In this document: positions 1 to 64,000 of the stretch, in pieces
Layout: the number at the start of each line of letters is the position of its first letter
How positions within the stretch are numbered: position 1 is the first letter of the stretch
Program-made: the position numbers and the translations under genes
Notes under the pieces: model-generated
The model's database searches: none
Told to the model about the DNA's origin: nothing
The model's input: only the letters and a program-made list of their open reading frames with translations
Source: an uncultured Lachnospiraceae bacterium
GTDB lineage: Bacteria > Bacillota > Clostridia > Lachnospirales > Lachnospiraceae
NCBI GenBank assembly: GCA_902779575.1
Contig: CACZBW010000004.1
Coordinates: 278,166 to 342,165, forward strand
Direction of reading: 5' to 3'
Length of the DNA: 64,000 nucleotides

Positions 1-1
1 G

Positions 2-127
2 GTGGACGAACAGGGAAGCGGTCCTTATCTCATCAATGAAGCCGGCGAGAAGTTTGTAAGAGCGGAGGAGCCCTGCGGGAAAGCGCCGGGAGAAGAAAAA
101 GCGGCAGATCAGACTTTGCCGGGCTGA
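2..127 (+). CDS. C-terminal fragment of an unidentified protein
   Basis: The window opens inside a reading frame that closes at TGA 125-127, so only the last 41 residues are visible. They include a short hydrophobic stretch (GPYLINEAGEKFVRAEE) and end in a charged, Ala/Lys/Glu-rich tail. No family can be assigned from this piece. It runs in the same direction as the ATP-grasp gene that follows about 165 bp later. Confidence 0.6.
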   Translation: MDEQGSGPYLINEAGEKFVRAEEPCGKAPGEEKAADQTLPG

Positions 128-214
128 TTCCTGCGACTGTGCTGCGGGAAGGAACATGCAGGAGCGATTCTGTGCAAAAGTGAGCCCGGACCTGCGGCGG
201 GTTAAGACTTCCGG

Positions 215-265
215 CGGATGCCGGCGAAGTCCCTGAAAAATGATTTTTTCGGGAATGGGCATCCG
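215..265 (+). terminator. Long nested hairpin before the ATP-grasp gene
   Basis: Outer arms CGGATGCC (215-222) and GGCATCCG (258-265) enclose inner arms TCCCTGAAAAA (230-240) and TTTTTTCGGGA (244-254). The inner hairpin ends in six Ts, like an intrinsic terminator. It lies 27 bp before the chosen start at 293. It probably ends the upstream transcript, but it could also act as a leader structure. Confidence 0.5.
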
Positions 266-292
266 GCCTTCCGGAGAAAGGGGTTGAAGGGT

Positions 293-1471
293 ATGAAAAA
301 ACTGATGATTATGGGAGCGGGCATCTATCAGGTCCCGCTGATTCTGGCCGCGAAAGAGATGGGCATTCATACGATCGCCGTCTCCATCCCGGGCAATTAT
401 CCGGGATTTGCCTACGCGGATGAGATTCTCCACATCAATACCGTTGACTCCCAGGCAGTGCTGAGGGCGGCCCGGGAGAAGCAGATCGACGGGATCTGCA
501 CGGCGGGAACGGACGTCGCCGTAGTGACGATCGGAAAGGTCAATGACGCCCTGGGACTGTCCGGGATCTCTTACGAGGCCGCGCGCATCGCGACGGACAA
601 GGTTCTGATGAAGCAGTGCTACGAGGAAAACGGGATCCGGACCGCGCGCTACCGCAAGGTCTATTTCAATGAGGACGTCAATGAGAAGATAAAGGGGCTG
701 GAGTACCCGCTGATTTTCAAGATCGTGGATTCCTCCGGAAGCCGGGGAATCATGCGCATCGACAGTCCCTCCCAGATCCCGCAGGCGATTCTGAACGCCC
801 AGGCTTTCACACGCAAGGACTATTATATCGTCGAGGAATTTATCGTCGGCAGGGAGTTTGGGGCCCAGGCCTTTGTTATGGACGGGAAAGTTCAGTTTAT
901 CCTGCCGCACGGCGATTACATTTTCCATGGAAGCACAGGAGTGCCGGCGGGACATTTCGCACCCTACGAGCTCAGCGAGGAGGCGGAGGAGGACTGCAGA
1001 ATTACCTGCGAGAAGGCGATTCATGCCATGAAGCTGGATAACTGCGCCGTGAACGCGGACTTTATCATGCGGGACGGAAAAACCTATGTACTGGAACTGG
1101 GCGGACGAAGCGGCGCGACCTGCCTCGCGGAGCTGGTTTCCATTTACTATGGCTACGATTATTATAAAAAAATCATTCAGGTCGCTCTCGGCGAGAAACC
1201 TGATTTCCCGACGAGCAGAGCGGTTCCGAACGCCAGTAAGCTACTCATGAGCGACAGGGACGGCGTGATCAGCTGTATCGCCAACCGCAATCCCCGGAAT
1301 GATTCCAATATCTATGAGGTGAAGTTTGACTACACGGTTGGAGACACGGTAAAAAAATTCCATGTGGGACCGAACCGGATCGGCCATGTGATCACGAAGG
1401 GCCGTACACTGGCGGAAGCAACAGCGGCGCTGGACAGGGCTCTTAAGAAAATTGAGATCGAGGTGGACTGA
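293..1471 (+). CDS. ATP-grasp domain ligase
   Basis: This 392-residue protein has a pre-ATP-grasp Rossmann-like start (KKLMIMGAGIYQVPLI) followed by an ATP-grasp fold. The fold shows the ATP-binding lysine region FKIVDSSGSRGI, the EEFIVGREFG strand-loop, and the Mg-binding end VLELGGRSGATCLAE. Family members join a carboxylate to an amine or thiol through an acylphosphate; the substrate here cannot be read. The ATG at 293 follows GAAAGGGG and is preferred over an upstream ATG at 218, which would put the strong hairpin at 215-265 inside the gene. It is followed directly by a CapK/PaaK-like adenylating enzyme, so the two probably act in one pathway making a small amide, a cell-envelope modification or a secondary metabolite (inference). 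Confidence 0.8.
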   Translation: MKKLMIMGAGIYQVPLILAAKEMGIHTIAVSIPGNYPGFAYADEILHINTVDSQAVLRAAREKQIDGICTAGTDVAVVTIGKVNDALGLSGISYEAARIATDKVLMKQCYEENGIRTARYRKVYFNEDVNEKIKGLEYPLIFKIVDSSGSRGIMRIDSPSQIPQAILNAQAFTRKDYYIVEEFIVGREFGAQAFVMDGKVQFILPHGDYIFHGSTGVPAGHFAPYELSEEAEEDCRITCEKAIHAMKLDNCAVNADFIMRDGKTYVLELGGRSGATCLAELVSIYYGYDYYKKIIQVALGEKPDFPTSRAVPNASKLLMSDRDGVISCIANRNPRNDSNIYEVKFDYTVGDTVKKFHVGPNRIGHVITKGRTLAEATAALDRALKKIEIEVD

Positions 1472-1520
1472 GCGCTTCCGGCCGGATTTACAGAAGAAGT
1501 TGCAGGAGGATTCTTGCAGT

Positions 1521-2807
1521 ATGTTTGAAAATGTTCAGAAGAAACTGATGAATTTCTATATTCTTGCGGATCTGGGGAAAATGTCCCACCGGATTCCGAA
1601 GAATTTCTCGCACGTCATGCAGCTGCAGAATGAGCGGGTGCAGAAACTGGCGAAAAAAGCTTATGAGATTCCCTTCTACAGGGAGCGTTTTGACAGGGCG
1701 GGCGTAAAGCCGGAAGAGATCCGGACGGGAGACGACCTGACGAAGCTTCCGGTTCTGACCAAGGATGAACTCAGGGAATGGATGGGGAGCCTGAAGGACC
1801 AGCCCCGCTATAAGGACTGGATCTGCGACACGACTTCCGGGTCAACCGGAAAGCCGGTTTCGATTCTTTTCTCCCCGAAGGAAAAGGCTTATATGAAAGC
1901 CAACTGGTTCCGCGTGATGCTCTGCTGCGGCTACAACCCGGTGACCGGTAAGATGATGAGCCGGATCAATATGCACGATGTCAATCCCGGCGGCCGGGAT
2001 ACCTTCCTGCAGAAATTCGGGATTCTGCGCCATGAATATGTCAATCAGTACGCGCCGGAGGAGGAAGTGATCGACGCAATCAACGAAAACCGGCCGGACT
2101 GGCTGTATATGAATAAAACCGAGATGATGCGCCTGGTCCTCTACGCGAAGCGGACCGGAAAGAAGATCTGGCATCCGCGCTTTTATGATCCTATTTCCGA
2201 GAAGATCACCGAAAATGACAGGGCGCTCTTTATCGAAGAGCTGGGCCCCGGCATTATCGATTCCTACGGGTCCGCGGAGACGGGCGCCTGCATGCTCCGT
2301 CTGCCGGACAAGAATTACTATGCGGTCCACAACGATTCCTTCGTCGTGAACGTGGTGGATGAGAACGGGCAGCTTGCCCGGCAGGGACGCGTGATCATCA
2401 CGCCCCTCTATAAGACGGATCTTCCTCTGATCAACTATGAGGTCGGCGACAGGGCGGAGATGCGGACGAGCCAGGGCGTACATTTTATCACGAGCATGGA
2501 CGGCAGACTGAACGATTACTTCCGCTATGAGGATGGGAGAGTAACCAGCTTCTTTGAGGTTACGCCCGTGATCGCCCACTGCCAGGATATCCTGCAGATC
2601 CGTTTCATCGAGAAAAGCTACGACCTGATCCATGTGCAGATCGTGCGCGACGGGAAGGCGAAGATGAGCAGGGAAGAGCTTGAGGAATACCTCAGCAGCA
2701 GTCTGAACAGAATCTTCAAAAAACCCTTCCGCTTTGAGTTCGAATGGATGGATGTCATTCCGCCGGACGCGAACGGAAAGCTCAGGATGATCGTCTGCGA
2801 AGTCTGA
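1521..2807 (+). CDS. CapK/PaaK-like AMP-forming ligase
   Basis: This 428-residue member of the phenylacetate-CoA ligase/CapK branch of adenylating enzymes carries the phosphate-binding loop TTSGSTGKP near residues 104-112 and the adenine-side motif IDSYGSAETG near 246-255. Such enzymes activate a carboxylic acid as an acyl-AMP and often pass it to CoA. The true acid is unknown. The ATG at 1521 sits 11 bp after AGGAGGA; a start at 1452 in the same frame overlaps the ATP-grasp gene and has no ribosome site. The near-contact with the ATP-grasp gene supports one transcript. A capsule-type or natural-product role is possible, but no glycosyltransferases or carrier proteins are in view. Confidence 0.8.
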   Translation: MFENVQKKLMNFYILADLGKMSHRIPKNFSHVMQLQNERVQKLAKKAYEIPFYRERFDRAGVKPEEIRTGDDLTKLPVLTKDELREWMGSLKDQPRYKDWICDTTSGSTGKPVSILFSPKEKAYMKANWFRVMLCCGYNPVTGKMMSRINMHDVNPGGRDTFLQKFGILRHEYVNQYAPEEEVIDAINENRPDWLYMNKTEMMRLVLYAKRTGKKIWHPRFYDPISEKITENDRALFIEELGPGIIDSYGSAETGACMLRLPDKNYYAVHNDSFVVNVVDENGQLARQGRVIITPLYKTDLPLINYEVGDRAEMRTSQGVHFITSMDGRLNDYFRYEDGRVTSFFEVTPVIAHCQDILQIRFIEKSYDLIHVQIVRDGKAKMSREELEEYLSSSLNRIFKKPFRFEFEWMDVIPPDANGKLRMIVCEV

Positions 2808-2868
2808 TGAAGGCGGAGCAGGCCCCTTCACAGTACATGAGTCTGCCGCATCCGTTTTCTGCCTGAAG

Positions 2869-2960
2869 CTTTGAGCGCATTGTGCGCTCAAAGATTGTAT
2901 AGGGGAACGCTGTTTCCAGTCTGTCAAAAGTTGTTATTCAGAATAAAACAGCGTTTCCCT
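2869..2960 (-). repeat. Dispersed 92-bp double-hairpin repeat, copy 1
   Basis: Reverse-complemented, this block aligns without gaps to 46199-46290 at about 79 of 92 positions by eye. It holds two inverted repeats. One is compact (TTTGAGCGC, 3-5 bp loop, GCGCTCAAA). The other has longer arms based on GGGAAACGCTG and CAGCGTTTCC around a loop of about 30 bp. It separates the ligase gene from pyrH. The shape is that of a REP/MITE-like non-coding repeat; no coding capacity is seen. Confidence 0.8.
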
Positions 2961-2974
2961 ATTTTAAATAAGCG

Positions 2975-3003
2975 TGGAATTGTTCCGGGATCTGTGCTAT
3001 GAT
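2975..3003 (+). promoter_or_regulatory. Probable pyrH-frr promoter
   Basis: TGGAAT, a 17-bp spacer, then TATGAT preceded by TGC (an extended -10). It lies just before pyrH and after the dispersed repeat, giving a short leader of about 50 nt. Confidence 0.5.
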
Positions 3004-3058
3004 GAATAGCAGATTTTGTGACAAAGTTCTGAACTTTAAGGAAGGCGGTAGGTCTGAT

Positions 3059-3754
3059 ATGAAGCGTGTTCTGCTGAAACTGAGCGGGGAAGCTCTTGCG
3101 GGTGAGAAGAAGACCGGATTTGACGAAGCGACGGTATCCGGTATCGCCGGACAGGTGAAAGCCCTGACGGAGAAGGGAATCCAGATCGCTGTGGTCACCG
3201 GCGGAGGCAATTTCTGGCGGGGCAGGTCCAGTGAGAATATGGACCGCACCAAAGCGGACCAGATCGGTATGCTTGCGACGGTCATGAACTGCATCTATGT
3301 GTCGGAGATTTTCCGTTCACAGGGACTGCGCACGCATGTCATGACGCCTTTCCTGTGCGGAAGCTTTACAGAACTTTTCTCCAAGGACGCCGCGCTCGCG
3401 GCGCTTGAGAAGGGAGAGATCGTTTTCTTCGCGGGAGGAACGGGACATCCCTACTTTTCGACGGATACCGCCACTCTTCTGAGGGCGATCGAGATCGAAG
3501 CGGACGAGATCCTGCTTGCCAAGTCCATCGACGGCGTATATGACGACGACCCGAAGGATAATCCGGACGCCAGGAAGTTTGATACGATCACGATCGACGA
3601 GGTGATCGCGAAAAATCTGAAGGTTGTGGATATGACCGCTTCCATCCTTGCCAGGGAAAACCGCATGCCCATGTTCGTCTTCGGACTGAACGAGGAGAAC
3701 AGCATTCTGAGGGCCGCGGAAGGAGCGATCGACGGGACGAAGGTTACTGTCTGA
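3059..3754 (+). CDS. pyrH: UMP kinase
   Basis: This 231-residue amino-acid-kinase fold protein phosphorylates UMP to UDP with ATP in pyrimidine nucleotide synthesis. Visible marks are the N-terminal KRVLLKLSGEAL, the glycine loop VVTGGGNFWRG, the UMP-side segment GTGHPYFSTDTAT, and KSIDGVYDDDPK near the C-terminus. Length matches the bacterial family. The ATG at 3059 follows GGAAGGCGG and begins with the conserved MKRVLLKLSG; an ATG at 2999 lies within the likely -10 region. The neighbour frr, 24 bp downstream, is the usual partner in Firmicutes. Confidence 0.97.
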   Translation: MKRVLLKLSGEALAGEKKTGFDEATVSGIAGQVKALTEKGIQIAVVTGGGNFWRGRSSENMDRTKADQIGMLATVMNCIYVSEIFRSQGLRTHVMTPFLCGSFTELFSKDAALAALEKGEIVFFAGGTGHPYFSTDTATLLRAIEIEADEILLAKSIDGVYDDDPKDNPDARKFDTITIDEVIAKNLKVVDMTASILARENRMPMFVFGLNEENSILRAAEGAIDGTKVTV

Positions 3755-3778
3755 GAAATCAGTGAAGGGAGAAGAATT

Positions 3779-4327
3779 ATGGATGCTAGACTGACACCTT
3801 ATGTGGAGAAGATGGGAAAGACACTGGTCAGCCTTTCCGAGGATTTCAAGACGATCCGGGCGGGCAGGGCGAATCCGGCGGTGCTGAATAAGGTACGCGT
3901 GGAATATTACGGATCTCAGGTTCCGATTTCCCAGGTAGGAAACATTACAGTCCCGGAGGCGCGTATCCTGCAGATCGCCCCGTGGGAACCGAACATGGTG
4001 AAGGCTGTGATCAAGGCCATCAATATGTCCGATATCGGCATTAACCCGAGCACGGACGGCAAAGTGATCCGCCTTGTTTTCCCGGAGCTTACGGAAGAGC
4101 GCAGAAAAGATCTGAGCAAGGACGTCCGCAAGAAGGGCGAGGAGGCGAAGGTTGCGATCCGCAATATCCGCCGCGACGCCGACAAGCAGTTCAAAAAGCT
4201 GAAGGATGAGATCTCCGAGGACGTGGTTGCGGATCTTCAGGATGATCTGCAGAAAGAGACGGATAAGAAGATCAAGGAGATCGACAAGGCTGTCGAGGAG
4301 AAGACGAAAGAGATTCTTACTGTCTGA
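3779..4327 (+). CDS. frr: Ribosome recycling factor
   Basis: This 182-residue protein splits post-termination ribosomes together with EF-G. The family signature is clear: FKTIRAGRANPAVLNKVRVE near the N-terminus, and the helical C-terminal half with LTEERRKDLSKDVRKKGEEA and IRNIRRDADKQFKKLK. Length is typical (about 185). It follows pyrH after 24 bp with its own ribosome site GAAGGGAG and is almost certainly cotranscribed with it. Confidence 0.97.
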   Translation: MDARLTPYVEKMGKTLVSLSEDFKTIRAGRANPAVLNKVRVEYYGSQVPISQVGNITVPEARILQIAPWEPNMVKAVIKAINMSDIGINPSTDGKVIRLVFPELTEERRKDLSKDVRKKGEEAKVAIRNIRRDADKQFKKLKDEISEDVVADLQDDLQKETDKKIKEIDKAVEEKTKEILTV

Positions 4328-4354
4328 TTTGTGAGGAAAAGATTGCTATATCAT

Positions 4355-4394
4355 GGGGCTGTCAGATCGATGAGGAATTCGGGGTGACAGCCCC
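4355..4394 (+). terminator. Hairpin between frr and uppS
   Basis: Perfect 10-bp arms GGGGCTGTCA (4355-4364) and TGACAGCCCC (4385-4394) surround a 20-bp loop. The following bases (GTTCTG) are a poor T-run, so this looks like an attenuator or a processing stem rather than a full stop. Confidence 0.5.
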
Positions 4395-4477
4395 GTTCTG
4401 TACGGGGAGGACGACATGCGGGAAGCGGGAGAACGGCCTGCGCCGCGTGCATTTTTCAGAGAACGGAGAGAATGATT

Positions 4478-5212
4478 ATGGAGATTCCGCGCCATGTAGC
4501 GATTATTCTGGATGGAAACGGACGGTGGGCCAGGTCCAGAGGCATGCCCCGCAACTACGGGCACGTCCGCGGGGCGGCAAATGTGGAGAATATCTGCCGG
4601 GCGGCAGACGAACTCGGCATCCGCTATCTGACGGTTTACCTGTTTTCGACCGAAAACTGGAAGCGCAGCCAGGATGAAGTAAAAGCCCTGATGACCCTGT
4701 TTCACAGCTATACGAGAACGGCGATCCGGCAGGCAAGAGAGAACAATATGCGCTGCCGCGTGCTCGGAGACCCTTCCGCCCTGGATGCGACGCTGCAGAA
4801 GAATCTGTCCGAGCTGGTGGAAAGCTCAAAGGAGAATACGGGACTGAATTTCCAGCTGGCCATCAATTACGGAAGCCGCGATGAGATCGTCCGCGCGGTC
4901 CGCCGCCTCGCGGAGGACTACAAAGGCGGCTCGATCGGGAGCAGCGGGGAGATTACAGAGGAAAAACTGGCCTCCTATCTGGATACCGCGGATATTCCGG
5001 ATCCGGATCTGCTGATCCGTACCAGCGGAGAGATGCGCCTGAGCAATTACCTGATGTGGCAGCTGGCCTACGCGGAACTGTATTTTACGGATGTTCCCTG
5101 GCCGGCCTTCTCCAAAAAGGAGCTGGAAAAAGCCATCGAAGTCTATAACGGCAGGACGCGCCGCTTCGGAGGCCTGAAGCCCGGCGAAGAGGATCCTGCG
5201 GGAAAGGGATAA
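4478..5212 (+). CDS. uppS: Isoprenyl (undecaprenyl) diphosphate synthase
   Basis: This 244-residue cis-prenyltransferase builds C55 undecaprenyl diphosphate from FPP and IPP, the lipid carrier for peptidoglycan. It shows the diagnostic block HVAIILDGNGRWARSRG with the catalytic Asp, then VYLFSTENWKR, FQLAINYGSRDEI and DLLIRTSGEMRLSNY. The ATG at 4478 is chosen over 4472 because GGAGAG lies 7 bp before it. cdsA follows after about 36 bp in the standard envelope-lipid gene order. Confidence 0.96.
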   Translation: MEIPRHVAIILDGNGRWARSRGMPRNYGHVRGAANVENICRAADELGIRYLTVYLFSTENWKRSQDEVKALMTLFHSYTRTAIRQARENNMRCRVLGDPSALDATLQKNLSELVESSKENTGLNFQLAINYGSRDEIVRAVRRLAEDYKGGSIGSSGEITEEKLASYLDTADIPDPDLLIRTSGEMRLSNYLMWQLAYAELYFTDVPWPAFSKKELEKAIEVYNGRTRRFGGLKPGEEDPAGKG

Positions 5213-5248
5213 TAAGCGGGGACAAGCCTCGCGGAAGGAGACAGACTT

Positions 5249-6058
5249 ATGTTTTGGACCCGTCTGGTCAGCGGGATTGTCCTGCTGGCTGTCGCTATCG
5301 TAACGATTGTTCTGAACGGCCCTCTTCTTTTTGCCGTTCTGCTGTTCATTTCGCTGGTCGGGATGTTTGAGCTCTACCGCGCGACGGGGATACAGAAAAA
5401 CGGCGTCAATCTTCTGACGGCGGTGTCTTTCGCGGCCGCGGCCGCCTTCTATATCATGGTTTTCCTGGGACTGAAGGACCTGTATCTGCCCGTACTGATC
5501 GCGGGACTGATCGCGGATTTGTTTGTCTATGTATTCACCTATCCCCGCTATCACGCGGACGAAGTGATGACTGCCTTTTTCGGGATTGCCTATGTGGCGG
5601 TCTGCTTAAGCTCGATCTTCCAGATCCGCAATCTCCCGGGCGGAGAATTCACGGTATGGCTCGTATTTCTCTGCTCCTGGGGAAGCGATACCTTTGCGTA
5701 CTGCGCCGGAAGACTCTTCGGCAGGCATAAGATGGCTCCGGAGCTGAGTCCGAAGAAGACCGTGGAGGGAGCGGTCGGCGGCGTGCTGGGATCCGCGGCC
5801 GCCGGCATGATCTACGCGGCGTGCATGATTCATTTTATGCATGCGGAAAATGTCCGGATCCCGGTCTACGGACTGATCTGCGTCTGCGGCGCCCTGATTT
5901 CCATGGTCGGAGACCTTGCGGCATCCGCCATCAAGCGGAATCATGATATCAAGGACTACGGCCGCCTGATTCCCGGGCACGGGGGAATCCTGGACCGCTT
6001 TGATTCCGTGATCGCCGCGGCGCCCGGCATCCTTCTGCTGGCGCTGATTTTCGGATGA
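5249..6058 (+). CDS. cdsA: Phosphatidate cytidylyltransferase (CDP-DAG synthase)
   Basis: This 269-residue polytopic membrane protein has about eight hydrophobic segments and ends with the family signature SAIKRNHDIKDYGRLIPGHG continuing to GILDRFDS. It makes CDP-diacylglycerol from phosphatidate and CTP, feeding phospholipid synthesis. The middle motif WGSDTFAYCAGRLFGRHK is also typical. The ATG at 5249 follows AAGGAGACAG. It lies between uppS and dxr as in many Clostridia. Confidence 0.95.
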   Translation: MFWTRLVSGIVLLAVAIVTIVLNGPLLFAVLLFISLVGMFELYRATGIQKNGVNLLTAVSFAAAAAFYIMVFLGLKDLYLPVLIAGLIADLFVYVFTYPRYHADEVMTAFFGIAYVAVCLSSIFQIRNLPGGEFTVWLVFLCSWGSDTFAYCAGRLFGRHKMAPELSPKKTVEGAVGGVLGSAAAGMIYAACMIHFMHAENVRIPVYGLICVCGALISMVGDLAASAIKRNHDIKDYGRLIPGHGGILDRFDSVIAAAPGILLLALIFG

Positions 6059-6134
6059 AAGCGGGAAATGCTGATACATGGTTGAGAGTAAGCGAATGAA
6101 ACAGTGCCTCTTAAAAAGACACGATGAGGATGTT

Positions 6135-7292
6135 ATGAAAAAAATAGCTATTCTGGGAAGTACCGGTTCAATCGGAACGCAGACCCTGGAAGTGGTCAGG
6201 CGCAATCCGGACCTGAAGGTGACCGCCCTTGCCGCCGGCCGCAATATCCGCCGGCTGGAGGAACAGATCCGGGAGTTCTCGCCGGAATATGTCGCCGTAT
6301 GGGAAGAAAAGGATGCCCTGAGCCTGCGGGAGCTGGTGAAGGATACGGGGATCCGTATCGGCTATGGCATGGACGGACTGATCGAGGCTGCCGCCTATAA
6401 GGATGCGCAGATCACAGTGACGGCGATCGTCGGCATGATCGGGATCCGCCCGACCATCGAGGCGATTAAGGCCGGTAAGGATATCGCCCTGGCCAACAAG
6501 GAGACCCTGGTTACGGCGGGACATATTATCATGCCTCTTGCCAGAAAATGCGGCGTGAAGATCCTGCCGGTTGATTCGGAACATTCCGCGATCTTCCAGT
6601 CCCTGAACGGGGAGGAGGGCAGCAGAATCGAGAAGATTCTTCTCACCTGCTCCGGAGGCCCCTTCCGCGGTTACACGAAGCAGCAGCTTTCCAAAGTAAC
6701 CGTAGAGGACGCGCTGCGCCATCCCAACTGGAATATGGGCCGCAAGATCACTGTGGACTCTGCTTCCCTGGTAAATAAAGGTCTGGAGGTGATGGAAGCC
6801 GGATGGCTCTTCGGCGTTCCGGGCGACCGGATTGAAGTGGTCGTCCAGCCCCAGAGCATTATCCATTCTGCCGTGCAGTTTACGGACGGAGCCGTGATCG
6901 CGCAGCTGGGGACGCCCGATATGCGCCTGCCGATCCAGTACGCTCTCTTTTATCCGCAGCGCAGGGAAATGGATACGGAGCGGCTTAACCTGTTTCAAAT
7001 CGGCAGCCTGACATTTGAAAAGCCGGATACGGATACCTTCCGCGGACTGACCCTCGCAAGGCGGGCCATGGCGGAGGGGGGCACGATGCCGACAGTCTTC
7101 AACGCGGCCAATGAGATTGCCGTGGCGCATTTCCTTGCCCGCCGGATCGGCTTCCTGGATATTTACCGCCTGATCGAAGAATGCATGGACAGTCACCGGG
7201 TGACGGCGGATCCCGATGTGGACCAGATTCTGGACGCGGAAAAAGAAGCCGGTGAAAAGATTGCTTCCATGGAGGAAAAAAATCAGATTTGA
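6135..7292 (+). CDS. dxr: 1-deoxy-D-xylulose-5-phosphate reductoisomerase
   Basis: This 385-residue enzyme is the first committed step of the MEP isoprenoid pathway; it makes MEP from DXP with NADPH. Features include the nucleotide loop ILGSTGSIGTQTLEV at the start, LANKETLVTAG, the metal/substrate segment PVDSEHSAIFQSLNGE, and GGPFRGYTKQQL. The ATG at 6135 gives the conserved KKIAILGSTGSIG start and has GAGGA 5 bp upstream; the in-frame ATG at 6078 adds 19 atypical residues. The stop overlaps the rseP start by a few bases. Confidence 0.96.
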   Translation: MKKIAILGSTGSIGTQTLEVVRRNPDLKVTALAAGRNIRRLEEQIREFSPEYVAVWEEKDALSLRELVKDTGIRIGYGMDGLIEAAAYKDAQITVTAIVGMIGIRPTIEAIKAGKDIALANKETLVTAGHIIMPLARKCGVKILPVDSEHSAIFQSLNGEEGSRIEKILLTCSGGPFRGYTKQQLSKVTVEDALRHPNWNMGRKITVDSASLVNKGLEVMEAGWLFGVPGDRIEVVVQPQSIIHSAVQFTDGAVIAQLGTPDMRLPIQYALFYPQRREMDTERLNLFQIGSLTFEKPDTDTFRGLTLARRAMAEGGTMPTVFNAANEIAVAHFLARRIGFLDIYRLIEECMDSHRVTADPDVDQILDAEKEAGEKIASMEEKNQI

Positions 7293-8338
7293 GAATTATT
7301 ATTGCACTTCTAATATTCAGCGGAATTATATTATTTCATGAATTCGGGCATTTTCTGCTGGCGAGACTGAATGGCGTGTTTGTAATTGAGTTCTCTCTCG
7401 GGATGGGGCCGAGGCTTCTGAGCCATGTAAGCCGGAAAAGCGGGACAAGATATTCCCTGAAAATTCTGCCTTTCGGAGGTTCCTGCGCCATGCGGGGAGA
7501 GGATGACGGGGATATGTCGGAAGGGGCCTTCGGCAGGGCGAAGGTCTGGCAGCGGCTGCTGATCGTGGCGGCGGGGCCTTTCTTCAATTTTCTGCTTGCC
7601 TTCCTGGGCGCGGTGATTATCGTGACCGGCGCGGGATATGACGCCCCGTATGCGGAGTATCTGTCGGAAGGATATCCGGCGCAGGAAGCCGGGATGGAGC
7701 GGGGAGACCTGATCACTTCCGTCGGAGGGGAGAAGATCACCGTCTACAGGGACTTCTCCGGTTATATTTCTCTGCACCAGAAGGATTTTGCCGCCGGGAA
7801 ACCGGTGACGGTCAGCTGGATCCACGACGGAGAATCAAAGAGCGCAGAACTGACAGCCCGGCAGAGTGAGAGCGGAAGATATATCCTGGGTATTACCGGC
7901 GGAGTCCGGATCCCGGCGAAAAATCCTGCTCAGGTGCTGAGATACAGTCTTTATGAGGTGAAATACTGGATCAGTACGACCCTGAACAGTCTCAGGCTTC
8001 TGCTTACGGGACGCATCTCCGTTCAGAACGTATCAGGCCCGGTGGGCGTGGTGCAGATGATCGGCGATACCTATGAGGAGACGAAGAGCGAGGGAGGCTT
8101 CTACCTCTTCCTGAATATGATCAATCTTGTGATCCTGCTCTCCGCCAATCTGGGCGTCATGAACCTGCTTCCCTTCCCGGCCCTTGACGGGGGAAGGATC
8201 GTCCTACTTCTGCTGGAAGCGGTGCGGGGAAAGAAGCTTGGGGAAAATATCGAGGGATATATCAACCTGGCCGGCTTTGCCGTGCTGATGGTCCTGATGG
8301 TCCTGATTCTGATCAACGACACGCGGAAAATTCTGTGA
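7289..8338 (+). CDS. rseP: Site-2 protease RseP/RasP family (M50)
   Basis: This 349-residue intramembrane zinc protease cleaves membrane-bound regulatory proteins. The zinc motif HEFGH is at residues 17-21 in the first membrane helix. A PDZ-like domain with YPAQEAGMERGDLITSVGG spans about 115-200. The C-terminal metal/helix motif NLLPFPALDGGR is near 291-302. The start appears to be TTG at 7289, translationally coupled to dxr by overlap with its stop, with GGAGG 13 bp upstream. The next gene is not ispG, which often follows in Clostridia. Confidence 0.94.
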   Translation: MRIIIALLIFSGIILFHEFGHFLLARLNGVFVIEFSLGMGPRLLSHVSRKSGTRYSLKILPFGGSCAMRGEDDGDMSEGAFGRAKVWQRLLIVAAGPFFNFLLAFLGAVIIVTGAGYDAPYAEYLSEGYPAQEAGMERGDLITSVGGEKITVYRDFSGYISLHQKDFAAGKPVTVSWIHDGESKSAELTARQSESGRYILGITGGVRIPAKNPAQVLRYSLYEVKYWISTTLNSLRLLLTGRISVQNVSGPVGVVQMIGDTYEETKSEGGFYLFLNMINLVILLSANLGVMNLLPFPALDGGRIVLLLLEAVRGKKLGENIEGYINLAGFAVLMVLMVLILINDTRKIL

Positions 8339-8418
8339 CAGGCCGCTGCGGTTTACGGCCTGCGCGGAGGGGCCAAAGCGCAGCGATCTGCCGTTTCAGC
8401 GGCTGAAATGAGGTTTTT

Positions 8419-8901
8419 ATGACGGATTATGATCTTCTGACCGCCCAGGCGGAAGCGCTGCTGGAAAGCGAAAGCGGATATCTTCCCTTTCTTTCCAATC
8501 TTTCCGCGCTGATAAAGGATTCCATGGAAGATGTGAACTGGGCCGGTTTTTATCTGCTCAGGGGAGGCTTTCTTGTTGTCGGCCCCTTCCAGGGGCATCC
8601 TGCCTGCATCCGCATTGAGATCGGGAAAGGGGTGTGCGGCACTGCCGTAAAGGAGATGCGGAGCATTCTGGTGAAAGATGTACATGCTTTTCCCGGGCAT
8701 ATCGCCTGCGACGCCGCGTCCGCTTCGGAGATTGTGGTTCCGCTCCAAGACGCAGATGGAAAGATCCGGGGCGTTCTGGATATCGACAGTCCTTTAAAGG
8801 CCCGTTTTACGGAAACGGATCAGGAAGGCCTGGAGAAACTGTGCGGGCGGCTGAGCGGGAAAATCTGCTGGGAAGCGTCCGGGCCGGATCTCTTTCCCTG
8901 A
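8419..8901 (+). CDS. msrC: Free methionine-(R)-sulfoxide reductase (GAF domain)
   Basis: This 160-residue single GAF-domain protein is of the fRMsr (YebR/YtsP) type, which reduces free Met-R-sulfoxide with thioredoxin. All three cysteines of the well-studied enzymes are present: ACIRI (C63), GVCGTA (C73) and HIACDAAS (C97). It also has NWAGFYLL and VLDIDSPLKARF. Length matches. It starts with GAAATGAGGTTTTTATG and sits alone between rseP and a secreted protein. It is probably part of oxidative-damage repair. Confidence 0.92.
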   Translation: MTDYDLLTAQAEALLESESGYLPFLSNLSALIKDSMEDVNWAGFYLLRGGFLVVGPFQGHPACIRIEIGKGVCGTAVKEMRSILVKDVHAFPGHIACDAASASEIVVPLQDADGKIRGVLDIDSPLKARFTETDQEGLEKLCGRLSGKICWEASGPDLFP

Positions 8902-8967
8902 GAGAAGGCTTTCGTCCGGGACTATGTGATTATCGCCTGCCGGTTATTCATAGCTCGTTTTTCATTG

Positions 8968-9067
8968 CAGGAGCTTCATAACCGCAGTCAAACAGGAGTT
9001 TCATGGCAGCAGTCAAACAGGAGTTTCATGGCAGTGGTCATACAGGAGTTTCATGACCGCAGTCATG
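8968..9067 (+). repeat. Four tandem 25-bp units, each with an SD-like site
   Basis: Units start at 8968, 8993, 9018 and 9043, with consensus CAGGAGTTTCATGGCAGCAG followed by TCAAA. Each unit has AGGAG; units 2-4 also have an ATG 4 bp further on (9003, 9028, 9053). Because 25 is not a multiple of three, these ATGs fall in all three frames. The ATG at 9053 is in frame with the next gene. Confidence 0.85.
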
Positions 9068-9142
9068 GAGGAATGCGCAGAACAATCCGCTTTTCTTTCA
9101 CAGGAGCGGACAGGGATAAAGTCAGACAAAGGAGGGAAATAC

Positions 9143-9793
9143 ATGAAAAAAACAGGTACAAACCGCTTTACAAAAAGAGCGTTCTTCAAAAAGATGACTG
9201 CGGCGGCGCTCTGCGCAGTCTGCCTGACGGCAGCTGTTCCGGCTGTCTGTCAGGCGGGAGGAGCCCGGCAGGATGTCTCCGCAGCTTACAGGAAGGAGTC
9301 GGCGCTTCCTGCCTTCAAATACACGGGGAATAAGAAAGAACTCGCGGTGATCTGCGAGTACCTTCTGGAAAAGAAGGCACCCCTCTATAAGGATGCGGAC
9401 GTCTTCATCCCTGCACCGGTGATTTTCGGAATACGCGAAAAAGGCGGAGAGACGCTTGTGTTCGGCAATTTCTGGATCTTCGGCTACGATCTTTCCGGCG
9501 CTACGCTGATCTGCGAAAGCGGCGGCGCGATGCCTGCCTGCTTCCATCTGGCGAAGGACGGGGACAGCTATAAGGTCACAAAAGTCGAACAGGCGGAAGA
9601 CGGCGCGGGATTTACGGACAGCATTGAGAAGATGACAAAGGGGTATAAGAAGATCCGGAAAAAAATGCTTGTCTCCAATGAGAAAAAGGAAAAGCAGGTT
9701 CGCAGAAACTGGATCAGAAATTATGTTCAGGCGAACAATCTTGCAGTCACTGCCTATAAGGACTACGGATGGGATCCGGTATCTGTTCGATAA
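9143..9793 (+). CDS. Secreted protein of unknown function
   Basis: This 216-residue protein has a clear signal peptide: a basic start KKTGTNRFTKRAFFKK, a hydrophobic core TAAALCAVCLTAAVPAV, and likely cleavage after CQA. The mature part contains a compact domain with KELAVICEYLLEKKAP and FGNFWIFGYDLSGATLICES, then a basic helix ending in a conserved-looking YGWDPVSV. I do not recognise the family. The start at 9143 is preferred because AAAGGAGGG precedes it; an in-frame ATG at 9053 lies in the 25-bp repeat and would put 30 residues before the signal peptide. Confidence 0.75.
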   Translation: MKKTGTNRFTKRAFFKKMTAAALCAVCLTAAVPAVCQAGGARQDVSAAYRKESALPAFKYTGNKKELAVICEYLLEKKAPLYKDADVFIPAPVIFGIREKGGETLVFGNFWIFGYDLSGATLICESGGAMPACFHLAKDGDSYKVTKVEQAEDGAGFTDSIEKMTKGYKKIRKKMLVSNEKKEKQVRRNWIRNYVQANNLAVTAYKDYGWDPVSVR

Positions 9794-9908
9794 TGCCGGG
9801 AAACGCTGCTTAACGAAGCGGATCAGGGAAAACGGCAGCATCAGGATTTTCCTGAAAATTGCCGCCATGCCGCTTTTCTGGCAGATGGGGAAAGAATAAA
9901 GTGAGAAT

Positions 9909-9943
9909 GGTCCGGTGCGCAGAGCCGGGCCATCTCTGTTTTC
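9909..9943 (+). terminator. Probable terminator after the secreted protein
   Basis: GGTCCGG (9909-9915) pairs with CCGGGCC (9925-9931) through one G-T wobble and is followed by ATCTCTGTTTT. It is of moderate strength. From here to recA (10381) there is no convincing gene; the gap holds two promoters and an SOS box. Confidence 0.5.
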
Positions 9944-10033
9944 AACAAAAGACCAGACTCGCTTTACCTGCCTGACGATCGGATCAGCAGACCAAATGTC
10001 ACACATTAGTATAGTGCATATGCAAATATAAAG

Positions 10034-10061
10034 TTGACATCCGGAAAAGTATGCCTATAAT
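10034..10061 (+). promoter_or_regulatory. Strong near-consensus promoter with no clear gene
   Basis: TTGACA (10034-10039), a 16-bp spacer, TATAAT (10056-10061). It points toward recA but lies about 320 bp before its start codon and upstream of the LexA-controlled promoter. It could be a second, constitutive recA promoter or drive a small RNA. Confidence 0.65.
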
Positions 10062-10236
10062 GAAATCATCACATCTTTGTTCCGGCAGTTCTGCCAGTTT
10101 CTTCATTTTGTGTTCTTTCTGTCCGGCTGCAGCACAGCGGCCTGTCTGTCTTCTGATCTGTTCACAGTCCCGCCCCGCAGGGCTGCTGTGATTCAAGGCT
10201 CTCTGCACAGGATCCGACATTTTCTCATTTTTCCGC

Positions 10237-10265
10237 TTGACAGTGGGGTCCGTTTCGCTTACTAT
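10237..10265 (+). promoter_or_regulatory. recA promoter
   Basis: TTGACA (10237-10242), a 17-bp spacer, TACTAT (10260-10265). The SOS box begins 6 bp after the -10, so bound LexA would sit over the start of transcription. Confidence 0.8.
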
Positions 10266-10271
10266 AAGAGT

Positions 10272-10285
10272 CGAACATTCGTTCG
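10272..10285 (+). promoter_or_regulatory. LexA (SOS) box of recA
   Basis: CGAACATTCGTTCG is a perfect match to the Gram-positive LexA/DinR operator CGAAC-N4-GTTCG. Its position immediately downstream of the -10 predicts repression of recA until DNA damage. Confidence 0.9.
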
Positions 10286-10380
10286 CATAACGCGAAGGGA
10301 CATACAGAAGAGCAGATCCGTAAAAAGAAGAATTCGGAACAGGACTGGCCGGATCAGATTTTCCGGAGGAGGTAGAAGAT

Positions 10381-11529
10381 ATGGCAAGAAAAACAGCTGG
10401 TGAAGCAGTACAGGCGCCTGAAAAGCAGAATTCAGACAAGCTGCGCGCGCTGGATGCGGCACTGAGCCAGATTGAGAAGCAGTACGGCAAGGGCGCGGTC
10501 ATGCGTCTTGGCGAGAACAGTACGAATATGAACGTGGAGACGGTTCCCACCGGATCTCTGAGCCTTGACATCGCGCTCGGACAGGGCGGCATTCCCAAGG
10601 GACGCATCGTGGAGATCTACGGACCGGAATCTTCCGGTAAGACGACGGTTGCCCTTCATATGGTGGCTGAGGTTCAGAAAAGAGGCGGAATCGCGGGCTT
10701 CATCGATGCCGAGCATGCACTGGATCCGGTCTATGCGAAGAACATCGGAGTAGATATTGACAATCTGTATATTTCGCAGCCGGATAACGGTGAACAGGCG
10801 CTGGAGATCTGCGAAACCATGGTCCGCTCGGGCGCGGTGGATATCATCATCGTGGATTCCGTGGCAGCCCTGGTTCCGAAGGCGGAGATCGACGGCGATA
10901 TGGGCGATTCCCATGTAGGGCTTCAGGCAAGGCTCATGAGCCAGGCGCTCAGAAAACTGACCGGCGTGATCAGCAAGACCAACTGCAGCGTTATTTTCAT
11001 CAACCAGCTCCGTGAAAAGGTCGGCGTCATGTTCGGGAATCCGGAGACAACGACGGGCGGCCGCGCTCTGAAGTTCTATTCGTCGGTCCGTCTCGACGTC
11101 AGGAGGATTGAATCGATCCGCCAGCAGGGAGAAGTGATCGGGAACCGCACCAGGATCAAAGTGGTCAAGAACAAGATCGCTCCGCCGTTTAAGGAGGCCG
11201 AGTTTGATATCATGTTCGGGAAAGGCATCTCCAGAGAAGGAGACGTCCTGGATCTGGCTGCCAATCTCGGCGTTATCGTCAAGAGCGGTGCCTGGTACGC
11301 GTATGAAGGCAGCAAGATCGGGCAGGGGCGTGAGAACGCCAAGCTGTATCTTGCGGAGAATCCCGATGTCATGAACGAAGTGATCCACAAGGTCAGAGTT
11401 CAGTACGGACTGGATCCGGACGATACAGCGGCTGCTGAGGAGACGTCAGCCCCGGACGTGCCGGAGAGCGGCTTTGCGGCAGGGGCGGCTGACATGGAGA
11501 CGGCAGCTTCGCCGGATAAGGATATCTGA
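10381..11529 (+). CDS. recA: Recombinase RecA
   Basis: This 382-residue DNA-dependent ATPase performs strand exchange in recombination and triggers LexA self-cleavage. The Walker A loop GPESSGKTT is at residues 81-89. It also has the RecA signature [16 protein letters not shown], the Walker B-like [14 protein letters not shown], and DNA-binding loop L2 near [20 protein letters not shown]. The acidic, Ala/Ser-rich tail is normal. The ribosome site GGAGGAGGT precedes the ATG. It is regulated by the SOS box at 10272-10285 and cotranscribed with recX. Confidence 0.98.
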
Positions 11530-11537
11530 AGACGGGT

Positions 11538-12215
11538 GTGAGAGTAGAAGAACTTAAAAGGATAACGGACCGGAAGTACAGGATTCTGCTGGAGGATGGA
11601 AGCTCCTTCGTTCTCTATGCCGGGGAACTCAGAAGATTTCATATTGAGGAAGGCGGCATGATCGGGGAGGATATCCTCTCCGGGATTCTGGAGGGAGTCC
11701 TGCTGAAGCGGGCGAAACTTCGCTGTATGAACCTGCTGAAGACGATGGACCGCACAGTATCACAGCTTGCGGCTGTACTGAAAAGGGACGGCTATCCGGA
11801 TGAGATTATACAGGGCGCGCTGGATTACGTGGCATCCTGCCATTATACCGACGACCGGCGCTATGCGGAGAACTATGTCCGCCTGCAGGCCGGAAAGAAG
11901 AGCCTGAAGCAGATCCGCTATGATCTTCTGGGAAAGGGGATTGCCCCCGAACTTGCGGAGCAGGTCCTTGACGAGGCTCCCTCCCTCTGGGAAGGCAGCC
12001 CGCCTTTATCAGAGGATGCAGACGGGGAGTACAGTCCGGACCTGTCCGGAGAAAGCCCGGACCTGTCCGCGATACGGATTCTTATGAGAAAGCGGCGTTT
12101 TGATCCGGAATCATCGGATTCTGACCAGCTGCGGCGCTTTATACAGTATCTGATGAGAAAGGGCTTTTCCCTTACGGATATCCGGAAGGCGCTTGGCAGG
12201 GAATTATATAATTAG
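11538..12215 (+). CDS. recX: Regulatory protein RecX
   Basis: This 225-residue all-helical protein binds and modulates RecA filaments. It has the tandem three-helix repeats of RecX: LLKTMDRTVSQLAAVLKRDG, then YTDDRRYAENYVRLQAGKKS with IRYDLLGKGIAPELAEQVL, then IQYLMRKGFSLTDIRKAL. A low-complexity insert with a doubled SPDLSGESPDLS lies between repeats. The start is GTG at 11538, only 8 bp after the recA stop with no strong ribosome site, so coupling to recA translation is likely. Confidence 0.93.
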   Translation: MRVEELKRITDRKYRILLEDGSSFVLYAGELRRFHIEEGGMIGEDILSGILEGVLLKRAKLRCMNLLKTMDRTVSQLAAVLKRDGYPDEIIQGALDYVASCHYTDDRRYAENYVRLQAGKKSLKQIRYDLLGKGIAPELAEQVLDEAPSLWEGSPPLSEDADGEYSPDLSGESPDLSAIRILMRKRRFDPESSDSDQLRRFIQYLMRKGFSLTDIRKALGRELYN

Positions 12216-12217
12216 AA

Positions 12218-12263
12218 AACGGCGGCAGAGAGGATCTTGTTTCCCTCTGCCGTTTCTGTTTTC
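12218..12263 (+). terminator. Terminator of recA-recX
   Basis: CGGCAGAG (12223-12230) pairs with CTCTGCCG (12245-12252), followed by TTTCTGTTTT. The 3' arm is also the start of the 30-bp repeat array that follows. Confidence 0.65.
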
Positions 12264-12366
12264 GGGTCTCCCATAACGGCTGTTTCTGTTCTCAGCTCCC
12301 CCATGCCGGCTGTTTCTTTTTCGGCCTTCTCCAAGCCGGCTGTCTCTGTTAACGGCTCTCTGCATA
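12247..12366 (+). repeat. Four degenerate 30-bp tandem units
   Basis: Units with exact 30-bp spacing start near 12247, 12277, 12307 and 12337, each beginning CGGCTGTTTCTGTT or a close variant. A shifted fifth copy begins at 12373. Translation of the + strand would repeat PAVSV every ten residues. Both strands stay open through the array, but no start or ribosome site makes it a credible gene. Confidence 0.75.
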
Positions 12367-12445
12367 GCGGACCGGCTCTGTTTATGCTTCTCCATAAAGC
12401 AGGTCCGCACAGCAGCAGGTCCGTACAGCATGCGGCAGTTCGTCA

Positions 12446-12474
12446 TTGACAGAAACGGGAAAAATCAGTAGAAT
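12446..12474 (+). promoter_or_regulatory. rny promoter
   Basis: TTGACA (12446-12451), a 17-bp spacer, TAGAAT (12469-12474), about 50 bp before the GTG start of rny. Confidence 0.75.
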
Positions 12475-12527
12475 AGTTTTGCTGCAGTTTTTTGCAGCAA
12501 AGAATTACATATCTAGGAGGTGCTCCT

Positions 12528-14084
12528 GTGTCGATTCCAGTGATTATTCTCATCACTGTTGCAATCACGCTGGCAGTCGCGATCCCTGTTACAGCCCGTA
12601 TTTCTGTCAATCGTAAGGTTCAGGAAGATAAAGCCAAGATCGGCAGCGCAGAAGAAAAGGCCAGACAGATCATAGACGATGCACTGAAGTTGTCAGAGAC
12701 CAAGAAGCGGGAAGCGCTTCTGGAGGCGAAGGAAGAGTCCCTTAAGATCAAGAATGAGTCTGAGAGGGAAGCGAGAGATCGCCGTCTGGAAGTCCAGCGC
12801 CTTGAAAAAAGAGTCTTGTCGAAGGAAGAAGCCGCCGACAAGAAGGCTGAGTCTCTGGAACGCAGGGAAGCCGGCATTGCAGCAAAAGAAGAAGAGCTGA
12901 GAAAGAGACAGTCCGCGGCAGACAAACTGCTTGGACAGCGGCAGCAGGAATTGGAACGAATCTCCGGATTGACCTCCGAACAGGCAAAGGAATATCTTTT
13001 AAAATCTGTTGAAGACGAAGTAAAGACAGATGCTGCGAAGCTCTACAAAGAGCTGGATAGCCAGGCCAGAGAAGATGCGGCGAAAAAAGCCAAAGAATAT
13101 GTGGTCACGGCAATTCAGCGCTGCGCGGCAGACCATGTCGCGGAGGCAGCGATTTCAGTCGTTCAGCTGCCCAGTGATGAGATGAAAGGCCGTATTATCG
13201 GCCGTGAGGGACGCAATATCCGGGCTATTGAGACCATGACCGGAGTGGACCTTATAATTGATGATACCCCGGAAGCTGTAGTTTTATCCAGCTTTGATCC
13301 GATTCGAAGAGAAGTGGCCAGGGTTGCCCTGGAAAAGCTTGTGGTTGACGGCCGGATCCATCCCGCGAGGATCGAGGAGACGGTTGAAAAGGCAAAGAAG
13401 GAAGTCGAGAACGAGATCCGTGAAGCAGGTGAGGAAGCCTGTCTGGAGGTCGGCGTACACGGCATCCATCCGGAACTTGTCAGACTTCTCGGCCGCATGA
13501 AGTTCCGTACCAGTTACGGACAGAATGCGCTGAAGCATTCCATAGAGGTGGCTCACCTGTCTGGTCTTCTGGCTTCAGAAGTGGGCGTGGACGTGCGTAT
13601 TGCGAAACGCGCAGGCCTGCTTCATGATATCGGCAAGTCGATCGACCATGAGGTTGAGGGAACCCATGTTCAGATCGGAGCGGATCTGTGCCGGAAGTAT
13701 AAGGAATCGAATGTCGTTATTAACGCTGTGGAGTCTCACCATGGCGACGTAGAGCCAGAGTCGCTGATCGCCTGCATCGTTCAGGCTGCCGATACGATTT
13801 CGGCGGCGCGTCCGGGCGCGCGCAGGGAGACCCTGGAGACATATACCAACAGACTGAAACAGTTAGAAGATATTACAAACTCCTTCAAGGGAGTTGAGAA
13901 GTCATTTGCCATTCAGGCAGGACGGGAGATTCGTGTCATGGTAATTCCTGAGCAGATCAGCGATGCGGATATGACATTCCTCGCAAGGGATATCGCAAAG
14001 CAGATCGAGTCTGAACTGGAATATCCGGGTCAGGTGAAAGTCAGTCTCATTCGTGAGTCAAGAGTTGTAGACTATGCGAAGTAA
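12528..14084 (+). CDS. rny: Ribonuclease Y
   Basis: This 518-residue membrane-anchored endoribonuclease starts RNA decay in Firmicutes. Order: N-terminal membrane helix ([16 protein letters not shown]), a long charged coiled coil to about residue 200, a KH domain ([20 protein letters not shown]), and an HD domain with [17 protein letters not shown]. The start is GTG at 12528, 6 bp after AGGAGGT; an upstream ATG at 12492 has no ribosome site. Length is typical. It is a single-gene unit with its own promoter and a strong terminator. Confidence 0.96.
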
Positions 14085-14123
14085 TCTGAATCAGCTTAAC
14101 TGAAACACAAAGAAGAGAAAGTC

Positions 14124-14156
14124 AGGCTGCCGCATATTTTTGCGGCAGCCTTTCTG
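14124..14156 (+). terminator. Terminator of rny
   Basis: Arms AGGCTGCCGCA and TGCGGCAGCCT surround a TATTTT loop and are followed by TTCTG. Strong stem, modest T-run. Confidence 0.8.
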
Positions 14157-14177
14157 ATTGTATGGAAAGGCTTTTAA

Positions 14178-14956
14178 ATGGGAAAAATAAAGGAACTGGA
14201 GGAAAAGTATCATCGGCTCTGTGAGATTCTGGAAAACTGCGGATCTCTGGCAGTAGCGGGGAGAAAGTGCTGGCGCTTACCGCGGCAGGGCCCTGGTTTC
14301 CGCAGAGGGAAAGTGCTGAGGCAGAGGAATTCTGTCTGAAGAGAGGAATACGCCGGAAAACACTGGCGATTACGATTCCGGATATCCCCGGCTTTGCGGA
14401 AAATCCCGCAGACCGCTGCTACATCTGCAAAAAGGCGCTTTTTACGAGGCTCATCGGGGAATCCCGCTCGGAAGGCTTCGATGTCCTTGCAGAGGGTTCC
14501 AATATGGATGATCTGGGAGATTACAGACCCGGCATGAAGGCGATCGTCGAACTGCAGGTGAGATCCCCGCTCAGGGAGGCAGGGCTGTATAAGGAGGATA
14601 TCCGCGCTCTGAGCGCGCAGCTCGGACTTGAGACAGCCTCAAAGCCATCCTATGCCTGTCTGGCTTCCCGATTCCCCTATGGTGACAGAATTACTGAGGA
14701 GAGCCTGAAGATGGTGGAAGAGGGAGAAGAACTGCTGATCCGGCTCGGCTTCCGGCAGATGCGGGTCCGCATTCATGGGAAGCTTGCAAGGATCGAACTG
14801 CCTCAGTCGGATCTGGCAGCCGCTCTGGAGGAAGAAACGCGGAAGGCGATCGTGAAGGGACTGAAGGAAGCGGGATTTACTTATGTTTCACTGGATCTTG
14901 CGGGTTACCGGACCGGGAGCATGAATGAAACCCTTGCCGCCGGGGCCCTCTCATAA
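14178..14956 (+). pseudogene. larE: Broken larE (sulfur transferase for Ni-pincer cofactor)
   Basis: LarE is a PP-loop ATPase that donates sulfur to the nickel-pincer cofactor of lactate racemase. An ATG at 14178 opens with a typical LarE start (KELEEKYHRLCEILENCGS, then LAVA). The frame then departs and stops after 54 codons. From about 14258 a different frame carries the rest of LarE to 14956: RCYICKKALF, NMDDLGDYRPGMKA, ACLASRFPYG, RVRIHGKLARIELP and YRTGSMNETL. The expected SGGxDS PP-loop is absent from both frames. About 18 codons plus a non-multiple of three appear deleted between LAVA and GEKVLALT. No larABC genes are nearby. Confidence 0.85.
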
Positions 14957-14987
14957 GAATGACGGGCCGTTCGGGCCAGAGTCAGCT

Positions 14988-15061
14988 GACAGAAACAATG
15001 GACCGCCCGGAAACGGGATCCGCCGACAGAAACAATAGATCGCCCGGGAACGGGATCTCTG
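14988..15061 (+). repeat. Two tandem 37-bp units
   Basis: GACAGAAACAATGGACCGCC (from 14988) recurs at 15025 as GACAGAAACAATAGATCGCC. The remainder of the 37-bp unit (CGGAAACGGGATC) is also repeated with few changes. It lies between the larE remnant and the symporter promoter. Confidence 0.75.
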
Positions 15062-15074
15062 GCAGAACTTTTTA

Positions 15075-15103
15075 TTGTCGAAACGGATGGAGCGTGCTAT
15101 AAT
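15075..15103 (+). promoter_or_regulatory. Symporter promoter
   Basis: TTGTCG, a 17-bp spacer, and TATAAT preceded by TGC. It leaves an untranslated leader of about 130 nt before the symporter ATG. Confidence 0.65.
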
Positions 15104-15239
15104 TCTGCGTATGGTTTAACGCATCATCGCAATAAAGCATTAAACGGATAAAATTTGGGAGTACAGAATCCCGGATCCGGCTTCCGGATATGCGCTGAAC
15201 GATTCGGAACAGTTGGTTTTCACAGGAAAGAAGGTTTTT

Positions 15240-16796
15240 ATGGGTGTTTCACAATTTGGTATCATTGTCGCTATGGTTGCCTATCTTCTTGCGATGCTGG
15301 CCATTGGCTTCAAATCAGCAAAGAAGAATGAGACGGTCGGAGATTTTTATCTGGGCGGACGCCATCTCGGCCCCTTTGTGACCGCGATGAGCGCTGAAGC
15401 TTCCGACATGAGCAGCTGGCTTCTGATGGGGCTGCCCGGACTGGCTTACCTGTCCGGCCTCGCGGAACCTGTCTGGACAGCAGTCGGTCTTGCTGTGGGC
15501 ACTTATATCAACTGGCTGGTCGTAGCAAAGCGCCTCAGAAGATATTCGGTTGTGGCAAATAATGCGTATACAGTTCCGGAGTTTTTCTCGAACCGTTTCC
15601 GTGATCCGGGTAATATTCTTACCCTGATCGCCGCCCTTGTGATTGTAATCTTTTTCATTCCCTATACAGCTTCCGGCTTTTCCGCAATCGGAAAACTGTT
15701 TTCGACCCTGTTCAATGTGCCCTATCATATGGCCATGATCGTAGGAGCGGTGGTCGTCATCGGATATACCCTGACCGGCGGATTCCTCGCGGTCAGTATG
15801 ACGGACCTGATTCAGAGTATCATCATGAGTATTGCGCTTGTGATTGTCCTCTTATTCGGAATCAACCAGGCCGGCGGCTGGGCTGCCGTGGTCAGCAACG
15901 CGCAGTCCCTTGCAGGACATGTGTCCCTGTCCCTGAGCCATGTACCGGATTCCGCTGATTTCTGGGCAGCGGGCAGCACGACGCCTTACGGATTCCTGAC
16001 GGTTGTTTCAACTCTGGCCTGGGGCCTTGGTTACTTCGGAATGCCGCATATCCTGCTTCGCTTCATGGCGATCGAGGATGAGAAAAAGCTGACTCTTTCA
16101 AGGAGAATCGCCAGTATCTGGGTTGTGATCGCCATGGGCGCAGCGATCCTGATCGGTATGGTCGGCCTTGGCATGAGCCGGACCGGTTCTGTCGGACTGC
16201 TTGAAAATGCCAGTGTTTCCGAAACGATCATCGTAGAGATCGCGCACCGGCTGAGTACCTTCGGCTTCTTCCCGGCTCTTCTGGCCGGCCTGATCCTGTC
16301 CGGTATCATGGCTTCCACCATGTCCACCGCGGACTCTCAGCTGCTTGCGGCATCTTCATCAGTCTCGAAGGATATTCTGACAAGCTTTTTCCATGTTGAT
16401 CTTCCGGAGAAAAAGCTGATGAACGTCGCCAGGGCTTCCCTTTTTGTGATTGCGGTCATCGGCGTGATTCTTGCCTGGAATCCGAACAGCTCCGTCTTCC
16501 GGATTGTCTCCTTCGCCTGGGCCGGCTTCGGCGGTGCCTTCGGACCGACCATGCTCTTTGCGCTTTTCTGGAGAAGGACAAACTGGCAGGGAGCTCTTGC
16601 AGGTATGGTTACCGGCGGAGCGATGGTTTTCATCTGGAAATTTGTCGTCCGTCCGATGGGCGGGATCCTGAATATCTATGAACTGCTTCCGGCATTCATC
16701 CTGGCAAGTATTGCGATTGTGCTGGTTTCCCTGATCACACCGGCACCTGAAAAAGCGGTGACGGATGATTTTGACAAAGTTGCTTCCATGAGATAA
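15240..16796 (+). CDS. putP: Sodium/proline symporter (SSS family)
   Basis: This 518-residue polytopic transporter has about 13 hydrophobic helices and SSS-family marks. These include GDFYLGGRHLGPFVTAMSAE with the sodium/substrate-site ASDMSSWLLMGLPGLAY, plus SGIMASTMSTADSQLLAASS in helix 8. Closest in pattern to PutP, which imports proline with Na+. The ATG at 15240 (MGVSQFGI) has AAGAAGG upstream; an in-frame codon at 15213 adds 9 residues. It has its own promoter and no partner genes, so substrate assignment beyond the family is by resemblance. Confidence 0.88.
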   Translation: MGVSQFGIIVAMVAYLLAMLAIGFKSAKKNETVGDFYLGGRHLGPFVTAMSAEASDMSSWLLMGLPGLAYLSGLAEPVWTAVGLAVGTYINWLVVAKRLRRYSVVANNAYTVPEFFSNRFRDPGNILTLIAALVIVIFFIPYTASGFSAIGKLFSTLFNVPYHMAMIVGAVVVIGYTLTGGFLAVSMTDLIQSIIMSIALVIVLLFGINQAGGWAAVVSNAQSLAGHVSLSLSHVPDSADFWAAGSTTPYGFLTVVSTLAWGLGYFGMPHILLRFMAIEDEKKLTLSRRIASIWVVIAMGAAILIGMVGLGMSRTGSVGLLENASVSETIIVEIAHRLSTFGFFPALLAGLILSGIMASTMSTADSQLLAASSSVSKDILTSFFHVDLPEKKLMNVARASLFVIAVIGVILAWNPNSSVFRIVSFAWAGFGGAFGPTMLFALFWRRTNWQGALAGMVTGGAMVFIWKFVVRPMGGILNIYELLPAFILASIAIVLVSLITPAPEKAVTDDFDKVASMR

Positions 16797-16908
16797 GAAA
16801 GACAGAATCCGCAGGATCTCTTCAGTTATTCTTAACTTATTCTTCACAGACAGGAGCCGCCTTATGTGCTAGACTTCCGGTATCTGTAAAGAAGGAGGAG
16901 AATCACGG

Positions 16909-18057
16909 ATGAAATTCAGAAATAGAAACCTGCTTAAGGCAGGATTATCCGCGGCGCTGCTTTCCGCCTGTATACTGACGGCGGGAAGCGTACACGCGGC
17001 TTCGGTTCAGGAAGTGACGGCCGCTTCGGAGAAGGCGTTTTCAGGGCTGACACGGGGAAGCTTTCAGGCAAACGGGGAGCTTTCCGCCGGATTCGCTGCA
17101 GGAGAACAGCAGACAGTTGCCGGAGTCAGCACCGGAACGGAACTGCAGGCTGCTTATTCACTGGATCCGCTTATGCTTGAGCTTTCCGGTAAAGGAAAAG
17201 CCGGCATTCTGGGCGCCCGGTTTGACGCGGATCTGCATCTGTATCTGTCAGAGAATGAAGACGGCAGCGGCGGCGTTTACCTTTGCTTTAGCCTGCCGGA
17301 TCCTGCAGCCGGATTAACCGGTATGCTGAGTCCCGAATCCGATACGGAAGCGGAGCAGGCTCCGGAAGCGAAGACGGAGGGAGAAGGCTTCGCGGAAGCA
17401 AAAAAGAACTGGACTTATGTGCAGATTCCCGCTGAACAGATGGAAGCGGTCCGCACGGCGATCGGTCAGATGCAGTCCGGAGAGGAGACGCTTCTTCCCG
17501 CAGTTTCGAATCTGCTTGAGGGAGCATCCAGCCTTTCCGATGAGATGGTTGCGATAGACGGGAAGACCTGCTATGAGATCTCAGTCTTTCCGGGAGCGGC
17601 CCAGCTGGAAGAGATCGCGGCCATGGTTCAGGAAAAACTGTTTCCGAACCAGGCGCTGAACAATTTCCAGAAAAAGCTGATCATGGATATCTGCAGCATT
17701 CTGAAGCTGTCCTGCGTGATCGATATTGACTCATCGAGCTGTCTGCCGGTACGGCTGTCCCTTGACGCTGCCGGCACGGATTTCAGCAGTCTGGCAGAGT
17801 ACCTGGCAAAGATTCTGACCGGCGGCCGGCTCCGTCCGGATCCCGGCACAGGAGAGGACTCCGGGAGCAGTATGTTTTTCCAGCTTGCGAAGGGAATTTC
17901 AGCCTTTAAACTGGAAGTCCTGTTCGACTACGGAGAGGATGTATCGATTGCAGTACCGGAAGAGGCGCTTGCAGCCAGGGAAGCTTACCTGGAGAACACG
18001 GCGCAGTCCGGACCTCCTGTGATGTCAGCCGGGTTCGGAATCGGTCCGGAAGGCTGA
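16909..18057 (+). CDS. Secreted hypothetical protein
   Basis: This 382-residue protein has a signal peptide (KFRNRNLLKAGLSAALLSAC, then ILTAGSVHA) that likely cleaves after VHA. The Cys in the hydrophobic core is not in a proper lipobox position. The mature part begins with ASEKAFSGLTRGSFQANGEL and is a beta-rich, two-part domain, resembling the general layout of lipoprotein-carrier-like folds (weak inference). An acidic, low-complexity link (ESDTEAEQAPEAKTEGEG) sits near residues 142-160. AAGGAGGAG precedes the ATG. Not recognised beyond this. Confidence 0.7.
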   Translation: MKFRNRNLLKAGLSAALLSACILTAGSVHAASVQEVTAASEKAFSGLTRGSFQANGELSAGFAAGEQQTVAGVSTGTELQAAYSLDPLMLELSGKGKAGILGARFDADLHLYLSENEDGSGGVYLCFSLPDPAAGLTGMLSPESDTEAEQAPEAKTEGEGFAEAKKNWTYVQIPAEQMEAVRTAIGQMQSGEETLLPAVSNLLEGASSLSDEMVAIDGKTCYEISVFPGAAQLEEIAAMVQEKLFPNQALNNFQKKLIMDICSILKLSCVIDIDSSSCLPVRLSLDAAGTDFSSLAEYLAKILTGGRLRPDPGTGEDSGSSMFFQLAKGISAFKLEVLFDYGEDVSIAVPEEALAAREAYLENTAQSGPPVMSAGFGIGPEG

Positions 18058-18101
18058 CCGAATAATGTCAGGATCCCGGAATCCTGCGCGATAAAGAATA
18101 A

Positions 18102-18180
18102 AACAGCCATGGGAGCAGAGTGTCTGCAGCCTCGGACAAGAGGTATGCGGAACCCTGCTCCCATGGCTGTTATTCGTTAT
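18102..18180 (+). terminator. Perfect 17-bp inverted repeat, terminator-like
   Basis: AACAGCCATGGGAGCAG (18102-18118) is exactly complementary to 18155-18171, with a 36-bp loop. TATTCGTTATTATT follows. It closes the upstream transcription unit; the T-rich tail is interrupted. Confidence 0.65.
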
Positions 18181-18237
18181 TATTCACGGCGCTCCACACA
18201 TCGGCCGTGAAAATAACTTTTTTATCACTTTATTGCG

Positions 18238-18266
18238 TTGACTTGTTTATTCGGTAAAGATATAAT
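18238..18266 (+). promoter_or_regulatory. opp operon promoter
   Basis: TTGACT, a 17-bp spacer, TATAAT, about 130 bp before oppB. Confidence 0.8.
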
Positions 18267-18398
18267 ACCTTTTATGTTGTTCTGCCGGAAAATCACCGCC
18301 ATGTGCCGAAAAAATGGGCATAACGGCGAGGGGTGAAAGAAAGACAGGAGATCCATATCCTTTTTCCGGAGAAATATAAAGGAGGAGAAGCATAGAGT

Positions 18399-19310
18399 AT
18401 GGCGAAGTATGTATTCAAGCGAGTGATCCTTGCCATCGTCACGATCTTCATCGTATGCGCGATTACCTTTTTTACGATGAACGCGATCCCGGGCGGACCA
18501 TTCAATGGTGAGAAGGCGACTTCCCCGCAGGTTAGGGAGACGCTGGAGAAGCGTTTTAATCTTGACAAACCGGTCGGGGAGCAGTTTGTGATTTATATGA
18601 AGAATCTTCTGCACGGAGATTTCGGCATCTCCGCGAAGACCGGACGCGATATCGGAGTGACGATCTCTTCCAAGTTCGCTGTATCCGCGAAACTTGGCAT
18701 CTTTGCCGTCATCGTTGCCCTGATTCTGGGCGTATTTTTCGGAAGCATCGCGGCTCTGATGAGGAACCGGTGGCCGGACCGCCTGATCATTTTCATGTCG
18801 ACCCTGTTTACATCTCTGCCCAGTTTCGTTCTGGCGACCTTTCTCCTGGTCGTCTTCTCGGTCAGGCTCGGCTGGGTGAAAGCCTGGAGCCCGACCCACC
18901 AGAGCCTGGTCCTGCCGGTTCTGTCCCTTGCGGCTTATCCGGCGGCTTATATTACCCGTCTGACCAAGACGAGCATGCTGGACGTCCTGGGGCAGGATTA
19001 CGTAAGGACTGCCCGGGCAAAGGGCGTCGCCCAGGTAAAGGTGCTTTTTGTTCATACGCTGCGCAATTCCCTGATCCCGGTTGTAACTTATGTGGGGCCG
19101 ATGATCGCTTCTGTCCTGACTGGATCGCTTGTTGTTGAGAACATCTTTACAATCGGCGGTCTCGGGGCGGAATTCGTCACCAGCATCACCAACCGTGATT
19201 ATCCGATGATTATGGGCGTTACGATCTTCCTGGCGGTATTCATGGTAACCATGAATCTGATCACGGACATTGTCTACAAGCTGATTGATCCGCGGATCAA
19301 TCTGGACTGA
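18399..19310 (+). CDS. oppB: Oligopeptide ABC transporter permease OppB
   Basis: This 303-residue inner-membrane subunit has six helices. The family start YVFKRVILAIVTIFIVCAIT is followed by FFTMNAIPGGPF, and the EAA loop with ARAKGVAQVKVLFVHTLRNS contacts the ATPase. It pairs with OppC to form the peptide channel. GGAGGAGAAG precedes the ATG. First gene of oppBCDF. Confidence 0.94.
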   Translation: MAKYVFKRVILAIVTIFIVCAITFFTMNAIPGGPFNGEKATSPQVRETLEKRFNLDKPVGEQFVIYMKNLLHGDFGISAKTGRDIGVTISSKFAVSAKLGIFAVIVALILGVFFGSIAALMRNRWPDRLIIFMSTLFTSLPSFVLATFLLVVFSVRLGWVKAWSPTHQSLVLPVLSLAAYPAAYITRLTKTSMLDVLGQDYVRTARAKGVAQVKVLFVHTLRNSLIPVVTYVGPMIASVLTGSLVVENIFTIGGLGAEFVTSITNRDYPMIMGVTIFLAVFMVTMNLITDIVYKLIDPRINLD

Positions 19311-19323
19311 GAAGGAGGAAAAG

Positions 19324-20406
19324 ATGGCAAACGAAGCATATGATGTGAATAAAATGCCAGAGAAAAACCCGCTTTCCCTCCAGATCGATCTGAAAAAGTT
19401 CGAAAAAGCAACGGAAGACGAGAAGAAACAGGCGGATATCATGAGCGAGTCCACCTCCTTCTTCCGGGATGGAATGAAGCGGCTGCGCAGGAATCCTCTG
19501 GCTATGATGAGCATTGTGGTTCTGGTGATCATTATCGCCATGATCATTGTGGTGCCTTCCGTGGTGCCCTACAGCTATTCCGACATTATCACCGTGAACG
19601 GCAAACGCGACAAGACCGCGACCAATATGAGCCCGTTTACCTATTCAAAGCTGGAGCAGCAGTACATCGACGAAGGCGGGAAGGTTTTCCCCCATATCAT
19701 GGGAACGGATGAGCTTGGCAGAGATTATTTTGTCAGAGTCATCTACGGAACCAGGATTTCTCTTGTTGTCGGCGTATTTGCTTCCATGATCGTGCTGGTC
19801 ATAGGCGTTCTGTACGGGTCGGTTGCCGGCTATTTCGGCGGCAAGGTTGACCTGATCATGATGCGGATCGTCGACGTGATCTATTCGCTGCCCGACCTGT
19901 TAATGATTATCCTTCTCTCGGTCGTCCTGAACGAGGTCATCAATGTGTCCGGCAACAGCCTGCTGGGACGGCTCGGGACGAATATGATTTCTCTGTTCCT
20001 GGTCTTCGGACTGCTGTACTGGGTCGGAATGGCGAGGCTTGTCCGCGGCCAGATCCTGACCATCAAGCAGAACGAGTATGTGCTCGCGGCGAGGGTTTCA
20101 GGGGCCGGCAGCGGCAGGATCATCCGCAGGCATATCCTTCCCAACTGCATCAGCGTCATTATTATTTCGGCGGCGCTGCAGATTCCGTCCGCCATTTTCA
20201 CGGAATCCTTCCTGAGCTTCATCAGTCTGGGCGTAAAGGCTCCCATGCCGTCCCTGGGTTCGCTGGCCAACGCGGCGCGTTCGGGAGTGACGACATATAC
20301 CTATAAGCTGATCTTCCCGGCTGTCATGATCGCCCTGATCACACTGGCCTTCAACCTGCTGGGAGACGGCCTGCGCGACGCATTTGACCCGAAACTGAGG
20401 AGGTAA
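19324..20406 (+). CDS. oppC: Oligopeptide ABC transporter permease OppC
   Basis: This 360-residue permease has a cytoplasmic N-terminal extension of about 45 residues, then the OppC N-domain (FFRDGMKRLRRNPLAMMSIV) and the periplasmic-type loop HIMGTDELGRDYFVRVIYGT. The EAA loop is AARVSGAGSGRIIRRHILPN. The ATG at 19324 follows AAGGAGGAAAAG and lies 13 bp after oppB. It forms the second half of the channel. Confidence 0.94.
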   Translation: MANEAYDVNKMPEKNPLSLQIDLKKFEKATEDEKKQADIMSESTSFFRDGMKRLRRNPLAMMSIVVLVIIIAMIIVVPSVVPYSYSDIITVNGKRDKTATNMSPFTYSKLEQQYIDEGGKVFPHIMGTDELGRDYFVRVIYGTRISLVVGVFASMIVLVIGVLYGSVAGYFGGKVDLIMMRIVDVIYSLPDLLMIILLSVVLNEVINVSGNSLLGRLGTNMISLFLVFGLLYWVGMARLVRGQILTIKQNEYVLAARVSGAGSGRIIRRHILPNCISVIIISAALQIPSAIFTESFLSFISLGVKAPMPSLGSLANAARSGVTTYTYKLIFPAVMIALITLAFNLLGDGLRDAFDPKLRR

Positions 20407-20412
20407 AACGCT

Positions 20413-21417
20413 ATGGCAGAAAACATCTTATCTGTACAGGACCTCCACACCTCGTTTCATACGGACAACGGGGAAGTTATGGCGGTCAACGGAGTGAACT
20501 TTAATCTTGCCGCCGGAAAGATCCTGGGGATTGTCGGGGAATCCGGTTCGGGCAAGTCGGTAACCGCGTATTCGATCATGCAGATCCTGGAGAAAAACGG
20601 GGCCATCAAGTCCGGAAAGATCCTTTACAAGGGGGAGGACATCACAAAGTGGCCGGAACAGAAGATGCGGGATTTCCGCGGCAAATGCTGCTCGATCATT
20701 TTCCAGGACCCGATGACCAGCCTGAACCCGGTCTTCACGGTCGGCTTCCAGCTGGAGGAGGCGATCCGGCTGCATACGGAGCGGCGCGGGAAAGAAGCGG
20801 AACGCCGGGCAATCGAAATGCTTGAGCTGGTCGGGGTAAATGAACCCGAAAAGCGCATTCGTCAGTATCCCTATGAGCTGTCAGGAGGCATGCGTCAGCG
20901 CGTCATGATCGCGATGGCCCTTGCCTGCGAGCCGGATATACTGATCGCGGATGAACCCACGACCGCGCTTGACGTTACGATCCAGGCACAGATTCTGGAG
21001 CTGATGCAGAGCCTTCAGAAGAAGCTCGGCATGGCGATTATCATGGTCACGCACGATCTCGGCGTGATCGCGCAGATGGCGGACGAGATCATCGTCATGT
21101 ACGGCGGACGCGTCTGCGAGAGAGGAACTGCGGAGGATATCTTCTATCATCCGTGCCATGAATATACAAAGGGCCTGCTCCGCTCGATCCCGAATGTAGA
21201 CCGGATCGGGCAGAAGCTCGAGCCGATTTCGGGAACACCCATCAACCTTCTGAATATGCCCAAAGGCTGTGCCTTCTGCCCCAGGTGCGACGCCGCCATG
21301 AAGATCTGCCTGGAAGAGCAGCCGCCTGAAGTCAGAACCATGGACGGCCATCTGGTATCCTGCTGGGCGCATATCAGGGAAGAAATCGACGCCGGCCTGA
21401 TTACGGTTCAGGGTTGA
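20413..21417 (+). CDS. oppD: Oligopeptide ABC transporter ATPase OppD
   Basis: This 334-residue ATPase has Walker A GESGSGKS, the signature ELSGGMRQR, and Walker [13 protein letters not shown]. It ends in the oligopeptide C-terminal domain with the cysteine pattern [14 protein letters not shown] that is typical of OppD/F. It starts 6 bp after oppC and powers uptake as a heterodimer with OppF. Confidence 0.95.
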
Positions 21418-21434
21418 GACGGGAGGACACAAAT

Positions 21435-22415
21435 ATGGATAAAAATTATGTGCCGGACAAGGAGAACCTTGTCGAGGTAAATGATCTGAAAATGTACTTC
21501 CCGGTCAAGACAGGACTGTTTACCAGAACGCCGCTCAAGGCGGTGGACGGGGTCTCCTTCGCAATTAAGCCCGGGGAAACACTTGGCCTGGTCGGGGAAT
21601 CCGGCTGCGGGAAGACTACGGTAGGGCGCGCTGTTATCCGCCTCTACACGCCGACGGACGGTGATCTGTTTTTTGACGGAAAGAGAATAGACAGCCAGTC
21701 AATCGGCAGCATGCGGAAAGACATGCAGATGGTCTTTCAGGATCCCTACTCATCCCTGAATCCCCGCATGACGGTCGAGGACATCATCGGGGAACCCCTG
21801 GATGTCCACAAGCTCTATGCAAATGCAAAGGAGAGAAGAGAGAAGGTCCTGCACCTGATGGAACTGGTCGGACTGAATGCCGAACACGCTACCCGGTATG
21901 TGCATGAATTCTCCGGCGGACAGAGGCAGAGAATCGGAATCGCCAGAGCTCTTGCGACAAATCCGAGATTTATCATCTGCGACGAGGCTGTTTCCGCCCT
22001 GGACGTATCCATTCAGGCGCAGGTCATCAATATGTTCGAGGAACTGCAGGAAAAACTGGGCGTTGCCTATCTGTTCATTGCCCATGACCTGCTGGTGGTC
22101 CATCACATCTCGGACAGGATCGCGGTCATGTATCTGGGCAGGATGGTGGAGACCGCGGACGCGGATGAACTGAATAATAATCCGATGCATCCGTATACCC
22201 AGTCCCTGCTTTCCGCGGTCCCCTATCCGGATCCGGAGATCGCCAAGTCCAGGAAGCGCATTATCCTGGAAGGCGATGTTCCGAGTCCCCTGCATATGCC
22301 CAGCGGCTGTGCATTCCGCACCCGCTGCAAATACGCGACAGAACAGTGCGCGCAGGAGTGTCCGAAGCTGACAGACCGGGGAAACGGGCATCTTGTCGCA
22401 TGCTGGAATAAATAA
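21435..22415 (+). CDS. oppF: Oligopeptide ABC transporter ATPase OppF
   Basis: This 326-residue partner ATPase has GESGCGKTT (Walker A), [15 protein letters not shown] (signature) and [12 protein letters not shown] (Walker B; Ala replaces the usual Pro-Thr, as often in OppF). The C-terminal cysteine domain is [14 protein letters not shown]. The ATG at 21435 has GGGAGGA upstream and is preferred to an earlier TTG at the oppD stop. Confidence 0.95.
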
Positions 22416-22425
22416 AACAGAGATA

Positions 22426-22454
22426 TTGCACAAATTCACTGATCTGATTATAAT
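22426..22454 (+). promoter_or_regulatory. Separate promoter for the binding protein
   Basis: TTGCAC, a 17-bp spacer, TATAAT (22449-22454). It lies between oppF and the binding-protein gene, allowing that protein to be made in excess of the channel. Confidence 0.75.
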
Positions 22455-22504
22455 GGATAACAGTGGTTTTTAGTCACTATTTAACTTTTAGGGAGGATTG
22501 GATT

Positions 22505-24970
22505 ATGAAGAGGCGCTTAGTGACACTGGTTGCTGTTGTCTCTCTCGCTGCCATGAGCCTTGCGGGCTGCAGCAGCAAGAAGGCAAAAGAAACTGAGCCG
22601 GCAACGACTGCCCAGGTTCAGGAGACCAAGGCTGAGGAGAAGGAGACAACCGCTCCTGAGACAACTGCTCCTGAGACGGAAGCGGCGGCTGTGGAAGAAG
22701 CGGCAGCGGCATTGCAGACCGAGGCAGAGGCGGCAGCCGAAGCAGTGAAGGCAGTAGAGACTGAGGCAGAGGCGGCAGTCGCGGAAGCAGCGGCGGCAGT
22801 TGAGACCGAGGCAGAGGCAGCTGCAGACGCAGTGAAGGAAGCAGCAGCGGCGGCAGAGACCGAGGCGGAAGCGGCAGTCGAAGCAGCGGCAGCGGCAGTT
22901 GAAACCGAAGCGGAAGCGGCAGCAGACGCAGTGAAGGAAGCGGTTGCGGCAGCAGAGACCGAGGCGGAAGCGGCAGCAGACGCAGTGAAGGAAGCGGTTG
23001 CGGCAGCAGAGACCGAAGCGGAAGCGGCAGCAGAGACCGAGGCGGAAGCGGCAGTTGCGGAAGCAGCAGCGGCAGTTGAGACCGAAGCGGAAGCAGCAGC
23101 CGACGCGCTGAAGGAAGCGGTTGCGGAAGCCGAGACCGAGCTGGAAGAAGCAGTCGGTGAAGTGGCAGTGGCAGTTGAGACCGAGGCTGAGGAAGCAGTC
23201 GAGGCAGTGAAGGATGTGATCGCGGCCCTTGCCGGCGAGACCGAAGCGGAAGCAGTTGATGCCGAGACCGAAGCAGAGGCTCTTGATGCCGAGACCGAAG
23301 CGGAAGCAGCTGACGCCGAGACAGAGGCAGAGGCGGCTCCGAGCGAACTCTCCAGCGCGGCAGCTCCGGAATGGGACAGCTACAATGAGAAGATCGCGAA
23401 GATCTACACTGAGACAGATCCGGCCAAGCGTGAGGCTCTGATGCATGAAGCGGAAGACCAGCTTATGGATACCTGGGCTGTCGTCCCGATCTACTACTAC
23501 AACGATATCTATATGCAGACCGCTGATATCGAGAACATTTACTCCAACGTATTCGGATTCAAGTATTTCGCGTATGCGACTGCTCCGGACAACGAGATGA
23601 ACGTCAACCTGGCCAGCGAACCGGACCATCTTGATCCTGCTCTGAATTCTTCTGTTGACGGCGCATGCCTGGCAATCCTCGGATTCTCCGGCCTGTACGC
23701 CTATGACGCGGAAGGACAGCTGGTTCCGGAACTTGCCGAGAAAGAACCGGAAGTTTCCGAAGACGGCCTGACCTATGTCTTCACCCTCAGAGACGGTCTG
23801 AAGTGGTCTGACGGCGAAGATCTGGATGCCAATGACATCGTCTACAGCTGGAACCGTTTCTATGATCCGAACACCGCTGCAGATTACAGCTACCTGATTG
23901 ACTCCAGCAATATCGGTGTGAAGGAAGACGGCACTCTGGATATCGAGGCTTCCGAAGACGGAAAGACCTTTACCGTGCATCTGACCAATCCGTGCGCATA
24001 TTTCCTTGATCTGTGCGCATTCCCGGCATTCTATCCGGTACCGGAGCAGGCAGTCACCGAGGCGGATCCGGACGGCTCCAATCCGGGCGCATGGTCTCTT
24101 GAAGCAGGCTTTGTGACCTCCGGTCCGTTCACCTGCACCGAGTGGAAGCACAACGAGTCCATGGTCTATGAGAAGAACCCGAACTACTGGAACGCGGACG
24201 CGGTTTCTCTTGAGAAGATCAACTTCATGCTGAGCGCGGACGACACCGCGATCTTCAACGCGTACAAGGATGGTTCCCTGCAGTTCATCGATACGGTACC
24301 GACCGATGAGATCGCGAACGTGAAGGATCAGGATGACTTCTACATCGTCCCGAACCTTGGAACCTACTATGTCGGATTCAACGTAAATTCCGAGCTCTTT
24401 GACGGTATGACCCCGCAGCAGGCTGCTGACATGAGACATGCGCTCTGCCTGCTGATCGACCGCCAGTACATCGTTGACACAGTCGGACAGACTGGACAGG
24501 AACTGGCAAGCACTTTCATCCCGACCGGCATGGCTGACGGAAACGGCGGCGAGTTCCGCGCGAACGACGACGATTACACCTATCCGGATGAGGAAGCAGT
24601 CGGTTACTACGATGCGTCCGCTACCGGAGCGGATATGGTTGACGAAGCAGTCGAGCTTCTGAAGGGCGCCGGTTTCGAGTTCAATGACGACAATACTCTG
24701 TCCGATGAAACTCCGATCCATCTGACCTATCTGACCAACGACAGTGACGCTCATGTCAAGATTGCAGAGTCCATGCAGCAAGATTTCGCCCTCATCGGCG
24801 TGACCATGGATATCGAGAGCAAGGATTGGCAGGTTGTCCTGAACGAGAGAAAAGAAGGACAGTTTGACGTCGCCCGCGAAGGCTGGCTGGCAGATTACAA
24901 CGACCCGATCAACATGCTTGAGATGTGGCTGACCAACTCCGGCAACAACGATATGCAGTTCGGAAGATAA
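22505..24970 (+). CDS. oppA: Circularly permuted oligopeptide-binding lipoprotein (OppA-like)
   Basis: This 821-residue lipoprotein has the lipobox LAGC with Cys22. Residues about 30-277 are a low-complexity Ala/Glu/Thr tail. Residues about 286-359 (PEWDSYNEKIAKIYTETDP, LMHEAEDQLMDTWAVVPIYY, FGFKYFAYAT) match what is normally the C-terminal end of cluster-C solute-binding proteins. Only then does the usual mature N-terminus begin (MNVNLASEPDHLDPALNSS, GLKWSDG), running to the end at WLTNSGNNDMQFGR. In ordinary relatives QFGR leads straight into the displaced segment, so the order is permuted. All pieces of one complete binding protein are present once. It is the only binding protein beside oppBCDF and has its own promoter and terminator. 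GGGAGGA precedes the ATG. Confidence 0.85.
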   Translation: MKRRLVTLVAVVSLAAMSLAGCSSKKAKETEPATTAQVQETKAEEKETTAPETTAPETEAAAVEEAAAALQTEAEAAAEAVKAVETEAEAAVAEAAAAVETEAEAAADAVKEAAAAAETEAEAAVEAAAAAVETEAEAAADAVKEAVAAAETEAEAAADAVKEAVAAAETEAEAAAETEAEAAVAEAAAAVETEAEAAADALKEAVAEAETELEEAVGEVAVAVETEAEEAVEAVKDVIAALAGETEAEAVDAETEAEALDAETEAEAADAETEAEAAPSELSSAAAPEWDSYNEKIAKIYTETDPAKREALMHEAEDQLMDTWAVVPIYYYNDIYMQTADIENIYSNVFGFKYFAYATAPDNEMNVNLASEPDHLDPALNSSVDGACLAILGFSGLYAYDAEGQLVPELAEKEPEVSEDGLTYVFTLRDGLKWSDGEDLDANDIVYSWNRFYDPNTAADYSYLIDSSNIGVKEDGTLDIEASEDGKTFTVHLTNPCAYFLDLCAFPAFYPVPEQAVTEADPDGSNPGAWSLEAGFVTSGPFTCTEWKHNESMVYEKNPNYWNADAVSLEKINFMLSADDTAIFNAYKDGSLQFIDTVPTDEIANVKDQDDFYIVPNLGTYYVGFNVNSELFDGMTPQQAADMRHALCLLIDRQYIVDTVGQTGQELASTFIPTGMADGNGGEFRANDDDYTYPDEEAVGYYDASATGADMVDEAVELLKGAGFEFNDDNTLSDETPIHLTYLTNDSDAHVKIAESMQQDFALIGVTMDIESKDWQVVLNERKEGQFDVAREGWLADYNDPINMLEMWLTNSGNNDMQFGR
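22590..23335 (+). repeat. In-frame 54-bp repeat coding an 18-residue helical tail
   Basis: A stretch inside the binding-protein gene is built of degenerate repeats. The clearest are two 54-bp units at 22922-22975 and 22976-23029 that differ at a single base by eye. They encode an 18-residue unit of the type ADAVKEAVAAAETEAEAA. Others drift around them, with shorter AETEAEA spacers near the end. Eighteen residues equal five turns of alpha-helix, so charged faces would line up along a straight rod. Confidence 0.85.
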
Positions 24971-24994
24971 GATTCAGATCTGACGAATGAGATG

Positions 24995-25035
24995 ACTGCC
25001 GTGACCGGCTGAGAAACCGGTCACGGCAGTTCTTT
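24995..25035 (+). terminator. Terminator of the binding-protein gene
   Basis: ACTGCCGTGACCGG (24995-25008) and CCGGTCACGGCAGT (25017-25030) form a perfect 14-bp stem with an 8-bp loop, followed by TCTTT. Confidence 0.85.
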
Positions 25036-25155
25036 ATGCAGGGAAGAGATGCGGCAGAGTCCGGAATCTGCTTCCGGATCCGCATGAGAAGACAGGATCC
25101 CTGTCTGCTGCGGGAGACAGAAGCCGGAGATTCCCGGAATCCGGAGGAAATCACT

Positions 25156-25788
25156 ATGAAAAAGAATCAGTATCTGTACGGAGTCTGTACAGGTATAATC
25201 CTGGCAGGAAGCCTTGTTTTCGCTACCCTTTACTCTGTTGGCGCGGACCCGTCCGGCGGGAACAGCACAGGCTTTTTTTCTGCAACCGGAACTTCCGGCG
25301 CGGCGGGAAAAGGAGCAGAAAACACTGCGGAGAGGATCGGCACCGGGGCAGAGACAGAAACGGAAAGGGAATCCGGGCTGCCGGGGGAGACAGAGGCGGA
25401 ACCAGTTCCCCTGACTTTGGAAGAAGCAGGTCTCAGGAAAGGAAGCTACAGCCTGGAGGGCGAACTGAAGGGGGGAAGCGGGAAGGCTCATTTTGACGGT
25501 CCGCTGCTTCTGACTGTAGAGGAGGAAGGCAGCTTTCTGACTTTTACCATGAGTTCGCCTTATTATGATTATGTCATCGTGGAGGGAGAACGGTTTGAAC
25601 CTCTTGAACCGGATGGGAATTCCACATTCCGGGTTCCTTTTGAAAGGCTGAATGAGGACTTTTTGTTTACTGCCGATACGACTGCCATGAGCGAGCCTCA
25701 CGAGATTGATTACAGCGTCCGGATTGACCTGGAGGCGCTGACATTTCTGAAAGGGGAAGAGGAATCCGGTTTATCACAGGATCAATAA
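25156..25788 (+). CDS. Membrane-anchored surface protein with NEAT-like domain
   Basis: This 210-residue protein has an N-terminal membrane helix (YLYGVCTGIILAGSLVFATL), a Thr/Glu/Gly-rich link, and a beta-sandwich-like domain from about residue 95. Marks are GSYSLEGELKGGSGKAHFDG, SSPYYDYVIVEGERFEPL, GNSTFRVPFERLN and TTAMSEPHEIDYSVRID. The YVxVxGxxYEP...GNSxFxIP...TTAMSxPHEIxY pattern resembles domains I associate with clostridial metal- or heme-uptake surface proteins (from memory, not searched). GGAGGAAATCACT precedes the ATG at 25156. It is followed by an Rrf2 regulator. Ligand unknown. Confidence 0.65.
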   Translation: MKKNQYLYGVCTGIILAGSLVFATLYSVGADPSGGNSTGFFSATGTSGAAGKGAENTAERIGTGAETETERESGLPGETEAEPVPLTLEEAGLRKGSYSLEGELKGGSGKAHFDGPLLLTVEEEGSFLTFTMSSPYYDYVIVEGERFEPLEPDGNSTFRVPFERLNEDFLFTADTTAMSEPHEIDYSVRIDLEALTFLKGEEESGLSQDQ

Positions 25789-25873
25789 GATCAAAGCTGC
25801 CGGACCTGAGGTATGTGATCCGGCGCAGCGGATCTGTGAATGATACGGAAAAAGAAAATGGCAGAAAATTTAG

Positions 25874-25903
25874 TTGAAAACAGTTATATTGCCGTGCTAT
25901 ATT
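25874..25903 (+). promoter_or_regulatory. Promoter of the Rrf2 gene
   Basis: TTGAAA, an 18-bp spacer, TATATT with an upstream TGC. It lies about 80 bp before the regulator's ATG, leaving room for autoregulation. Confidence 0.6.
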
Positions 25904-25985
25904 TTCATAGTAAACAGGTGGGAATAATCCGCCGCCCCTTTTCAGGAGGCGGATATCAGACTGGAAGGCAGCAGGTAGAGAAGTT

Positions 25986-26423
25986 ATGATGATCACGACA
26001 AAGGGGCGCTACGCCCTCAGAGTTATGGCAGACCTTGCGGCACATGACGGCGGCGGCTATGTCGCCCTGAAGGAGGTCTGCAGCAGACAGGGCATCACTG
26101 TAAAATACGTGGAGCAGATCATGCCGTATCTTTCCAGGGCGGGATATGTAAAGAGTTTCCGCGGAAACAGCGGAGGATACAGGCTGTCCATGGACCCGTC
26201 TTCTTATACGGCAGGGGATATCCTGAGAAGCGTGGAAGGCGCGCTTAGCCCGGTAGCCTGCCTGCAAGATGATCCGGTCCAGTGTCCGAGGGCGGAGGAA
26301 TGCAGGACGCTGCCCTTCTGGAGAGGTCTGGAGAAGGTGATCAATGATTACGTGGACAGCGTGACGCTGGCGGACCTTGCCGGCATAAAGGAGCAGGCTG
26401 TAATTGGGAGTGATTCAGAATGA
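25986..26423 (+). CDS. Rrf2 family transcriptional regulator
   Basis: This 145-residue winged-helix regulator starts with the Rrf2 hallmark TTKGRYALRVMADLA, then RQGITVKYVEQIMPYLSRAG and FRGNSGGYRLS. Three cysteines (ACLQDDPVQC, EEC) sit where IscR/NsrR-type members bind an Fe-S cluster. CymR-type members, which control cysteine synthesis, have fewer. The start overlaps a possible second ATG one codon later. Four bases overlap with the rhodanese-TtcA gene. With cysK 3 kb on, control of sulfur metabolism is the likeliest role (inference). Confidence 0.88.
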   Translation: MMITTKGRYALRVMADLAAHDGGGYVALKEVCSRQGITVKYVEQIMPYLSRAGYVKSFRGNSGGYRLSMDPSSYTAGDILRSVEGALSPVACLQDDPVQCPRAEECRTLPFWRGLEKVINDYVDSVTLADLAGIKEQAVIGSDSE

Positions 26424-27613
26424 GGGAAATATCCGCTGCAGAGCTTTTGGAAGGACAGAGCAGGCCGGAGGGCGGAAGTCCCTGCATAATTGATATCCGG
26501 GATGAGGAAGAATACCGGAGGGGATCTCTTCCGGGAGCAAGGAATATCCCTGCCGGCCGCTTTGAGGAGGATTACGAAAGCTGCTGTGAGGAACTGAAGG
26601 GATATTCCCCGGTCTGGCTGCTGTGCCATACCGGATCCGGCAGCCGTGCGCTGGCGCAGCGCCTGTGCCTGTCGGGGCTGGACGCGGGAGTGATTGAAGG
26701 CGGCTGGCGTTCTTATCTGGTACGGCAGCTGGAGGCTCTTTCATCGGAGGAAAGTCCGGAAGCGCTGACCGAAAAGCGCCTGCGGGCAGAGAAAAGCCTG
26801 ATCAAAAAATACCGGAAAGAGATCTGGTCGCAGTTTACAAAAGCGGTCCGCGATTATCAGCTGATTCAGGAAGGGGACAGGGTTGCCTGCTGCATATCGG
26901 GCGGAAAGGATTCTTTTCTGCTGGCAAAGCTGCTGCAGGAACTGCAGAAGCACGGACCGGTTTCCTTTGATCTGATCTTTCTGACCATGAATCCCGGCTA
27001 TAATGAGGAAAACTGGAGAATGATCCGGCATAACGCAGAGCTTCTCGGGATTCCCCTGACAGTCTTTGAAACGCAGGTTTTTGACGCGGTGGCGGTCATA
27101 GAGAAAAATCCCTGCTACCTGTGCGCAAGAATGCGGCGCGGATACCTTTACAACAATGCCCGGCTGCTTGGCTGCAACAAGATTGCGCTCGGCCATCATT
27201 ATGACGATGTGATCGAAACAATTCTGATGGGGATGCTGTATGCAGGAAAGATCGAGACCATGCTTCCGAAGCTGCACAGCCAGCATTTCGAAGGAATGGA
27301 ACTGATCCGTCCGCTCTATCTGGTGCGGGAGAGCGCTGTCAAGGCCTGGAGAGATTACAACGGTCTTCATTTTATCCAGTGCGCCTGCCGCTTTACGGAG
27401 AACACAGCCTCCTATGGAGCACAGAAAGAGTCAAAGAGGGCAGAAGTAAAGAAGCTCATCGCCCGGCTCGCAGAAAAGGAGCCTGTGATTGAGGCCAATA
27501 TCTTCCGGAGCGTGGAGAATATCAATCTCCGGACAGTGATGGCCTGGTGGAAGGACGGGAAGTCATACAGCTTCCTGGACGACTATGACCTGCAGGGTAC
27601 AGTTTCAGATTGA
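26420..27613 (+). CDS. Rhodanese-TtcA fusion (tRNA thiolation-like PP-loop ATPase)
   Basis: This 397-residue two-domain protein has a rhodanese domain (about 1-105) with CIIDIRDEEEYRRGSLPGAR and the active-site loop LCHTGSGSRA, likely Cys69. It is followed by a TtcA-like PP-loop ATPase with CISGGKDSFLLAK (SGGKDS 160-165), the cysteine pair CYLC (232/235), LGHHYDDVIET, and a further CAC at 321-323. TtcA-type enzymes use an Fe-S cluster to thiolate tRNA cytidine 32. Here the persulfide donor would be fused in cis. The ATGA overlap with the Rrf2 gene shows cotranscription. The true substrate is not established. Confidence 0.85.
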   Translation: MREISAAELLEGQSRPEGGSPCIIDIRDEEEYRRGSLPGARNIPAGRFEEDYESCCEELKGYSPVWLLCHTGSGSRALAQRLCLSGLDAGVIEGGWRSYLVRQLEALSSEESPEALTEKRLRAEKSLIKKYRKEIWSQFTKAVRDYQLIQEGDRVACCISGGKDSFLLAKLLQELQKHGPVSFDLIFLTMNPGYNEENWRMIRHNAELLGIPLTVFETQVFDAVAVIEKNPCYLCARMRRGYLYNNARLLGCNKIALGHHYDDVIETILMGMLYAGKIETMLPKLHSQHFEGMELIRPLYLVRESAVKAWRDYNGLHFIQCACRFTENTASYGAQKESKRAEVKKLIARLAEKEPVIEANIFRSVENINLRTVMAWWKDGKSYSFLDDYDLQGTVSD

Positions 27614-27641
27614 TTTCTGCTTTCATCATATTCTTGTTCAA

Positions 27642-27703
27642 GCGCCAAAGGCATGACCTGCCAAAATCATAAAAACATTTTTTGACGGCCTGGCTTTTGG
27701 CGC
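27642..27703. other. Imperfect inverted repeat between convergent genes
   Basis: GCGCCAAAGGC (27642-27652) pairs with GCTTTTGGCGC (27693-27703) with one mismatch. No T-run follows on either strand. It lies between the end of the rhodanese-TtcA gene and the GH32 terminator. Confidence 0.4.
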
Positions 27704-27745
27704 CGCTGTCATATTCTGAGTTTTCAAAAAATGAGCAGACAGAAA

Positions 27746-27784
27746 CCCCTGCCTTGCGATACTGCAGGGCAGGGGCACGGTTTT
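27746..27784 (+). terminator. Terminator between convergent genes
   Basis: CCCCTGCC (27746-27753) and GGCAGGGG (27768-27775) form a GC-rich stem, followed on the + strand by CACGGTTTTT. It serves the + operon. The GH32 gene ends right at its edge, so on the minus strand it may also act. Confidence 0.6.
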
Positions 27785-29244
27785 TATACGACAAAGTCAT
27801 CCTGCACGGCGCGGTCAAGTCTCCAGATGCGCATGGAGGCATTGTCGGACAGGACAAAGCCGTTTTCACCCGCGGTCGGGAAGATTCTGGAAGAGAAGAC
27901 GGCGTCGCCGTTATTGACAAAGATTTCCACGGAGCTCCGGTCGATGAAGATCCGCAGATGGGAGAGCCGGTTTTCAAGGGAATGTTCTCTGGTCTCGCCC
28001 ATGGATTCATTGAACCTGCGGTCTACGCCGCTGCGGTCGACTGTAACCATTCTGCGGCTGTCGTCATAGTGAATGGACATTCCGCCGCTTCCGTCCTGAT
28101 GGGAGAAGAGTTTCAGGTCAAGGTCACCGCCTCTGGACAGGATCTCGAGTTCACAGGTTCTGGGAAGAACGCCCGGCCCGGGATCAAGCTCCTCCATACG
28201 CAGAGCGGTCAGATCCGCCAGCGGTTTCTGGATGAGCCGGCGTCCCCGGACCGTCAGTTCTCTTGGCATGGTAAGGCAGCCCTGCCAGTCCTCTTCATCG
28301 GTCGGGTAAGAGGAATCGGGAAGCCCCATCCAGGCGGTCAGGACAGCATAGTCGCGGTCCTCGATATTGGCGGCACATTCCGCCGCATAGGAATCGAAAC
28401 CGAAGTCCAGCACATGGAAACTGCCGGAGGGCGTAAAGGTCAGCGTATCCCAGTTCATTTCGCCGAGAATATAGCCGCTGTGGTTGGTGTTCTCCCCTCT
28501 TCCCGGAAGTCTGATGTGCTGCGGGCAGAAGAGGAGTACATCCTGTCCGCTGATTTTTTCAATAGAGGGGCACTCCCACATGCCGCCGAAGTCTTCAAAA
28601 CCGGGTACTTTCAGCTGCCCGGCAAACTCCCAGCCGTCCAGAAGAGCGGGAGAGCGGTAGATGATGACGCAGCCTTTTTTATCAAGAGTCTGCGCGCCGA
28701 TGACGATAAAGTATTCCTTTTTCTCGGGGACGTAAATGATTTTCGGATCCCTCTGGTGCTCGGTATAGTCCGGGCTCGGCCCGAAGAGCGGCCACGGGAG
28801 CTTATAGCGCCGCCCGTCCTCGTACAATTTGACCATGCAGGTGTAGGAGATGCGCTTCCAGTCCGGATCTCTGTGGTTTCCTGTATAGAACAGGCAGACG
28901 GAATCCTTTCCGGGCAGGGCGGAGCCTGAGTAGGCTCCTTTATTGTCATATTCGGAATCCGGGCTGATGCATATGCCCAGATTCTCCCAGTGGATCAGGT
29001 CCGGGGAACTGGTGTGGTACCAGTATTTCAGCCCGTGAACGGCGCCCCAGGGACACCACTGGTAGAACAGGTGCCAGCTTCCGCCGTACCATACAAAACC
29101 GTTCGGATCATTCAGCAGGCCTGTGACAGGCTGAATATGAAATATCTGTCTGTAATCGGAGCCTTCGATCCGCTCATGAAGCGCACGGATCTCTTCGGGC
29201 GACTCCAGCACCCTGTAACGTTCTTCTTTGGTCCATTCTTTCAT
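27784..29244 (-). CDS. Glycoside hydrolase family 32 (sucrose/fructan hydrolase)
   Basis: This 486-residue protein has no signal peptide, so it is probably cytoplasmic. The GH32 triad is complete: LLNDPNGFVWYGG (nucleophile Asp), HQRDPKIIY (transition-state Asp) and GMWECPSIE (acid/base Glu). A C-terminal beta-sandwich ends the protein (LRIFIDRSSVEIFVNNGDAV). It could split sucrose, sucrose-6-phosphate or short fructans. No sucrose PTS or fructose kinase is adjacent. GAAAGGGGACATCTC precedes the ATG on the minus strand. It is a lone gene facing the rhodanese-TtcA operon. Confidence 0.9.
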   Translation of the reverse strand: MKEWTKEERYRVLESPEEIRALHERIEGSDYRQIFHIQPVTGLLNDPNGFVWYGGSWHLFYQWCPWGAVHGLKYWYHTSSPDLIHWENLGICISPDSEYDNKGAYSGSALPGKDSVCLFYTGNHRDPDWKRISYTCMVKLYEDGRRYKLPWPLFGPSPDYTEHQRDPKIIYVPEKKEYFIVIGAQTLDKKGCVIIYRSPALLDGWEFAGQLKVPGFEDFGGMWECPSIEKISGQDVLLFCPQHIRLPGRGENTNHSGYILGEMNWDTLTFTPSGSFHVLDFGFDSYAAECAANIEDRDYAVLTAWMGLPDSSYPTDEEDWQGCLTMPRELTVRGRRLIQKPLADLTALRMEELDPGPGVLPRTCELEILSRGGDLDLKLFSHQDGSGGMSIHYDDSRRMVTVDRSGVDRRFNESMGETREHSLENRLSHLRIFIDRSSVEIFVNNGDAVFSSRIFPTAGENGFVLSDNASMRIWRLDRAVQDDFVV

Positions 29245-29473
29245 GAGATGTCCCCTTTCCTTCTGAAAAAGACGAGGCAGTTCCTTACATATTCCTCCCT
29301 GGCGGAAATGCGCCCGGGCGCGGCAGCTTTAACTGCCATGCTTCACCAGCTATGCTCCGGGTCTGCGCTTCGGGTCTGTGCTCCGTTTCGTCCGGTCCGG
29401 AGCCGGTGTCCGCCGGACGCTGCGGACCGGTACAGGAAGACCGCATTCCGCGGACAGACCGGATTCTGGTCTG

Positions 29474-29482
29474 ATTATAGCA
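29474..29482 (-). promoter_or_regulatory. Extended -10 for the GH32 gene
   Basis: On the minus strand this reads TGCTATAAT, an extended -10. No good -35 lies 16-18 bp away. The leader to the GH32 ATG is about 220 nt. Confidence 0.45.
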
Positions 29483-29617
29483 TGCCATGAGAAAAAAGTG
29501 GCGATAACATTCCGGAATCAGAAAAGGCTGCCGCCCCCTGGCGGAGCCTGACCGGCAGGAATTCCGGCAGCCCCGAAAAAGACAGGAAAGCAGATCAGAA
29601 TCAGATTGGAAAAAGGG

Positions 29618-29646
29618 TTGACAAGCAGGTTTGCGGATCCTATAAT
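29618..29646 (+). promoter_or_regulatory. Consensus promoter of cysK
   Basis: TTGACA, a 17-bp spacer, TATAAT (29641-29646). Both boxes match the sigma-A consensus exactly. The short leader ends in AGGAGGA before the ATG. Confidence 0.9.
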
Positions 29647-29701
29647 GCTCATTAAGCAACAAAACCTAGTAAAATAGTATGAATACGAGGAGGATAGTCT
29701 T

Positions 29702-30634
29702 ATGAGTAAGGTCTATGCGAATGCCGCGCAGCTGATCGGGCGTACACCGCTTGTGGAATTTACGAATTTCGGAAAGAAGCTTGGCCTGGAGGCGAAGATC
29801 GTCGCCAAACTCGAGTATTTTAACCCGACCGGATCTGTCAAGGACAGAATCGCGAAAGCGATGATAGAGGATGCGGAGCAGAAAGGCCTGCTGAAGGAAG
29901 GCTCCGTCATTATCGAGCCGACCAGCGGGAATACAGGGATAGGACTTGCCTCAATCGCAGCGGTCAAGGGATACAGGATTATTCTGACCATGCCTGAAAC
30001 GATGAGCGTGGAGCGCAGGAATATCCTGAAAGCCTATGGCGCGGAGATCGTTCTGACAGAAGGATCCCGCGGCATGACAGGCGCAATAGAGAAAGCGCAG
30101 CAGCTCCTTAAGGAGATTCCCGGAGGCTTCATTCCCGGTCAGTTCACGAATCCTGCGAACCCGGCCTGCCATAAAGCCACAACCGGACCTGAGGTGTGGG
30201 AAGATACGGATGGAGAGGTGGACTTTTTCGTAGCCGGCGTCGGTACGGGCGGGACCCTTTCCGGAACAGGCGAGTATCTGAAGAGCAAAAAGGCGGAAGT
30301 AAAGGTGGTTGCCGTAGAACCGGAGAGCAGCCCGGTCCTTTCCGAAGGCCATGGCGGACCGCATAAGATTCAGGGCATCGGAGCGGGTTTTGTTCCGGAA
30401 ACACTGGATACGAATATCTATGATGAAGTAATTAAGGTTGAAAATGATGCCGCTTTTGAGATGAGCAGACTGGCGGCCCATACGGAAGGAATCCTGGTCG
30501 GGATCTCCGCGGGAGCGGCGCTTAAGGCGGCCGTTGACCTTGCCCGCAGGCCGGAGAATAAAGGAAAGACGATTGTCGCCCTTCTGCCGGATTCCGGAGA
30601 CAGATATTATTCGACCCCGCTCTTCCAGGAATAA
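29702..30634 (+). CDS. cysK: Cysteine synthase A
   Basis: This 310-residue PLP enzyme makes cysteine from O-acetylserine and sulfide. The PLP lysine lies in [36 protein letters not shown], the PLP-phosphate loop [15 protein letters not shown] and [12 protein letters not shown] are all present. Length is standard. It is a single-gene unit with a consensus promoter. It may belong to the regulon of the Rrf2 protein encoded 3.3 kb upstream (inference). Confidence 0.95.
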
Positions 30635-30736
30635 CGAAGTGAACAGTGGTGCAACCAGCGTCCCGCTGATTCCGGGACAGGAAATCTGCCGAAATTATTC
30701 CGAAGAAATAAAAAGTTAAGGGAATCGTTTTTCACG

Positions 30737-30777
30737 AACCGCTGTGTGATCCGAAAGGGACTGCACAGCGGTTTTTT
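30737..30777 (+). terminator. Terminator of cysK
   Basis: AACCGCTGTG (30737-30746) pairs with CACAGCGGTT (30764-30773), running into six Ts. Between this point and the next gene (31113) there is only a promoter and no credible gene. Confidence 0.85.
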
Positions 30778-31019
30778 CTGCCTCGTACGCCTGTCTGACC
30801 GATATCGCTCCGGCAAAACCGCGCCAGGGCGCACGGCAGCAGCTGCTGCCGGCCTCCTTCTGTGCACTTGCGGCATCCGCCTTTCTCTGAAAGATCCGCT
30901 TTTATCTGAGCAAACACAGATATTGTTCTGTAACAGGAGAGGAATGTGCATTTTTACTGATAAAAGAGCATATATTGTCAGAAGAATCACCATAAAAACA
31001 TGCTCAAACAAATTCCGGA

Positions 31020-31048
31020 TTGACGATTTAATGGATAAATGATATTAT
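31020..31048 (+). promoter_or_regulatory. Promoter of the sugar ABC operon
   Basis: TTGACG, a 17-bp spacer, TATTAT, about 65 bp before the binding-protein ATG. Confidence 0.65.
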
Positions 31049-31112
31049 GAATCGTACCGTTGCGTGATTTTCACCAACAGTTTTCGCTAACACCTAATTA
31101 AGGAGGGTAAGT

Positions 31113-32363
31113 ATGAAGAAACAGGTTTCTATGGTACTTGCGGCAGCTATGACCATGTCTATGGTGGCGGCTGTTCCGGCTGCAGCTGAGGACATCACTG
31201 TTTTCAACTCAAAGATGGAGATTCAGACCCAGATGGAAGAGACCCTTCAGGGCGACTATTCCTCCACATCCGGTGACAAGGTAACAGTTTACTATTCATC
31301 TGATACAGTTGCGGCTGAGATGTCCAAGGTTTACGGCTCCGGCAGCCCGTATACCGTAGCCATGGTAGACGCGAAGGATATCTATTCCCTGGCTGTAGAG
31401 TACGGCGTTGATCTGTCCGATCAGGAGTGGGTTGCGAATACCACACAGGCGATCTCGGTTGACGGAAAGGTTCTCGGCTTCCCGGTCTGTGTAGAAGCGC
31501 GCGGCCTCATCTACAACAAGACTGCGATCGAGGATATTACCGGCGAAGAATTCGTACCGGAAAACTACAAGACCCTTGACGCTTTCAAGGAACTTCTTGA
31601 GACCCTGAAGGAAGGCGGCATGGATGCCCCGGTTGCCATCATGAAGGAAGACTGGTCCCTGGCGGCACATTATCTCGCTATGTTCTACGAAGAGAGAGAA
31701 GATGTAGACGCTTATATCGACGCTCTGTATGCAGGCGAAGCGGATGTCGCCGGCGATGCAAGATTCAATTCCCTTATGGATACCTTTGATGTCCTGAAGG
31801 AGAACAACTATGCGAAGGATGCTCCGAACGCAGCGGTTCGTGAGGACTCCGAGATGTTCCTGGCTGACGGCGATGTCGCTTTCATGTTCGGAGGAAACTG
31901 GGACTGGGCTGTTATGGCTGAGTTCGATCCGGAAGGCGAATATGGCATTATGCCGGTTCCGCAGAACGACGCGGACGAGTACTACACCCTCGTAGGCGGC
32001 GGCTCCAAGTATTTCTATGTCGACAATTCCGAGAATACAACCGATGCGCAGAGAGAAGCCGGCAAGGCTCTTCTGAACTGGTTCGTATTCGATGAAGCCG
32101 GACAGGATTTCCTGGTCAACACCTGTGCGCTGGTTCCTGCATTCTCCAACATCGAGCTCGAGGTTGCCGATCCGCTCGGACAGTCCGTCAAAGCTTTCGC
32201 CGATGCCGATATGCTGACCCCGTCCTTCAATTACATGCCGGATGATCACTATGCAAAACTCGGACAGAGCATGCAGTCCTATCTGGCAAACGAAATCGAC
32301 CGCGCAGGCCTTGCCCAGGCAGTTGTTGATTACTGGAAGTCCACCACTCCGGTAGAGCACTGA
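31113..32363 (+). CDS. Sugar ABC transporter substrate-binding protein (family 1)
   Basis: This 416-residue protein has a signal peptide (KKQVSMVLAAAMTMSMVAAV, then PAAAED) and a cluster-D/family-1 binding fold. Marks are VDAKDIYSLAVEYGVDL, VDGKVLGFPVCVEARGLIYN, FLADGDVAFMFGGNWDW and GIMPVPQND. Unusually for a Gram-positive binding protein, there is no Cys for lipid attachment at the cleavage site. It heads a cluster with two MalF/MalG-type permeases. No ATPase gene is in the cluster, so a shared MsmK-like ATPase encoded elsewhere is expected. The sugar is unknown. Confidence 0.88.
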   Translation: MKKQVSMVLAAAMTMSMVAAVPAAAEDITVFNSKMEIQTQMEETLQGDYSSTSGDKVTVYYSSDTVAAEMSKVYGSGSPYTVAMVDAKDIYSLAVEYGVDLSDQEWVANTTQAISVDGKVLGFPVCVEARGLIYNKTAIEDITGEEFVPENYKTLDAFKELLETLKEGGMDAPVAIMKEDWSLAAHYLAMFYEEREDVDAYIDALYAGEADVAGDARFNSLMDTFDVLKENNYAKDAPNAAVREDSEMFLADGDVAFMFGGNWDWAVMAEFDPEGEYGIMPVPQNDADEYYTLVGGGSKYFYVDNSENTTDAQREAGKALLNWFVFDEAGQDFLVNTCALVPAFSNIELEVADPLGQSVKAFADADMLTPSFNYMPDDHYAKLGQSMQSYLANEIDRAGLAQAVVDYWKSTTPVEH

Positions 32364-32480
32364 TCCGCTTCTGATAACCGGTCAGAAGATTTGAGAGCAG
32401 AGCAAAAGATCTGATCTGACTGCAGATGCGGAGATCTGCTCCTGTTTCAAATCATAAAACTGCAATATATGTGTTCGGGA

Positions 32481-32507
32481 AAGTACCGGTCACGGCCGGT
32501 ACTTTCT
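32481..32507 (+). terminator. Intra-operon terminator after the binding protein
   Basis: AAGTACCGG (32481-32489) and CCGGTACTT (32496-32504) form a tight hairpin followed by TCTT. It sits between the binding-protein gene and the permeases and should lower permease expression relative to the binding protein. Confidence 0.65.
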
Positions 32508-32516
32508 TACATAGGA

Positions 32517-32594
32517 GTTACTATTCACGGCCGGTTTGAAATCTGCTTCCGGTCCGTCGCGCCTGCACGAAAGAAAGAGGTTCTGAATAGTAAC
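32517..32594 (+). other. Perfect 11-bp inverted repeat in the permease leader
   Basis: GTTACTATTCA (32517-32527) is exactly complementary to TGAATAGTAAC (32584-32594), with 56 bp between. The second arm lies just 5' of the ribosome site GGGGA of the first permease. It could bracket a structured leader or a protein-binding region. Confidence 0.55.
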
Positions 32595-32609
32595 ACATAG
32601 GGGACGAAT

Positions 32610-33470
32610 ATGAATAAAAATTCAATGTCTTACAAGACAAGCCAGTTTCTCATGTTCGCCGGGGTATCAACCGTACTGTTCTGCGGTGTTGTGATCATTC
32701 CGTTCGTTTACGGTCTGTATCTGACATTTACCAGCTGGGACGGTGTATCCCGCAGCAAGCCTTTTGTAGGCTTCGCGAACTATGCGGCTGCGTTTGCGGA
32801 TCATGATTACTGGGTAGCCCTGGGACGTACCCTGATCTATTCCGCGATCGCGGTTATCCTGATTAACATTGTCGCTTTCCTTCTGGCCTATATGGTAACC
32901 AGCGGCGTAAAGGGACAGAATTTCTTCCGGGCAGGCTTCTTCATCCCGAACCTGATCGGCGGTATCGTTCTCGGTTATGTATGGCAGTTTGTATTCAAGC
33001 GTGCCTTCGCAGCTCTGTTCGGTGTCTCCCTTCTCGGTACCACGGGGCCGAATGCCATGATTGCCCTGATTATCGTATCAGTGTGGCAGTATGCGGGTTA
33101 CATGATGCTGATCTATGTGGCCGGCTTCATGAGCGTCTCCAAGAGCCTCATGGAAGCGGCGCAGATCGACGGATGTACCACCAGCCAGGCAACCTGGTAT
33201 GTAACGGTTCCTCTGATGAGGTCTTCCTTCGTACAGTGCCTGTTCCTGTCCATTACACGCTGCTTCATGGTATACGATGTCAACCTGTCTCTGACGAACG
33301 GCGAGCCTGCCGGCAAGTCCATCATGGCCGCCATGCATGTCTACAACCAGGCATTTACCTATAGAAACTACGGCACCGGCCAGGCAGAGGCTCTGATTCT
33401 CTTCATCGTCTGCGCGATTGTCGGCGTCACTCAGGTCTATATCGGTAAGAAAGGGGAGGTGGCCGCATGA
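32610..33470 (+). CDS. Sugar ABC transporter permease (MalF/UgpA type)
   Basis: This 286-residue, six-helix membrane subunit has YGLYLTFTSWDGVSRSKPFV near the start and the EAA loop LMEAAQIDGCTTSQATWYVT. It starts after ATAGGGGACGAAT. It overlaps the next permease by 4 bases (ATGA), so the two are made together and form the channel for the sugar bound by the protein at 31113-32363. Confidence 0.93.
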   Translation: MNKNSMSYKTSQFLMFAGVSTVLFCGVVIIPFVYGLYLTFTSWDGVSRSKPFVGFANYAAAFADHDYWVALGRTLIYSAIAVILINIVAFLLAYMVTSGVKGQNFFRAGFFIPNLIGGIVLGYVWQFVFKRAFAALFGVSLLGTTGPNAMIALIIVSVWQYAGYMMLIYVAGFMSVSKSLMEAAQIDGCTTSQATWYVTVPLMRSSFVQCLFLSITRCFMVYDVNLSLTNGEPAGKSIMAAMHVYNQAFTYRNYGTGQAEALILFIVCAIVGVTQVYIGKKGEVAA

Positions 33471-34333
33471 TTCAGGACAGCGAAAAAGCTCTGCGCAGGA
33501 AAAGGATTATCCACACGATCATGTTTATCATTCTGATTGTGGTCTTTTTCTGCTTTATCTTCCCGTTTATTCTTGTAGTAATTAACGTATTCAAGGAAAA
33601 GTCCGATATTATCCGTGAGCCGCTGAGCCTGATCGGAGCCAAGAAAGGCTTCACGCTGGCGAACTTCCCGGAAGCCATGGTTAAGATGAATTTCTGGACG
33701 GTGTTCGGCAATTCGCTGATCATTACAGTATCAGCCACCATCCTGACCCTTCTGTTCTCCTCCATGACCGCTTTTGTCATCGTGAGAAACAACTGGAAGG
33801 CATGTGTGCTCCTGTTCTCAGCCATGATCGCTTCCATGGTTATTCCCTTCCAGGTTCTGATGGTACCGATCGTGTCTCTGTACGGCGGCATTTTCAATGT
33901 GATGAACCACAGAATCACGCTGATTCTGATGCATGTCGGCTTCTCGCTCTCCATGGCGACCTTCATGTATCACGGCGCGATCCATACCAACATTCCGCTG
34001 GAACTGGAGGAAGCAGCGCTGATCGACGGCTGTACAAGATGGCAGACCTTCTGGAAAGTCGTATTCCCGCTTCTCGCGCCGACCACAGCTACGGTTGCGA
34101 TCATTGACGCGATGGCGTTCTGGAACGACTATCTGCTTCCGAGTCTGGTACTGCGTGAGAAGAACCTGTACACGATCCCGATCGCTACCCAGGCCTTCTA
34201 CGGCACATATTCCTCGGACCTTGGCCTGATCATGGCAGCGCTGATTCTGGCCATGCTGCCGATCCTGATCCTGTATCTCTTCCTGCAGAGATACATTGTT
34301 GAAGGTGTTACCTCCGGCGCTGTAAAGGGCTGA
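33467..34333 (+). CDS. Sugar ABC transporter permease (MalG/UgpE type)
   Basis: This 288-residue partner permease has the EAA loop LELEEAALIDGCTRWQTFWK and a C-terminus with LFLQRYIVEGVTSGAVKG, classic for the MalG group. The ATGA overlap with the previous gene and the strong terminator at 34407-34440 end the operon. Confidence 0.93.
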   Translation: MIQDSEKALRRKRIIHTIMFIILIVVFFCFIFPFILVVINVFKEKSDIIREPLSLIGAKKGFTLANFPEAMVKMNFWTVFGNSLIITVSATILTLLFSSMTAFVIVRNNWKACVLLFSAMIASMVIPFQVLMVPIVSLYGGIFNVMNHRITLILMHVGFSLSMATFMYHGAIHTNIPLELEEAALIDGCTRWQTFWKVVFPLLAPTTATVAIIDAMAFWNDYLLPSLVLREKNLYTIPIATQAFYGTYSSDLGLIMAALILAMLPILILYLFLQRYIVEGVTSGAVKG

Positions 34334-34406
34334 TGGAAGGTATCGATGCTGCTGAATGTTCACCCGACGGATGAACAACAGCACGGAACGAAAAGATTAT
34401 CTGAGG

Positions 34407-34440
34407 ACAGCCGGTTCCGCTGTGGAACCGGCTGTTTTTT
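34407..34440 (+). terminator. Terminator of the sugar ABC operon
   Basis: ACAGCCGGTTCC and GGAACCGGCTGT form a perfect 12-bp stem with a 5-bp loop and six Ts. The rest of the 339-bp gap to rpoD holds only the rpoD promoter. Confidence 0.9.
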
Positions 34441-34574
34441 CTCAGCATCCATGATGCAGAAAATCCGCTCCGGCTGTGAAGGACAGGACATCTTCAGCCA
34501 GTGCTTCAGACCCGGCCTGAACTGCCAAGAGCCGTTAATAATAACGAAAAGCCGTCTGTAAATCGAAAAAAATA

Positions 34575-34603
34575 TGGACAATATGCAAAAAAGAGAATAG
34601 AAT
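34575..34603 (+). promoter_or_regulatory. rpoD promoter
   Basis: TGGACA, a 17-bp spacer, TAGAAT, about 70 bp before the chosen rpoD start. Confidence 0.6.
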
Positions 34604-34672
34604 AATTAGTACATCATTGATCGGGAGATGAGAAAAAAGTATTTTCGACAGCTGTTGGATGGGGGTGAATGG

Positions 34673-35815
34673 ATGTGTGAAAAGAATCAGCCCTGCCGGG
34701 AACAGGAAGACAGACACCAGGAACTGGCGGCTCAGGTAAAGTCTATGCTGGATATGGCGAGATCAGAGAAGAATGTTCTGGAATACAGCGAGGTATCCAA
34801 TTTTCTGGGACCTCTTCATCTGACACAGGAGGAGATGGACCAGGTCCTGGAAGAGCTGCAGACGGAAGGCGTCGACGTTCTTCTTCCGGATCTTGTCGAG
34901 GAGGAGCTGGCTGAGAGGGAAGCGGACTTTGAGGCACAGTCTGCGGAAGAGGATGCGGAGCGTTTCTCTGAACTGGATGCGGAAAGCGGGATGGTATCGG
35001 ATCCGATTCACATGTACCTGAAGGACATCGGGCGTGTTCCCCTGCTTACCAGCGAAGAGGAGATTGAGCTTGCCAGACGTGTGGAGAACGGTGATGAAGC
35101 GGCCAGGCATAAGCTGGAGGAAGCGAACCTGAGACTGGTCGTATCCATCGCAAAGCATTATACCGGCCACAGCATGAGCCTCATGGACCTGATCCAGGAA
35201 GGGAATCTGGGACTGATCCGCGCAGTGGAGAAATATGATTACCGGAAGGGCTTTCGTTTTTCCACCTACGCGACCTGGTGGATCCGGCAGTCCATTACCC
35301 GGGCGATTGCGGACCAGGGAAGGACCATCCGCATACCGGTCCATATGGTCGAACATATTAATAAAGTGAACAGGACCTCCAGAAGGCTGCTTCAGTCTCT
35401 CGGCAGGGAACCCACGCCGGAAGAGATCGGGGCGGAACTCCAGATGACGCCGGAGAGGGTGATGGAGATCCAGAAAGTTGCCCGGGAGCCGGTTTCCATG
35501 GAAACGCCTGTGGGCGATGAAGAGGACAGCTCACTGGGAGATTTCATCCGGGATGAGACTACTCCCGTACCGGCGGATGAAGCCGCCCGCTCCATGCTGA
35601 AAGCACAGATCCGGACGATCCTTTCCGAGGACCTTACCAGCAGGGAGCAGCAGGTCCTGCGCCTGCGCTACGGACTGGATGACGACAGGCCCCGTACCCT
35701 GGAGGAAGTGGGGAAACAGCTGAATGTGACGAGAGAGCGCATCCGCCAGATCGAAGCGAAAGCTCTGCGCAAGATCAAAAGAAAGAATATGCGGATGAGA
35801 GATTATCTGGAGTAG
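34673..35815 (+). CDS. rpoD: Primary RNA polymerase sigma factor (sigma-70/A)
   Basis: The 380-residue primary sigma factor directs housekeeping transcription. It has region 1.1 ([15 protein letters not shown]), region 1.2 ([20 protein letters not shown]), region 2 ([40 protein letters not shown]), region 3, and region 4 with [19 protein letters not shown] and [19 protein letters not shown]. The ATG at 34673 has GGGGGTGA 5 bp upstream; an ATG at 34628 is less well placed. In many Clostridia rpoD follows dnaG. Here dgt-dnaG-trmK is 9-14 kb away and rpoD has its own promoter. Confidence 0.95.
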
Positions 35816-35832
35816 GAAGCCGGAGGGCAGGG

Positions 35833-36228
35833 ATGTCAAAGGAAAACAGAGGTAGCCTGAAGAGCAGTTTCTCTTATGCCTTCCAGGGGATTATGACTTG
35901 TCTGAAGAATGAACGCAATATTAAAATCCACTGTACCATGGCAGCTCTTGTGGTGACCGCCGGAGTTATTTTCAGGATTTCTGCGGTGGAATGGAGCGTC
36001 TGTTTTGCCCTCTTCGGACTGATTATGGGACTGGAACTGGTGAATACCGCGATTGAGGCAGTTGTGGATCTGGTCACGGAGGAGCGCAGGCCCCTGGCAA
36101 AAGTCGCTAAGGATACCGCGGCAGGAGCGGTTCTGATCGCCTCCGTGATGGCGGCAATCTCCGGGCTGATCATCTTTCTGCCCAAAGGAATCGCCTGGCT
36201 TGCATCCCTTCTGGGATATGCGCAATAA
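35833..36228 (+). CDS. dgkA: Diacylglycerol/undecaprenol kinase (DgkA family)
   Basis: This 131-residue, three-helix membrane kinase has the hallmark GLELVNTAIEAVVDLVTEE followed by KVAKDTAAGAVLIAS. The Gram-positive forms phosphorylate undecaprenol, recycling the carrier made by UppS (family knowledge). It starts 17 bp after rpoD with GGAGGGCAGGG upstream and is likely cotranscribed. Confidence 0.92.
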   Translation: MSKENRGSLKSSFSYAFQGIMTCLKNERNIKIHCTMAALVVTAGVIFRISAVEWSVCFALFGLIMGLELVNTAIEAVVDLVTEERRPLAKVAKDTAAGAVLIASVMAAISGLIIFLPKGIAWLASLLGYAQ

Positions 36229-36385
36229 GAACAGGCAGGAAATGCCTGCGCAGCCTTCCGGGACAGCACAGAACTGCAGGACGGCGGAAACAGATAAAGA
36301 GAAGGCGGAGAAAGCCGGAACAGAGCAGCGTACAGCCCGTCCAGGCTGTAAAACAGGCAGCAATGCAGGAAAGGAGCGACAGGTT

Positions 36386-36724
36386 ATGGCAGATCTTGGC
36401 GAAACTATGAAAAAGGTACTTCTTGCCGGAATCGGCGCCGCGGCGGAGACTACGGAGAAGGCGGAACAGCTTCTGAACGATATGGTGAAGAAGGGAGAAC
36501 TTACCATCGAGCAGGGGAAAGTTCTCAATAAAGAGCTGAGACACAATATCGATGAGAAACTGAAAAGTTCAAAGGAAAAAGCATATGCGCAGCAGAACAG
36601 GAAGCCGGATGTCTCGGAATTTCTGAAGAGTCTGTCAGACGATGACCTGAGAGAACTGAAGAACCGGCTTGCAGCCATTGAACTGGACGATGACGACACC
36701 CTTGTGGATGATTCCATCGAGTGA
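36386..36724 (+). CDS. Phasin-like small helical protein
   Basis: The 112-residue acidic helical protein begins ADLGETMKKVLLAGIGAAAE, then EQLLNDMVKKGELTIEQGK and NIDEKLKSS, and ends LAAIELDDDDTLVDD. It resembles the short phasin-superfamily proteins that commonly sit beside UbiB/ABC1 kinases in Firmicutes. That pairing is seen here. The ATG at 36386 follows AAAGGAGCGACAGG. Function unknown; a partner or substrate of the UbiB-like kinase is plausible. Confidence 0.75.
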   Translation: MADLGETMKKVLLAGIGAAAETTEKAEQLLNDMVKKGELTIEQGKVLNKELRHNIDEKLKSSKEKAYAQQNRKPDVSEFLKSLSDDDLRELKNRLAAIELDDDDTLVDDSIE

Positions 36725-36745
36725 GACAGGCAGGAAAAGTCAGGG

Positions 36746-36787
36746 GCGGCAGTGCGCGCTGCGGTTTGCGGAGCCTGCCGCTTTCTT
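36746..36787 (+). terminator. Terminator after the phasin-like gene
   Basis: GCGGCAG (36746-36752) pairs with CTGCCGC (36775-36781), followed by TTTCTTG. The loop is GC-rich and probably forms its own small stem. Confidence 0.6.
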
Positions 36788-36907
36788 GTTGTACCTTTGC
36801 GCTTTATTTCCGCAGGAAGATATTTTGTTCAGCTAGTGTATACTGCGGCAGTAAATTTAATCGGTAGTGTATTTGCTTTGCGCATTTAGCAGAAACCGGG
36901 GAGAGCC

Positions 36908-38617
36908 ATGCCGGAGAACAGGAAAAAGAAAGAACAATTTCATACGGACCGGATTGCTTCCTACAGGGAGAACGAAGAGGAGCGCCATCAGGCTGTCTAT
37001 GCGGACGGGTCCGTGAACGAAGATGCGGTCGGTCATGGCGGCCCGGCGAGTGACAACTACGCAGGGCGGCTGAGAGAGATTACGCACGTTCTTCATGTTC
37101 ACGAAGTCAGCAGGGGCGTTTCCCCGGAAAAACTGCGCCTGATTCTGGAGGATCTCGGACCGACCTATATCAAGCTCGGACAGCTTATGAGCATGCGGTC
37201 GGATATTCTTCCGCAGGCTTACTGTGATGAACTGATGAAGCTGCAGAGCGACGTCCCGGCCATGCCTTTCGATGAGGTCTGCCGCGTGATTGAGGATTCC
37301 TACGGAAGACCGGTCGGGGAGGTATTTGCTTCCATCGAGGAGACGCCTCTCGGTTCCGCCTCCATCGCCCAGGTCCACAGGGCCGTGCTGAATGAGGGTG
37401 ACCAGGTTGTCGTGAAGGTGCAGCGCGAGGGCATCTATGATGTCATGAAGCGTGACATCAATCTTCTGCACCGGGCAGTCAGGTTTATTCCGGACAGGGT
37501 GACAGGGGGAACGGTGGATCTGGATTCCGTGCTGGATGAACTGTGGATTGTCACCCAGGAAGAGATGAATTTCCAGACGGAAGCTTCCAATATCGAGGAA
37601 TTCCGGAAGCTGAACGAGGCGGTGCGTTTTGTCAGCGTGCCCAGGCTTTACCGCTCTTTGACGACCGGCAGAGTGCTGGTGATGGAATACATCGACGGCA
37701 TTGACATAGATGACGCCGACAGACTGCATGAGGCGGGATATGACCTGAATGAGATCGGAGAGAAGCTGATTAACAGCTGGATCCGTCAGGTGATGACAGA
37801 CGGATTCTTTCACGCGGACCCCCATCCCGGCAATGTTCTGATCCGGGACGGGAAGATCGTCTGGATCGACATGGGGATGATGGGCCGCCTGTCCGAGCAC
37901 GACCGCAGTTCCATCCGGCTTGCCATAGAGGGTGTGGCGGAAGGCGATAACGGAAAGATCGAGGACGCGGTTCTCGCGATCGGGAAGTTTTCCGGCAAAC
38001 CGGATAAGAGAAAACTGCATGACGGAATCGAGGGCCTGATGCGGACCTACGGGAGCATGGGGCTGGGTGAGATCGACATCGCGAAATTCTTTACGGACCT
38101 GCTGGAAGTCATGAAGGAAAACGGGATTCAGATGCCGCACGGCCTGACCCTTCTCGCCAGGGGACTCAACCATATCGAGGGCGTGCTGGCCAAGATCAGC
38201 CCGGACGTCAACATGGTTGCGATTGCGCGGGAGAGCATGAGAGAAGACTTCCTGCGCAATATAGACTGGAAGGAGGAAGTGCGCAGCGGATCGCTCAGCC
38301 TTTACCGCTCCCTGCGCAATCTGGTGGATCTTCCGACTATGATCGCCAAGATTCTCAGGGAATACTCCACCGGACAGACAAGGATCAACCTGGATCTGCA
38401 CGCGTCGGAACAGCTTGCCCGCCTGCTGGATCATATCGTGAGGCATATCAACCTGGGGCTCTGGGTTACCGCCCTTCTGATCTCCTCGAGCATCCTCTGT
38501 ACGACCAACATGGAGCCGAAAGTACTGGGAATCCCCCTGCTTGGCGCGGTGGGTTATGTGCTGGCGGTTATTATCATGCTATACATGGTGGTCAAATACC
38601 TGGTCTCAAAGAAATAG
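36908..38617 (+). CDS. UbiB/AarF (ABC1) family atypical kinase
   Basis: This 569-residue protein has the UbiB kinase-like core. The KxGQ motif is in YIKLGQLMSMRSDILP, the Ala-rich nucleotide loop is PLGSASIAQVHRAVL, and the lysine strand is VVVKVQ. The catalytic HADPHPGNVLI and metal IDMGMMGRLS follow. Two C-terminal membrane helices (LGLWVTALLISSSIL and GYVLAVIIMLYMVV) anchor it. UbiB proteins support quinone or isoprenoid-lipid metabolism. The presence of UppS, DgkA and a phasin-like neighbour suggests lipid handling here (inference). GGGGAGAGCC precedes the ATG. Confidence 0.92.
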   Translation: MPENRKKKEQFHTDRIASYRENEEERHQAVYADGSVNEDAVGHGGPASDNYAGRLREITHVLHVHEVSRGVSPEKLRLILEDLGPTYIKLGQLMSMRSDILPQAYCDELMKLQSDVPAMPFDEVCRVIEDSYGRPVGEVFASIEETPLGSASIAQVHRAVLNEGDQVVVKVQREGIYDVMKRDINLLHRAVRFIPDRVTGGTVDLDSVLDELWIVTQEEMNFQTEASNIEEFRKLNEAVRFVSVPRLYRSLTTGRVLVMEYIDGIDIDDADRLHEAGYDLNEIGEKLINSWIRQVMTDGFFHADPHPGNVLIRDGKIVWIDMGMMGRLSEHDRSSIRLAIEGVAEGDNGKIEDAVLAIGKFSGKPDKRKLHDGIEGLMRTYGSMGLGEIDIAKFFTDLLEVMKENGIQMPHGLTLLARGLNHIEGVLAKISPDVNMVAIARESMREDFLRNIDWKEEVRSGSLSLYRSLRNLVDLPTMIAKILREYSTGQTRINLDLHASEQLARLLDHIVRHINLGLWVTALLISSSILCTTNMEPKVLGIPLLGAVGYVLAVIIMLYMVVKYLVSKK

Positions 38618-38720
38618 CCGCGCCAGACCGCGGGTTTGCGGATTTGCAATGCGCTACCATCACGACTCTTATGAAGTGACGGATTCCGCGCAGCGAAATT
38701 ATGAACAGTCAGACAGTACA

Positions 38721-38745
38721 GCCCCGCGGCGACGGGGCTTCTTTT
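38721..38745 (+). terminator. Terminator of the UbiB-like gene
   Basis: GCCCCG (38721-38726) pairs with CGGGGC (38733-38738), followed by TTCTTTT. Confidence 0.75.
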
Positions 38746-38759
38746 ATGGAGCAGCCCTG

Positions 38760-39983
38760 ATGAAGAAAAATGAACTTCTTGTAATCTACGGAAAGCACTA
38801 TACGGAAATGGCGGAATCCCTGTGCGCCAGGGCCGGCCTTTCTTCAATGATCCTGGAAAAATGCGGAAGCCGCAGTGCAGATATTGCGATAAAGCCGAAC
38901 ATCCTGGGACCGATTCCTGCAAAGGACGGAGCTACGACGCACCCTGAGGTCGTCCGGGGCATCATCCGGTATCTGCGGTCGGAGGGCTTTGAAAGAATCA
39001 CTGTGATGGAGAGTTCCTGGGTTGGAGATAAGACTTCGGATTCTCTTCTGGTCACCGGTTTCGGAGAGCTGTGTGAGGAAATGGACGTACCGTTTGTGGA
39101 TCTGCAGAAAGATTCCAGCGTAAAGAAAGACTGCGCCGGGATGGAACTGAATATCTGCTCCAGACCTCTGAAGGCGGATTTTCTGATCAATGTTCCCGTC
39201 CTGAAGGGACACTGCCAGACAAGGATGACCTGTGCCCTGAAAAATATGAAGGGATGCATCCCGTCTTCCGAGAAACGCCGTTTCCACCGCATGGGCCTGC
39301 ATGAACCGATCGGGCACCTTGCGGCAGGGATCCGTCAGGATTTTATACTGGTCGATTCGATCTGCGGCGATCTGACTTTTGAGGACGGGGGCAATCCGGT
39401 CCCGCAGGACCGCATGATCGCCGCTGTGGATCCGGTGCTCTGCGATGCCTATGGCTGCAGCCTGATCGGGATTTCGATCGAAGAAGTTCGATATATCGCT
39501 GTTGCTGAGGCCTGCGGCGCGGGTAGCAGCGATCTGTCCCGGGCTTCTGTCCGCTGCCTGCGGGAAGCGGAAGACAGGCCGCAGGATGAGGAGAACATTT
39601 CCGGCATAGAAAGGTCAGCTGCCGCAGATGACGATATGCCGCAGGCTGAGGAGGAAGAAGCCTATAAGGAAGAGTCTGCCGCCGCGGTTTCGGCTTCCCT
39701 TATCCGGGTCAGGGAGCTGGTAGATGAAGTGGATTCCTGTTCCGCCTGCTATGCCAACCTGCTCCCCGCCGTCAGACGCCTTGAGGAAGAAGGGCTTGCG
39801 AAATATCTGAAAGACCGGATCTGCATCGGTCAGGGCTTCCGGGGAAAAAGCGGTGAGCTGGGCGTGGGAGAGTGTACCGGATATTTCCGGAACAATGTTC
39901 CGGGATGCCCGCCGGATACAGAGAGGAGCTATCGCTTTCTCAAAGAGTACTGTGAGAAGCAGAAATCGCTCTTCCGCGGCTGA
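38760..39983 (+). CDS. DUF362 domain protein
   Basis: The 407-residue protein has the DUF362 core: IKPNILGPIPAKDGATTHPE, then VVRGIIRYLRSEGFERITVM, then LINVPVLKGHCQTRMTCALK with NMKGCIPSSEKRRFH. A Cys-rich C-terminal section (SCSACYANLL, GVGECTGYF, GCPPD) could hold metal. An acidic low-complexity insert separates the two. Family members are often fused to ferredoxin domains; none is obvious here. The ATG at 38760 follows GGAG by 8 bp and comes directly after the terminator, so promoter or read-through is unclear. Function unknown. Confidence 0.82.
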   Translation: MKKNELLVIYGKHYTEMAESLCARAGLSSMILEKCGSRSADIAIKPNILGPIPAKDGATTHPEVVRGIIRYLRSEGFERITVMESSWVGDKTSDSLLVTGFGELCEEMDVPFVDLQKDSSVKKDCAGMELNICSRPLKADFLINVPVLKGHCQTRMTCALKNMKGCIPSSEKRRFHRMGLHEPIGHLAAGIRQDFILVDSICGDLTFEDGGNPVPQDRMIAAVDPVLCDAYGCSLIGISIEEVRYIAVAEACGAGSSDLSRASVRCLREAEDRPQDEENISGIERSAAADDDMPQAEEEEAYKEESAAAVSASLIRVRELVDEVDSCSACYANLLPAVRRLEEEGLAKYLKDRICIGQGFRGKSGELGVGECTGYFRNNVPGCPPDTERSYRFLKEYCEKQKSLFRG

Positions 39984-40101
39984 GGGCGGAGATACTTTTG
40001 GACCGGACTGAAAATATTTTCGATTTTTCAATTATTACAGAAAAAATTTTCACAAAGACAAAATATCTTCGTGGTTTCTTCTTGTACGAGGCAGGATTTC
40101 G

Positions 40102-40130
40102 TTGACAAACAGATAGTGAATTGCTATTAT
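40102..40130 (+). promoter_or_regulatory. ilvN promoter
   Basis: TTGACA, a 17-bp spacer, TATTAT with an upstream TGC. The leader of about 115 nt to ilvN shows no T-box-like specifier or antiterminator that I can recognise. Confidence 0.8.
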
Positions 40131-40251
40131 GAGAAAAGTTATCGCGCGGGTTCGCTTCACACGATGTAGAGCAGCTGTTTTCCGGCTTCTCCCATGACGG
40201 ATGCCAGCAGATTCCGCGCGGCGAAGTTCTGAAAGCAGTGGAGGATATGAC

Positions 40252-40752
40252 TTGAAAAAACGTGTTCTTTCCCTTCTTGTCGATAATACCGTAGGCGTTC
40301 TGAGCCGCGTTGCAGGTCTTTTCAGCCGGCGCGGCTATAATATCGAGAGCCTGACAGCGGGCGTGACGACCGATCCGCGTTTTACCAGGATGACAGTGGT
40401 TGTTGAAGGTGACGAGCTGATTCTGGAGCAGATCACGAAGCAGCTGCAGAAGCTGGTTGACGTGGAGGATATCAAGATTCTTGAACCGGAGGCCAGCGTA
40501 AACAGGGAGCTGATCCTGGTCAAGGTCCGCGTGGAGGAGAGCCAGAGGCAGTCCGTAATCACGATGGCCGACGTTTTCCGCGGAACAGTTGTGGACGTGG
40601 GGAAGGATTCCCTGATCATCGAACTGACCGGAAAACAGGACAAGCTGGAGGCATTTATCCGTCTTCTTGACGGCTATGAGATTCTGGAGCTTGCCCGCAC
40701 CGGAATCACCGGGCTTTCCAGAGGATCGGACGACGTAAGATACTTTGACTGA
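40252..40752 (+). CDS. ilvN: Acetolactate synthase small (regulatory) subunit
   Basis: This 166-residue ACT-domain protein controls acetolactate synthase in branched-chain amino acid synthesis. It opens KKRVLSLLVDNTVGVLSRVA, then GLFSRRGYNIESLTAG, and has the typical second half with REDxxLVKV-like RELILVKVRV and ELTGKQDKLEAFIRLL. The start appears to be TTG at 40252, because the ATG 5 bp upstream runs into a stop at once. GGAGGA precedes it. No ilvB large subunit is adjacent; ilvC follows. Confidence 0.92.
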   Translation: MKKRVLSLLVDNTVGVLSRVAGLFSRRGYNIESLTAGVTTDPRFTRMTVVVEGDELILEQITKQLQKLVDVEDIKILEPEASVNRELILVKVRVEESQRQSVITMADVFRGTVVDVGKDSLIIELTGKQDKLEAFIRLLDGYEILELARTGITGLSRGSDDVRYFD

Positions 40753-40888
40753 AACGCTGCCATTCATGGCCGGTCTGCGGCCCTGATCTGCGAAGAACCG
40801 CGGACAGCAGCATGATATTTGTTATCTTGGATGCAGCAGATGCATCTGGATATAGATGGAACAGTATCCAATATTATTCATTCTTTAA

Positions 40889-41926
<1,038 letters not shown>

Positions 41927-41952
41927 TCCCCGAGCAGAATCAGAAGATTATG

Positions 41953-41981
41953 AAGGCCCGCGGGTATTCGCGGGCCTTTCC
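41953..41981 (+). terminator. Terminator of ilvN-ilvC
   Basis: AAGGCCCGCG and CGCGGGCCTT form a perfect 10-bp stem with a 6-bp loop, followed by TCC. Confidence 0.8.
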
Positions 41982-42103
41982 ATCTTCATCGCGGGATCAT
42001 CGTGATTTCAGACATGACGAAAGTCGGGGAAGACGCGCGCCCGAGTTTTGAAGCTCCCTGCAGGCGGGAGACGCGGGGAGAACTAATGCAAAGAAGGAGA
42101 CAT

Positions 42104-42146
42104 ATTTTGCCCACGGCTGCGCTTTTTGCGGACGTGGCTGCAAAAT
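42104..42146 (+). other. Inverted repeat upstream of metY
   Basis: ATTTTGC (42104-42110) pairs with GCAAAAT (42140-42146). Inside it, CCACG pairs with CGTGG and GCTGCGC faces GCG. It lies 55 bp before the metY start. It is not a recognisable SAM riboswitch. Confidence 0.45.
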
Positions 42147-42201
42147 AGTCATCCGGGGCATTGAGTCATGTTACAAAACTTTGTTTTGGGAGGAGTCTGG
42201 C

Positions 42202-43476
42202 ATGAGAAAAGAGACGAAATGCATAGAAGCCGGCTATACGCCGAAAAACGGGGAATCCAGGATGATTCCGATTATCCAGAGCACAACTTTTAAGTATGAT
42301 ACCAGCGAAGACATGGGGAAGCTGTTTGACCTGGAGGCAAGCGGATATTTCTATACCAGGCTGCAGAACCCGACGAACGACATGGTGGCGGCGAAGATCG
42401 CGGCTCTGGAAGGCGGAAGCGCGGCGATGCTGACCAGTTCCGGACAGGCTGCGACCTTTTTCTCCGTATTTAATCTTGCCGGAGCCGGCGACCATGTTAT
42501 TTCCTCTTCCAGCATATACGGAGGGAGCTATAATCTTTTCAATGTCACCATGCACCGGATGGGAATCGATTTCACATTCGTTGACCCGGACTGCAGCGAC
42601 GAAGAACTGGAAAAAGCCTTCCGTCCCAACACAAAAGCAGTCTTCGGGGAAACCCTGGCGAATCCGGCACTGATCGTATTTGATATTGAACGTTTCGCGA
42701 AGGCGGCTCACGCGCACGGGGTTCCGCTGATTGTTGACAATACCTTCGCGACTCCGATCAACTGCAGGCCGATTGAGTGGGGCGCGGATATCGTGACGCA
42801 TTCCACAACCAAATATATGGACGGCCATGACACGGCCGTAGGCGGCTGCATCGTGGATTCCGGCAGATTCGACTGGATGGCCCACAAGGACAAATTCCCG
42901 GGTCTTACCACGCCGGATGAGTCCTATCACGGGATCACCTACGCGGAAAAGTTCGGCCTGGAGGGTGCTTATATTACCAAGGCGACCGCCCAGCTGATGA
43001 GAGACCTCGGCTCGATCCAGGCGCCCATGAACGCATTTTTCCTGAATCTGGGACTTGAGTCCCTGGCGGTCCGCATGCAGAGGCACTGCGAAAATGCCCT
43101 TAAGGTGGCTAAGTTCCTGGAAAAACGGGAGGAAGTAAGCTGGGTCAACTATCCTTCCCTTCCGGGTAATAAATACTATGAGAGAGCTCGGAAATACCTG
43201 CCGGACGGAAGCTGCGGCGTTATCTCCTTTGGCCTGAAAGGGGGAAGAAAAGCGGCAGAAGAGTTCATGAAGCACCTGAAGCTTGCCATCATCGCCACTC
43301 ATGTGGCGGACGCCCACACCTGCATCCTGCATCCGGCTTCCTCCACACACCGTCAGATGACCGATGAAGAGCTGATCGCCGGCGGCGTAAGTCCGGACCT
43401 GATCCGTCTGTCTGTCGGAATCGAGAATGTGGACGATATCATAGAGGATATCGAAGGGGCCCTGAAGGCACTGTAA
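42202..43476 (+). CDS. metY: O-acetylhomoserine aminocarboxypropyltransferase
   Basis: This 424-residue Cys/Met-metabolism PLP enzyme has YFYTRLQNPTNDMVAAKIAA, ASSSSIYGG-type SSSSIYGGSYNLF, PLIVDNTFATPINCRPIEWG, and the PLP lysine in THSTTKYMDGHDTAVGG. The pattern fits O-acetylhomoserine sulfhydrylase, which makes homocysteine from sulfide. A methionine gamma-lyase or cystathionine enzyme is a less likely alternative. The ATG at 42202 has GGGAGGAG upstream. It is a single-gene unit with a leader of over 200 bp. Confidence 0.88.
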   Translation: MRKETKCIEAGYTPKNGESRMIPIIQSTTFKYDTSEDMGKLFDLEASGYFYTRLQNPTNDMVAAKIAALEGGSAAMLTSSGQAATFFSVFNLAGAGDHVISSSSIYGGSYNLFNVTMHRMGIDFTFVDPDCSDEELEKAFRPNTKAVFGETLANPALIVFDIERFAKAAHAHGVPLIVDNTFATPINCRPIEWGADIVTHSTTKYMDGHDTAVGGCIVDSGRFDWMAHKDKFPGLTTPDESYHGITYAEKFGLEGAYITKATAQLMRDLGSIQAPMNAFFLNLGLESLAVRMQRHCENALKVAKFLEKREEVSWVNYPSLPGNKYYERARKYLPDGSCGVISFGLKGGRKAAEEFMKHLKLAIIATHVADAHTCILHPASSTHRQMTDEELIAGGVSPDLIRLSVGIENVDDIIEDIEGALKAL

Positions 43477-43480
43477 AATA

Positions 43481-43563
43481 AAAAAGAGCTGCAGACTCCG
43501 TGTACTTTCACCTGTCCCGACGGAGGTCAGGCTGAAAGATGACAGGAGTCTGCAGCTTTTTTC
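43481..43563. terminator. Bidirectional terminator between metY and the GH29 gene
   Basis: AGCTGCAGACTCC (43487-43499) and GGAGTCTGCAGCT (43545-43557) form a perfect 13-bp stem. A-tracts on the left (AAAAAG) and T-tracts on the right (TTTTTTC) suit termination from both sides. Confidence 0.8.
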
Positions 43564-43577
43564 AGTCTCTCACTGTT

Positions 43578-44897
43578 TTATTTCTTTTCTTTCAGAGTCA
43601 CCTCCAGCACGGTATCTACCGGGTCCGGCAGAACCGGATCCGGGCCGAGGTCCGCGAATACGACGCCAGGATAGTTCCCTGTGATCCAGTTTTTCGGAAT
43701 CCGGATTTCATGGCCGTCCGCAAGCAGGCGTATGGATTCCACATCCTCCTCATTGAGACCGGTCAGAGGAACCGGCCCGATGGTATTTTCGAAGACGTGA
43801 TAGTAAAGCCTGTTCCCCTTTGCGGTAATTCTGCCGAAATCCGGCTTCGGCAGGCTGCTCATGCCGCAGCCGTAAATGCTTTCTTTATTTTTCCGCATCC
43901 AGCTGCCGATCCCGGAGAGAATCCGGACCGATTCTTCAGGGAAATTGCCGCGGGCGTCCGGCCCCACGTTCAGGAGCATATTTCCGCCCTTTGACACGCA
44001 CTCCACAAGTTTTCTGATCAGCATGGAGGATGGTTTGAAATAGTGGTCCTCCGCGTGATATCCCCAGTTGTTGTTCATGGTGACGCAGCATTCCCAGACA
44101 AGCGGCCGTCCGTCCGGATCCCTGAGTCCTTCCGGCGGTATGATCTGTTCCGGGCTGACGAAATCGCCGTGCCAGGGAGTCGGATGCCCCTCTGCCAGCG
44201 AACCGAACCCTTCTCCGCTCACCTCCAGACGATTGTCAATGATCACGCCCGGCTGCAGGCTGCGGACCATACTGACCAGCTCTTCCGCTTTCCAGGTTTC
44301 ACCCCGCATATCCGCGTATGAAAAATCAAACCAGAGGATGTCAAGCTTTCCATAATTGCTGCACAGCTCCCGGACCTGCCCGTGCAGGTAGTCAAGATAG
44401 CGGCTGAAATTCCGTTTTTCATTGGAATAAGCAGGATTCTCCCTCATCGGGTGGTGCATGTCTCCGTAATGCGGGTAATCTTCGTGATACCAGTCAAGCA
44501 GGGAGTAATACAGGCCGGCCTTCAGACCTTCCGCCCTGGCGGCATCCAGGAATTCGCGGACCAGGTCGCGCCCGCACGGCGTATTGGTCGATTTAAAATC
44601 AGTCAGGGCGCTGTCGAAGAGACAGAAACCGTCGTGATGCTTGGCGGTCAGCACCATATATTTCATGCCGGCATCCTTTGCCATGGCAGCCCATTTCGTC
44701 GGGTCAAAATCGACCGGATTGAATTCCTTAAAAAAGGGCATGTAATCCTCTCTGGGGATGCGTTCTATGCTTCGGACCCATTCGCCCCTGGCCGGGATCG
44801 CGTAGAGCCCCCAGTGCAGGAACATGCCGAAGCGGTCCTGCGTATACCACTGTACACGTTTCTCATAGGCTTCCCTGTCGAATTGATAGCTGTTCAT
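43578..44897 (-). CDS. Alpha-L-fucosidase (GH29)
   Basis: The 439-residue enzyme has no signal peptide and is probably cytoplasmic. It opens RVQWYTQDRFGMFLHWGLYA, then YMVLTAKHHDGFCLFDSALT and KAGLYYSLLDWYHEDYP. The likely nucleophile Asp is in KLDILWFDFSY. The ECCVTMNNNWGYHAEDHYFK and GGNMLLNVGPDARGNFPEES segments are typical of GH29. The ATG at 44897 has GAAAGGAGGC upstream; a longer frame to 45047 is not supported. A lone gene, divergent from dgt. Together with GH32 it suggests use of host or diet glycans. Confidence 0.9.
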   Translation of the reverse strand: MNSYQFDREAYEKRVQWYTQDRFGMFLHWGLYAIPARGEWVRSIERIPREDYMPFFKEFNPVDFDPTKWAAMAKDAGMKYMVLTAKHHDGFCLFDSALTDFKSTNTPCGRDLVREFLDAARAEGLKAGLYYSLLDWYHEDYPHYGDMHHPMRENPAYSNEKRNFSRYLDYLHGQVRELCSNYGKLDILWFDFSYADMRGETWKAEELVSMVRSLQPGVIIDNRLEVSGEGFGSLAEGHPTPWHGDFVSPEQIIPPEGLRDPDGRPLVWECCVTMNNNWGYHAEDHYFKPSSMLIRKLVECVSKGGNMLLNVGPDARGNFPEESVRILSGIGSWMRKNKESIYGCGMSSLPKPDFGRITAKGNRLYYHVFENTIGPVPLTGLNEEDVESIRLLADGHEIRIPKNWITGNYPGVVFADLGPDPVLPDPVDTVLEVTLKEKK

Positions 44898-45170
44898 AAA
44901 GCCTCCTTTCCTGAAAAAAACTCCTGATCTGATCATAGCACAGGAAGCGGAATTGTGCCTGTGATTCCTGACAGCTTCCGGGCAGAAAGTGAAATTGTAT
45001 TTCAGTTTTTCTGTTTTGAGGACTGTTTCTGTGATAAAATTATACACAGTTACTGCTGTTCATGGATAATTACGCCCGGGCGCGGCAGCACCGGCTGCCG
45101 GGAGCATTATCGTCCGCCGCAGGCTTTAAGGGAAACCGTGCCTGGTACCGGATAAAAGGGGATGCAGAGT

Positions 45171-46178
45171 ATGACGATAAGAGAACAGGCAGAGGAAAGA
45201 GAATATCAGTTTTTCAGCCCTTATGCGGCTCATGCGGGAGACAGTGAGGGGCGGGACCGGGCGGAGGAACCCTGTGAAGTCCGGACCTGTTACCAGCGGG
45301 ACCGGGACCGGATCCTGCACAGCAAGTCATTCCGCAGGCTGAAGCACAAGACGCAGGTCTTCATCAGTCCGATGGGCGATCATTACCGGACCAGGCTGAC
45401 GCATACCCTGGAGGTTTCCCAGCTCTCCCGCACGGTAGCGAAGGCGCTGCGGCTGAACGACGATCTGACAGACGCGATCGCGCTGGGGCACGATCTGGGC
45501 CATACCCCCTTCGGGCACTCAGGGGAGAGGGTTCTGAACACCATCTGCCCTCTGGGATTTGCCCATTATCAGCAAAGCATCCGGGTTGTGGAGATCCTTG
45601 AGAAAAACGGTCAGGGACTGAATCTGACGAAGGAAGTGCGGGACGGAATACTGAACCACAGAACCAGCGGCAGTCCGCATACGCTGGAGGGAAAGATCGT
45701 ACGTTTCTGCGACAAGATCGCCTATATCAACCATGACATTGACGACGCCGAGCGGGCAGGGATCCTGACCGAAAGCGACATCCCCCTTGAACTGCGGGAG
45801 AAGATCGGTTTTTCTACCAGGGAGAGGCTCAACAATCTGATTACAAATGTAGTTTATTCAAGCCTTGACCGGAACGATATCCTTATGGATCCCGAAATTG
45901 AAGATGCCATGAGACGGCTCAGGGAATTCATGTTCGAGCATGTCTACCTCAACCCTGTCGCCAAGAGCGAGGAGGGGAAGGTAGAGCGGATGATCTGCAT
46001 GCTGTATGAATACTATGAAAAGAATATACAGGAAATGCCCCCGGAATATATCGCGCTGATCGAGGACAGGGGCGAAAAGGAGCAGCGGGTAGTCTGCGAT
46101 TATATCTCCGGCATGACAGACCAGTATTCCATAGAAAAATTTGACCAGCTTTTTGTTCCGAAGAGCTGGCGTGTATAG
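45171..46178 (+). CDS. dgt: dGTP triphosphohydrolase-like protein
   Basis: This 335-residue HD-domain protein has SFRRLKHKTQVFISPMGDHY, RTRLTHTLEVSQLSRTVAKA, and the metal motif ALGHDLGHTPFGHSGE, then DILNHR-like DGILNHRTSG. It hydrolyses dNTPs to nucleosides and triphosphate. The ATG at 45171 is 9 bp after AGGGG; the ATG at 45162 abuts the ribosome site. It precedes dnaG as in other Clostridia. The 273-bp gap to the divergent GH29 gene has no further gene; weak -10-like boxes are seen on both strands. Confidence 0.92.
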   Translation: MTIREQAEEREYQFFSPYAAHAGDSEGRDRAEEPCEVRTCYQRDRDRILHSKSFRRLKHKTQVFISPMGDHYRTRLTHTLEVSQLSRTVAKALRLNDDLTDAIALGHDLGHTPFGHSGERVLNTICPLGFAHYQQSIRVVEILEKNGQGLNLTKEVRDGILNHRTSGSPHTLEGKIVRFCDKIAYINHDIDDAERAGILTESDIPLELREKIGFSTRERLNNLITNVVYSSLDRNDILMDPEIEDAMRRLREFMFEHVYLNPVAKSEEGKVERMICMLYEYYEKNIQEMPPEYIALIEDRGEKEQRVVCDYISGMTDQYSIEKFDQLFVPKSWRV

Positions 46179-46198
46179 CGTTCGGGATTGTATCCGTT

Positions 46199-46290
46199 AG
46201 GGAAACGCTGATTTATTCTGAATGACTACTTTTTACACCTTGGAAACAGCGTTTCGCTATATGATCTTTGAGCGCCTAATGCGCTCAAAG
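46199..46290 (+). repeat. Dispersed 92-bp double-hairpin repeat, copy 2
   Basis: It aligns gap-free with the reverse complement of 2869-2960. The arms AGGGAAACGCTG (46199-46210) and CAGCGTTTC-GCT (46248-46259) give the long hairpin. TTTGAGCGC and GCGCTCAAA (46267-46289) give the short one. Copy 2 lies in the leader of dnaG, downstream of dgt. Confidence 0.8.
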
Positions 46291-46412
46291 CCGCGTGCTG
46301 CGCGGCTTGCAGAACAAGCTTTCCGCTGCGCAGCACTGCGTCTACGCTACCGCTTCGGCCGGCGCTGTTATCTAAACGAACGTCCACTGGACGTTCAGCG
46401 CCCGCAGCAGAC
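46291..46412 (+). other. Row of further palindromes in the dnaG leader
   Basis: Directly after the repeat come AAGCCGCG-TGCTG-CGCGGCTT (46287-46307), a GC-rich middle, and AACGTCCA-C-TGGACGTT (46379-46395). None has a T-run. Nothing similar follows copy 1 of the repeat. The leader could fold into a chain of hairpins ahead of dnaG. Confidence 0.5.
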
Positions 46413-46432
46413 AGACGACAGAGGGAGGATGG

Positions 46433-48256
46433 ATGTATTACCCGGATGAAGTTGTGGACCAGGTACGCACGGCCAATGATATCGTGGATGTCATCGGCCA
46501 GAGTGTGCAGCTGAAAAAAAGCGGAAGAGATTACATCGGCCTTTGTCCTTTTCACAATGAAAAAACCCCTTCCTTCAGCGTAAGCCGGATCAAGCAGATG
46601 TTTTACTGCTTCGGCTGCCATAAGGGCGGCAATGTAATCACTTTCGTGGAAGAATACGATCACCTGTCATTTACGGAAGCGGTGGAAGCTCTGGCCGGGA
46701 GGGCCGGGATCCGGCTTCCCGAACAGGAATACTCGCCTCAGGAGCGGCGCAGCAGGGATGAGAAGGAAGCGCTCCTGAACGTGAACCGGATCGCCGGAGC
46801 CTATTATTATTACATGCTCCGTACGCCGGAAGGGAAGAGCGGGATGGATTACCTGACCGGCCGCCGGCTAACGGATGAAACCATGAAAAACTTCGGGCTC
46901 GGCTACGCGGGAAAACATTCCGACGCTCTGTACCGTTACCTGAAGCAGAAGGGAATCTCCGATGATCTCCTGCGACAGTCCGGACTTATGAATGTGGATG
47001 AACGCAGAGGAACGATGTATGACAAATTCTGGAACCGCGTCATATTTCCCATTATGGACGTGAACAACCGCGTGATCGGTTTCGGCGGCCGCCTGATGGG
47101 AGACGGAAGACCGAAATACCTGAATTCGCCCGAAACGAAGATTTTTGACAAAAGCCGCAATCTTTATGCACTGAACGCGGCGCGGCGCTCCCGCTCCGGG
47201 CAGCTGATTCTGAGCGAAGGATACATGGATGTCATTTCCATGCACCAGGCCGGCTTTACCAACGCGGTCGCCTCCCTCGGCACTGCCCTGACGCAGCAGC
47301 ACTGCGCGCTTATGAAGCGCTATACGGACAGCGTGATTCTCAGCTACGATTCCGACAACGCGGGCGTTTCGGCGGCCATGCGGGCGATCCCCATGCTCCG
47401 CTCCGCGGGAATCACGCCCAGAATCCTGAATCTGGAGCCTTATAAGGATCCGGATGAATTTATCAAAGCCCTGGGGAAGGAAGCCTTTCAGGAGCGCCTT
47501 GACAAGGCGGAAAATGCTTTTCTCTTCGAGGTCCGCATCACCCAGAGGGATTATAATCTGCAGGATCCGGACTCCAGGACGCAGTTCTTCCGGGAAGTCG
47601 CCGGCAGGATTGCCGTCTTTGAGCTGGAAATGGAGCGGCAGAATTATATCGACGCCGTCGCCAGGGAATACATGATTGACCCCAGACAGCTGAAAGAACT
47701 GGTCCTGAAGGCTCTGGTGCTGGGAGGAACATCGGCCGGCCGGACAGGGACAGCTTACGGAGGCTACACAGGCAGCAGCCCGCTGCAGGGAAGCCCTGCA
47801 GAGAGGACAGCCGTCCCGGGCAGCCGCTCCGGGAGCGCCAGGGAGCAGGGAGAGGCGGCGGCAAGGAAACTGCTGATCAATTACCTGGTTCAGTATCCGG
47901 GAATCTATGAAACTGTCCGGAGATATCTGTCGGCAGACGATTACGGCGACGGGGTTGCCGGAAAAACAGCCGCGCTTGTCTACAGTCAGCTTGACGCTTC
48001 CGGGGAAGTTGACGCGGCGGCGGTACTCAGCCGTTTTGAGGACCTTGAGGACCAGCAGGAGGCCGCGCAGATCCTTCATACCAGTGAAAGTACGGCTTCA
48101 GCGGCGGAGAGCCGCAAAGCCATTCTGGAGACCCTGCGCAGGGTATACCAGGCGGCGCCTCTCCGGGCCGGGGAAGGGCAGGACGCGCTGAGCGCGGCGA
48201 TACAGAAAAAGAAAAATCTGGAGAGTATCAGGAAGATCAATCTGATACTGGAATAG
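46433..48256 (+). CDS. dnaG: DNA primase
   Basis: The 607-residue enzyme makes RNA primers at the replication fork. The zinc-ribbon ligands are C38, H41 (GLCPFHNEKTPSFSV) and C59, C62 (FYCFGCHKGGNVITF). The core has FGGRLMGDGRPKYLNSPET, and the TOPRIM motifs are ILSEGYMDVISMHQAG and ILSYDSDNAGVSAA. A Gly/Ser-rich link precedes the C-terminal helicase-binding domain. The ATG at 46433 has GAGGGAGG just upstream; a second ATG 4 bp earlier is out of frame. Confidence 0.96.
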   Translation: MYYPDEVVDQVRTANDIVDVIGQSVQLKKSGRDYIGLCPFHNEKTPSFSVSRIKQMFYCFGCHKGGNVITFVEEYDHLSFTEAVEALAGRAGIRLPEQEYSPQERRSRDEKEALLNVNRIAGAYYYYMLRTPEGKSGMDYLTGRRLTDETMKNFGLGYAGKHSDALYRYLKQKGISDDLLRQSGLMNVDERRGTMYDKFWNRVIFPIMDVNNRVIGFGGRLMGDGRPKYLNSPETKIFDKSRNLYALNAARRSRSGQLILSEGYMDVISMHQAGFTNAVASLGTALTQQHCALMKRYTDSVILSYDSDNAGVSAAMRAIPMLRSAGITPRILNLEPYKDPDEFIKALGKEAFQERLDKAENAFLFEVRITQRDYNLQDPDSRTQFFREVAGRIAVFELEMERQNYIDAVAREYMIDPRQLKELVLKALVLGGTSAGRTGTAYGGYTGSSPLQGSPAERTAVPGSRSGSAREQGEAAARKLLINYLVQYPGIYETVRRYLSADDYGDGVAGKTAALVYSQLDASGEVDAAAVLSRFEDLEDQQEAAQILHTSESTASAAESRKAILETLRRVYQAAPLRAGEGQDALSAAIQKKKNLESIRKINLILE

Positions 48257-48282
48257 TGCGCTTACAGAAAGGGAGCAGCTGC

Positions 48283-49002
48283 ATGGAACTATCGAGACGC
48301 CTGCAGGCGGTGGAACAGTTTGTGACGGAAGGGAACCGCCTGGCGGATATCGGGACAGATCACGGCTATGTTCCGATCGACCTGCTTCTGAAAGGACGGA
48401 TCCCGTCAGCCATCGCCATGGACGTAAACGAGGGACCTCTGCGGCAGGCAAGAGCCCATGTTTCCTTTTATCAGCTCGAAGACCGGATTCAGCTCAGGCT
48501 GTCTGACGGTCTTGCCGCCCTTCAGAAGGGGGAGGCGGATACGGTCCTGATTGCCGGGATGGGCGGCGCGCTCACGGTCCGGATCCTGGAAGAGGGAAAA
48601 CATGTGCTTTCAGAAGAAGAAAAAGACGGGACGGTTTCCTCCGTACCGGAGCTGGTGCTGGAACCGCAGTCTGAACTGAAAAAGGTCCGGAGATATCTGG
48701 CGGAGAACGGCTGGAAGATCACGGACGAAAACATGGTTCTGGAGGACGGGAAGTTTTATCCGGTCCTGAAAGCTGTCCGCGGAACTATGTGCCTGACGGA
48801 AACGGAAGCGCTCTACGGTCCGGTTCTGCTCAGAAAAAAACATGATGTCCTCAGACAGTATCTGGACCGGGAAAGACAGGTCCTTTTAAGAGCAGCTGAG
48901 AACCTGAAAAAGGCGGGTGAAAACCGCGCGAAGCAGCGCAGGGAAGAGCTGTCGGAGAAAGTCCGGATAAACCAGGAAGCTATGGGGAGCATAAAGACTT
49001 AA
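48283..49002 (+). CDS. trmK: tRNA (adenine-22-N1)-methyltransferase
   Basis: The 239-residue Rossmann methyltransferase has the SAM loop LADIGTDHGYVPIDLLLKG, AIAMDVNEGPLRQARAHV, and the catalytic-side segment VLIAGMGGALTVRILEEGK, then LVLEPQSELKKVRRYL. A C-terminal coiled coil follows. The ATG at 48283 follows AAAGGGAGC. It methylates A22 of tRNA (family knowledge). Its position just after dnaG, where rpoD often intervenes, is notable. Confidence 0.9.
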   Translation: MELSRRLQAVEQFVTEGNRLADIGTDHGYVPIDLLLKGRIPSAIAMDVNEGPLRQARAHVSFYQLEDRIQLRLSDGLAALQKGEADTVLIAGMGGALTVRILEEGKHVLSEEEKDGTVSSVPELVLEPQSELKKVRRYLAENGWKITDENMVLEDGKFYPVLKAVRGTMCLTETEALYGPVLLRKKHDVLRQYLDRERQVLLRAAENLKKAGENRAKQRREELSEKVRINQEAMGSIKT

Positions 49003-49135
49003 GCCTCTTCGGCCGTGCCTGAAAGCAGGATACAGCACCAGCTTTGAATTCGGGAAGAGGGCAGCAGGCCGGTACAGCCAGTGTAAACTAGAGAAGAAGG
49101 GCTGTGAATCTGCGGCGGGGAAAAGGAGAAAGGGT

Positions 49136-50803
49136 ATGAGTGAAGAAAAAAAGATGGTGACCATACGGGCGGCGGGACAGACCAGGGAATTTGTGAAAGG
49201 GAGCAGCTGCAGGGAGATCGCGGAAGTATTCCAGGAGCTGTATCCGAACCGGATTCTGCTGGCGCGCAGGAACGGAAAGTATCTCATGGAGCTCTGGAAG
49301 AAGGTCAATGAGGACTGCGAGCTGGAATTCCTGACGATGAAGGATAAGGCAGGCTTTGACGTCTACCGGCGCAGCGTGTGTTTCCTGATGCTGAAAGCGG
49401 TCAGCAATCTCTGCGCCGGCGAGGACGCGCACGTCTGGATTCGTTTTGCTGTCTCAGACGGCCTCTTCTGTACAATGCGGCGGGAGATTACGCAGGAATT
49501 CCTGGACAATCTGAAGAAGGAGATGGTACGGCTCAGGGACGGCGCTTATCCGATTCTGAAACAGGGTATGAATACGGATTCTGCCATAGAACTTTTCAGC
49601 AGAACAGACATGCTGGATAAGGCGAAACTCTTCCGCTACAGAATCAATGCCCGCACCAATGTATACACCCTCGACGGATACAAAGATTACTATTACGGTG
49701 ATATGGTTCCGGATACTTCGTATCTGGATCTCTTCGATCTCAAGCTCTTTGAGGATGGCTTTGTTCTTCAGCTTCCCACCAGGGAAAAGCCGGATGAGAT
49801 CCCGCCCTTTGATCCCGTCGTAAAGCTCTTCTATGTGCAGAACCACTCCAGGCGCTGGGGGGAACTCATGGACGTCGATACGGTCGGCGACCTGAACGAT
49901 CTGATCGCCGCGGGAAAGACAAAAGAACTGATTCTCGCCCAGGAAGCGCTGCATGAGCGGCAGATGGCCAGAATCGCGGAACAGATCGCCGAAAACAGGG
50001 AGCGCAGGGTGGTTCTGATCGCGGGTCCGTCCTCTTCCGGCAAGACCACATTCAGCCACAGGCTTTCCACCCAGCTTTCCATCCACGGGCTGAAACCGCA
50101 TCCGATCCCGATGGACGACTTCTTTAAGAACAGGGAAGATACGCCGAAAAACGAAGACGGAAGTTATGATTTTGAATGTCTGGAGGCCATAGATTCCGGG
50201 CTGTTCTCCAGCTGCATGGCGGAGCTTCTGGAGGGCAGAGACGTTCAGCTGCCGACCTTCAATTTTATTACAGGGAAGAGAGAATACAAAGGCAGACATC
50301 TGCAGCTGAAGCCTGAGGAGATTCTGGTCATAGAAGGAATTCACGGAATCAATGACGCCCTCACTTATTCGCTTCCGGCGGAGAGCAAATTCAAGATTTA
50401 TATCTCCGCCCTGACGCAGCTGAACATTGATGAGCACAACAGGATCCCGACGACAGACGGAAGGCTTCTGCGCCGGATCATCCGTGACCAGAGGACGCGC
50501 GGCAATTCTGCAAGGAATACGATCGCCATGTGGCCGAGCGTGCGGCGGGGGGAAGAGAATTATATTTTCCCGTTCCAGGAGAGTGCGGATGTCATGTTCA
50601 ACTCCGCCCTGATCTATGAACTTGCCGTCCTGCGCAGCTATGCGCAGCCTGTGCTCTTTGCCGTTCCGAGAGACTGTCCGGAATGGGAAGAGGCGTACCG
50701 GCTGCTGAAGTTCCTGGATTACTTCCTGCCGGTTCAGGCGGACAATATTCCGGTCAACAGCCTGATCCGGGAGTTCATCGGCGGCTCTATCTATGAGGTC
50801 TGA
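49136..50803 (+). CDS. TGS-domain uridine kinase-like protein
   Basis: This 555-residue three-part protein has an N-terminal TGS-like domain (VTIRAAGQTREFVKGSSCRE). A middle region resembles the threonyl-tRNA-synthetase second additional domain. The C-terminal PRK/uridine-kinase domain carries the P-loop VVLIAGPSSSGKTTFSHRLS near residues 290-309. It also has PIPMDDFFKNRE, ILVIEGIHGIND and RIIRDQRTRGNSARNT. This architecture is widespread in Clostridia and annotated as nucleoside kinase; the substrate is uncertain. The ribosome site is AAAGGAGAAAGGG. Confidence 0.88.
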   Translation: MSEEKKMVTIRAAGQTREFVKGSSCREIAEVFQELYPNRILLARRNGKYLMELWKKVNEDCELEFLTMKDKAGFDVYRRSVCFLMLKAVSNLCAGEDAHVWIRFAVSDGLFCTMRREITQEFLDNLKKEMVRLRDGAYPILKQGMNTDSAIELFSRTDMLDKAKLFRYRINARTNVYTLDGYKDYYYGDMVPDTSYLDLFDLKLFEDGFVLQLPTREKPDEIPPFDPVVKLFYVQNHSRRWGELMDVDTVGDLNDLIAAGKTKELILAQEALHERQMARIAEQIAENRERRVVLIAGPSSSGKTTFSHRLSTQLSIHGLKPHPIPMDDFFKNREDTPKNEDGSYDFECLEAIDSGLFSSCMAELLEGRDVQLPTFNFITGKREYKGRHLQLKPEEILVIEGIHGINDALTYSLPAESKFKIYISALTQLNIDEHNRIPTTDGRLLRRIIRDQRTRGNSARNTIAMWPSVRRGEENYIFPFQESADVMFNSALIYELAVLRSYAQPVLFAVPRDCPEWEEAYRLLKFLDYFLPVQADNIPVNSLIREFIGGSIYEV

Positions 50804-50932
50804 AAACAGTGAATTCCAGCCTGTCAGGCGGCCTGTATACCCGGTCAGACGGCACGCCATTTATGCATCCTGAAGGCCATTTATACAGCCCGAAGGCTTG
50901 ATTCATCAGTGCAGTTATGATACAGTACCACC

Positions 50933-51274
50933 GTAAGCAGGACAGACGGCCGCTGCCGGCAGACCGAAAGGTGCCGGGAGAGGAAAGTCCGGGCTTCACA
51001 GGGCAGGATGCCGGATAACATCCGGCGGAGGCGACTCCAGGGACAGTGCAACAGAAATGTACCGCCGGGCCGTGCCCGGTAAGGTTGGAAGGGCAGTGTA
51101 AGAGACTACCGCCCGCCCGGCAACGGGCGGGGCATATGTAAACCCCATCCGAAGCAAGACCGAAAAGGAGGCATATGGCGGCCCGTCAGCCTCAGGTAGG
51201 TCGCTTGAGCCTGCTGGCGACAGCAGGCCTGGATAGATGGCCGTCCGCGACATAACCCGGCTTATCGTCTTACT
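50933..51274 (+). ncRNA. rnpB: RNase P RNA
   Basis: The catalytic RNA that trims tRNA 5' ends. The universal block GAGGAAAGTCCGGGC is at 50980-50994. ACAGAAATGTACCGCC at 51051-51066 and the 3' conserved ATAACCCGGCTTA near 51252-51264 are also present. Flanking GTAAG and CTTAC can form P1. The length of about 340 nt and overall order fit the bacterial class A type. Ends are estimated to within a few bases. It is followed by a strong terminator. Confidence 0.95.
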
Positions 51275-51286
51275 TACCGGACAAAG

Positions 51287-51318
51287 CTGCTCAGGACCGC
51301 AGGTTCTGAGCAGTTTTT
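51287..51318 (+). terminator. Terminator of rnpB
   Basis: CTGCTCAG (51287-51294) and CTGAGCAG (51306-51313) with an 11-bp loop and five Ts. Confidence 0.85.
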
Positions 51319-51468
51319 GGGCGATAAGGCTGAAAGCTGCTGTAATGTCTGCCTGATCAGGGATTTAATCGCTTGGGATTATCGGGCAGCCTGGCGGCGC
51401 AGGGCCGGGAGGATCGCAGCTATTCTGTTACAGACACTGCGGCAAACAAACGTGAAGGAAGACAGAAC

Positions 51469-54132
51469 ATGAAACCATATCTTGAAAATGCGGAAACCGT
51501 GCTGAATGAGATGGGCTCATCGATGCAGGGCCTGTCCGACGCGGAGGCGTCGCAAAGGCTCGGCAAATATGGCCCGAACAAATTGAAGGAGGCGAAAAAG
51601 GAAAGCCTTCTCATGAAATTCCTGGCAGAATTCCGGGATCCCATGACCATCGTCCTGATTATCGCGGCAGGCGTCAGCGCGGTTACGGCAATTTACGCAG
51701 GGGAGAGCCTTGCAGACACATTTATTATTCTGCTGGTCGTCATTATCAATGCCTGCCTGGGCGTGTACCAGGAGAACAAGGCGGAGGCAGCCATCGAAGC
51801 GCTGCAGCAGATCGCCGCGGCGACAGCCAAGGTCCTGCGCGGCGGCCATCAGAAGACGATACCGGCCGAGGAACTGGTGCCGGGAGATATCGTCGTGCTG
51901 GAGGCAGGAGACTGTGTTCCCGCGGACGCAAGAATCGTGGAGTGCGCATCCCTGAAGGTCGAGGAGGCAGCGCTCACGGGCGAGTCGACGGACGTCGAGA
52001 AACAGCTGGAAGCCATCGAGGTTCCCGGGGGCGGGGACGTAACGCTCGGCGACCGTAAAAATATGGTCTACATGGGCTCCGATATCACCTACGGCCGCGG
52101 CCACGCAGTGGTCACCGGCACCGGTATGGAGACCCAGATGGGCAGCATCGCGGGCGCTCTTTCAAGCGCGGGCGATGAAGAAACGCCGCTCCAGCTGAAG
52201 CTGAAGGAACTCAGCAGGAAGCTGTCGGTTATGATTCTGCTGATCTGTGCTTTCGTTTTCCAGGTCAATCTGATCAGAAACGGCGGCGCTGCCGTACTCG
52301 ATACCTTCATGATCGCTGTTTCCCTGGCGGTCGCCGCGATTCCGGAAGGCCTTTCCGCTGTCGTGACGATCCTTCTGTCCATCGGCGTGACGAAGATGTC
52401 GAAGAACAATGCGATCATCCGCAAGCTTACCGCCGTGGAGACACTGGGCTGCACGCAGATTATCTGCTCGGACAAGACCGGTACGCTCACCCAGAACAAG
52501 ATGACCGTGGTAGAGCATGCGGGCGGCGATGAGAATCTTCTGATGACCGCCATGGCGCTGTGCTCGGACGCCGAGCTGGAAGAAGGCGAGGCGGTCGGCG
52601 AAGCGACGGAATGCGCGCTGGTCAATGACGCGAACAGGAACGGGCTTTCCAAACCGCAGCTGAAAGAACAGCTGCCCCGCGTGAACGAAGCGCCTTTTGA
52701 TTCCATCCGCAAGAGGATGTCGACCATCCATGAAGCTTCGAAAGAAGCTGTTCCGGCGGCATTTGCCGGCGCTGCCGGGAAGGGGACCTGTTATCTGCAG
52801 TTTACCAAGGGCGCCCCGGATGAAGTGCTGAACTGCAGCACGAAGATTCTGAAGGAAGGGAAGATCATCCCCCTGACAGAGGAACAGCGTTCCGAGATTC
52901 TGGCTGAGTATAAGGGGATGGCGGACCGTGCCCTGCGTGTCCTGGGTGCCGCCGCGAAGCTGCATGAACAGGCGCCTTCCACGGACAAACCCCTTGAGCT
53001 TGAGCAGGATCTGGTCTGGATCGGCATGTGCGGCATGATCGACCCGATCCGTCCGGAAGTAAAGGCGGCTATTGAAAAATGCCGCAGCGCCGGAATCCGC
53101 CCGATCATGATCACCGGCGACCACAAAGATACCGCGGTAGCCATCGCGAAAGAACTGGGCATCCTGAAAGAAGGGCAGATGGCGGTTACAGGCGCCGAGC
53201 TTGACGCCATTCCGGATGAGGTATTTGCCCACGATGTCCGCAAATACAGTGTATACGCCCGGGTACAGCCGGAGAATAAGGTCCGGATCGTGGACGCCTG
53301 GCAGGCCCTCGGCTGCATAACGGCCATGACCGGCGACGGCGTAAATGACGCCCCGGCCATCAAGAGCGCGGATATCGGCGTGGGCATGGGAATTACGGGT
53401 ACGGACGTTACCAAGTCTGTCGCGGACATGATCCTCACCGATGACAATTTCGCGACGATCGTCTCCGCGGTCGCGGAAGGCCGGAGAATCTATGACAATA
53501 TCCGCAAGGCGATCCAGTTCCTGCTTTCCGCCAACCTGGCTGAGGTTCTGGCTGTATTTATCTCGACCCTGCTGGGCTTCACGATCTTCAGGCCGGTCCA
53601 CATTCTCTGGATCAACCTGATCACCGATACCTTCCCGGCGATCTCTCTCGGAATGGAGGAAGCGGAGAGCGATACCATGAACCGGCCTCCGCGCAGCCCG
53701 AAGGAAAGTATTTTCGCCGGCGGCCTTGGCTTTGACGTGATTCTGGAAGGCTGTATTATCAGCGCTCTGACGATTCTGAGTTATTTCACGGGATATCGCA
53801 TTGAGAACGGCGTGTGGGGAATCGGACAGTCGCCCGCCGGCATGACGATGGCATTCCTGACGCTGAGCATGATGGAGATTTTCCACTCCTTCAACCTGCG
53901 CTCCCGCAGGCGCTCCCTGTTTACGCTGCCGCACCAGAATAAGTGGCTCTGGGGGACGCTGGTCTTTTCCACTGCCATAACCGCGGCGGTTGTATTTATC
54001 CCGGCGCTGAGAAATGTCTTTTCCTTCGCGCCGGTCAGCCTTAAGGACTACGGCCTGGCCATGCTCATAGCCGTAAGCATCATTCCGATCATGGAGATTG
54101 TCAAGTTCTTCTCCCGGCTGGCGTCCAAATAA
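51469..54132 (+). CDS. Cation-transporting P-type ATPase (Ca2+ type, P2A)
   Basis: This 887-residue ATPase has the actuator TGES loop (ALTGESTDVEKQ), helix 4 PEGL (VAAIPEGLSAVVTILLSIG), phosphorylation motif CSDKTGTLTQNK with Asp335, KGAPDEVLN, and hinge GDGVNDAPAIKSADIGVGMG. Helix 5-6 residues NLAEVLAVF and LWINLITDTFPAISLGMEEA match the Ca2+-site Asn/Thr/Asp/Glu pattern of SERCA-like pumps. It probably exports Ca2+. The ATG at 51469 follows GAAGGAAGACAG and gives the usual short N-terminus. Confidence 0.93.
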   Translation: MKPYLENAETVLNEMGSSMQGLSDAEASQRLGKYGPNKLKEAKKESLLMKFLAEFRDPMTIVLIIAAGVSAVTAIYAGESLADTFIILLVVIINACLGVYQENKAEAAIEALQQIAAATAKVLRGGHQKTIPAEELVPGDIVVLEAGDCVPADARIVECASLKVEEAALTGESTDVEKQLEAIEVPGGGDVTLGDRKNMVYMGSDITYGRGHAVVTGTGMETQMGSIAGALSSAGDEETPLQLKLKELSRKLSVMILLICAFVFQVNLIRNGGAAVLDTFMIAVSLAVAAIPEGLSAVVTILLSIGVTKMSKNNAIIRKLTAVETLGCTQIICSDKTGTLTQNKMTVVEHAGGDENLLMTAMALCSDAELEEGEAVGEATECALVNDANRNGLSKPQLKEQLPRVNEAPFDSIRKRMSTIHEASKEAVPAAFAGAAGKGTCYLQFTKGAPDEVLNCSTKILKEGKIIPLTEEQRSEILAEYKGMADRALRVLGAAAKLHEQAPSTDKPLELEQDLVWIGMCGMIDPIRPEVKAAIEKCRSAGIRPIMITGDHKDTAVAIAKELGILKEGQMAVTGAELDAIPDEVFAHDVRKYSVYARVQPENKVRIVDAWQALGCITAMTGDGVNDAPAIKSADIGVGMGITGTDVTKSVADMILTDDNFATIVSAVAEGRRIYDNIRKAIQFLLSANLAEVLAVFISTLLGFTIFRPVHILWINLITDTFPAISLGMEEAESDTMNRPPRSPKESIFAGGLGFDVILEGCIISALTILSYFTGYRIENGVWGIGQSPAGMTMAFLTLSMMEIFHSFNLRSRRRSLFTLPHQNKWLWGTLVFSTAITAAVVFIPALRNVFSFAPVSLKDYGLAMLIAVSIIPIMEIVKFFSRLASK

Positions 54133-54221
54133 TTCCGGTACGAAGGCTGAGAATTATCACCTGCGGCGCAGCGGAGATCTGAGCGGGACTGTATGATGAT
54201 TTTGGGAGGAGATGAAGCAAA

Positions 54222-55205
54222 ATGAAAACGATGAAAGAGGAACGCGCGGCAATCCTGGAATCATTCCTTTCCATGGATGACAGGGAACTGTTTCTGGTTC
54301 TGACCGGGGAGAGAGGCATCGTAGCTCAGATGTACCTGAAGGAGGCAGCTGAGGAATATAAGAGGACTGTCGGCGGGGATGCCGATCTGCGGACCATGGT
54401 CCGTGTGATCTGCGGAAAAGAACCTGCCCTGCTGCTGGAGCTGATCAAGTCCGCCGCGAAGGAAGCCGGGAAGATCATGCTTTCCGCTTCGGAAATCTCT
54501 CCTGAGACGGACGAGAAGCAGGGGCACGCGAATTTTGTCACCAGCTACGACCGCCGGATTCAGGAATACCTGTTCAAAGCGCTTCATGAGCTGCTCCCCG
54601 AAGCCCATTTTGTAGGCGAGGAGGAAGGGAAAGACCAGTTCCTTGAAGCGGACCGGAAAGGATACGCCTTTGTCATCGACCCGATCGACGGGACCAGCAA
54701 TTTTATCGCCAGATACAGGCCCTCCGTGGTTTCAATCGGCCTTTTTAAGGATGGGGCGCCTTATCTGGGAGTTGTCTATAATCCCTATGATGACGTACTG
54801 TGTTATGCCGTGAAGGGGGAAGGCGCTTTCTGGAACGGCGAGCCCATGCATTCTTCAAAGCTTCCTCTTTCCAGGAGCCTTGTCGGTTTCGGCACCTCTC
54901 CATATTATGAAGAGCTTTCGAAGAAAACCTTTGATTACGCCAGCCGTTATCTGGCAAAGAGCATAGATCTGCGCAGGAGCGGCACTGCCGCCTGGGATCT
55001 TTCCCTTGCTGCCAAAGGCGTAACCGGACTTTTCTTCGAACTGAAACTGAGCCTCTGGGACTTTGCCGCCGGCGCCCTGATCGCGCAGGAAGCCGGATGC
55101 ACAGTAACCGACATCGAAGGAAATCCGCTCAGATGGGACGGGCCTTCCTCTGTCCTCTGCGCTTCGGAAGGAGCGGCGAAGGATGACTATATCCTGACCT
55201 TCTGA
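54222..55205 (+). CDS. Inositol monophosphatase family protein
   Basis: This 327-residue protein has a FIG/IMPase fold from about residue 75: VGEEEGK (metal Glu), FVIDPIDGTSNFIARYRPSV near 151, SGTAAWDLSLAA and WDFAAGALIAQEAG. All metal ligands are present. The first 70 or so residues are an extra helical region (ERAAILESFLSMDDRELFLV) not found in a minimal IMPase. It could act on inositol phosphate, PAP or fructose bisphosphate. GGGAGGAG precedes the ATG. Confidence 0.87.
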   Translation: MKTMKEERAAILESFLSMDDRELFLVLTGERGIVAQMYLKEAAEEYKRTVGGDADLRTMVRVICGKEPALLLELIKSAAKEAGKIMLSASEISPETDEKQGHANFVTSYDRRIQEYLFKALHELLPEAHFVGEEEGKDQFLEADRKGYAFVIDPIDGTSNFIARYRPSVVSIGLFKDGAPYLGVVYNPYDDVLCYAVKGEGAFWNGEPMHSSKLPLSRSLVGFGTSPYYEELSKKTFDYASRYLAKSIDLRRSGTAAWDLSLAAKGVTGLFFELKLSLWDFAAGALIAQEAGCTVTDIEGNPLRWDGPSSVLCASEGAAKDDYILTF

Positions 55206-55215
55206 GGATCGGAAA

Positions 55216-55419
55216 TTAATGATTATAAAATGGCATCTGCTGCTGATCCGTTCCACGGCACTGGCAGGCGAAATAAATCGTCTGCAGGGCCGGGGAGCGC
55301 TTCAGGCGGATGTCTTTTTTGTTGAATCCCAGCTTTTTGCAAAGGTCTGCTGCTCTTAATAACAGCTCTAATGCCTTAAGAAATTCTTCACTTTTTATTC
55401 CCGCAAATGCTGAGGACAG
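55216..55419 (-). pseudogene. Possible gene remnant on the minus strand
   Basis: The minus strand holds an open stretch of about 65 codons ending at TAA (55216-55218). It reads like protein: KSEEFLKALELLLRAADLCK, then KLGFNKKDIRLKRSP and TIYFACQCRGTDQQQ. No ATG, GTG or TTG start or ribosome site is present before an in-frame stop upstream. The family is not recognised. The rest of the 333-bp gap before the next gene shows no clear element. Confidence 0.3.
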
Positions 55420-55538
55420 GCCTTATTTATGATGCTATCATAACGTTATATTTTATTTCGGAGCATACCGTGCTGTCTGCCGGCAGCTTTTATTCGCCGG
55501 TATGATATGAGGATCACGGAAAAAGAGGGGTTTGGAGT

Positions 55539-58500
55539 ATGAGAAGGCATATGCGGGAGTATCTGGCACTGACAGCAGGACTGCTGCTCGGACTGACAGC
55601 GGTTTTTCCGGGACATGCTGATTCAGTGGCTTATGACGTGAGCGGGGGATTGCTGGATCCTTCTTCTTACCGGCAGGTCGACTTTGCGGACGGACAGAGA
55701 CATCTGATTTACCCGGGAGACAGTATTGCAGGGCTTGCGAATATCTATCTTGCCGAGGACGGAAACCGGCAGGAGATGCCGGAGGCGCAGGACATGGACC
55801 TGATGACCGGCGCGCTTCTCTGGAAGAATACAAGCGGGAATGTCTATGAGGTTCTTGAGATTACCCCGGTGACCAGTACGACGGATGAAAACGGACTGCC
55901 CGTGACCGCGCCGGGTACATATGAGCTGGACGCGTCCTCTGCCGCGGTCGGCATGGCGCAGGGAGCCGTGTGTTCCGGCATATCCGGGACAGATCAGATA
56001 ACGCCTGTGCAGACAGAGGCATTTTATCCGGATCTTACCGTGAATGATCCGAACGGGATTCCGCAGCCTCTCTCCGTGACAGGCTATTCCTGGTCGCAGG
56101 GAGATCTGGTCACATTGTCCGTTGACCCTGCGGCAGTGCCGGAAGGACAGGTTTTCACCGGGTGGCAGGTTCAGTATGTGGATGAGAATAATACCCTCCA
56201 GCCCGCGAATCCTGACGAGATCTCCTGGCAGGGGCTGAGCAATGAGACAGTCACGCAGGAGAACCTGACATTCTCGATCGGGAAGGCGGACCATCTGTAT
56301 CTCTTTACGCCCCTGTTTGGGATGAATACCGGGGAAAATGCCGGAGATCAGCAGGAAGGGACATCGGATCCCCTGATGCTTATAGAAAATCAGCAGGAAG
56401 GAAGTTCGGAATATTTTCTGACCGACGCGGATGACAACATGCCGCCGGACGGGACGGTTCTGCCTGCTGAAGGATGGGCGGATCCCTCCACCCCGGCTGC
56501 GGACCAGGTGGATCCCTGGCTTCAGGAGGCCGGACAGGAGCAGCAGCTGACAGCGGAGGAGCTTGCGGCGCAGCAGGCCGCAGCGGAGCAGGCCGCCGCA
56601 GAACAGGCAGCGCAGCAGGCTGCAGCGGAACTGGCCGCAGCAGAACTCGCGGCACAGCAGGCAGCGGCAGAACAGCAGCCTGCGGGGAATGTCATAATCA
56701 GTTATTATCCGGAAGGCGTCGCAGAATCTTCCGCCAGCCTGATTCCCTGGACAGAGGGACTGGCCGGAACGGTCAGCACCTCCGGGACCCTCAACGGACA
56801 GGTATTTGCCTATTGGAAGACTTCCGATCCGGAGGCAGTTCAGTTTGCGGACGCGTCCGCGGCGACTACAGGCTATTCGGTTTCCTCAAGACCGGCCTCC
56901 GATGTGGAGATTTCCCCGGTTTATGTATCGGTTTATTCCGTATCCGTCTCGGATGGAACAGCCGCGTATGATGCGGCGGCCGGGCAGAGCCAGCTGACAG
57001 GGCTGAAGGCAGGTACCATCGTGACGGTGACAGCCGCCCGGAAGGAAGGGTATACTTTCGCTGGATGGAATGTGACAGAGGCGCCGGAAGGCTTCGGGCT
57101 CGATGACCCCATGCGCTATGCCTCTTCCTTCAGCTTCGCCATGCCGGAGGGCAATGTGGCATTTTCAGCTGCATATAACGAAATCATTCCGGAAACCTAC
57201 AGTGTGACCGTATCTGAAGGAAGCGCGTTTGCATCGGAGACCGGAGCTGCGGCCTCCGCCATGAAAGCAGGGGAATCCGTGACGGTAAACGCCCTGCAGA
57301 AAGAAGGGTTTGCCTTCACAGGCTGGACCGTGACAGATGCGGGAGGCAGCGGCTTCGCCCTCAGTCCTGAGCAGGCCGCAGCAGCTTCCGTGACATTTGC
57401 GATGCCGGCTGCGAATATCTCCCTTGCGGCAAATTATGCAGAGATCCCCGCTCCGGTTTACAGCGTAACAGTCCTTAACCAGGATCCGAATACGTCCGTC
57501 AGCCTTGTCAGCGGAGGAAATGCCTATGATTCCGGGACAGCCTTCCCGGCAGGGACGCCGATTTCCATTGTGACGGCAGGTTCGGCCGGCAGGTGCAATG
57601 TGGCCGTGACGGATCAGAATGGGAATCCTCTGCAGCTGGACGCCAATGAAGAATACCATACCTACTCCTTCGTGGTTCCGGAATCGTCTGTCACGGTGAC
57701 CGTCACGCAGGCGGTAAGGAATGTGAAAGGGCTGCAGCTTAAGGTATACGGCAAGACTTCTTTCATCTACGGCGGACAGGATACCGGCGTGACCGGCGGT
57801 GAGGTGATGGAGGACGGTTCCGTCTGCTATACGGTTTCCACTGACACTGCGGAGTATGCGACAGTTGTGATCGGAGCGGCGCCGTCGGATGAGCAGGTCT
57901 CCGTCACGCTGGACAATATCCAGATCACCCCCGCGGAGGACGGGTCCTTTATATTCAGCATACAGGCGGACAGCACCGTGATTCTGAGTTATGTCAAGAA
58001 TACGCATACGGTGAATACAGACAACTGTGCCGCAGATCCGGCGGTGTATGCGGAAGGAGATCTTGTGACGCTCGTTCCCCATACAGCTCCGGAGGGGTAT
58101 ACTTTTGCGGGCTTTACCGTAACCGACATATACGGGAATGAAGTAGAACTTGCACAGAAAGAGAACGGAACGGTAACGCTTACGGCACCTCCGGCAGACC
58201 TGATCGCTTCTGCCAATTATGTGCCTGTTTCAAAGTACGGCATTTCCGTAAGCGAGGGTACGATTGTCGGAGCTTCCGGCGAGATGGCCTATAAGGCGGG
58301 AGATCAGGTTACCATCGAAGCCAATCAGCCTCAGGAAGGATACAGTTTCCGCGGCTGGTCTGTCGTATCGGGTGATGCGGTAATCGCGGACGCCTCCCAG
58401 CCGACGACGACCATCACCGTTGGTAATTCCGCGTCCACCGTCGCTGCCAATTACGCGGCGCAGACCTATAAAGTGATTGTGGAGGGCGGTTCCGGAAGCG

Positions 58501-59120
58501 GGAATTACGGACCCGACCAGGCGATTCCGCTGCAGGGAGATTATCCGCCTTCCGGACAGGTATTTGACAGCTGGATGGTTGAGAAAGGCGAGGTACAGCT
58601 GTCCGATGCCGCAAGTCTGACGACTACCGGGTACGCGAAAAGCTCAGAGGCGGCGGTAAAGGCTTCCTATAAGGCAGGGCCTGCCGCGGATGACTGTGCT
58701 GTTACCGGGATCGGGGAAGGTGCGGAATATTTAAAAGGAACAACGCTTACCTTCACAGCGACAGGCGCAGGGATGGATGATCCGTCTCCGAACCCCGGAG
58801 ACTGGCGTTTCCTGCCGACCGGTTATCAGATCAGTACCGTCAGCGGCAGCTGGTCTGCAGCTCCCTATACGACATCGATGGCGATCAATGCGACGGGAGA
58901 TTACACACTTACGGTTCAGTTCGCGAAACAGCTTTATAACGGTTCCTCCTGGAACTCTGATGGGAGTACGGTTTCGAAATCCGTACACTTCCATGTCGTG
59001 AACGCTCTTTCGGTAGAGACCGGGGACAGCAGTCCTCTGATCCCGCTGATCTGTGCTGCCGGAGCAGCGCTGTTTGTGATCATTATTCTTGTGATCATTC
59101 TTACGAAGAGAAGAAGATAA
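55539..59120 (+). CDS. Giant surface protein with divergent InlB B-repeats
   Basis: The 1193-residue secreted protein starts with a signal peptide (EYLALTAGLLLGLTAVFPGH). A unique N-terminal region follows. An Ala/Glu/Gln-rich helical link spans about 337-384 (AAQQAAAEQAAAEQAAQQ). Repeated domains of about 80-90 residues follow, beginning near 465, 553, 641, 823, 900 and 977. Each shows the pattern YSVTVSxG...GxxVTVxAxxxEGYxFxGWxV...FxMP...AxY, like divergent InlB B-repeats. The C-terminus is a membrane anchor plus KRRR tail (from about 1165), not LPXTG. Probably a cell-surface adhesin or scaffold. Confidence 0.82.
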   Translation: MRRHMREYLALTAGLLLGLTAVFPGHADSVAYDVSGGLLDPSSYRQVDFADGQRHLIYPGDSIAGLANIYLAEDGNRQEMPEAQDMDLMTGALLWKNTSGNVYEVLEITPVTSTTDENGLPVTAPGTYELDASSAAVGMAQGAVCSGISGTDQITPVQTEAFYPDLTVNDPNGIPQPLSVTGYSWSQGDLVTLSVDPAAVPEGQVFTGWQVQYVDENNTLQPANPDEISWQGLSNETVTQENLTFSIGKADHLYLFTPLFGMNTGENAGDQQEGTSDPLMLIENQQEGSSEYFLTDADDNMPPDGTVLPAEGWADPSTPAADQVDPWLQEAGQEQQLTAEELAAQQAAAEQAAAEQAAQQAAAELAAAELAAQQAAAEQQPAGNVIISYYPEGVAESSASLIPWTEGLAGTVSTSGTLNGQVFAYWKTSDPEAVQFADASAATTGYSVSSRPASDVEISPVYVSVYSVSVSDGTAAYDAAAGQSQLTGLKAGTIVTVTAARKEGYTFAGWNVTEAPEGFGLDDPMRYASSFSFAMPEGNVAFSAAYNEIIPETYSVTVSEGSAFASETGAAASAMKAGESVTVNALQKEGFAFTGWTVTDAGGSGFALSPEQAAAASVTFAMPAANISLAANYAEIPAPVYSVTVLNQDPNTSVSLVSGGNAYDSGTAFPAGTPISIVTAGSAGRCNVAVTDQNGNPLQLDANEEYHTYSFVVPESSVTVTVTQAVRNVKGLQLKVYGKTSFIYGGQDTGVTGGEVMEDGSVCYTVSTDTAEYATVVIGAAPSDEQVSVTLDNIQITPAEDGSFIFSIQADSTVILSYVKNTHTVNTDNCAADPAVYAEGDLVTLVPHTAPEGYTFAGFTVTDIYGNEVELAQKENGTVTLTAPPADLIASANYVPVSKYGISVSEGTIVGASGEMAYKAGDQVTIEANQPQEGYSFRGWSVVSGDAVIADASQPTTTITVGNSASTVAANYAAQTYKVIVEGGSGSGNYGPDQAIPLQGDYPPSGQVFDSWMVEKGEVQLSDAASLTTTGYAKSSEAAVKASYKAGPAADDCAVTGIGEGAEYLKGTTLTFTATGAGMDDPSPNPGDWRFLPTGYQISTVSGSWSAAPYTTSMAINATGDYTLTVQFAKQLYNGSSWNSDGSTVSKSVHFHVVNALSVETGDSSPLIPLICAAGAALFVIIILVIILTKRRR

Positions 59121-59220
59121 GGGGATCTGAATAAGAGCGGAGAGAAAGAGACGCTCTGCAGAGCAGAACGGACAGGGAGACCTGATAAGCTGCAGGTATA
59201 TAAATAAGGGGAGTGTTATC

Positions 59221-59265
59221 GGGCCGGCAATTGATACATGGTATCAGCTGCCGGCCCTGTTTTTC
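59221..59265 (+). terminator. Terminator of the giant surface protein
   Basis: GGGCCGGCA (59221-59229) and TGCCGGCCC (59249-59257), extended inside by TGATAC and GTATCA, are followed by TGTTTTT. The remainder of the 372-bp gap holds a promoter and no gene. Confidence 0.85.
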
Positions 59266-59394
59266 CGGATCGCATTTTATCGCTCCTGAACGGCTTTTCT
59301 TCCGGCTGCTGATCAGGGAATCCGGTCCTGCTTTTCCCGAAGAATGGCCGTCGTTTCTGCTTTCGGGATTGTATGTTCCGAAATTCTCTGCCGG

Positions 59395-59423
59395 TTGCTA
59401 AACAGGGAGCCGTCGAATATACT
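59395..59423 (+). promoter_or_regulatory. Promoter of the TauE-kinase fusion gene
   Basis: TTGCTA, a 17-bp spacer, TATACT, about 70 bp before the ATG. Confidence 0.55.
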
Positions 59424-59492
59424 TTTATTATCAAGAATGGGAATCCCTGAAAACATACACGGTACAGAGCGGAGACAGAAGGAGATGGTTGC

Positions 59493-60998
59493 ATGGAATT
59501 CCTGTGGTATATCATAGCGGCGCTTGGAGCCGGAATCGGGACAGGCCTGGCCGGATTGTCTGCGGCGACGGTAATGGTACCGATCCTGATTGTTTTATGC
59601 CCGTCCTTTCATGGGGAAACGGGAGCCTATCAGGCGACAGCGATCGCCCTTGCTTCGGATATTCTCGGGTCGGCAGTTACTACTTATACCTACGCTAAGT
59701 ATAAAAATATAGATCTGAAGCGCGGCTGGATCATGCTGACCTACATTCTTGCCATGTGTACGGTCGGCAGCTATGCGGCTTTTCTGGCCGGTAATGTTGT
59801 GCTCGGCAGCTTTACGCTGTTTCTCACCTTTTTTATCGGGATCCGTTTTCTGCTGAAGCCGGATACAAGCTGGAAGGAACAGGCGTCCAGAGGAGAAAGA
59901 CTGGACAGAAGGGGGATTGCGATTTCTCTGTTCTTCGGTCTTACGATCGGATTTGGCACGGGATTTGTCGGCACGGGCGGCGGTATGATGATGCTGGTGG
60001 TGTTTACGGCTTTTCTTGGGATGGAACTCAAGACGGCAGTGGGCACCAGCACGTTTATTATGACATTTACTGCCCTGATCGCCTCAGTCAGCCACATCCT
60101 GATCCACCCTGCGATTCTGCTGGAAAAATGGGATGTGATGCTGCTGTGTATCGTCATCGCTACAGCCGCATCATTGCTTTCAGCGCGCTTTGCCAACCGT
60201 GTGAGCAGCCGTACGGTCGGCCTTGTTACCGGTGCAGTACTGACCCTTCTTGGAGCGTCGATGCTGCTTCTGCATTTCTGGCCTCAGATTTCTGCTTTTC
60301 CGCCGGCGCTACAGACCCTTACGTGTTTCGGCAGGCTGATTCTCTATATCATTCCCTGTGTCCTGATCCTCCTGCCGATCCGCTTTCTGACCGGAGTTCC
60401 TTCCTTTGTTTTCCGGAAACTTCTCCATGTCGTCGCCTTCAGCTGTTTTACTGTAATGATGCTCACGGCAGAAACCTGGCAGTCAGCTGCTCTGACATCT
60501 TTGATCCTTGCGCTTCTGATCTATCCGCTGCTTGCCTTTTTTGAGAAGGAGACCTGGTATGGGAAGCTGTTTGTGCAGAAATCGCCCGGGGAGGTGAAGA
60601 GAAGCCTGCTTATGCTCTTTTTCATGTTCGCGGCGGTGATTGCTGTGTCCTGGGGGATGTTCCATAATCCGCACGCTGCTGCCGCTTCCATTCTGATGTG
60701 GGGCGTGGGAGACGCCGCAGCGGCATTGGTGGGGATTCCTCTCGGAAAACATAAGGTATGGTTCAGACCTGTGCGCGGTAAAAAATCCTGGGAGGGGTCC
60801 TTTGCGATGCTTGGAGCTTCTGCGCTTGTGGGCAGTATGCTGCTGTTTCTGTATGGCGGATATCCTGCCGGGATTGTGATCCCATGTGTTCTGGGAATGG
60901 CTCTCACGGGAACGGCCGCGGAGCTCTTATCGCCCGGTGAATGGGATACGGTTACTGTTCCGGTGACCATGCTTGCTGTCGCACTGATCATGTTGTGA
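59493..60998 (+). CDS. TauE/SafE transporter fused to a VTE5/dolichol-kinase-like domain
   Basis: The 501-residue membrane protein appears to be a fusion. Residues 1 to about 265 are a TauE/SafE (TSUP) exporter-type domain: GAGIGTGLAGLSAATVMVPI, FFGLTIGFGTGFVGTGGGMM and ELKTAVGTSTFIMTFTA. Residues about 300-501 resemble the CTP-dependent polyprenol/phytol kinase group: FRKLLHVVAF, WGVGDAAAALVGIPLGKHKV, GKKSWEGSFAM and GTAAELLSPGEWDTVTVPV. TSUP members move sulfite, sulfonates or other anions. The kinase part would act on an isoprenoid alcohol. The link between the two is unknown. GAAGGAGATGG precedes the ATG. Confidence 0.8.
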   Translation: MEFLWYIIAALGAGIGTGLAGLSAATVMVPILIVLCPSFHGETGAYQATAIALASDILGSAVTTYTYAKYKNIDLKRGWIMLTYILAMCTVGSYAAFLAGNVVLGSFTLFLTFFIGIRFLLKPDTSWKEQASRGERLDRRGIAISLFFGLTIGFGTGFVGTGGGMMMLVVFTAFLGMELKTAVGTSTFIMTFTALIASVSHILIHPAILLEKWDVMLLCIVIATAASLLSARFANRVSSRTVGLVTGAVLTLLGASMLLLHFWPQISAFPPALQTLTCFGRLILYIIPCVLILLPIRFLTGVPSFVFRKLLHVVAFSCFTVMMLTAETWQSAALTSLILALLIYPLLAFFEKETWYGKLFVQKSPGEVKRSLLMLFFMFAAVIAVSWGMFHNPHAAAASILMWGVGDAAAALVGIPLGKHKVWFRPVRGKKSWEGSFAMLGASALVGSMLLFLYGGYPAGIVIPCVLGMALTGTAAELLSPGEWDTVTVPVTMLAVALIML

Positions 60999-61022
60999 GG
61001 ATAAACTGCAGACAAAAAAGAG

Positions 61023-61193
61023 CCGGTATCCGGAAAGCAGATTCAAAAAACCGCTGTCCCGGAACGGCAGTTCAAAAACCGCTGTCCCGGAACGACAGCT
61101 CAAAAAACCGCTGTCCCGGAACGGCAGCTCAAAAAACCACTGTCCCGGAACGGCAGCTCAAAAACCCCTGTCCCGGAACGACAGATCAAAAAA
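61023..61193 (+). repeat. Tandem 28-29-bp repeat array with internal hairpins
   Basis: Five good units start at 61051, 61079, 61108, 61137 and 61165 (CCGCTGTCCCGGAACGGCAG, then CTCAAAAA). A degenerate unit precedes them at 61023 and another seems to follow at 61194. Each unit can fold (CTGTC...GACAG). It lies between the fusion gene and the convergent HAD gene. Confidence 0.85.
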
Positions 61194-61246
61194 CCGGCGT
61201 ACGGACCCAGACTCAGAAGAGCAGGTATCCCGTACGCCGGATATTC

Positions 61247-62077
61247 TTATATGCAGAATTTATTGAGTATTTCCGCGACGCCTCCGTGGTTATTGTCCTT
61301 CTCCGTTACATAATCGGCGATTTCCTTAAGGGAATCTTTCCCATTGCACATCGCGCAGCCGATTCCCGCAGCCTCGATCATTGTCAGGTCGTTTTCCTCA
61401 TCTCCTGCAGATACCGTATTTTCGATCGGAACAGACAGGTAATCAGCCATGAAACGCAGGGCGTTGCCTTTGTTGACTCCTTTTTGGACAATTTCGAGAA
61501 GCCAGGGGTTGGATTTGTAGAGATCCAGACGCTCGCCTATTTTCGGTTCCAGATAATTGCGGAATTCTGTTACATGTTCCGGACTTTCGTAATCAATGGC
61601 CAGTATTTTTGGGGGGGACTGCCTGAGCACATCCTCCACACGTTCAGCAATCAGCGGCGGCATCTTCTGGATCGCGCAGTAGCGCTGAAGGTCCGGCGTG
61701 TCCTTTTCCGAAACGACTTCGGTATCCGTATAGGTCTGGATATGGATGCCGAATTCCCTTGCAAAGCGGAAGACATCCGCCACCTGATCCAGCGGAATCA
61801 GGGAATCATAAATGACACATTTCCGGCTGGTGTCGTAGATCAGGCCTCCGTTGCAGGTGCTGATAAATGTATTCGGAAAATCATAAAGGCCAAGATCTTT
61901 CAGCAGGCGGATGGAGGCGAAAAGGACCCGCCCGGTGGAAATTACAAGATAACTTCCCGTTTTTACATAAGCTTCGAGGGCGCGGCGGTTTTCATCACTT
62001 AAGCTTTTATCGGTGTTGACCAGTGTATCGTCGATATCTGTAAAGAATATCTTTCTGCCTTTTCCTGTTTCGGGCAT
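61247..62077 (-). CDS. HAD-superfamily (Cof-type) phosphatase
   Basis: The 276-residue protein has the HAD nucleophile motif FFTDIDDTLVN, VISTGRVLFAS (motif II), and the C-terminal motif IV region VSAGDEENDLTMIEAAGIGC. It carries the large C2 cap of Cof/YidA-type sugar-phosphate or cofactor phosphatases. The ATG at 62077 follows AAGGAGGAAAA on the minus strand, 15 bp after the PHP gene, so the two form an operon. Substrate unknown. Confidence 0.9.
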   Translation of the reverse strand: MPETGKGRKIFFTDIDDTLVNTDKSLSDENRRALEAYVKTGSYLVISTGRVLFASIRLLKDLGLYDFPNTFISTCNGGLIYDTSRKCVIYDSLIPLDQVADVFRFAREFGIHIQTYTDTEVVSEKDTPDLQRYCAIQKMPPLIAERVEDVLRQSPPKILAIDYESPEHVTEFRNYLEPKIGERLDLYKSNPWLLEIVQKGVNKGNALRFMADYLSVPIENTVSAGDEENDLTMIEAAGIGCAMCNGKDSLKEIADYVTEKDNNHGGVAEILNKFCI

Positions 62078-62092
62078 AGTTTTCCTCCTTAT

Positions 62093-63001
62093 TTACAGCT
62101 TTTTTCTCTTCTCACGCATGATTGTAATCAGTTCATAAGGTATGCGGAGATCCCCCCAGCCTGTGCCGAGATCGATCAGGGGCTTGTTCTTCCCGTGGAA
62201 ATCGGATCCTCCGGAGATGCAGAACTCCATCCCGGCGGCAATCTCTTTTATCTGTGCGGTCTGCTCCGGCGTATGTGTGGAATAGAAGGCTTCGATGCCG
62301 ATCAGGCCGTTTTCCTTCAGAAGAGTGACCAGACGCATAAGATCCGGACCCGGCAGCCTGTACTGGAAAGGATGCGCCATGACCGGGATGCCGCCTGTCC
62401 TGAAGATCAGATTTACCATTTCATCCGGCCGGACGGAAGAGCGGGGGATAAAATACTTTCCATTGTCATCCAGAAGACCGTCAAAGGCTTCCGCAATAGA
62501 CTGCACAACGCCTTTGCTGATCAGGTGTCTTGCAAAATGCGCGCGCGTCCATTTCATGTCTCCGAATTCTGCAATCATCTGTTCTCGGGAGATGTCAATT
62601 CCGTCATCCGCCATCTTGTTGATCATCATCTGATTGCGGTTTTCCCGGGCATCCCTGCAGGTGCTGATCTGCTTCATCAGTTCCTCATTCCCCAGATCGA
62701 GGTCCAGACCGACGATATGGATATCAAGACCTTCCCAGGCGCAGGAGAATTCAATTCCCGCTATAACCTCCACGCCCTGTTCTTTTCCGGCTGCCAGGGC
62801 TTCCGCAACTCCGCCCACAGTATCATGATCCGTTACGGCGATCGCTTTCAAACCTCTTTTTGCGGCAAGCGCCACGTTCTCAGCCGGTGTGAACGTCCCG
62901 TCCGAAGCGGTGGAATGTGTGTGAAAATCTGCTAATTCTGAGCCTTCCGGCCTCTCTATATAAGATGTATCCAATACGTACTGATCTGACTGATCCTTCA
63001 T
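62093..63001 (-). CDS. PHP-domain phosphoesterase
   Basis: The 302-residue protein has metal motifs DFHTHSTASDGTFTPAE, AVTDHDTVGGV, GIEFSC, VMAHPFQYRL and GGSDFHGKNKP, covering the PHP ligand set. The pattern fits the YciV/RNase AM and nucleoside 3',5'-bisphosphate phosphatase group. AAAAGGAGC precedes the ATG on the minus strand. First gene of the pair with the HAD phosphatase. Confidence 0.9.
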   Translation of the reverse strand: MKDQSDQYVLDTSYIERPEGSELADFHTHSTASDGTFTPAENVALAAKRGLKAIAVTDHDTVGGVAEALAAGKEQGVEVIAGIEFSCAWEGLDIHIVGLDLDLGNEELMKQISTCRDARENRNQMMINKMADDGIDISREQMIAEFGDMKWTRAHFARHLISKGVVQSIAEAFDGLLDDNGKYFIPRSSVRPDEMVNLIFRTGGIPVMAHPFQYRLPGPDLMRLVTLLKENGLIGIEAFYSTHTPEQTAQIKEIAAGMEFCISGGSDFHGKNKPLIDLGTGWGDLRIPYELITIMREKRKKL

Positions 63002-63145
63002 GGAACTTCTGCTCCTTTTTAAGTAATAGTTTTCAGAGAAATTCTCCTGGCTGCCGGCCTGTACGCATACAGAGCCTGCAGATCCGGATGCCCGTTTTCT
63101 CTTCCTTCTTTCGGGCTTTTCCAGTATAAATGGAAGACAGCCGCC

Positions 63146-63175
63146 TTGTCAATTGCGGCCGCCAGGGGGTATAAT
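63146..63175 (+). promoter_or_regulatory. Promoter toward the AlaX-like gene
   Basis: TTGTCA, an 18-bp spacer, TATAAT (63170-63175). The leader includes the 48-bp tandem repeat. Confidence 0.65.
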
Positions 63176-63205
63176 CGTGCAGGCAGCCGAATCTGTCGGC
63201 TATGT

Positions 63206-63301
63206 AAAGCTTTCGTGCAAACGCGGAAAAAAGCAGGAACGACTGCAGAAATAAAAGCTTTCGTGCAAACGCGGTAAGAAAGCGGGATCGACTGCAGAAG
63301 G
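63206..63301 (+). repeat. Two tandem 48-bp units
   Basis: AAAGCTTTCGTGCAAACGCG at 63206 recurs at 63254. The remaining part, which ends in CGACTGCAGAA, is also repeated with a few changes. Confidence 0.85.
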
Positions 63302-63345
63302 GTAATTTCATGAGGAAGGAGCCGGGGATTGAACCCGGAAGAGAT

Positions 63346-64000
63346 ATGACAGAAAGAATCTATTATGAAGATGTAATGTGCAGCGTTTTTGACGCGAAGG
63401 TGTTAAGCTGCAGCCGGAGAGGAGACCATTACGAAATCATCCCGGACCGCTCCGCCTTTTACCCTGAGGGCGGCGGACAGAGCGGCGACCGCGGCTTCCT
63501 GCTGTGTCCGGACAGAAGCGGAGAATCAGGAGAAAACGACGGGCTTCTTACGCCCGATTCTCAAGAACAAAGAGGCGCAAAGATCTGTGTATTCGACACG
63601 CATGAGCGCGGCGGGGATGTGATCCTTTACTGCGATGCTCCTGCAGCGGAGGGAGAACGGATTGAAGGGCATCTGGACTGGGAGTACCGCTTTGACCGTA
63701 TGCAGAATCATACGGGAGAACATATCGTGAGCGGGCTGATACATGAAAGATTCGGCTATGAGAACGTCGGTTTTCATATGAGCAGCGACCGTATGACGAT
63801 TGATCTCAGCGGAGAGATCACGGAAGAGGAAATCCGTGAGATTGAGAGACTTGCAAATGAAATTGTCTGGTCCGATGTCCCTGTTTATACGGATCTTTAT
63901 TCAGAAGAAGAAGCGGAAAATGTAGAGTTTCGCAGCAAAAAACAGCTGCACGGCACGATCCGGGTGGTCAGGATTCCGGGAGCCGACGTCTGTGCCTGCT
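63346..64000 (+). CDS. AlaX-like alanyl-tRNA editing protein (5' part)
   Basis: 218 codons are visible before the window ends. The protein begins TERIYYEDVMCSVFDAKVLS. It has SAFYPEGGGQSGDRG (a hallmark of the AlaRS editing family), the zinc motif MQNHTGEHIVSGLIHERFGY (HxxxH), and the start of the second zinc element GADVCAC. Such proteins hydrolyse mischarged Ser- or Gly-tRNA(Ala). A low-complexity insert lies near residues 55-80. An in-frame ATG at 63310 with AGAAGGG before it is an alternative start. Full-length AlaRS is unlikely because the catalytic domain is absent. Confidence 0.85.
   Translation, partial: MTERIYYEDVMCSVFDAKVLSCSRRGDHYEIIPDRSAFYPEGGGQSGDRGFLLCPDRSGESGENDGLLTPDSQEQRGAKICVFDTHERGGDVILYCDAPAAEGERIEGHLDWEYRFDRMQNHTGEHIVSGLIHERFGYENVGFHMSSDRMTIDLSGEITEEEIREIERLANEIVWSDVPVYTDLYSEEEAENVEFRSKKQLHGTIRVVRIPGADVCAC

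Follow-up and report, generated by a model that had tools for sequence, protein, structure and literature searches.

Discussions of natural circular permutation in proteins usually treat it as rare, ancient and a matter of single events, and the general model for its origin is permutation by duplication; to our knowledge, none of the cases described under that model includes a return to the original order. Among the binding proteins of ABC transporters, the closest precedent for the gene presented here is TpMglB-2 (Tp0684) of Treponema pallidum, a naturally permuted sugar-binding protein designated 'Type Ic / Cluster Bc' (PMC4990184). That work mentions homologues in Gram-positive bacteria, describes one topology, notes poor sequence conservation and a large insertion in the permuted part, and proposes that topology and membrane tethering may be linked (PMC4990184). 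A literature search that covered few subscription papers returned TpMglB-2, of a different fold class, as the only natural permuted binding protein and found no permuted OppA, in agreement with a preliminary description of the present DNA, which knew of no natural permutation described in this family; a term search of a paper on permutation detection (PMC11757225) found no binding-protein terms.

Here we present an oppA gene from a stretch of 64,000 nucleotides (the window) of an uncultured Lachnospiraceae bacterium, which very probably encodes a working, circularly permuted OppA that is conserved and forms part of a wider pattern of recutting. The gene is the last of an oppB-C-D-F-A operon on the forward (+) strand that spans 18399-24970. 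The permease gene oppB (18399..19310) was read from its ORF, with the same gene order in relatives, and is followed by the permease gene oppC (19324..20406, start chosen at the ATG of MANEAYD), the ATPase gene oppD (20413..21417) and the ATPase gene oppF (21435..22415, start chosen at the ATG of MDKNYVP), for all three of which the ORF agrees with the operons of relatives. As first described, the operon holds no second binding protein at 18399-24970. The oppA gene itself (22505..24970; ATG at 22505, stop at 24968-24970) encodes 821 residues and was delimited from the ORF list, the translation, and profile and structure-sequence alignments.

The translation begins with a lipoprotein signal peptide (22505..22570) ending in LAGC, which by the lipobox rule we take to place the lipidated cysteine at Cys22. 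An Ala/Glu-rich linker of 265 residues (residues 23-287, 22571..23365) that contains tandem repeats comes next, followed by the displaced C-terminal segment, PEWDSYNEK...FGFKYFAYAT (residues 288-359, 23366..23581), which we refer to as the tail. The junction APDNEM (23582..23599), located from the translation and the alignment of relatives, connects the former C-terminus to the former mature N-terminus, such that the fusion reads ...KYFAYAT/APDNEM/NVNLASEPDHLDP..., and the rest of the fold, from the N-lobe to its penultimate part (residues 366-821, 23600..24967), runs to the new C-terminus SGNNDMQFGR. In the mature protein the former C-terminal segment of about 72 residues thus comes first behind the linker, a junction of about six residues joins it to the former N-terminus, and the new termini fall in the old loop between SGNND.QF and W..Y.

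The exchanged order is seen most directly against solved structures. In a phmmer search of the PDB the best sequence match for the core of the window OppA was Bacillus subtilis OppA (8are), to which residues 288-821 align in two stretches: query positions 77-530 with chain residues 21-450 (200 bits), and query positions 8-69, the tail, with chain residues 459-520 (21.6 bits, i-E 7e-4). DppE (8ay0) gives the same exchange of two blocks (tail i-E 3e-5). The tail also matches the C-terminus of L027 from genome G019 (60% identity over 70 residues, E 3e-27), the closest canonical-order homologue found in a search of 61 genomes and about 58% identical to the window OppA; in L027 this stretch follows the rest of the fold. 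The similarity is far beyond chance, which was rejected as its source. On a hidden Markov model of canonical-order proteins the fold is covered exactly once, positions 475-543 first and then 45-473, with the cut, which we call A, at 474. These alignments bear out the preliminary description, in which the C-terminal tail precedes the N-lobe and a fold present once ends at QFGR, and which had suggested alignment with the OppA and DppA families as a check; its boundaries for the displaced segment, about 286-359, hold at residue 359, and the start moves by about two residues to 288. As expected of a circular permutant, there is a single whole fold with two blocks exchanged, the old termini fused and the new termini together, and the alignments support the reading of the protein as a natural circular permutation of an OppA-type binding protein.

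Family assignment is consistent with this topology. The only Pfam family matched by the window OppA is SBP_bac_5 (PF00496), over residues 406-815 (E 6.7e-82, 276 bits against a cut-off of 32.4), and the tail alone matched no family in Pfam. The protein is thus a member of SBP_bac_5 by homology and not by topology, given that the tail stands before the N-lobe. With the cluster C proteins OppA and DppE (PF00496; 8are, 8ay0, 1b05) it shares a sequence family across the whole fold, the oppBCDF partners and the ligand-site motif, whereas it differs from canonical OppA in that the fold is rotated with the tail first, the termini fall between 8are residues 450 and 459, and the N-terminal tether would sit elsewhere. 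The PDB matches shown are to peptide-, nickel-, heme- and oligosaccharide-type proteins, aligned to the SBP_bac_5 part, and so place the protein outside Type I/Cluster B.

The A-type permutation is a conserved and widespread form in Lachnospiraceae and their relatives. When the order of four pieces was read for each ORF, the permuted order was present in 18 of the 61 genomes, the window genome included, and, within the genus of the window genome, in 16 of 19. Contig ends cut three of the 18 copies, and one (L023 in G005) is interrupted by a TGA, its last 51 residues matching separately; G007, G011 and G015, which are 70-77% complete, gave no permuted match in this search. Among named genomes all of the best 80 of 429 relatives were permuted (81 ORFs and one decayed upstream copy), a sample biased by the use of a permuted query, which favours permuted relatives. 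The permuted order occurs in the isolates Eisenbergiella tayi DSM 26961, E. porci, Blautia caecimuris DSM 29492 and Porcincola intestinalis, in the complete genome AP025576.1 and in the single-contig genome G226. The comparison of related genomes, a check already proposed in the preliminary description, thus shows that the permutation is no isolated case: it is widespread in this family and its relatives, and represents one of four cut sites. None of the seven other binding-protein relatives elsewhere in the window genome shows the permuted order, two of them (L006 and L007) aligning only partially. Interrupted copies were seen in two further places: in the single-contig genome G312 a permuted oppA (L282, 6016-7848) is broken by one in-frame TAG, where the genome-search match counts two, and the permuted match in G957 (L209) holds a TGA.

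Two readings would deprive the order of biological meaning or of its expected function. An assembly or annotation artefact could have joined fragments from a tandem pair of oppA genes; in its favour, the window genome is a draft of 75 contigs and tandem oppA copies are known in a few relatives (L113, L119, L187). We give this practically no credence: the identical order recurs across independent assemblies, in isolates, in the complete AP025576.1 and in single-contig G226, which excludes the tandem-gene misassembly named early on as the finding that would overturn the permutation; two other cut types (B and D) occur in single-contig G1293, G1013 and G776; and the codons of the tail are under purifying selection, like those of the body. 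For the window gene and L044 the dN/dS is 0.074 in the tail and 0.075 in the body, and four more pairs gave 0.07-0.24 for the tail (eight pairs were computed, of which two had no tail change and one had saturated dS). The same selection on tail and body led us to reject a pseudogene reading of the window oppA. It is also improbable, if less so than an artefact, that the permuted protein has ceased to be a peptide importer subunit, through decay or through a new role such as that of a sensor. In favour of such a loss are the few interrupted copies (G005, G312) and the frequency of a recognisable lipobox, found by a simple pattern in 72 of 112 A-type rows as compared with 42 of 44 canonical, 6 of 8 B, 3 of 3 C and 5 of 12 D rows, counts that include duplicate genes and truncated ORFs and are not independent; against it stand the dN/dS of about 0.07 in the closest pair, the retained oppBCDF operon and the ligand-site motif GWLADYNDP, which is kept in the window OppA together with the residue aligned to Asp419 of Salmonella OppA (1b05 chain numbering). 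That residue, Asp797 (24893..24895), is invariant in 14 of 14 permuted proteins, and Asp419 is the residue that we take to bind the alpha-amino group of the peptide.

We therefore favour an importer subunit, and the operon partners, the GWLADYNDP motif and purifying selection together suggest that the window protein is an ordinary oligopeptide-binding protein. The conservation profiles of permuted and canonical proteins correlate equally in the tail and the body (Spearman 0.47 in each), with 12 slid-register controls ranging from -0.19 to 0.44, the highest of which, at register -4, comes near 0.47; this conservation suggests that the tail docks at the canonical C-terminal position. Peptide would then be captured between the two lobes and handed to OppBC/OppDF as by ordinary OppA, and the main physical change would be the tether site, with the anchor and linker carried by the part that bears the new termini and not by the original N-terminal domain. 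Several A-type proteins (L012-L018, L020, L021, L067, L083, L085, L092, L097, L116 and L235) have a signal peptide without the lipobox Cys; judged from their N-termini, such proteins may be released or anchored otherwise. The linker varies as well. A similar long linker, cut by a contig start, is found in the nearest relative, L044, whose core is 96% identical to that of the window protein, and L111 and L115 also have long linkers; most other relatives have short ones. The repeats within the gene, once offered as the setting for the permutation, lose that role with most permuted relatives having just a short linker. Another locus of the window genome, L009, matches the linker at 60%.

Permutation of this fold takes place at more than one position. 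A distant genome, G049, carries two tandem opp operons whose binding proteins are both permuted and cut elsewhere than in the window, and of 295 genomes searched around it two others proved to share this cut; the search also led to a third type. The fused tail/N-lobe junction, common to every permutant, was aligned from three types as a detector and run on two partly overlapping sets, 398 genomes from the phylum and 391 from the class; full-span junction matches without a stop were found in at least 10 of the 398 and at least 10 of the 391, the window's own genome being in both. A profile built from 35 canonical-order proteins confirmed every one of these junction matches; G957 was left out on account of its TGA. 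Four cut sites emerged: A, the window type, at profile position ~474 (between 8are 450 and 459); B at ~311 (between 6npo 279 and 309), in L040 twice, L190, L191, L205, L238, L240 and L262; C at ~155-160 (between 8are 129 and 138), in L184, L192 and L193; and D at ~385-390 (between 8are 364 and 367), in L208, L210, L212-L216, L218, L236, L237, L243 and L244. Each type covers the fold once, with gaps or overlaps at the cut of at most about 12 profile positions, and the B, C and D examples that were scanned (L040, L205, L184 and L244) also match SBP_bac_5. The opp genes share the locus with the binding protein in 21 of 21 examined cases (B, C, D and four further A types), on the oppB or the oppF side, and in L289 and L290 the binding protein lies on the opposite strand. 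In L203 of G226 (6822-12722) the permuted gene stands before oppB and not after oppF, so that the operon order has changed too.

For phylogenies, each protein was placed on the profile columns whatever the order of its blocks, giving 104 rows (58 canonical, 25 A, 8 B, 3 C and 10 D). A quick tree of 103 of these rows requires 12 changes among the five states, and a 75-row tree, which leaves out 29 rows with the longest branches among them, requires 11. One-clade AU tests on the latter reject B (p 2e-39) and D (p 6e-8), and a single origin of C is compatible with the data (p 0.53). In a careful 43-row OppA tree of the A lineage, nine canonical-order proteins are nested among the 25 of permuted order; the tree rejects one A clade (p 2e-4), and its starred branches force at least three changes. 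The carriers of A, B and D are thus not single clades. Eight of the nine nested canonical genes belong to the same operon, their OppBCDF sharing 63-80% identity with those of the window, and the ninth, L132, has opp neighbours just 30-52% identical. An OppBCDF tree (46 loci drawn from the 94 that carry all four genes, and three outgroups; 1293 columns) nests the same eight canonical genomes in two places, as a starred cluster of six and as a pair that shares a starred clade with six permuted loci, and rejects both one A clade (p 7e-56) and one canonical clade (p 1e-7). Within one genus the same operon has different orders, canonical in G277 and permuted in G1345. The orthologous oppBCDF-A operon has therefore undergone at least three in-place switches of order. 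Homologous replacement of oppA alone by an outside canonical gene was considered and rejected given the same nested clusters in the OppA and OppBCDF trees; because the canonical clusters agree and are nested in the permuted lineage in both, a change in place is simpler.

The three switches are most simply one gain and two reversions, by which the canonical order would probably have been restored at least twice in the oppBCDF-A lineage. A lesser possibility, although a serious one, is that the nested canonical genes are not revertants, that the canonical order persisted and that the same loop was cut independently many times. On the OppBCDF tree that history needs eight gains, as against three changes with reversal, and a gain-only model with the root fixed as canonical has a log-likelihood of -21.5, as against -14.4 for equal rates with an even root prior, so that reversal is better by 7 log-likelihood units; the two-state model gives P 0.99 that the lineage ancestor was permuted, and in both trees canonical rows are nested within starred clades. 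Permuted loci are over-sampled, most having been drawn by permuted queries, and this speaks for parallel gains. The joints bear on both histories. In the nested canonical genes the C-tail joint is 9-10 residues longer than in other canonical relatives (for example QFGKDPSNTAAPDW..Y as compared with QWSNAEY), and several of these long joints end in AAPDW, as do many permuted N-termini, which would be expected had a tandem permuted pair been fused back. L205, the B-type sister of the A lineage, also has a long C-tail joint, so that in the nested canonical genes the long loop may be ancestral and not a scar of reversal. The loop at the A site is already expanded in L205, whose C-tail joint is intact, and such a site would be permissive for cutting. 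The three canonical clusters moreover have similar C-tail loops, DPSNTAAPDW (L131), DTSNSSAPSW (L125) and DSTSSAPDW (L128), which fits descent from a canonical ancestor. One possibility is that the long loop was there first and eased cutting; the other is that L205 is a re-rotated product, and it may represent a second rotation of an already rotated gene. Taken together, we regard reversal as about twice as probable as parallel gain. A more general proposition, for which we see an even balance, is that the OppA fold behaves as a rotatable ring whose termini have moved again and again among a few permissive loops (four found) by tandem duplication and trimming, reversibly and, in the Lachnospiraceae oppBCDF-A operon, with at least two returns of a permuted ancestor to the canonical order, the QFGK...AAPDW loop being the scar.

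TpMglB-2 is alike in being a natural circular permutation of an ABC binding protein. It has the Type I/Cluster B sugar fold, whereas the OppA proteins here belong to Cluster C, stand in peptide operons and are cut at four sites; unlike TpMglB-2, they retain clear sequence similarity across the permuted parts and include close canonical and permuted orthologues in one operon (PMC4990184). Natural circular permutation itself is known; for four cut sites with in-place switching in one family we found no description. A single widespread transporter family thus has several cut sites, with loops reused in separate lineages and either order in the same operon, and with such natural pairs one can test directly by what route permutation proceeds, whether it is reversible and how it affects fitness. 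They also have a bearing on the influence that the anchored end of a binding protein exerts when it docks to the permease. A practical warning follows for order-based profile searches, in which a permuted OppA looks incomplete or split in two; the matches that Pfam and NCBIfam give for the permuted proteins are partial or in two pieces.

The most likely route to the permuted gene would be a tandem duplication of oppA within the operon, then fusion, then trimming. Under the permutation-by-duplication model, tandem copies, fusion and loss at both ends would yield the products seen in OppA, which depart from it in that no fused intermediate was found. The duplication and trimming proposed in the preliminary description accordingly keep their plausibility through the tandem copies in L113, L119 and L187, and lack the fused stage. 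Long ORFs examined in G438, G382, G049 and G549 included no fused double-length binding protein, being separate tandem genes or, in G549, a kinase-binding-protein fusion. A second tail beside permuted or nested canonical genes was absent in 108 of 110 loci, and the two loci that have one both carry tandem permuted copies. In L113 (3929-7602) and L119 (5899-8223) tandem permuted oppA genes stand behind one opp operon, the upstream copy in L119 being decayed. L187 (2932-9768) has four tandem canonical-order oppA-like genes separated by gaps of a few to ~50 bases, and the starts of genes 2-4 resemble signal peptides of their own. At L189 (1211-4390, - strand) an ORF of 1060 residues begins with a region resembling a Ser/Thr protein kinase, behind which come a hydrophobic stretch and a domain similar to OppA; with the kinase-like region recognised by eye, its product is possibly a peptide-sensing receptor kinase.
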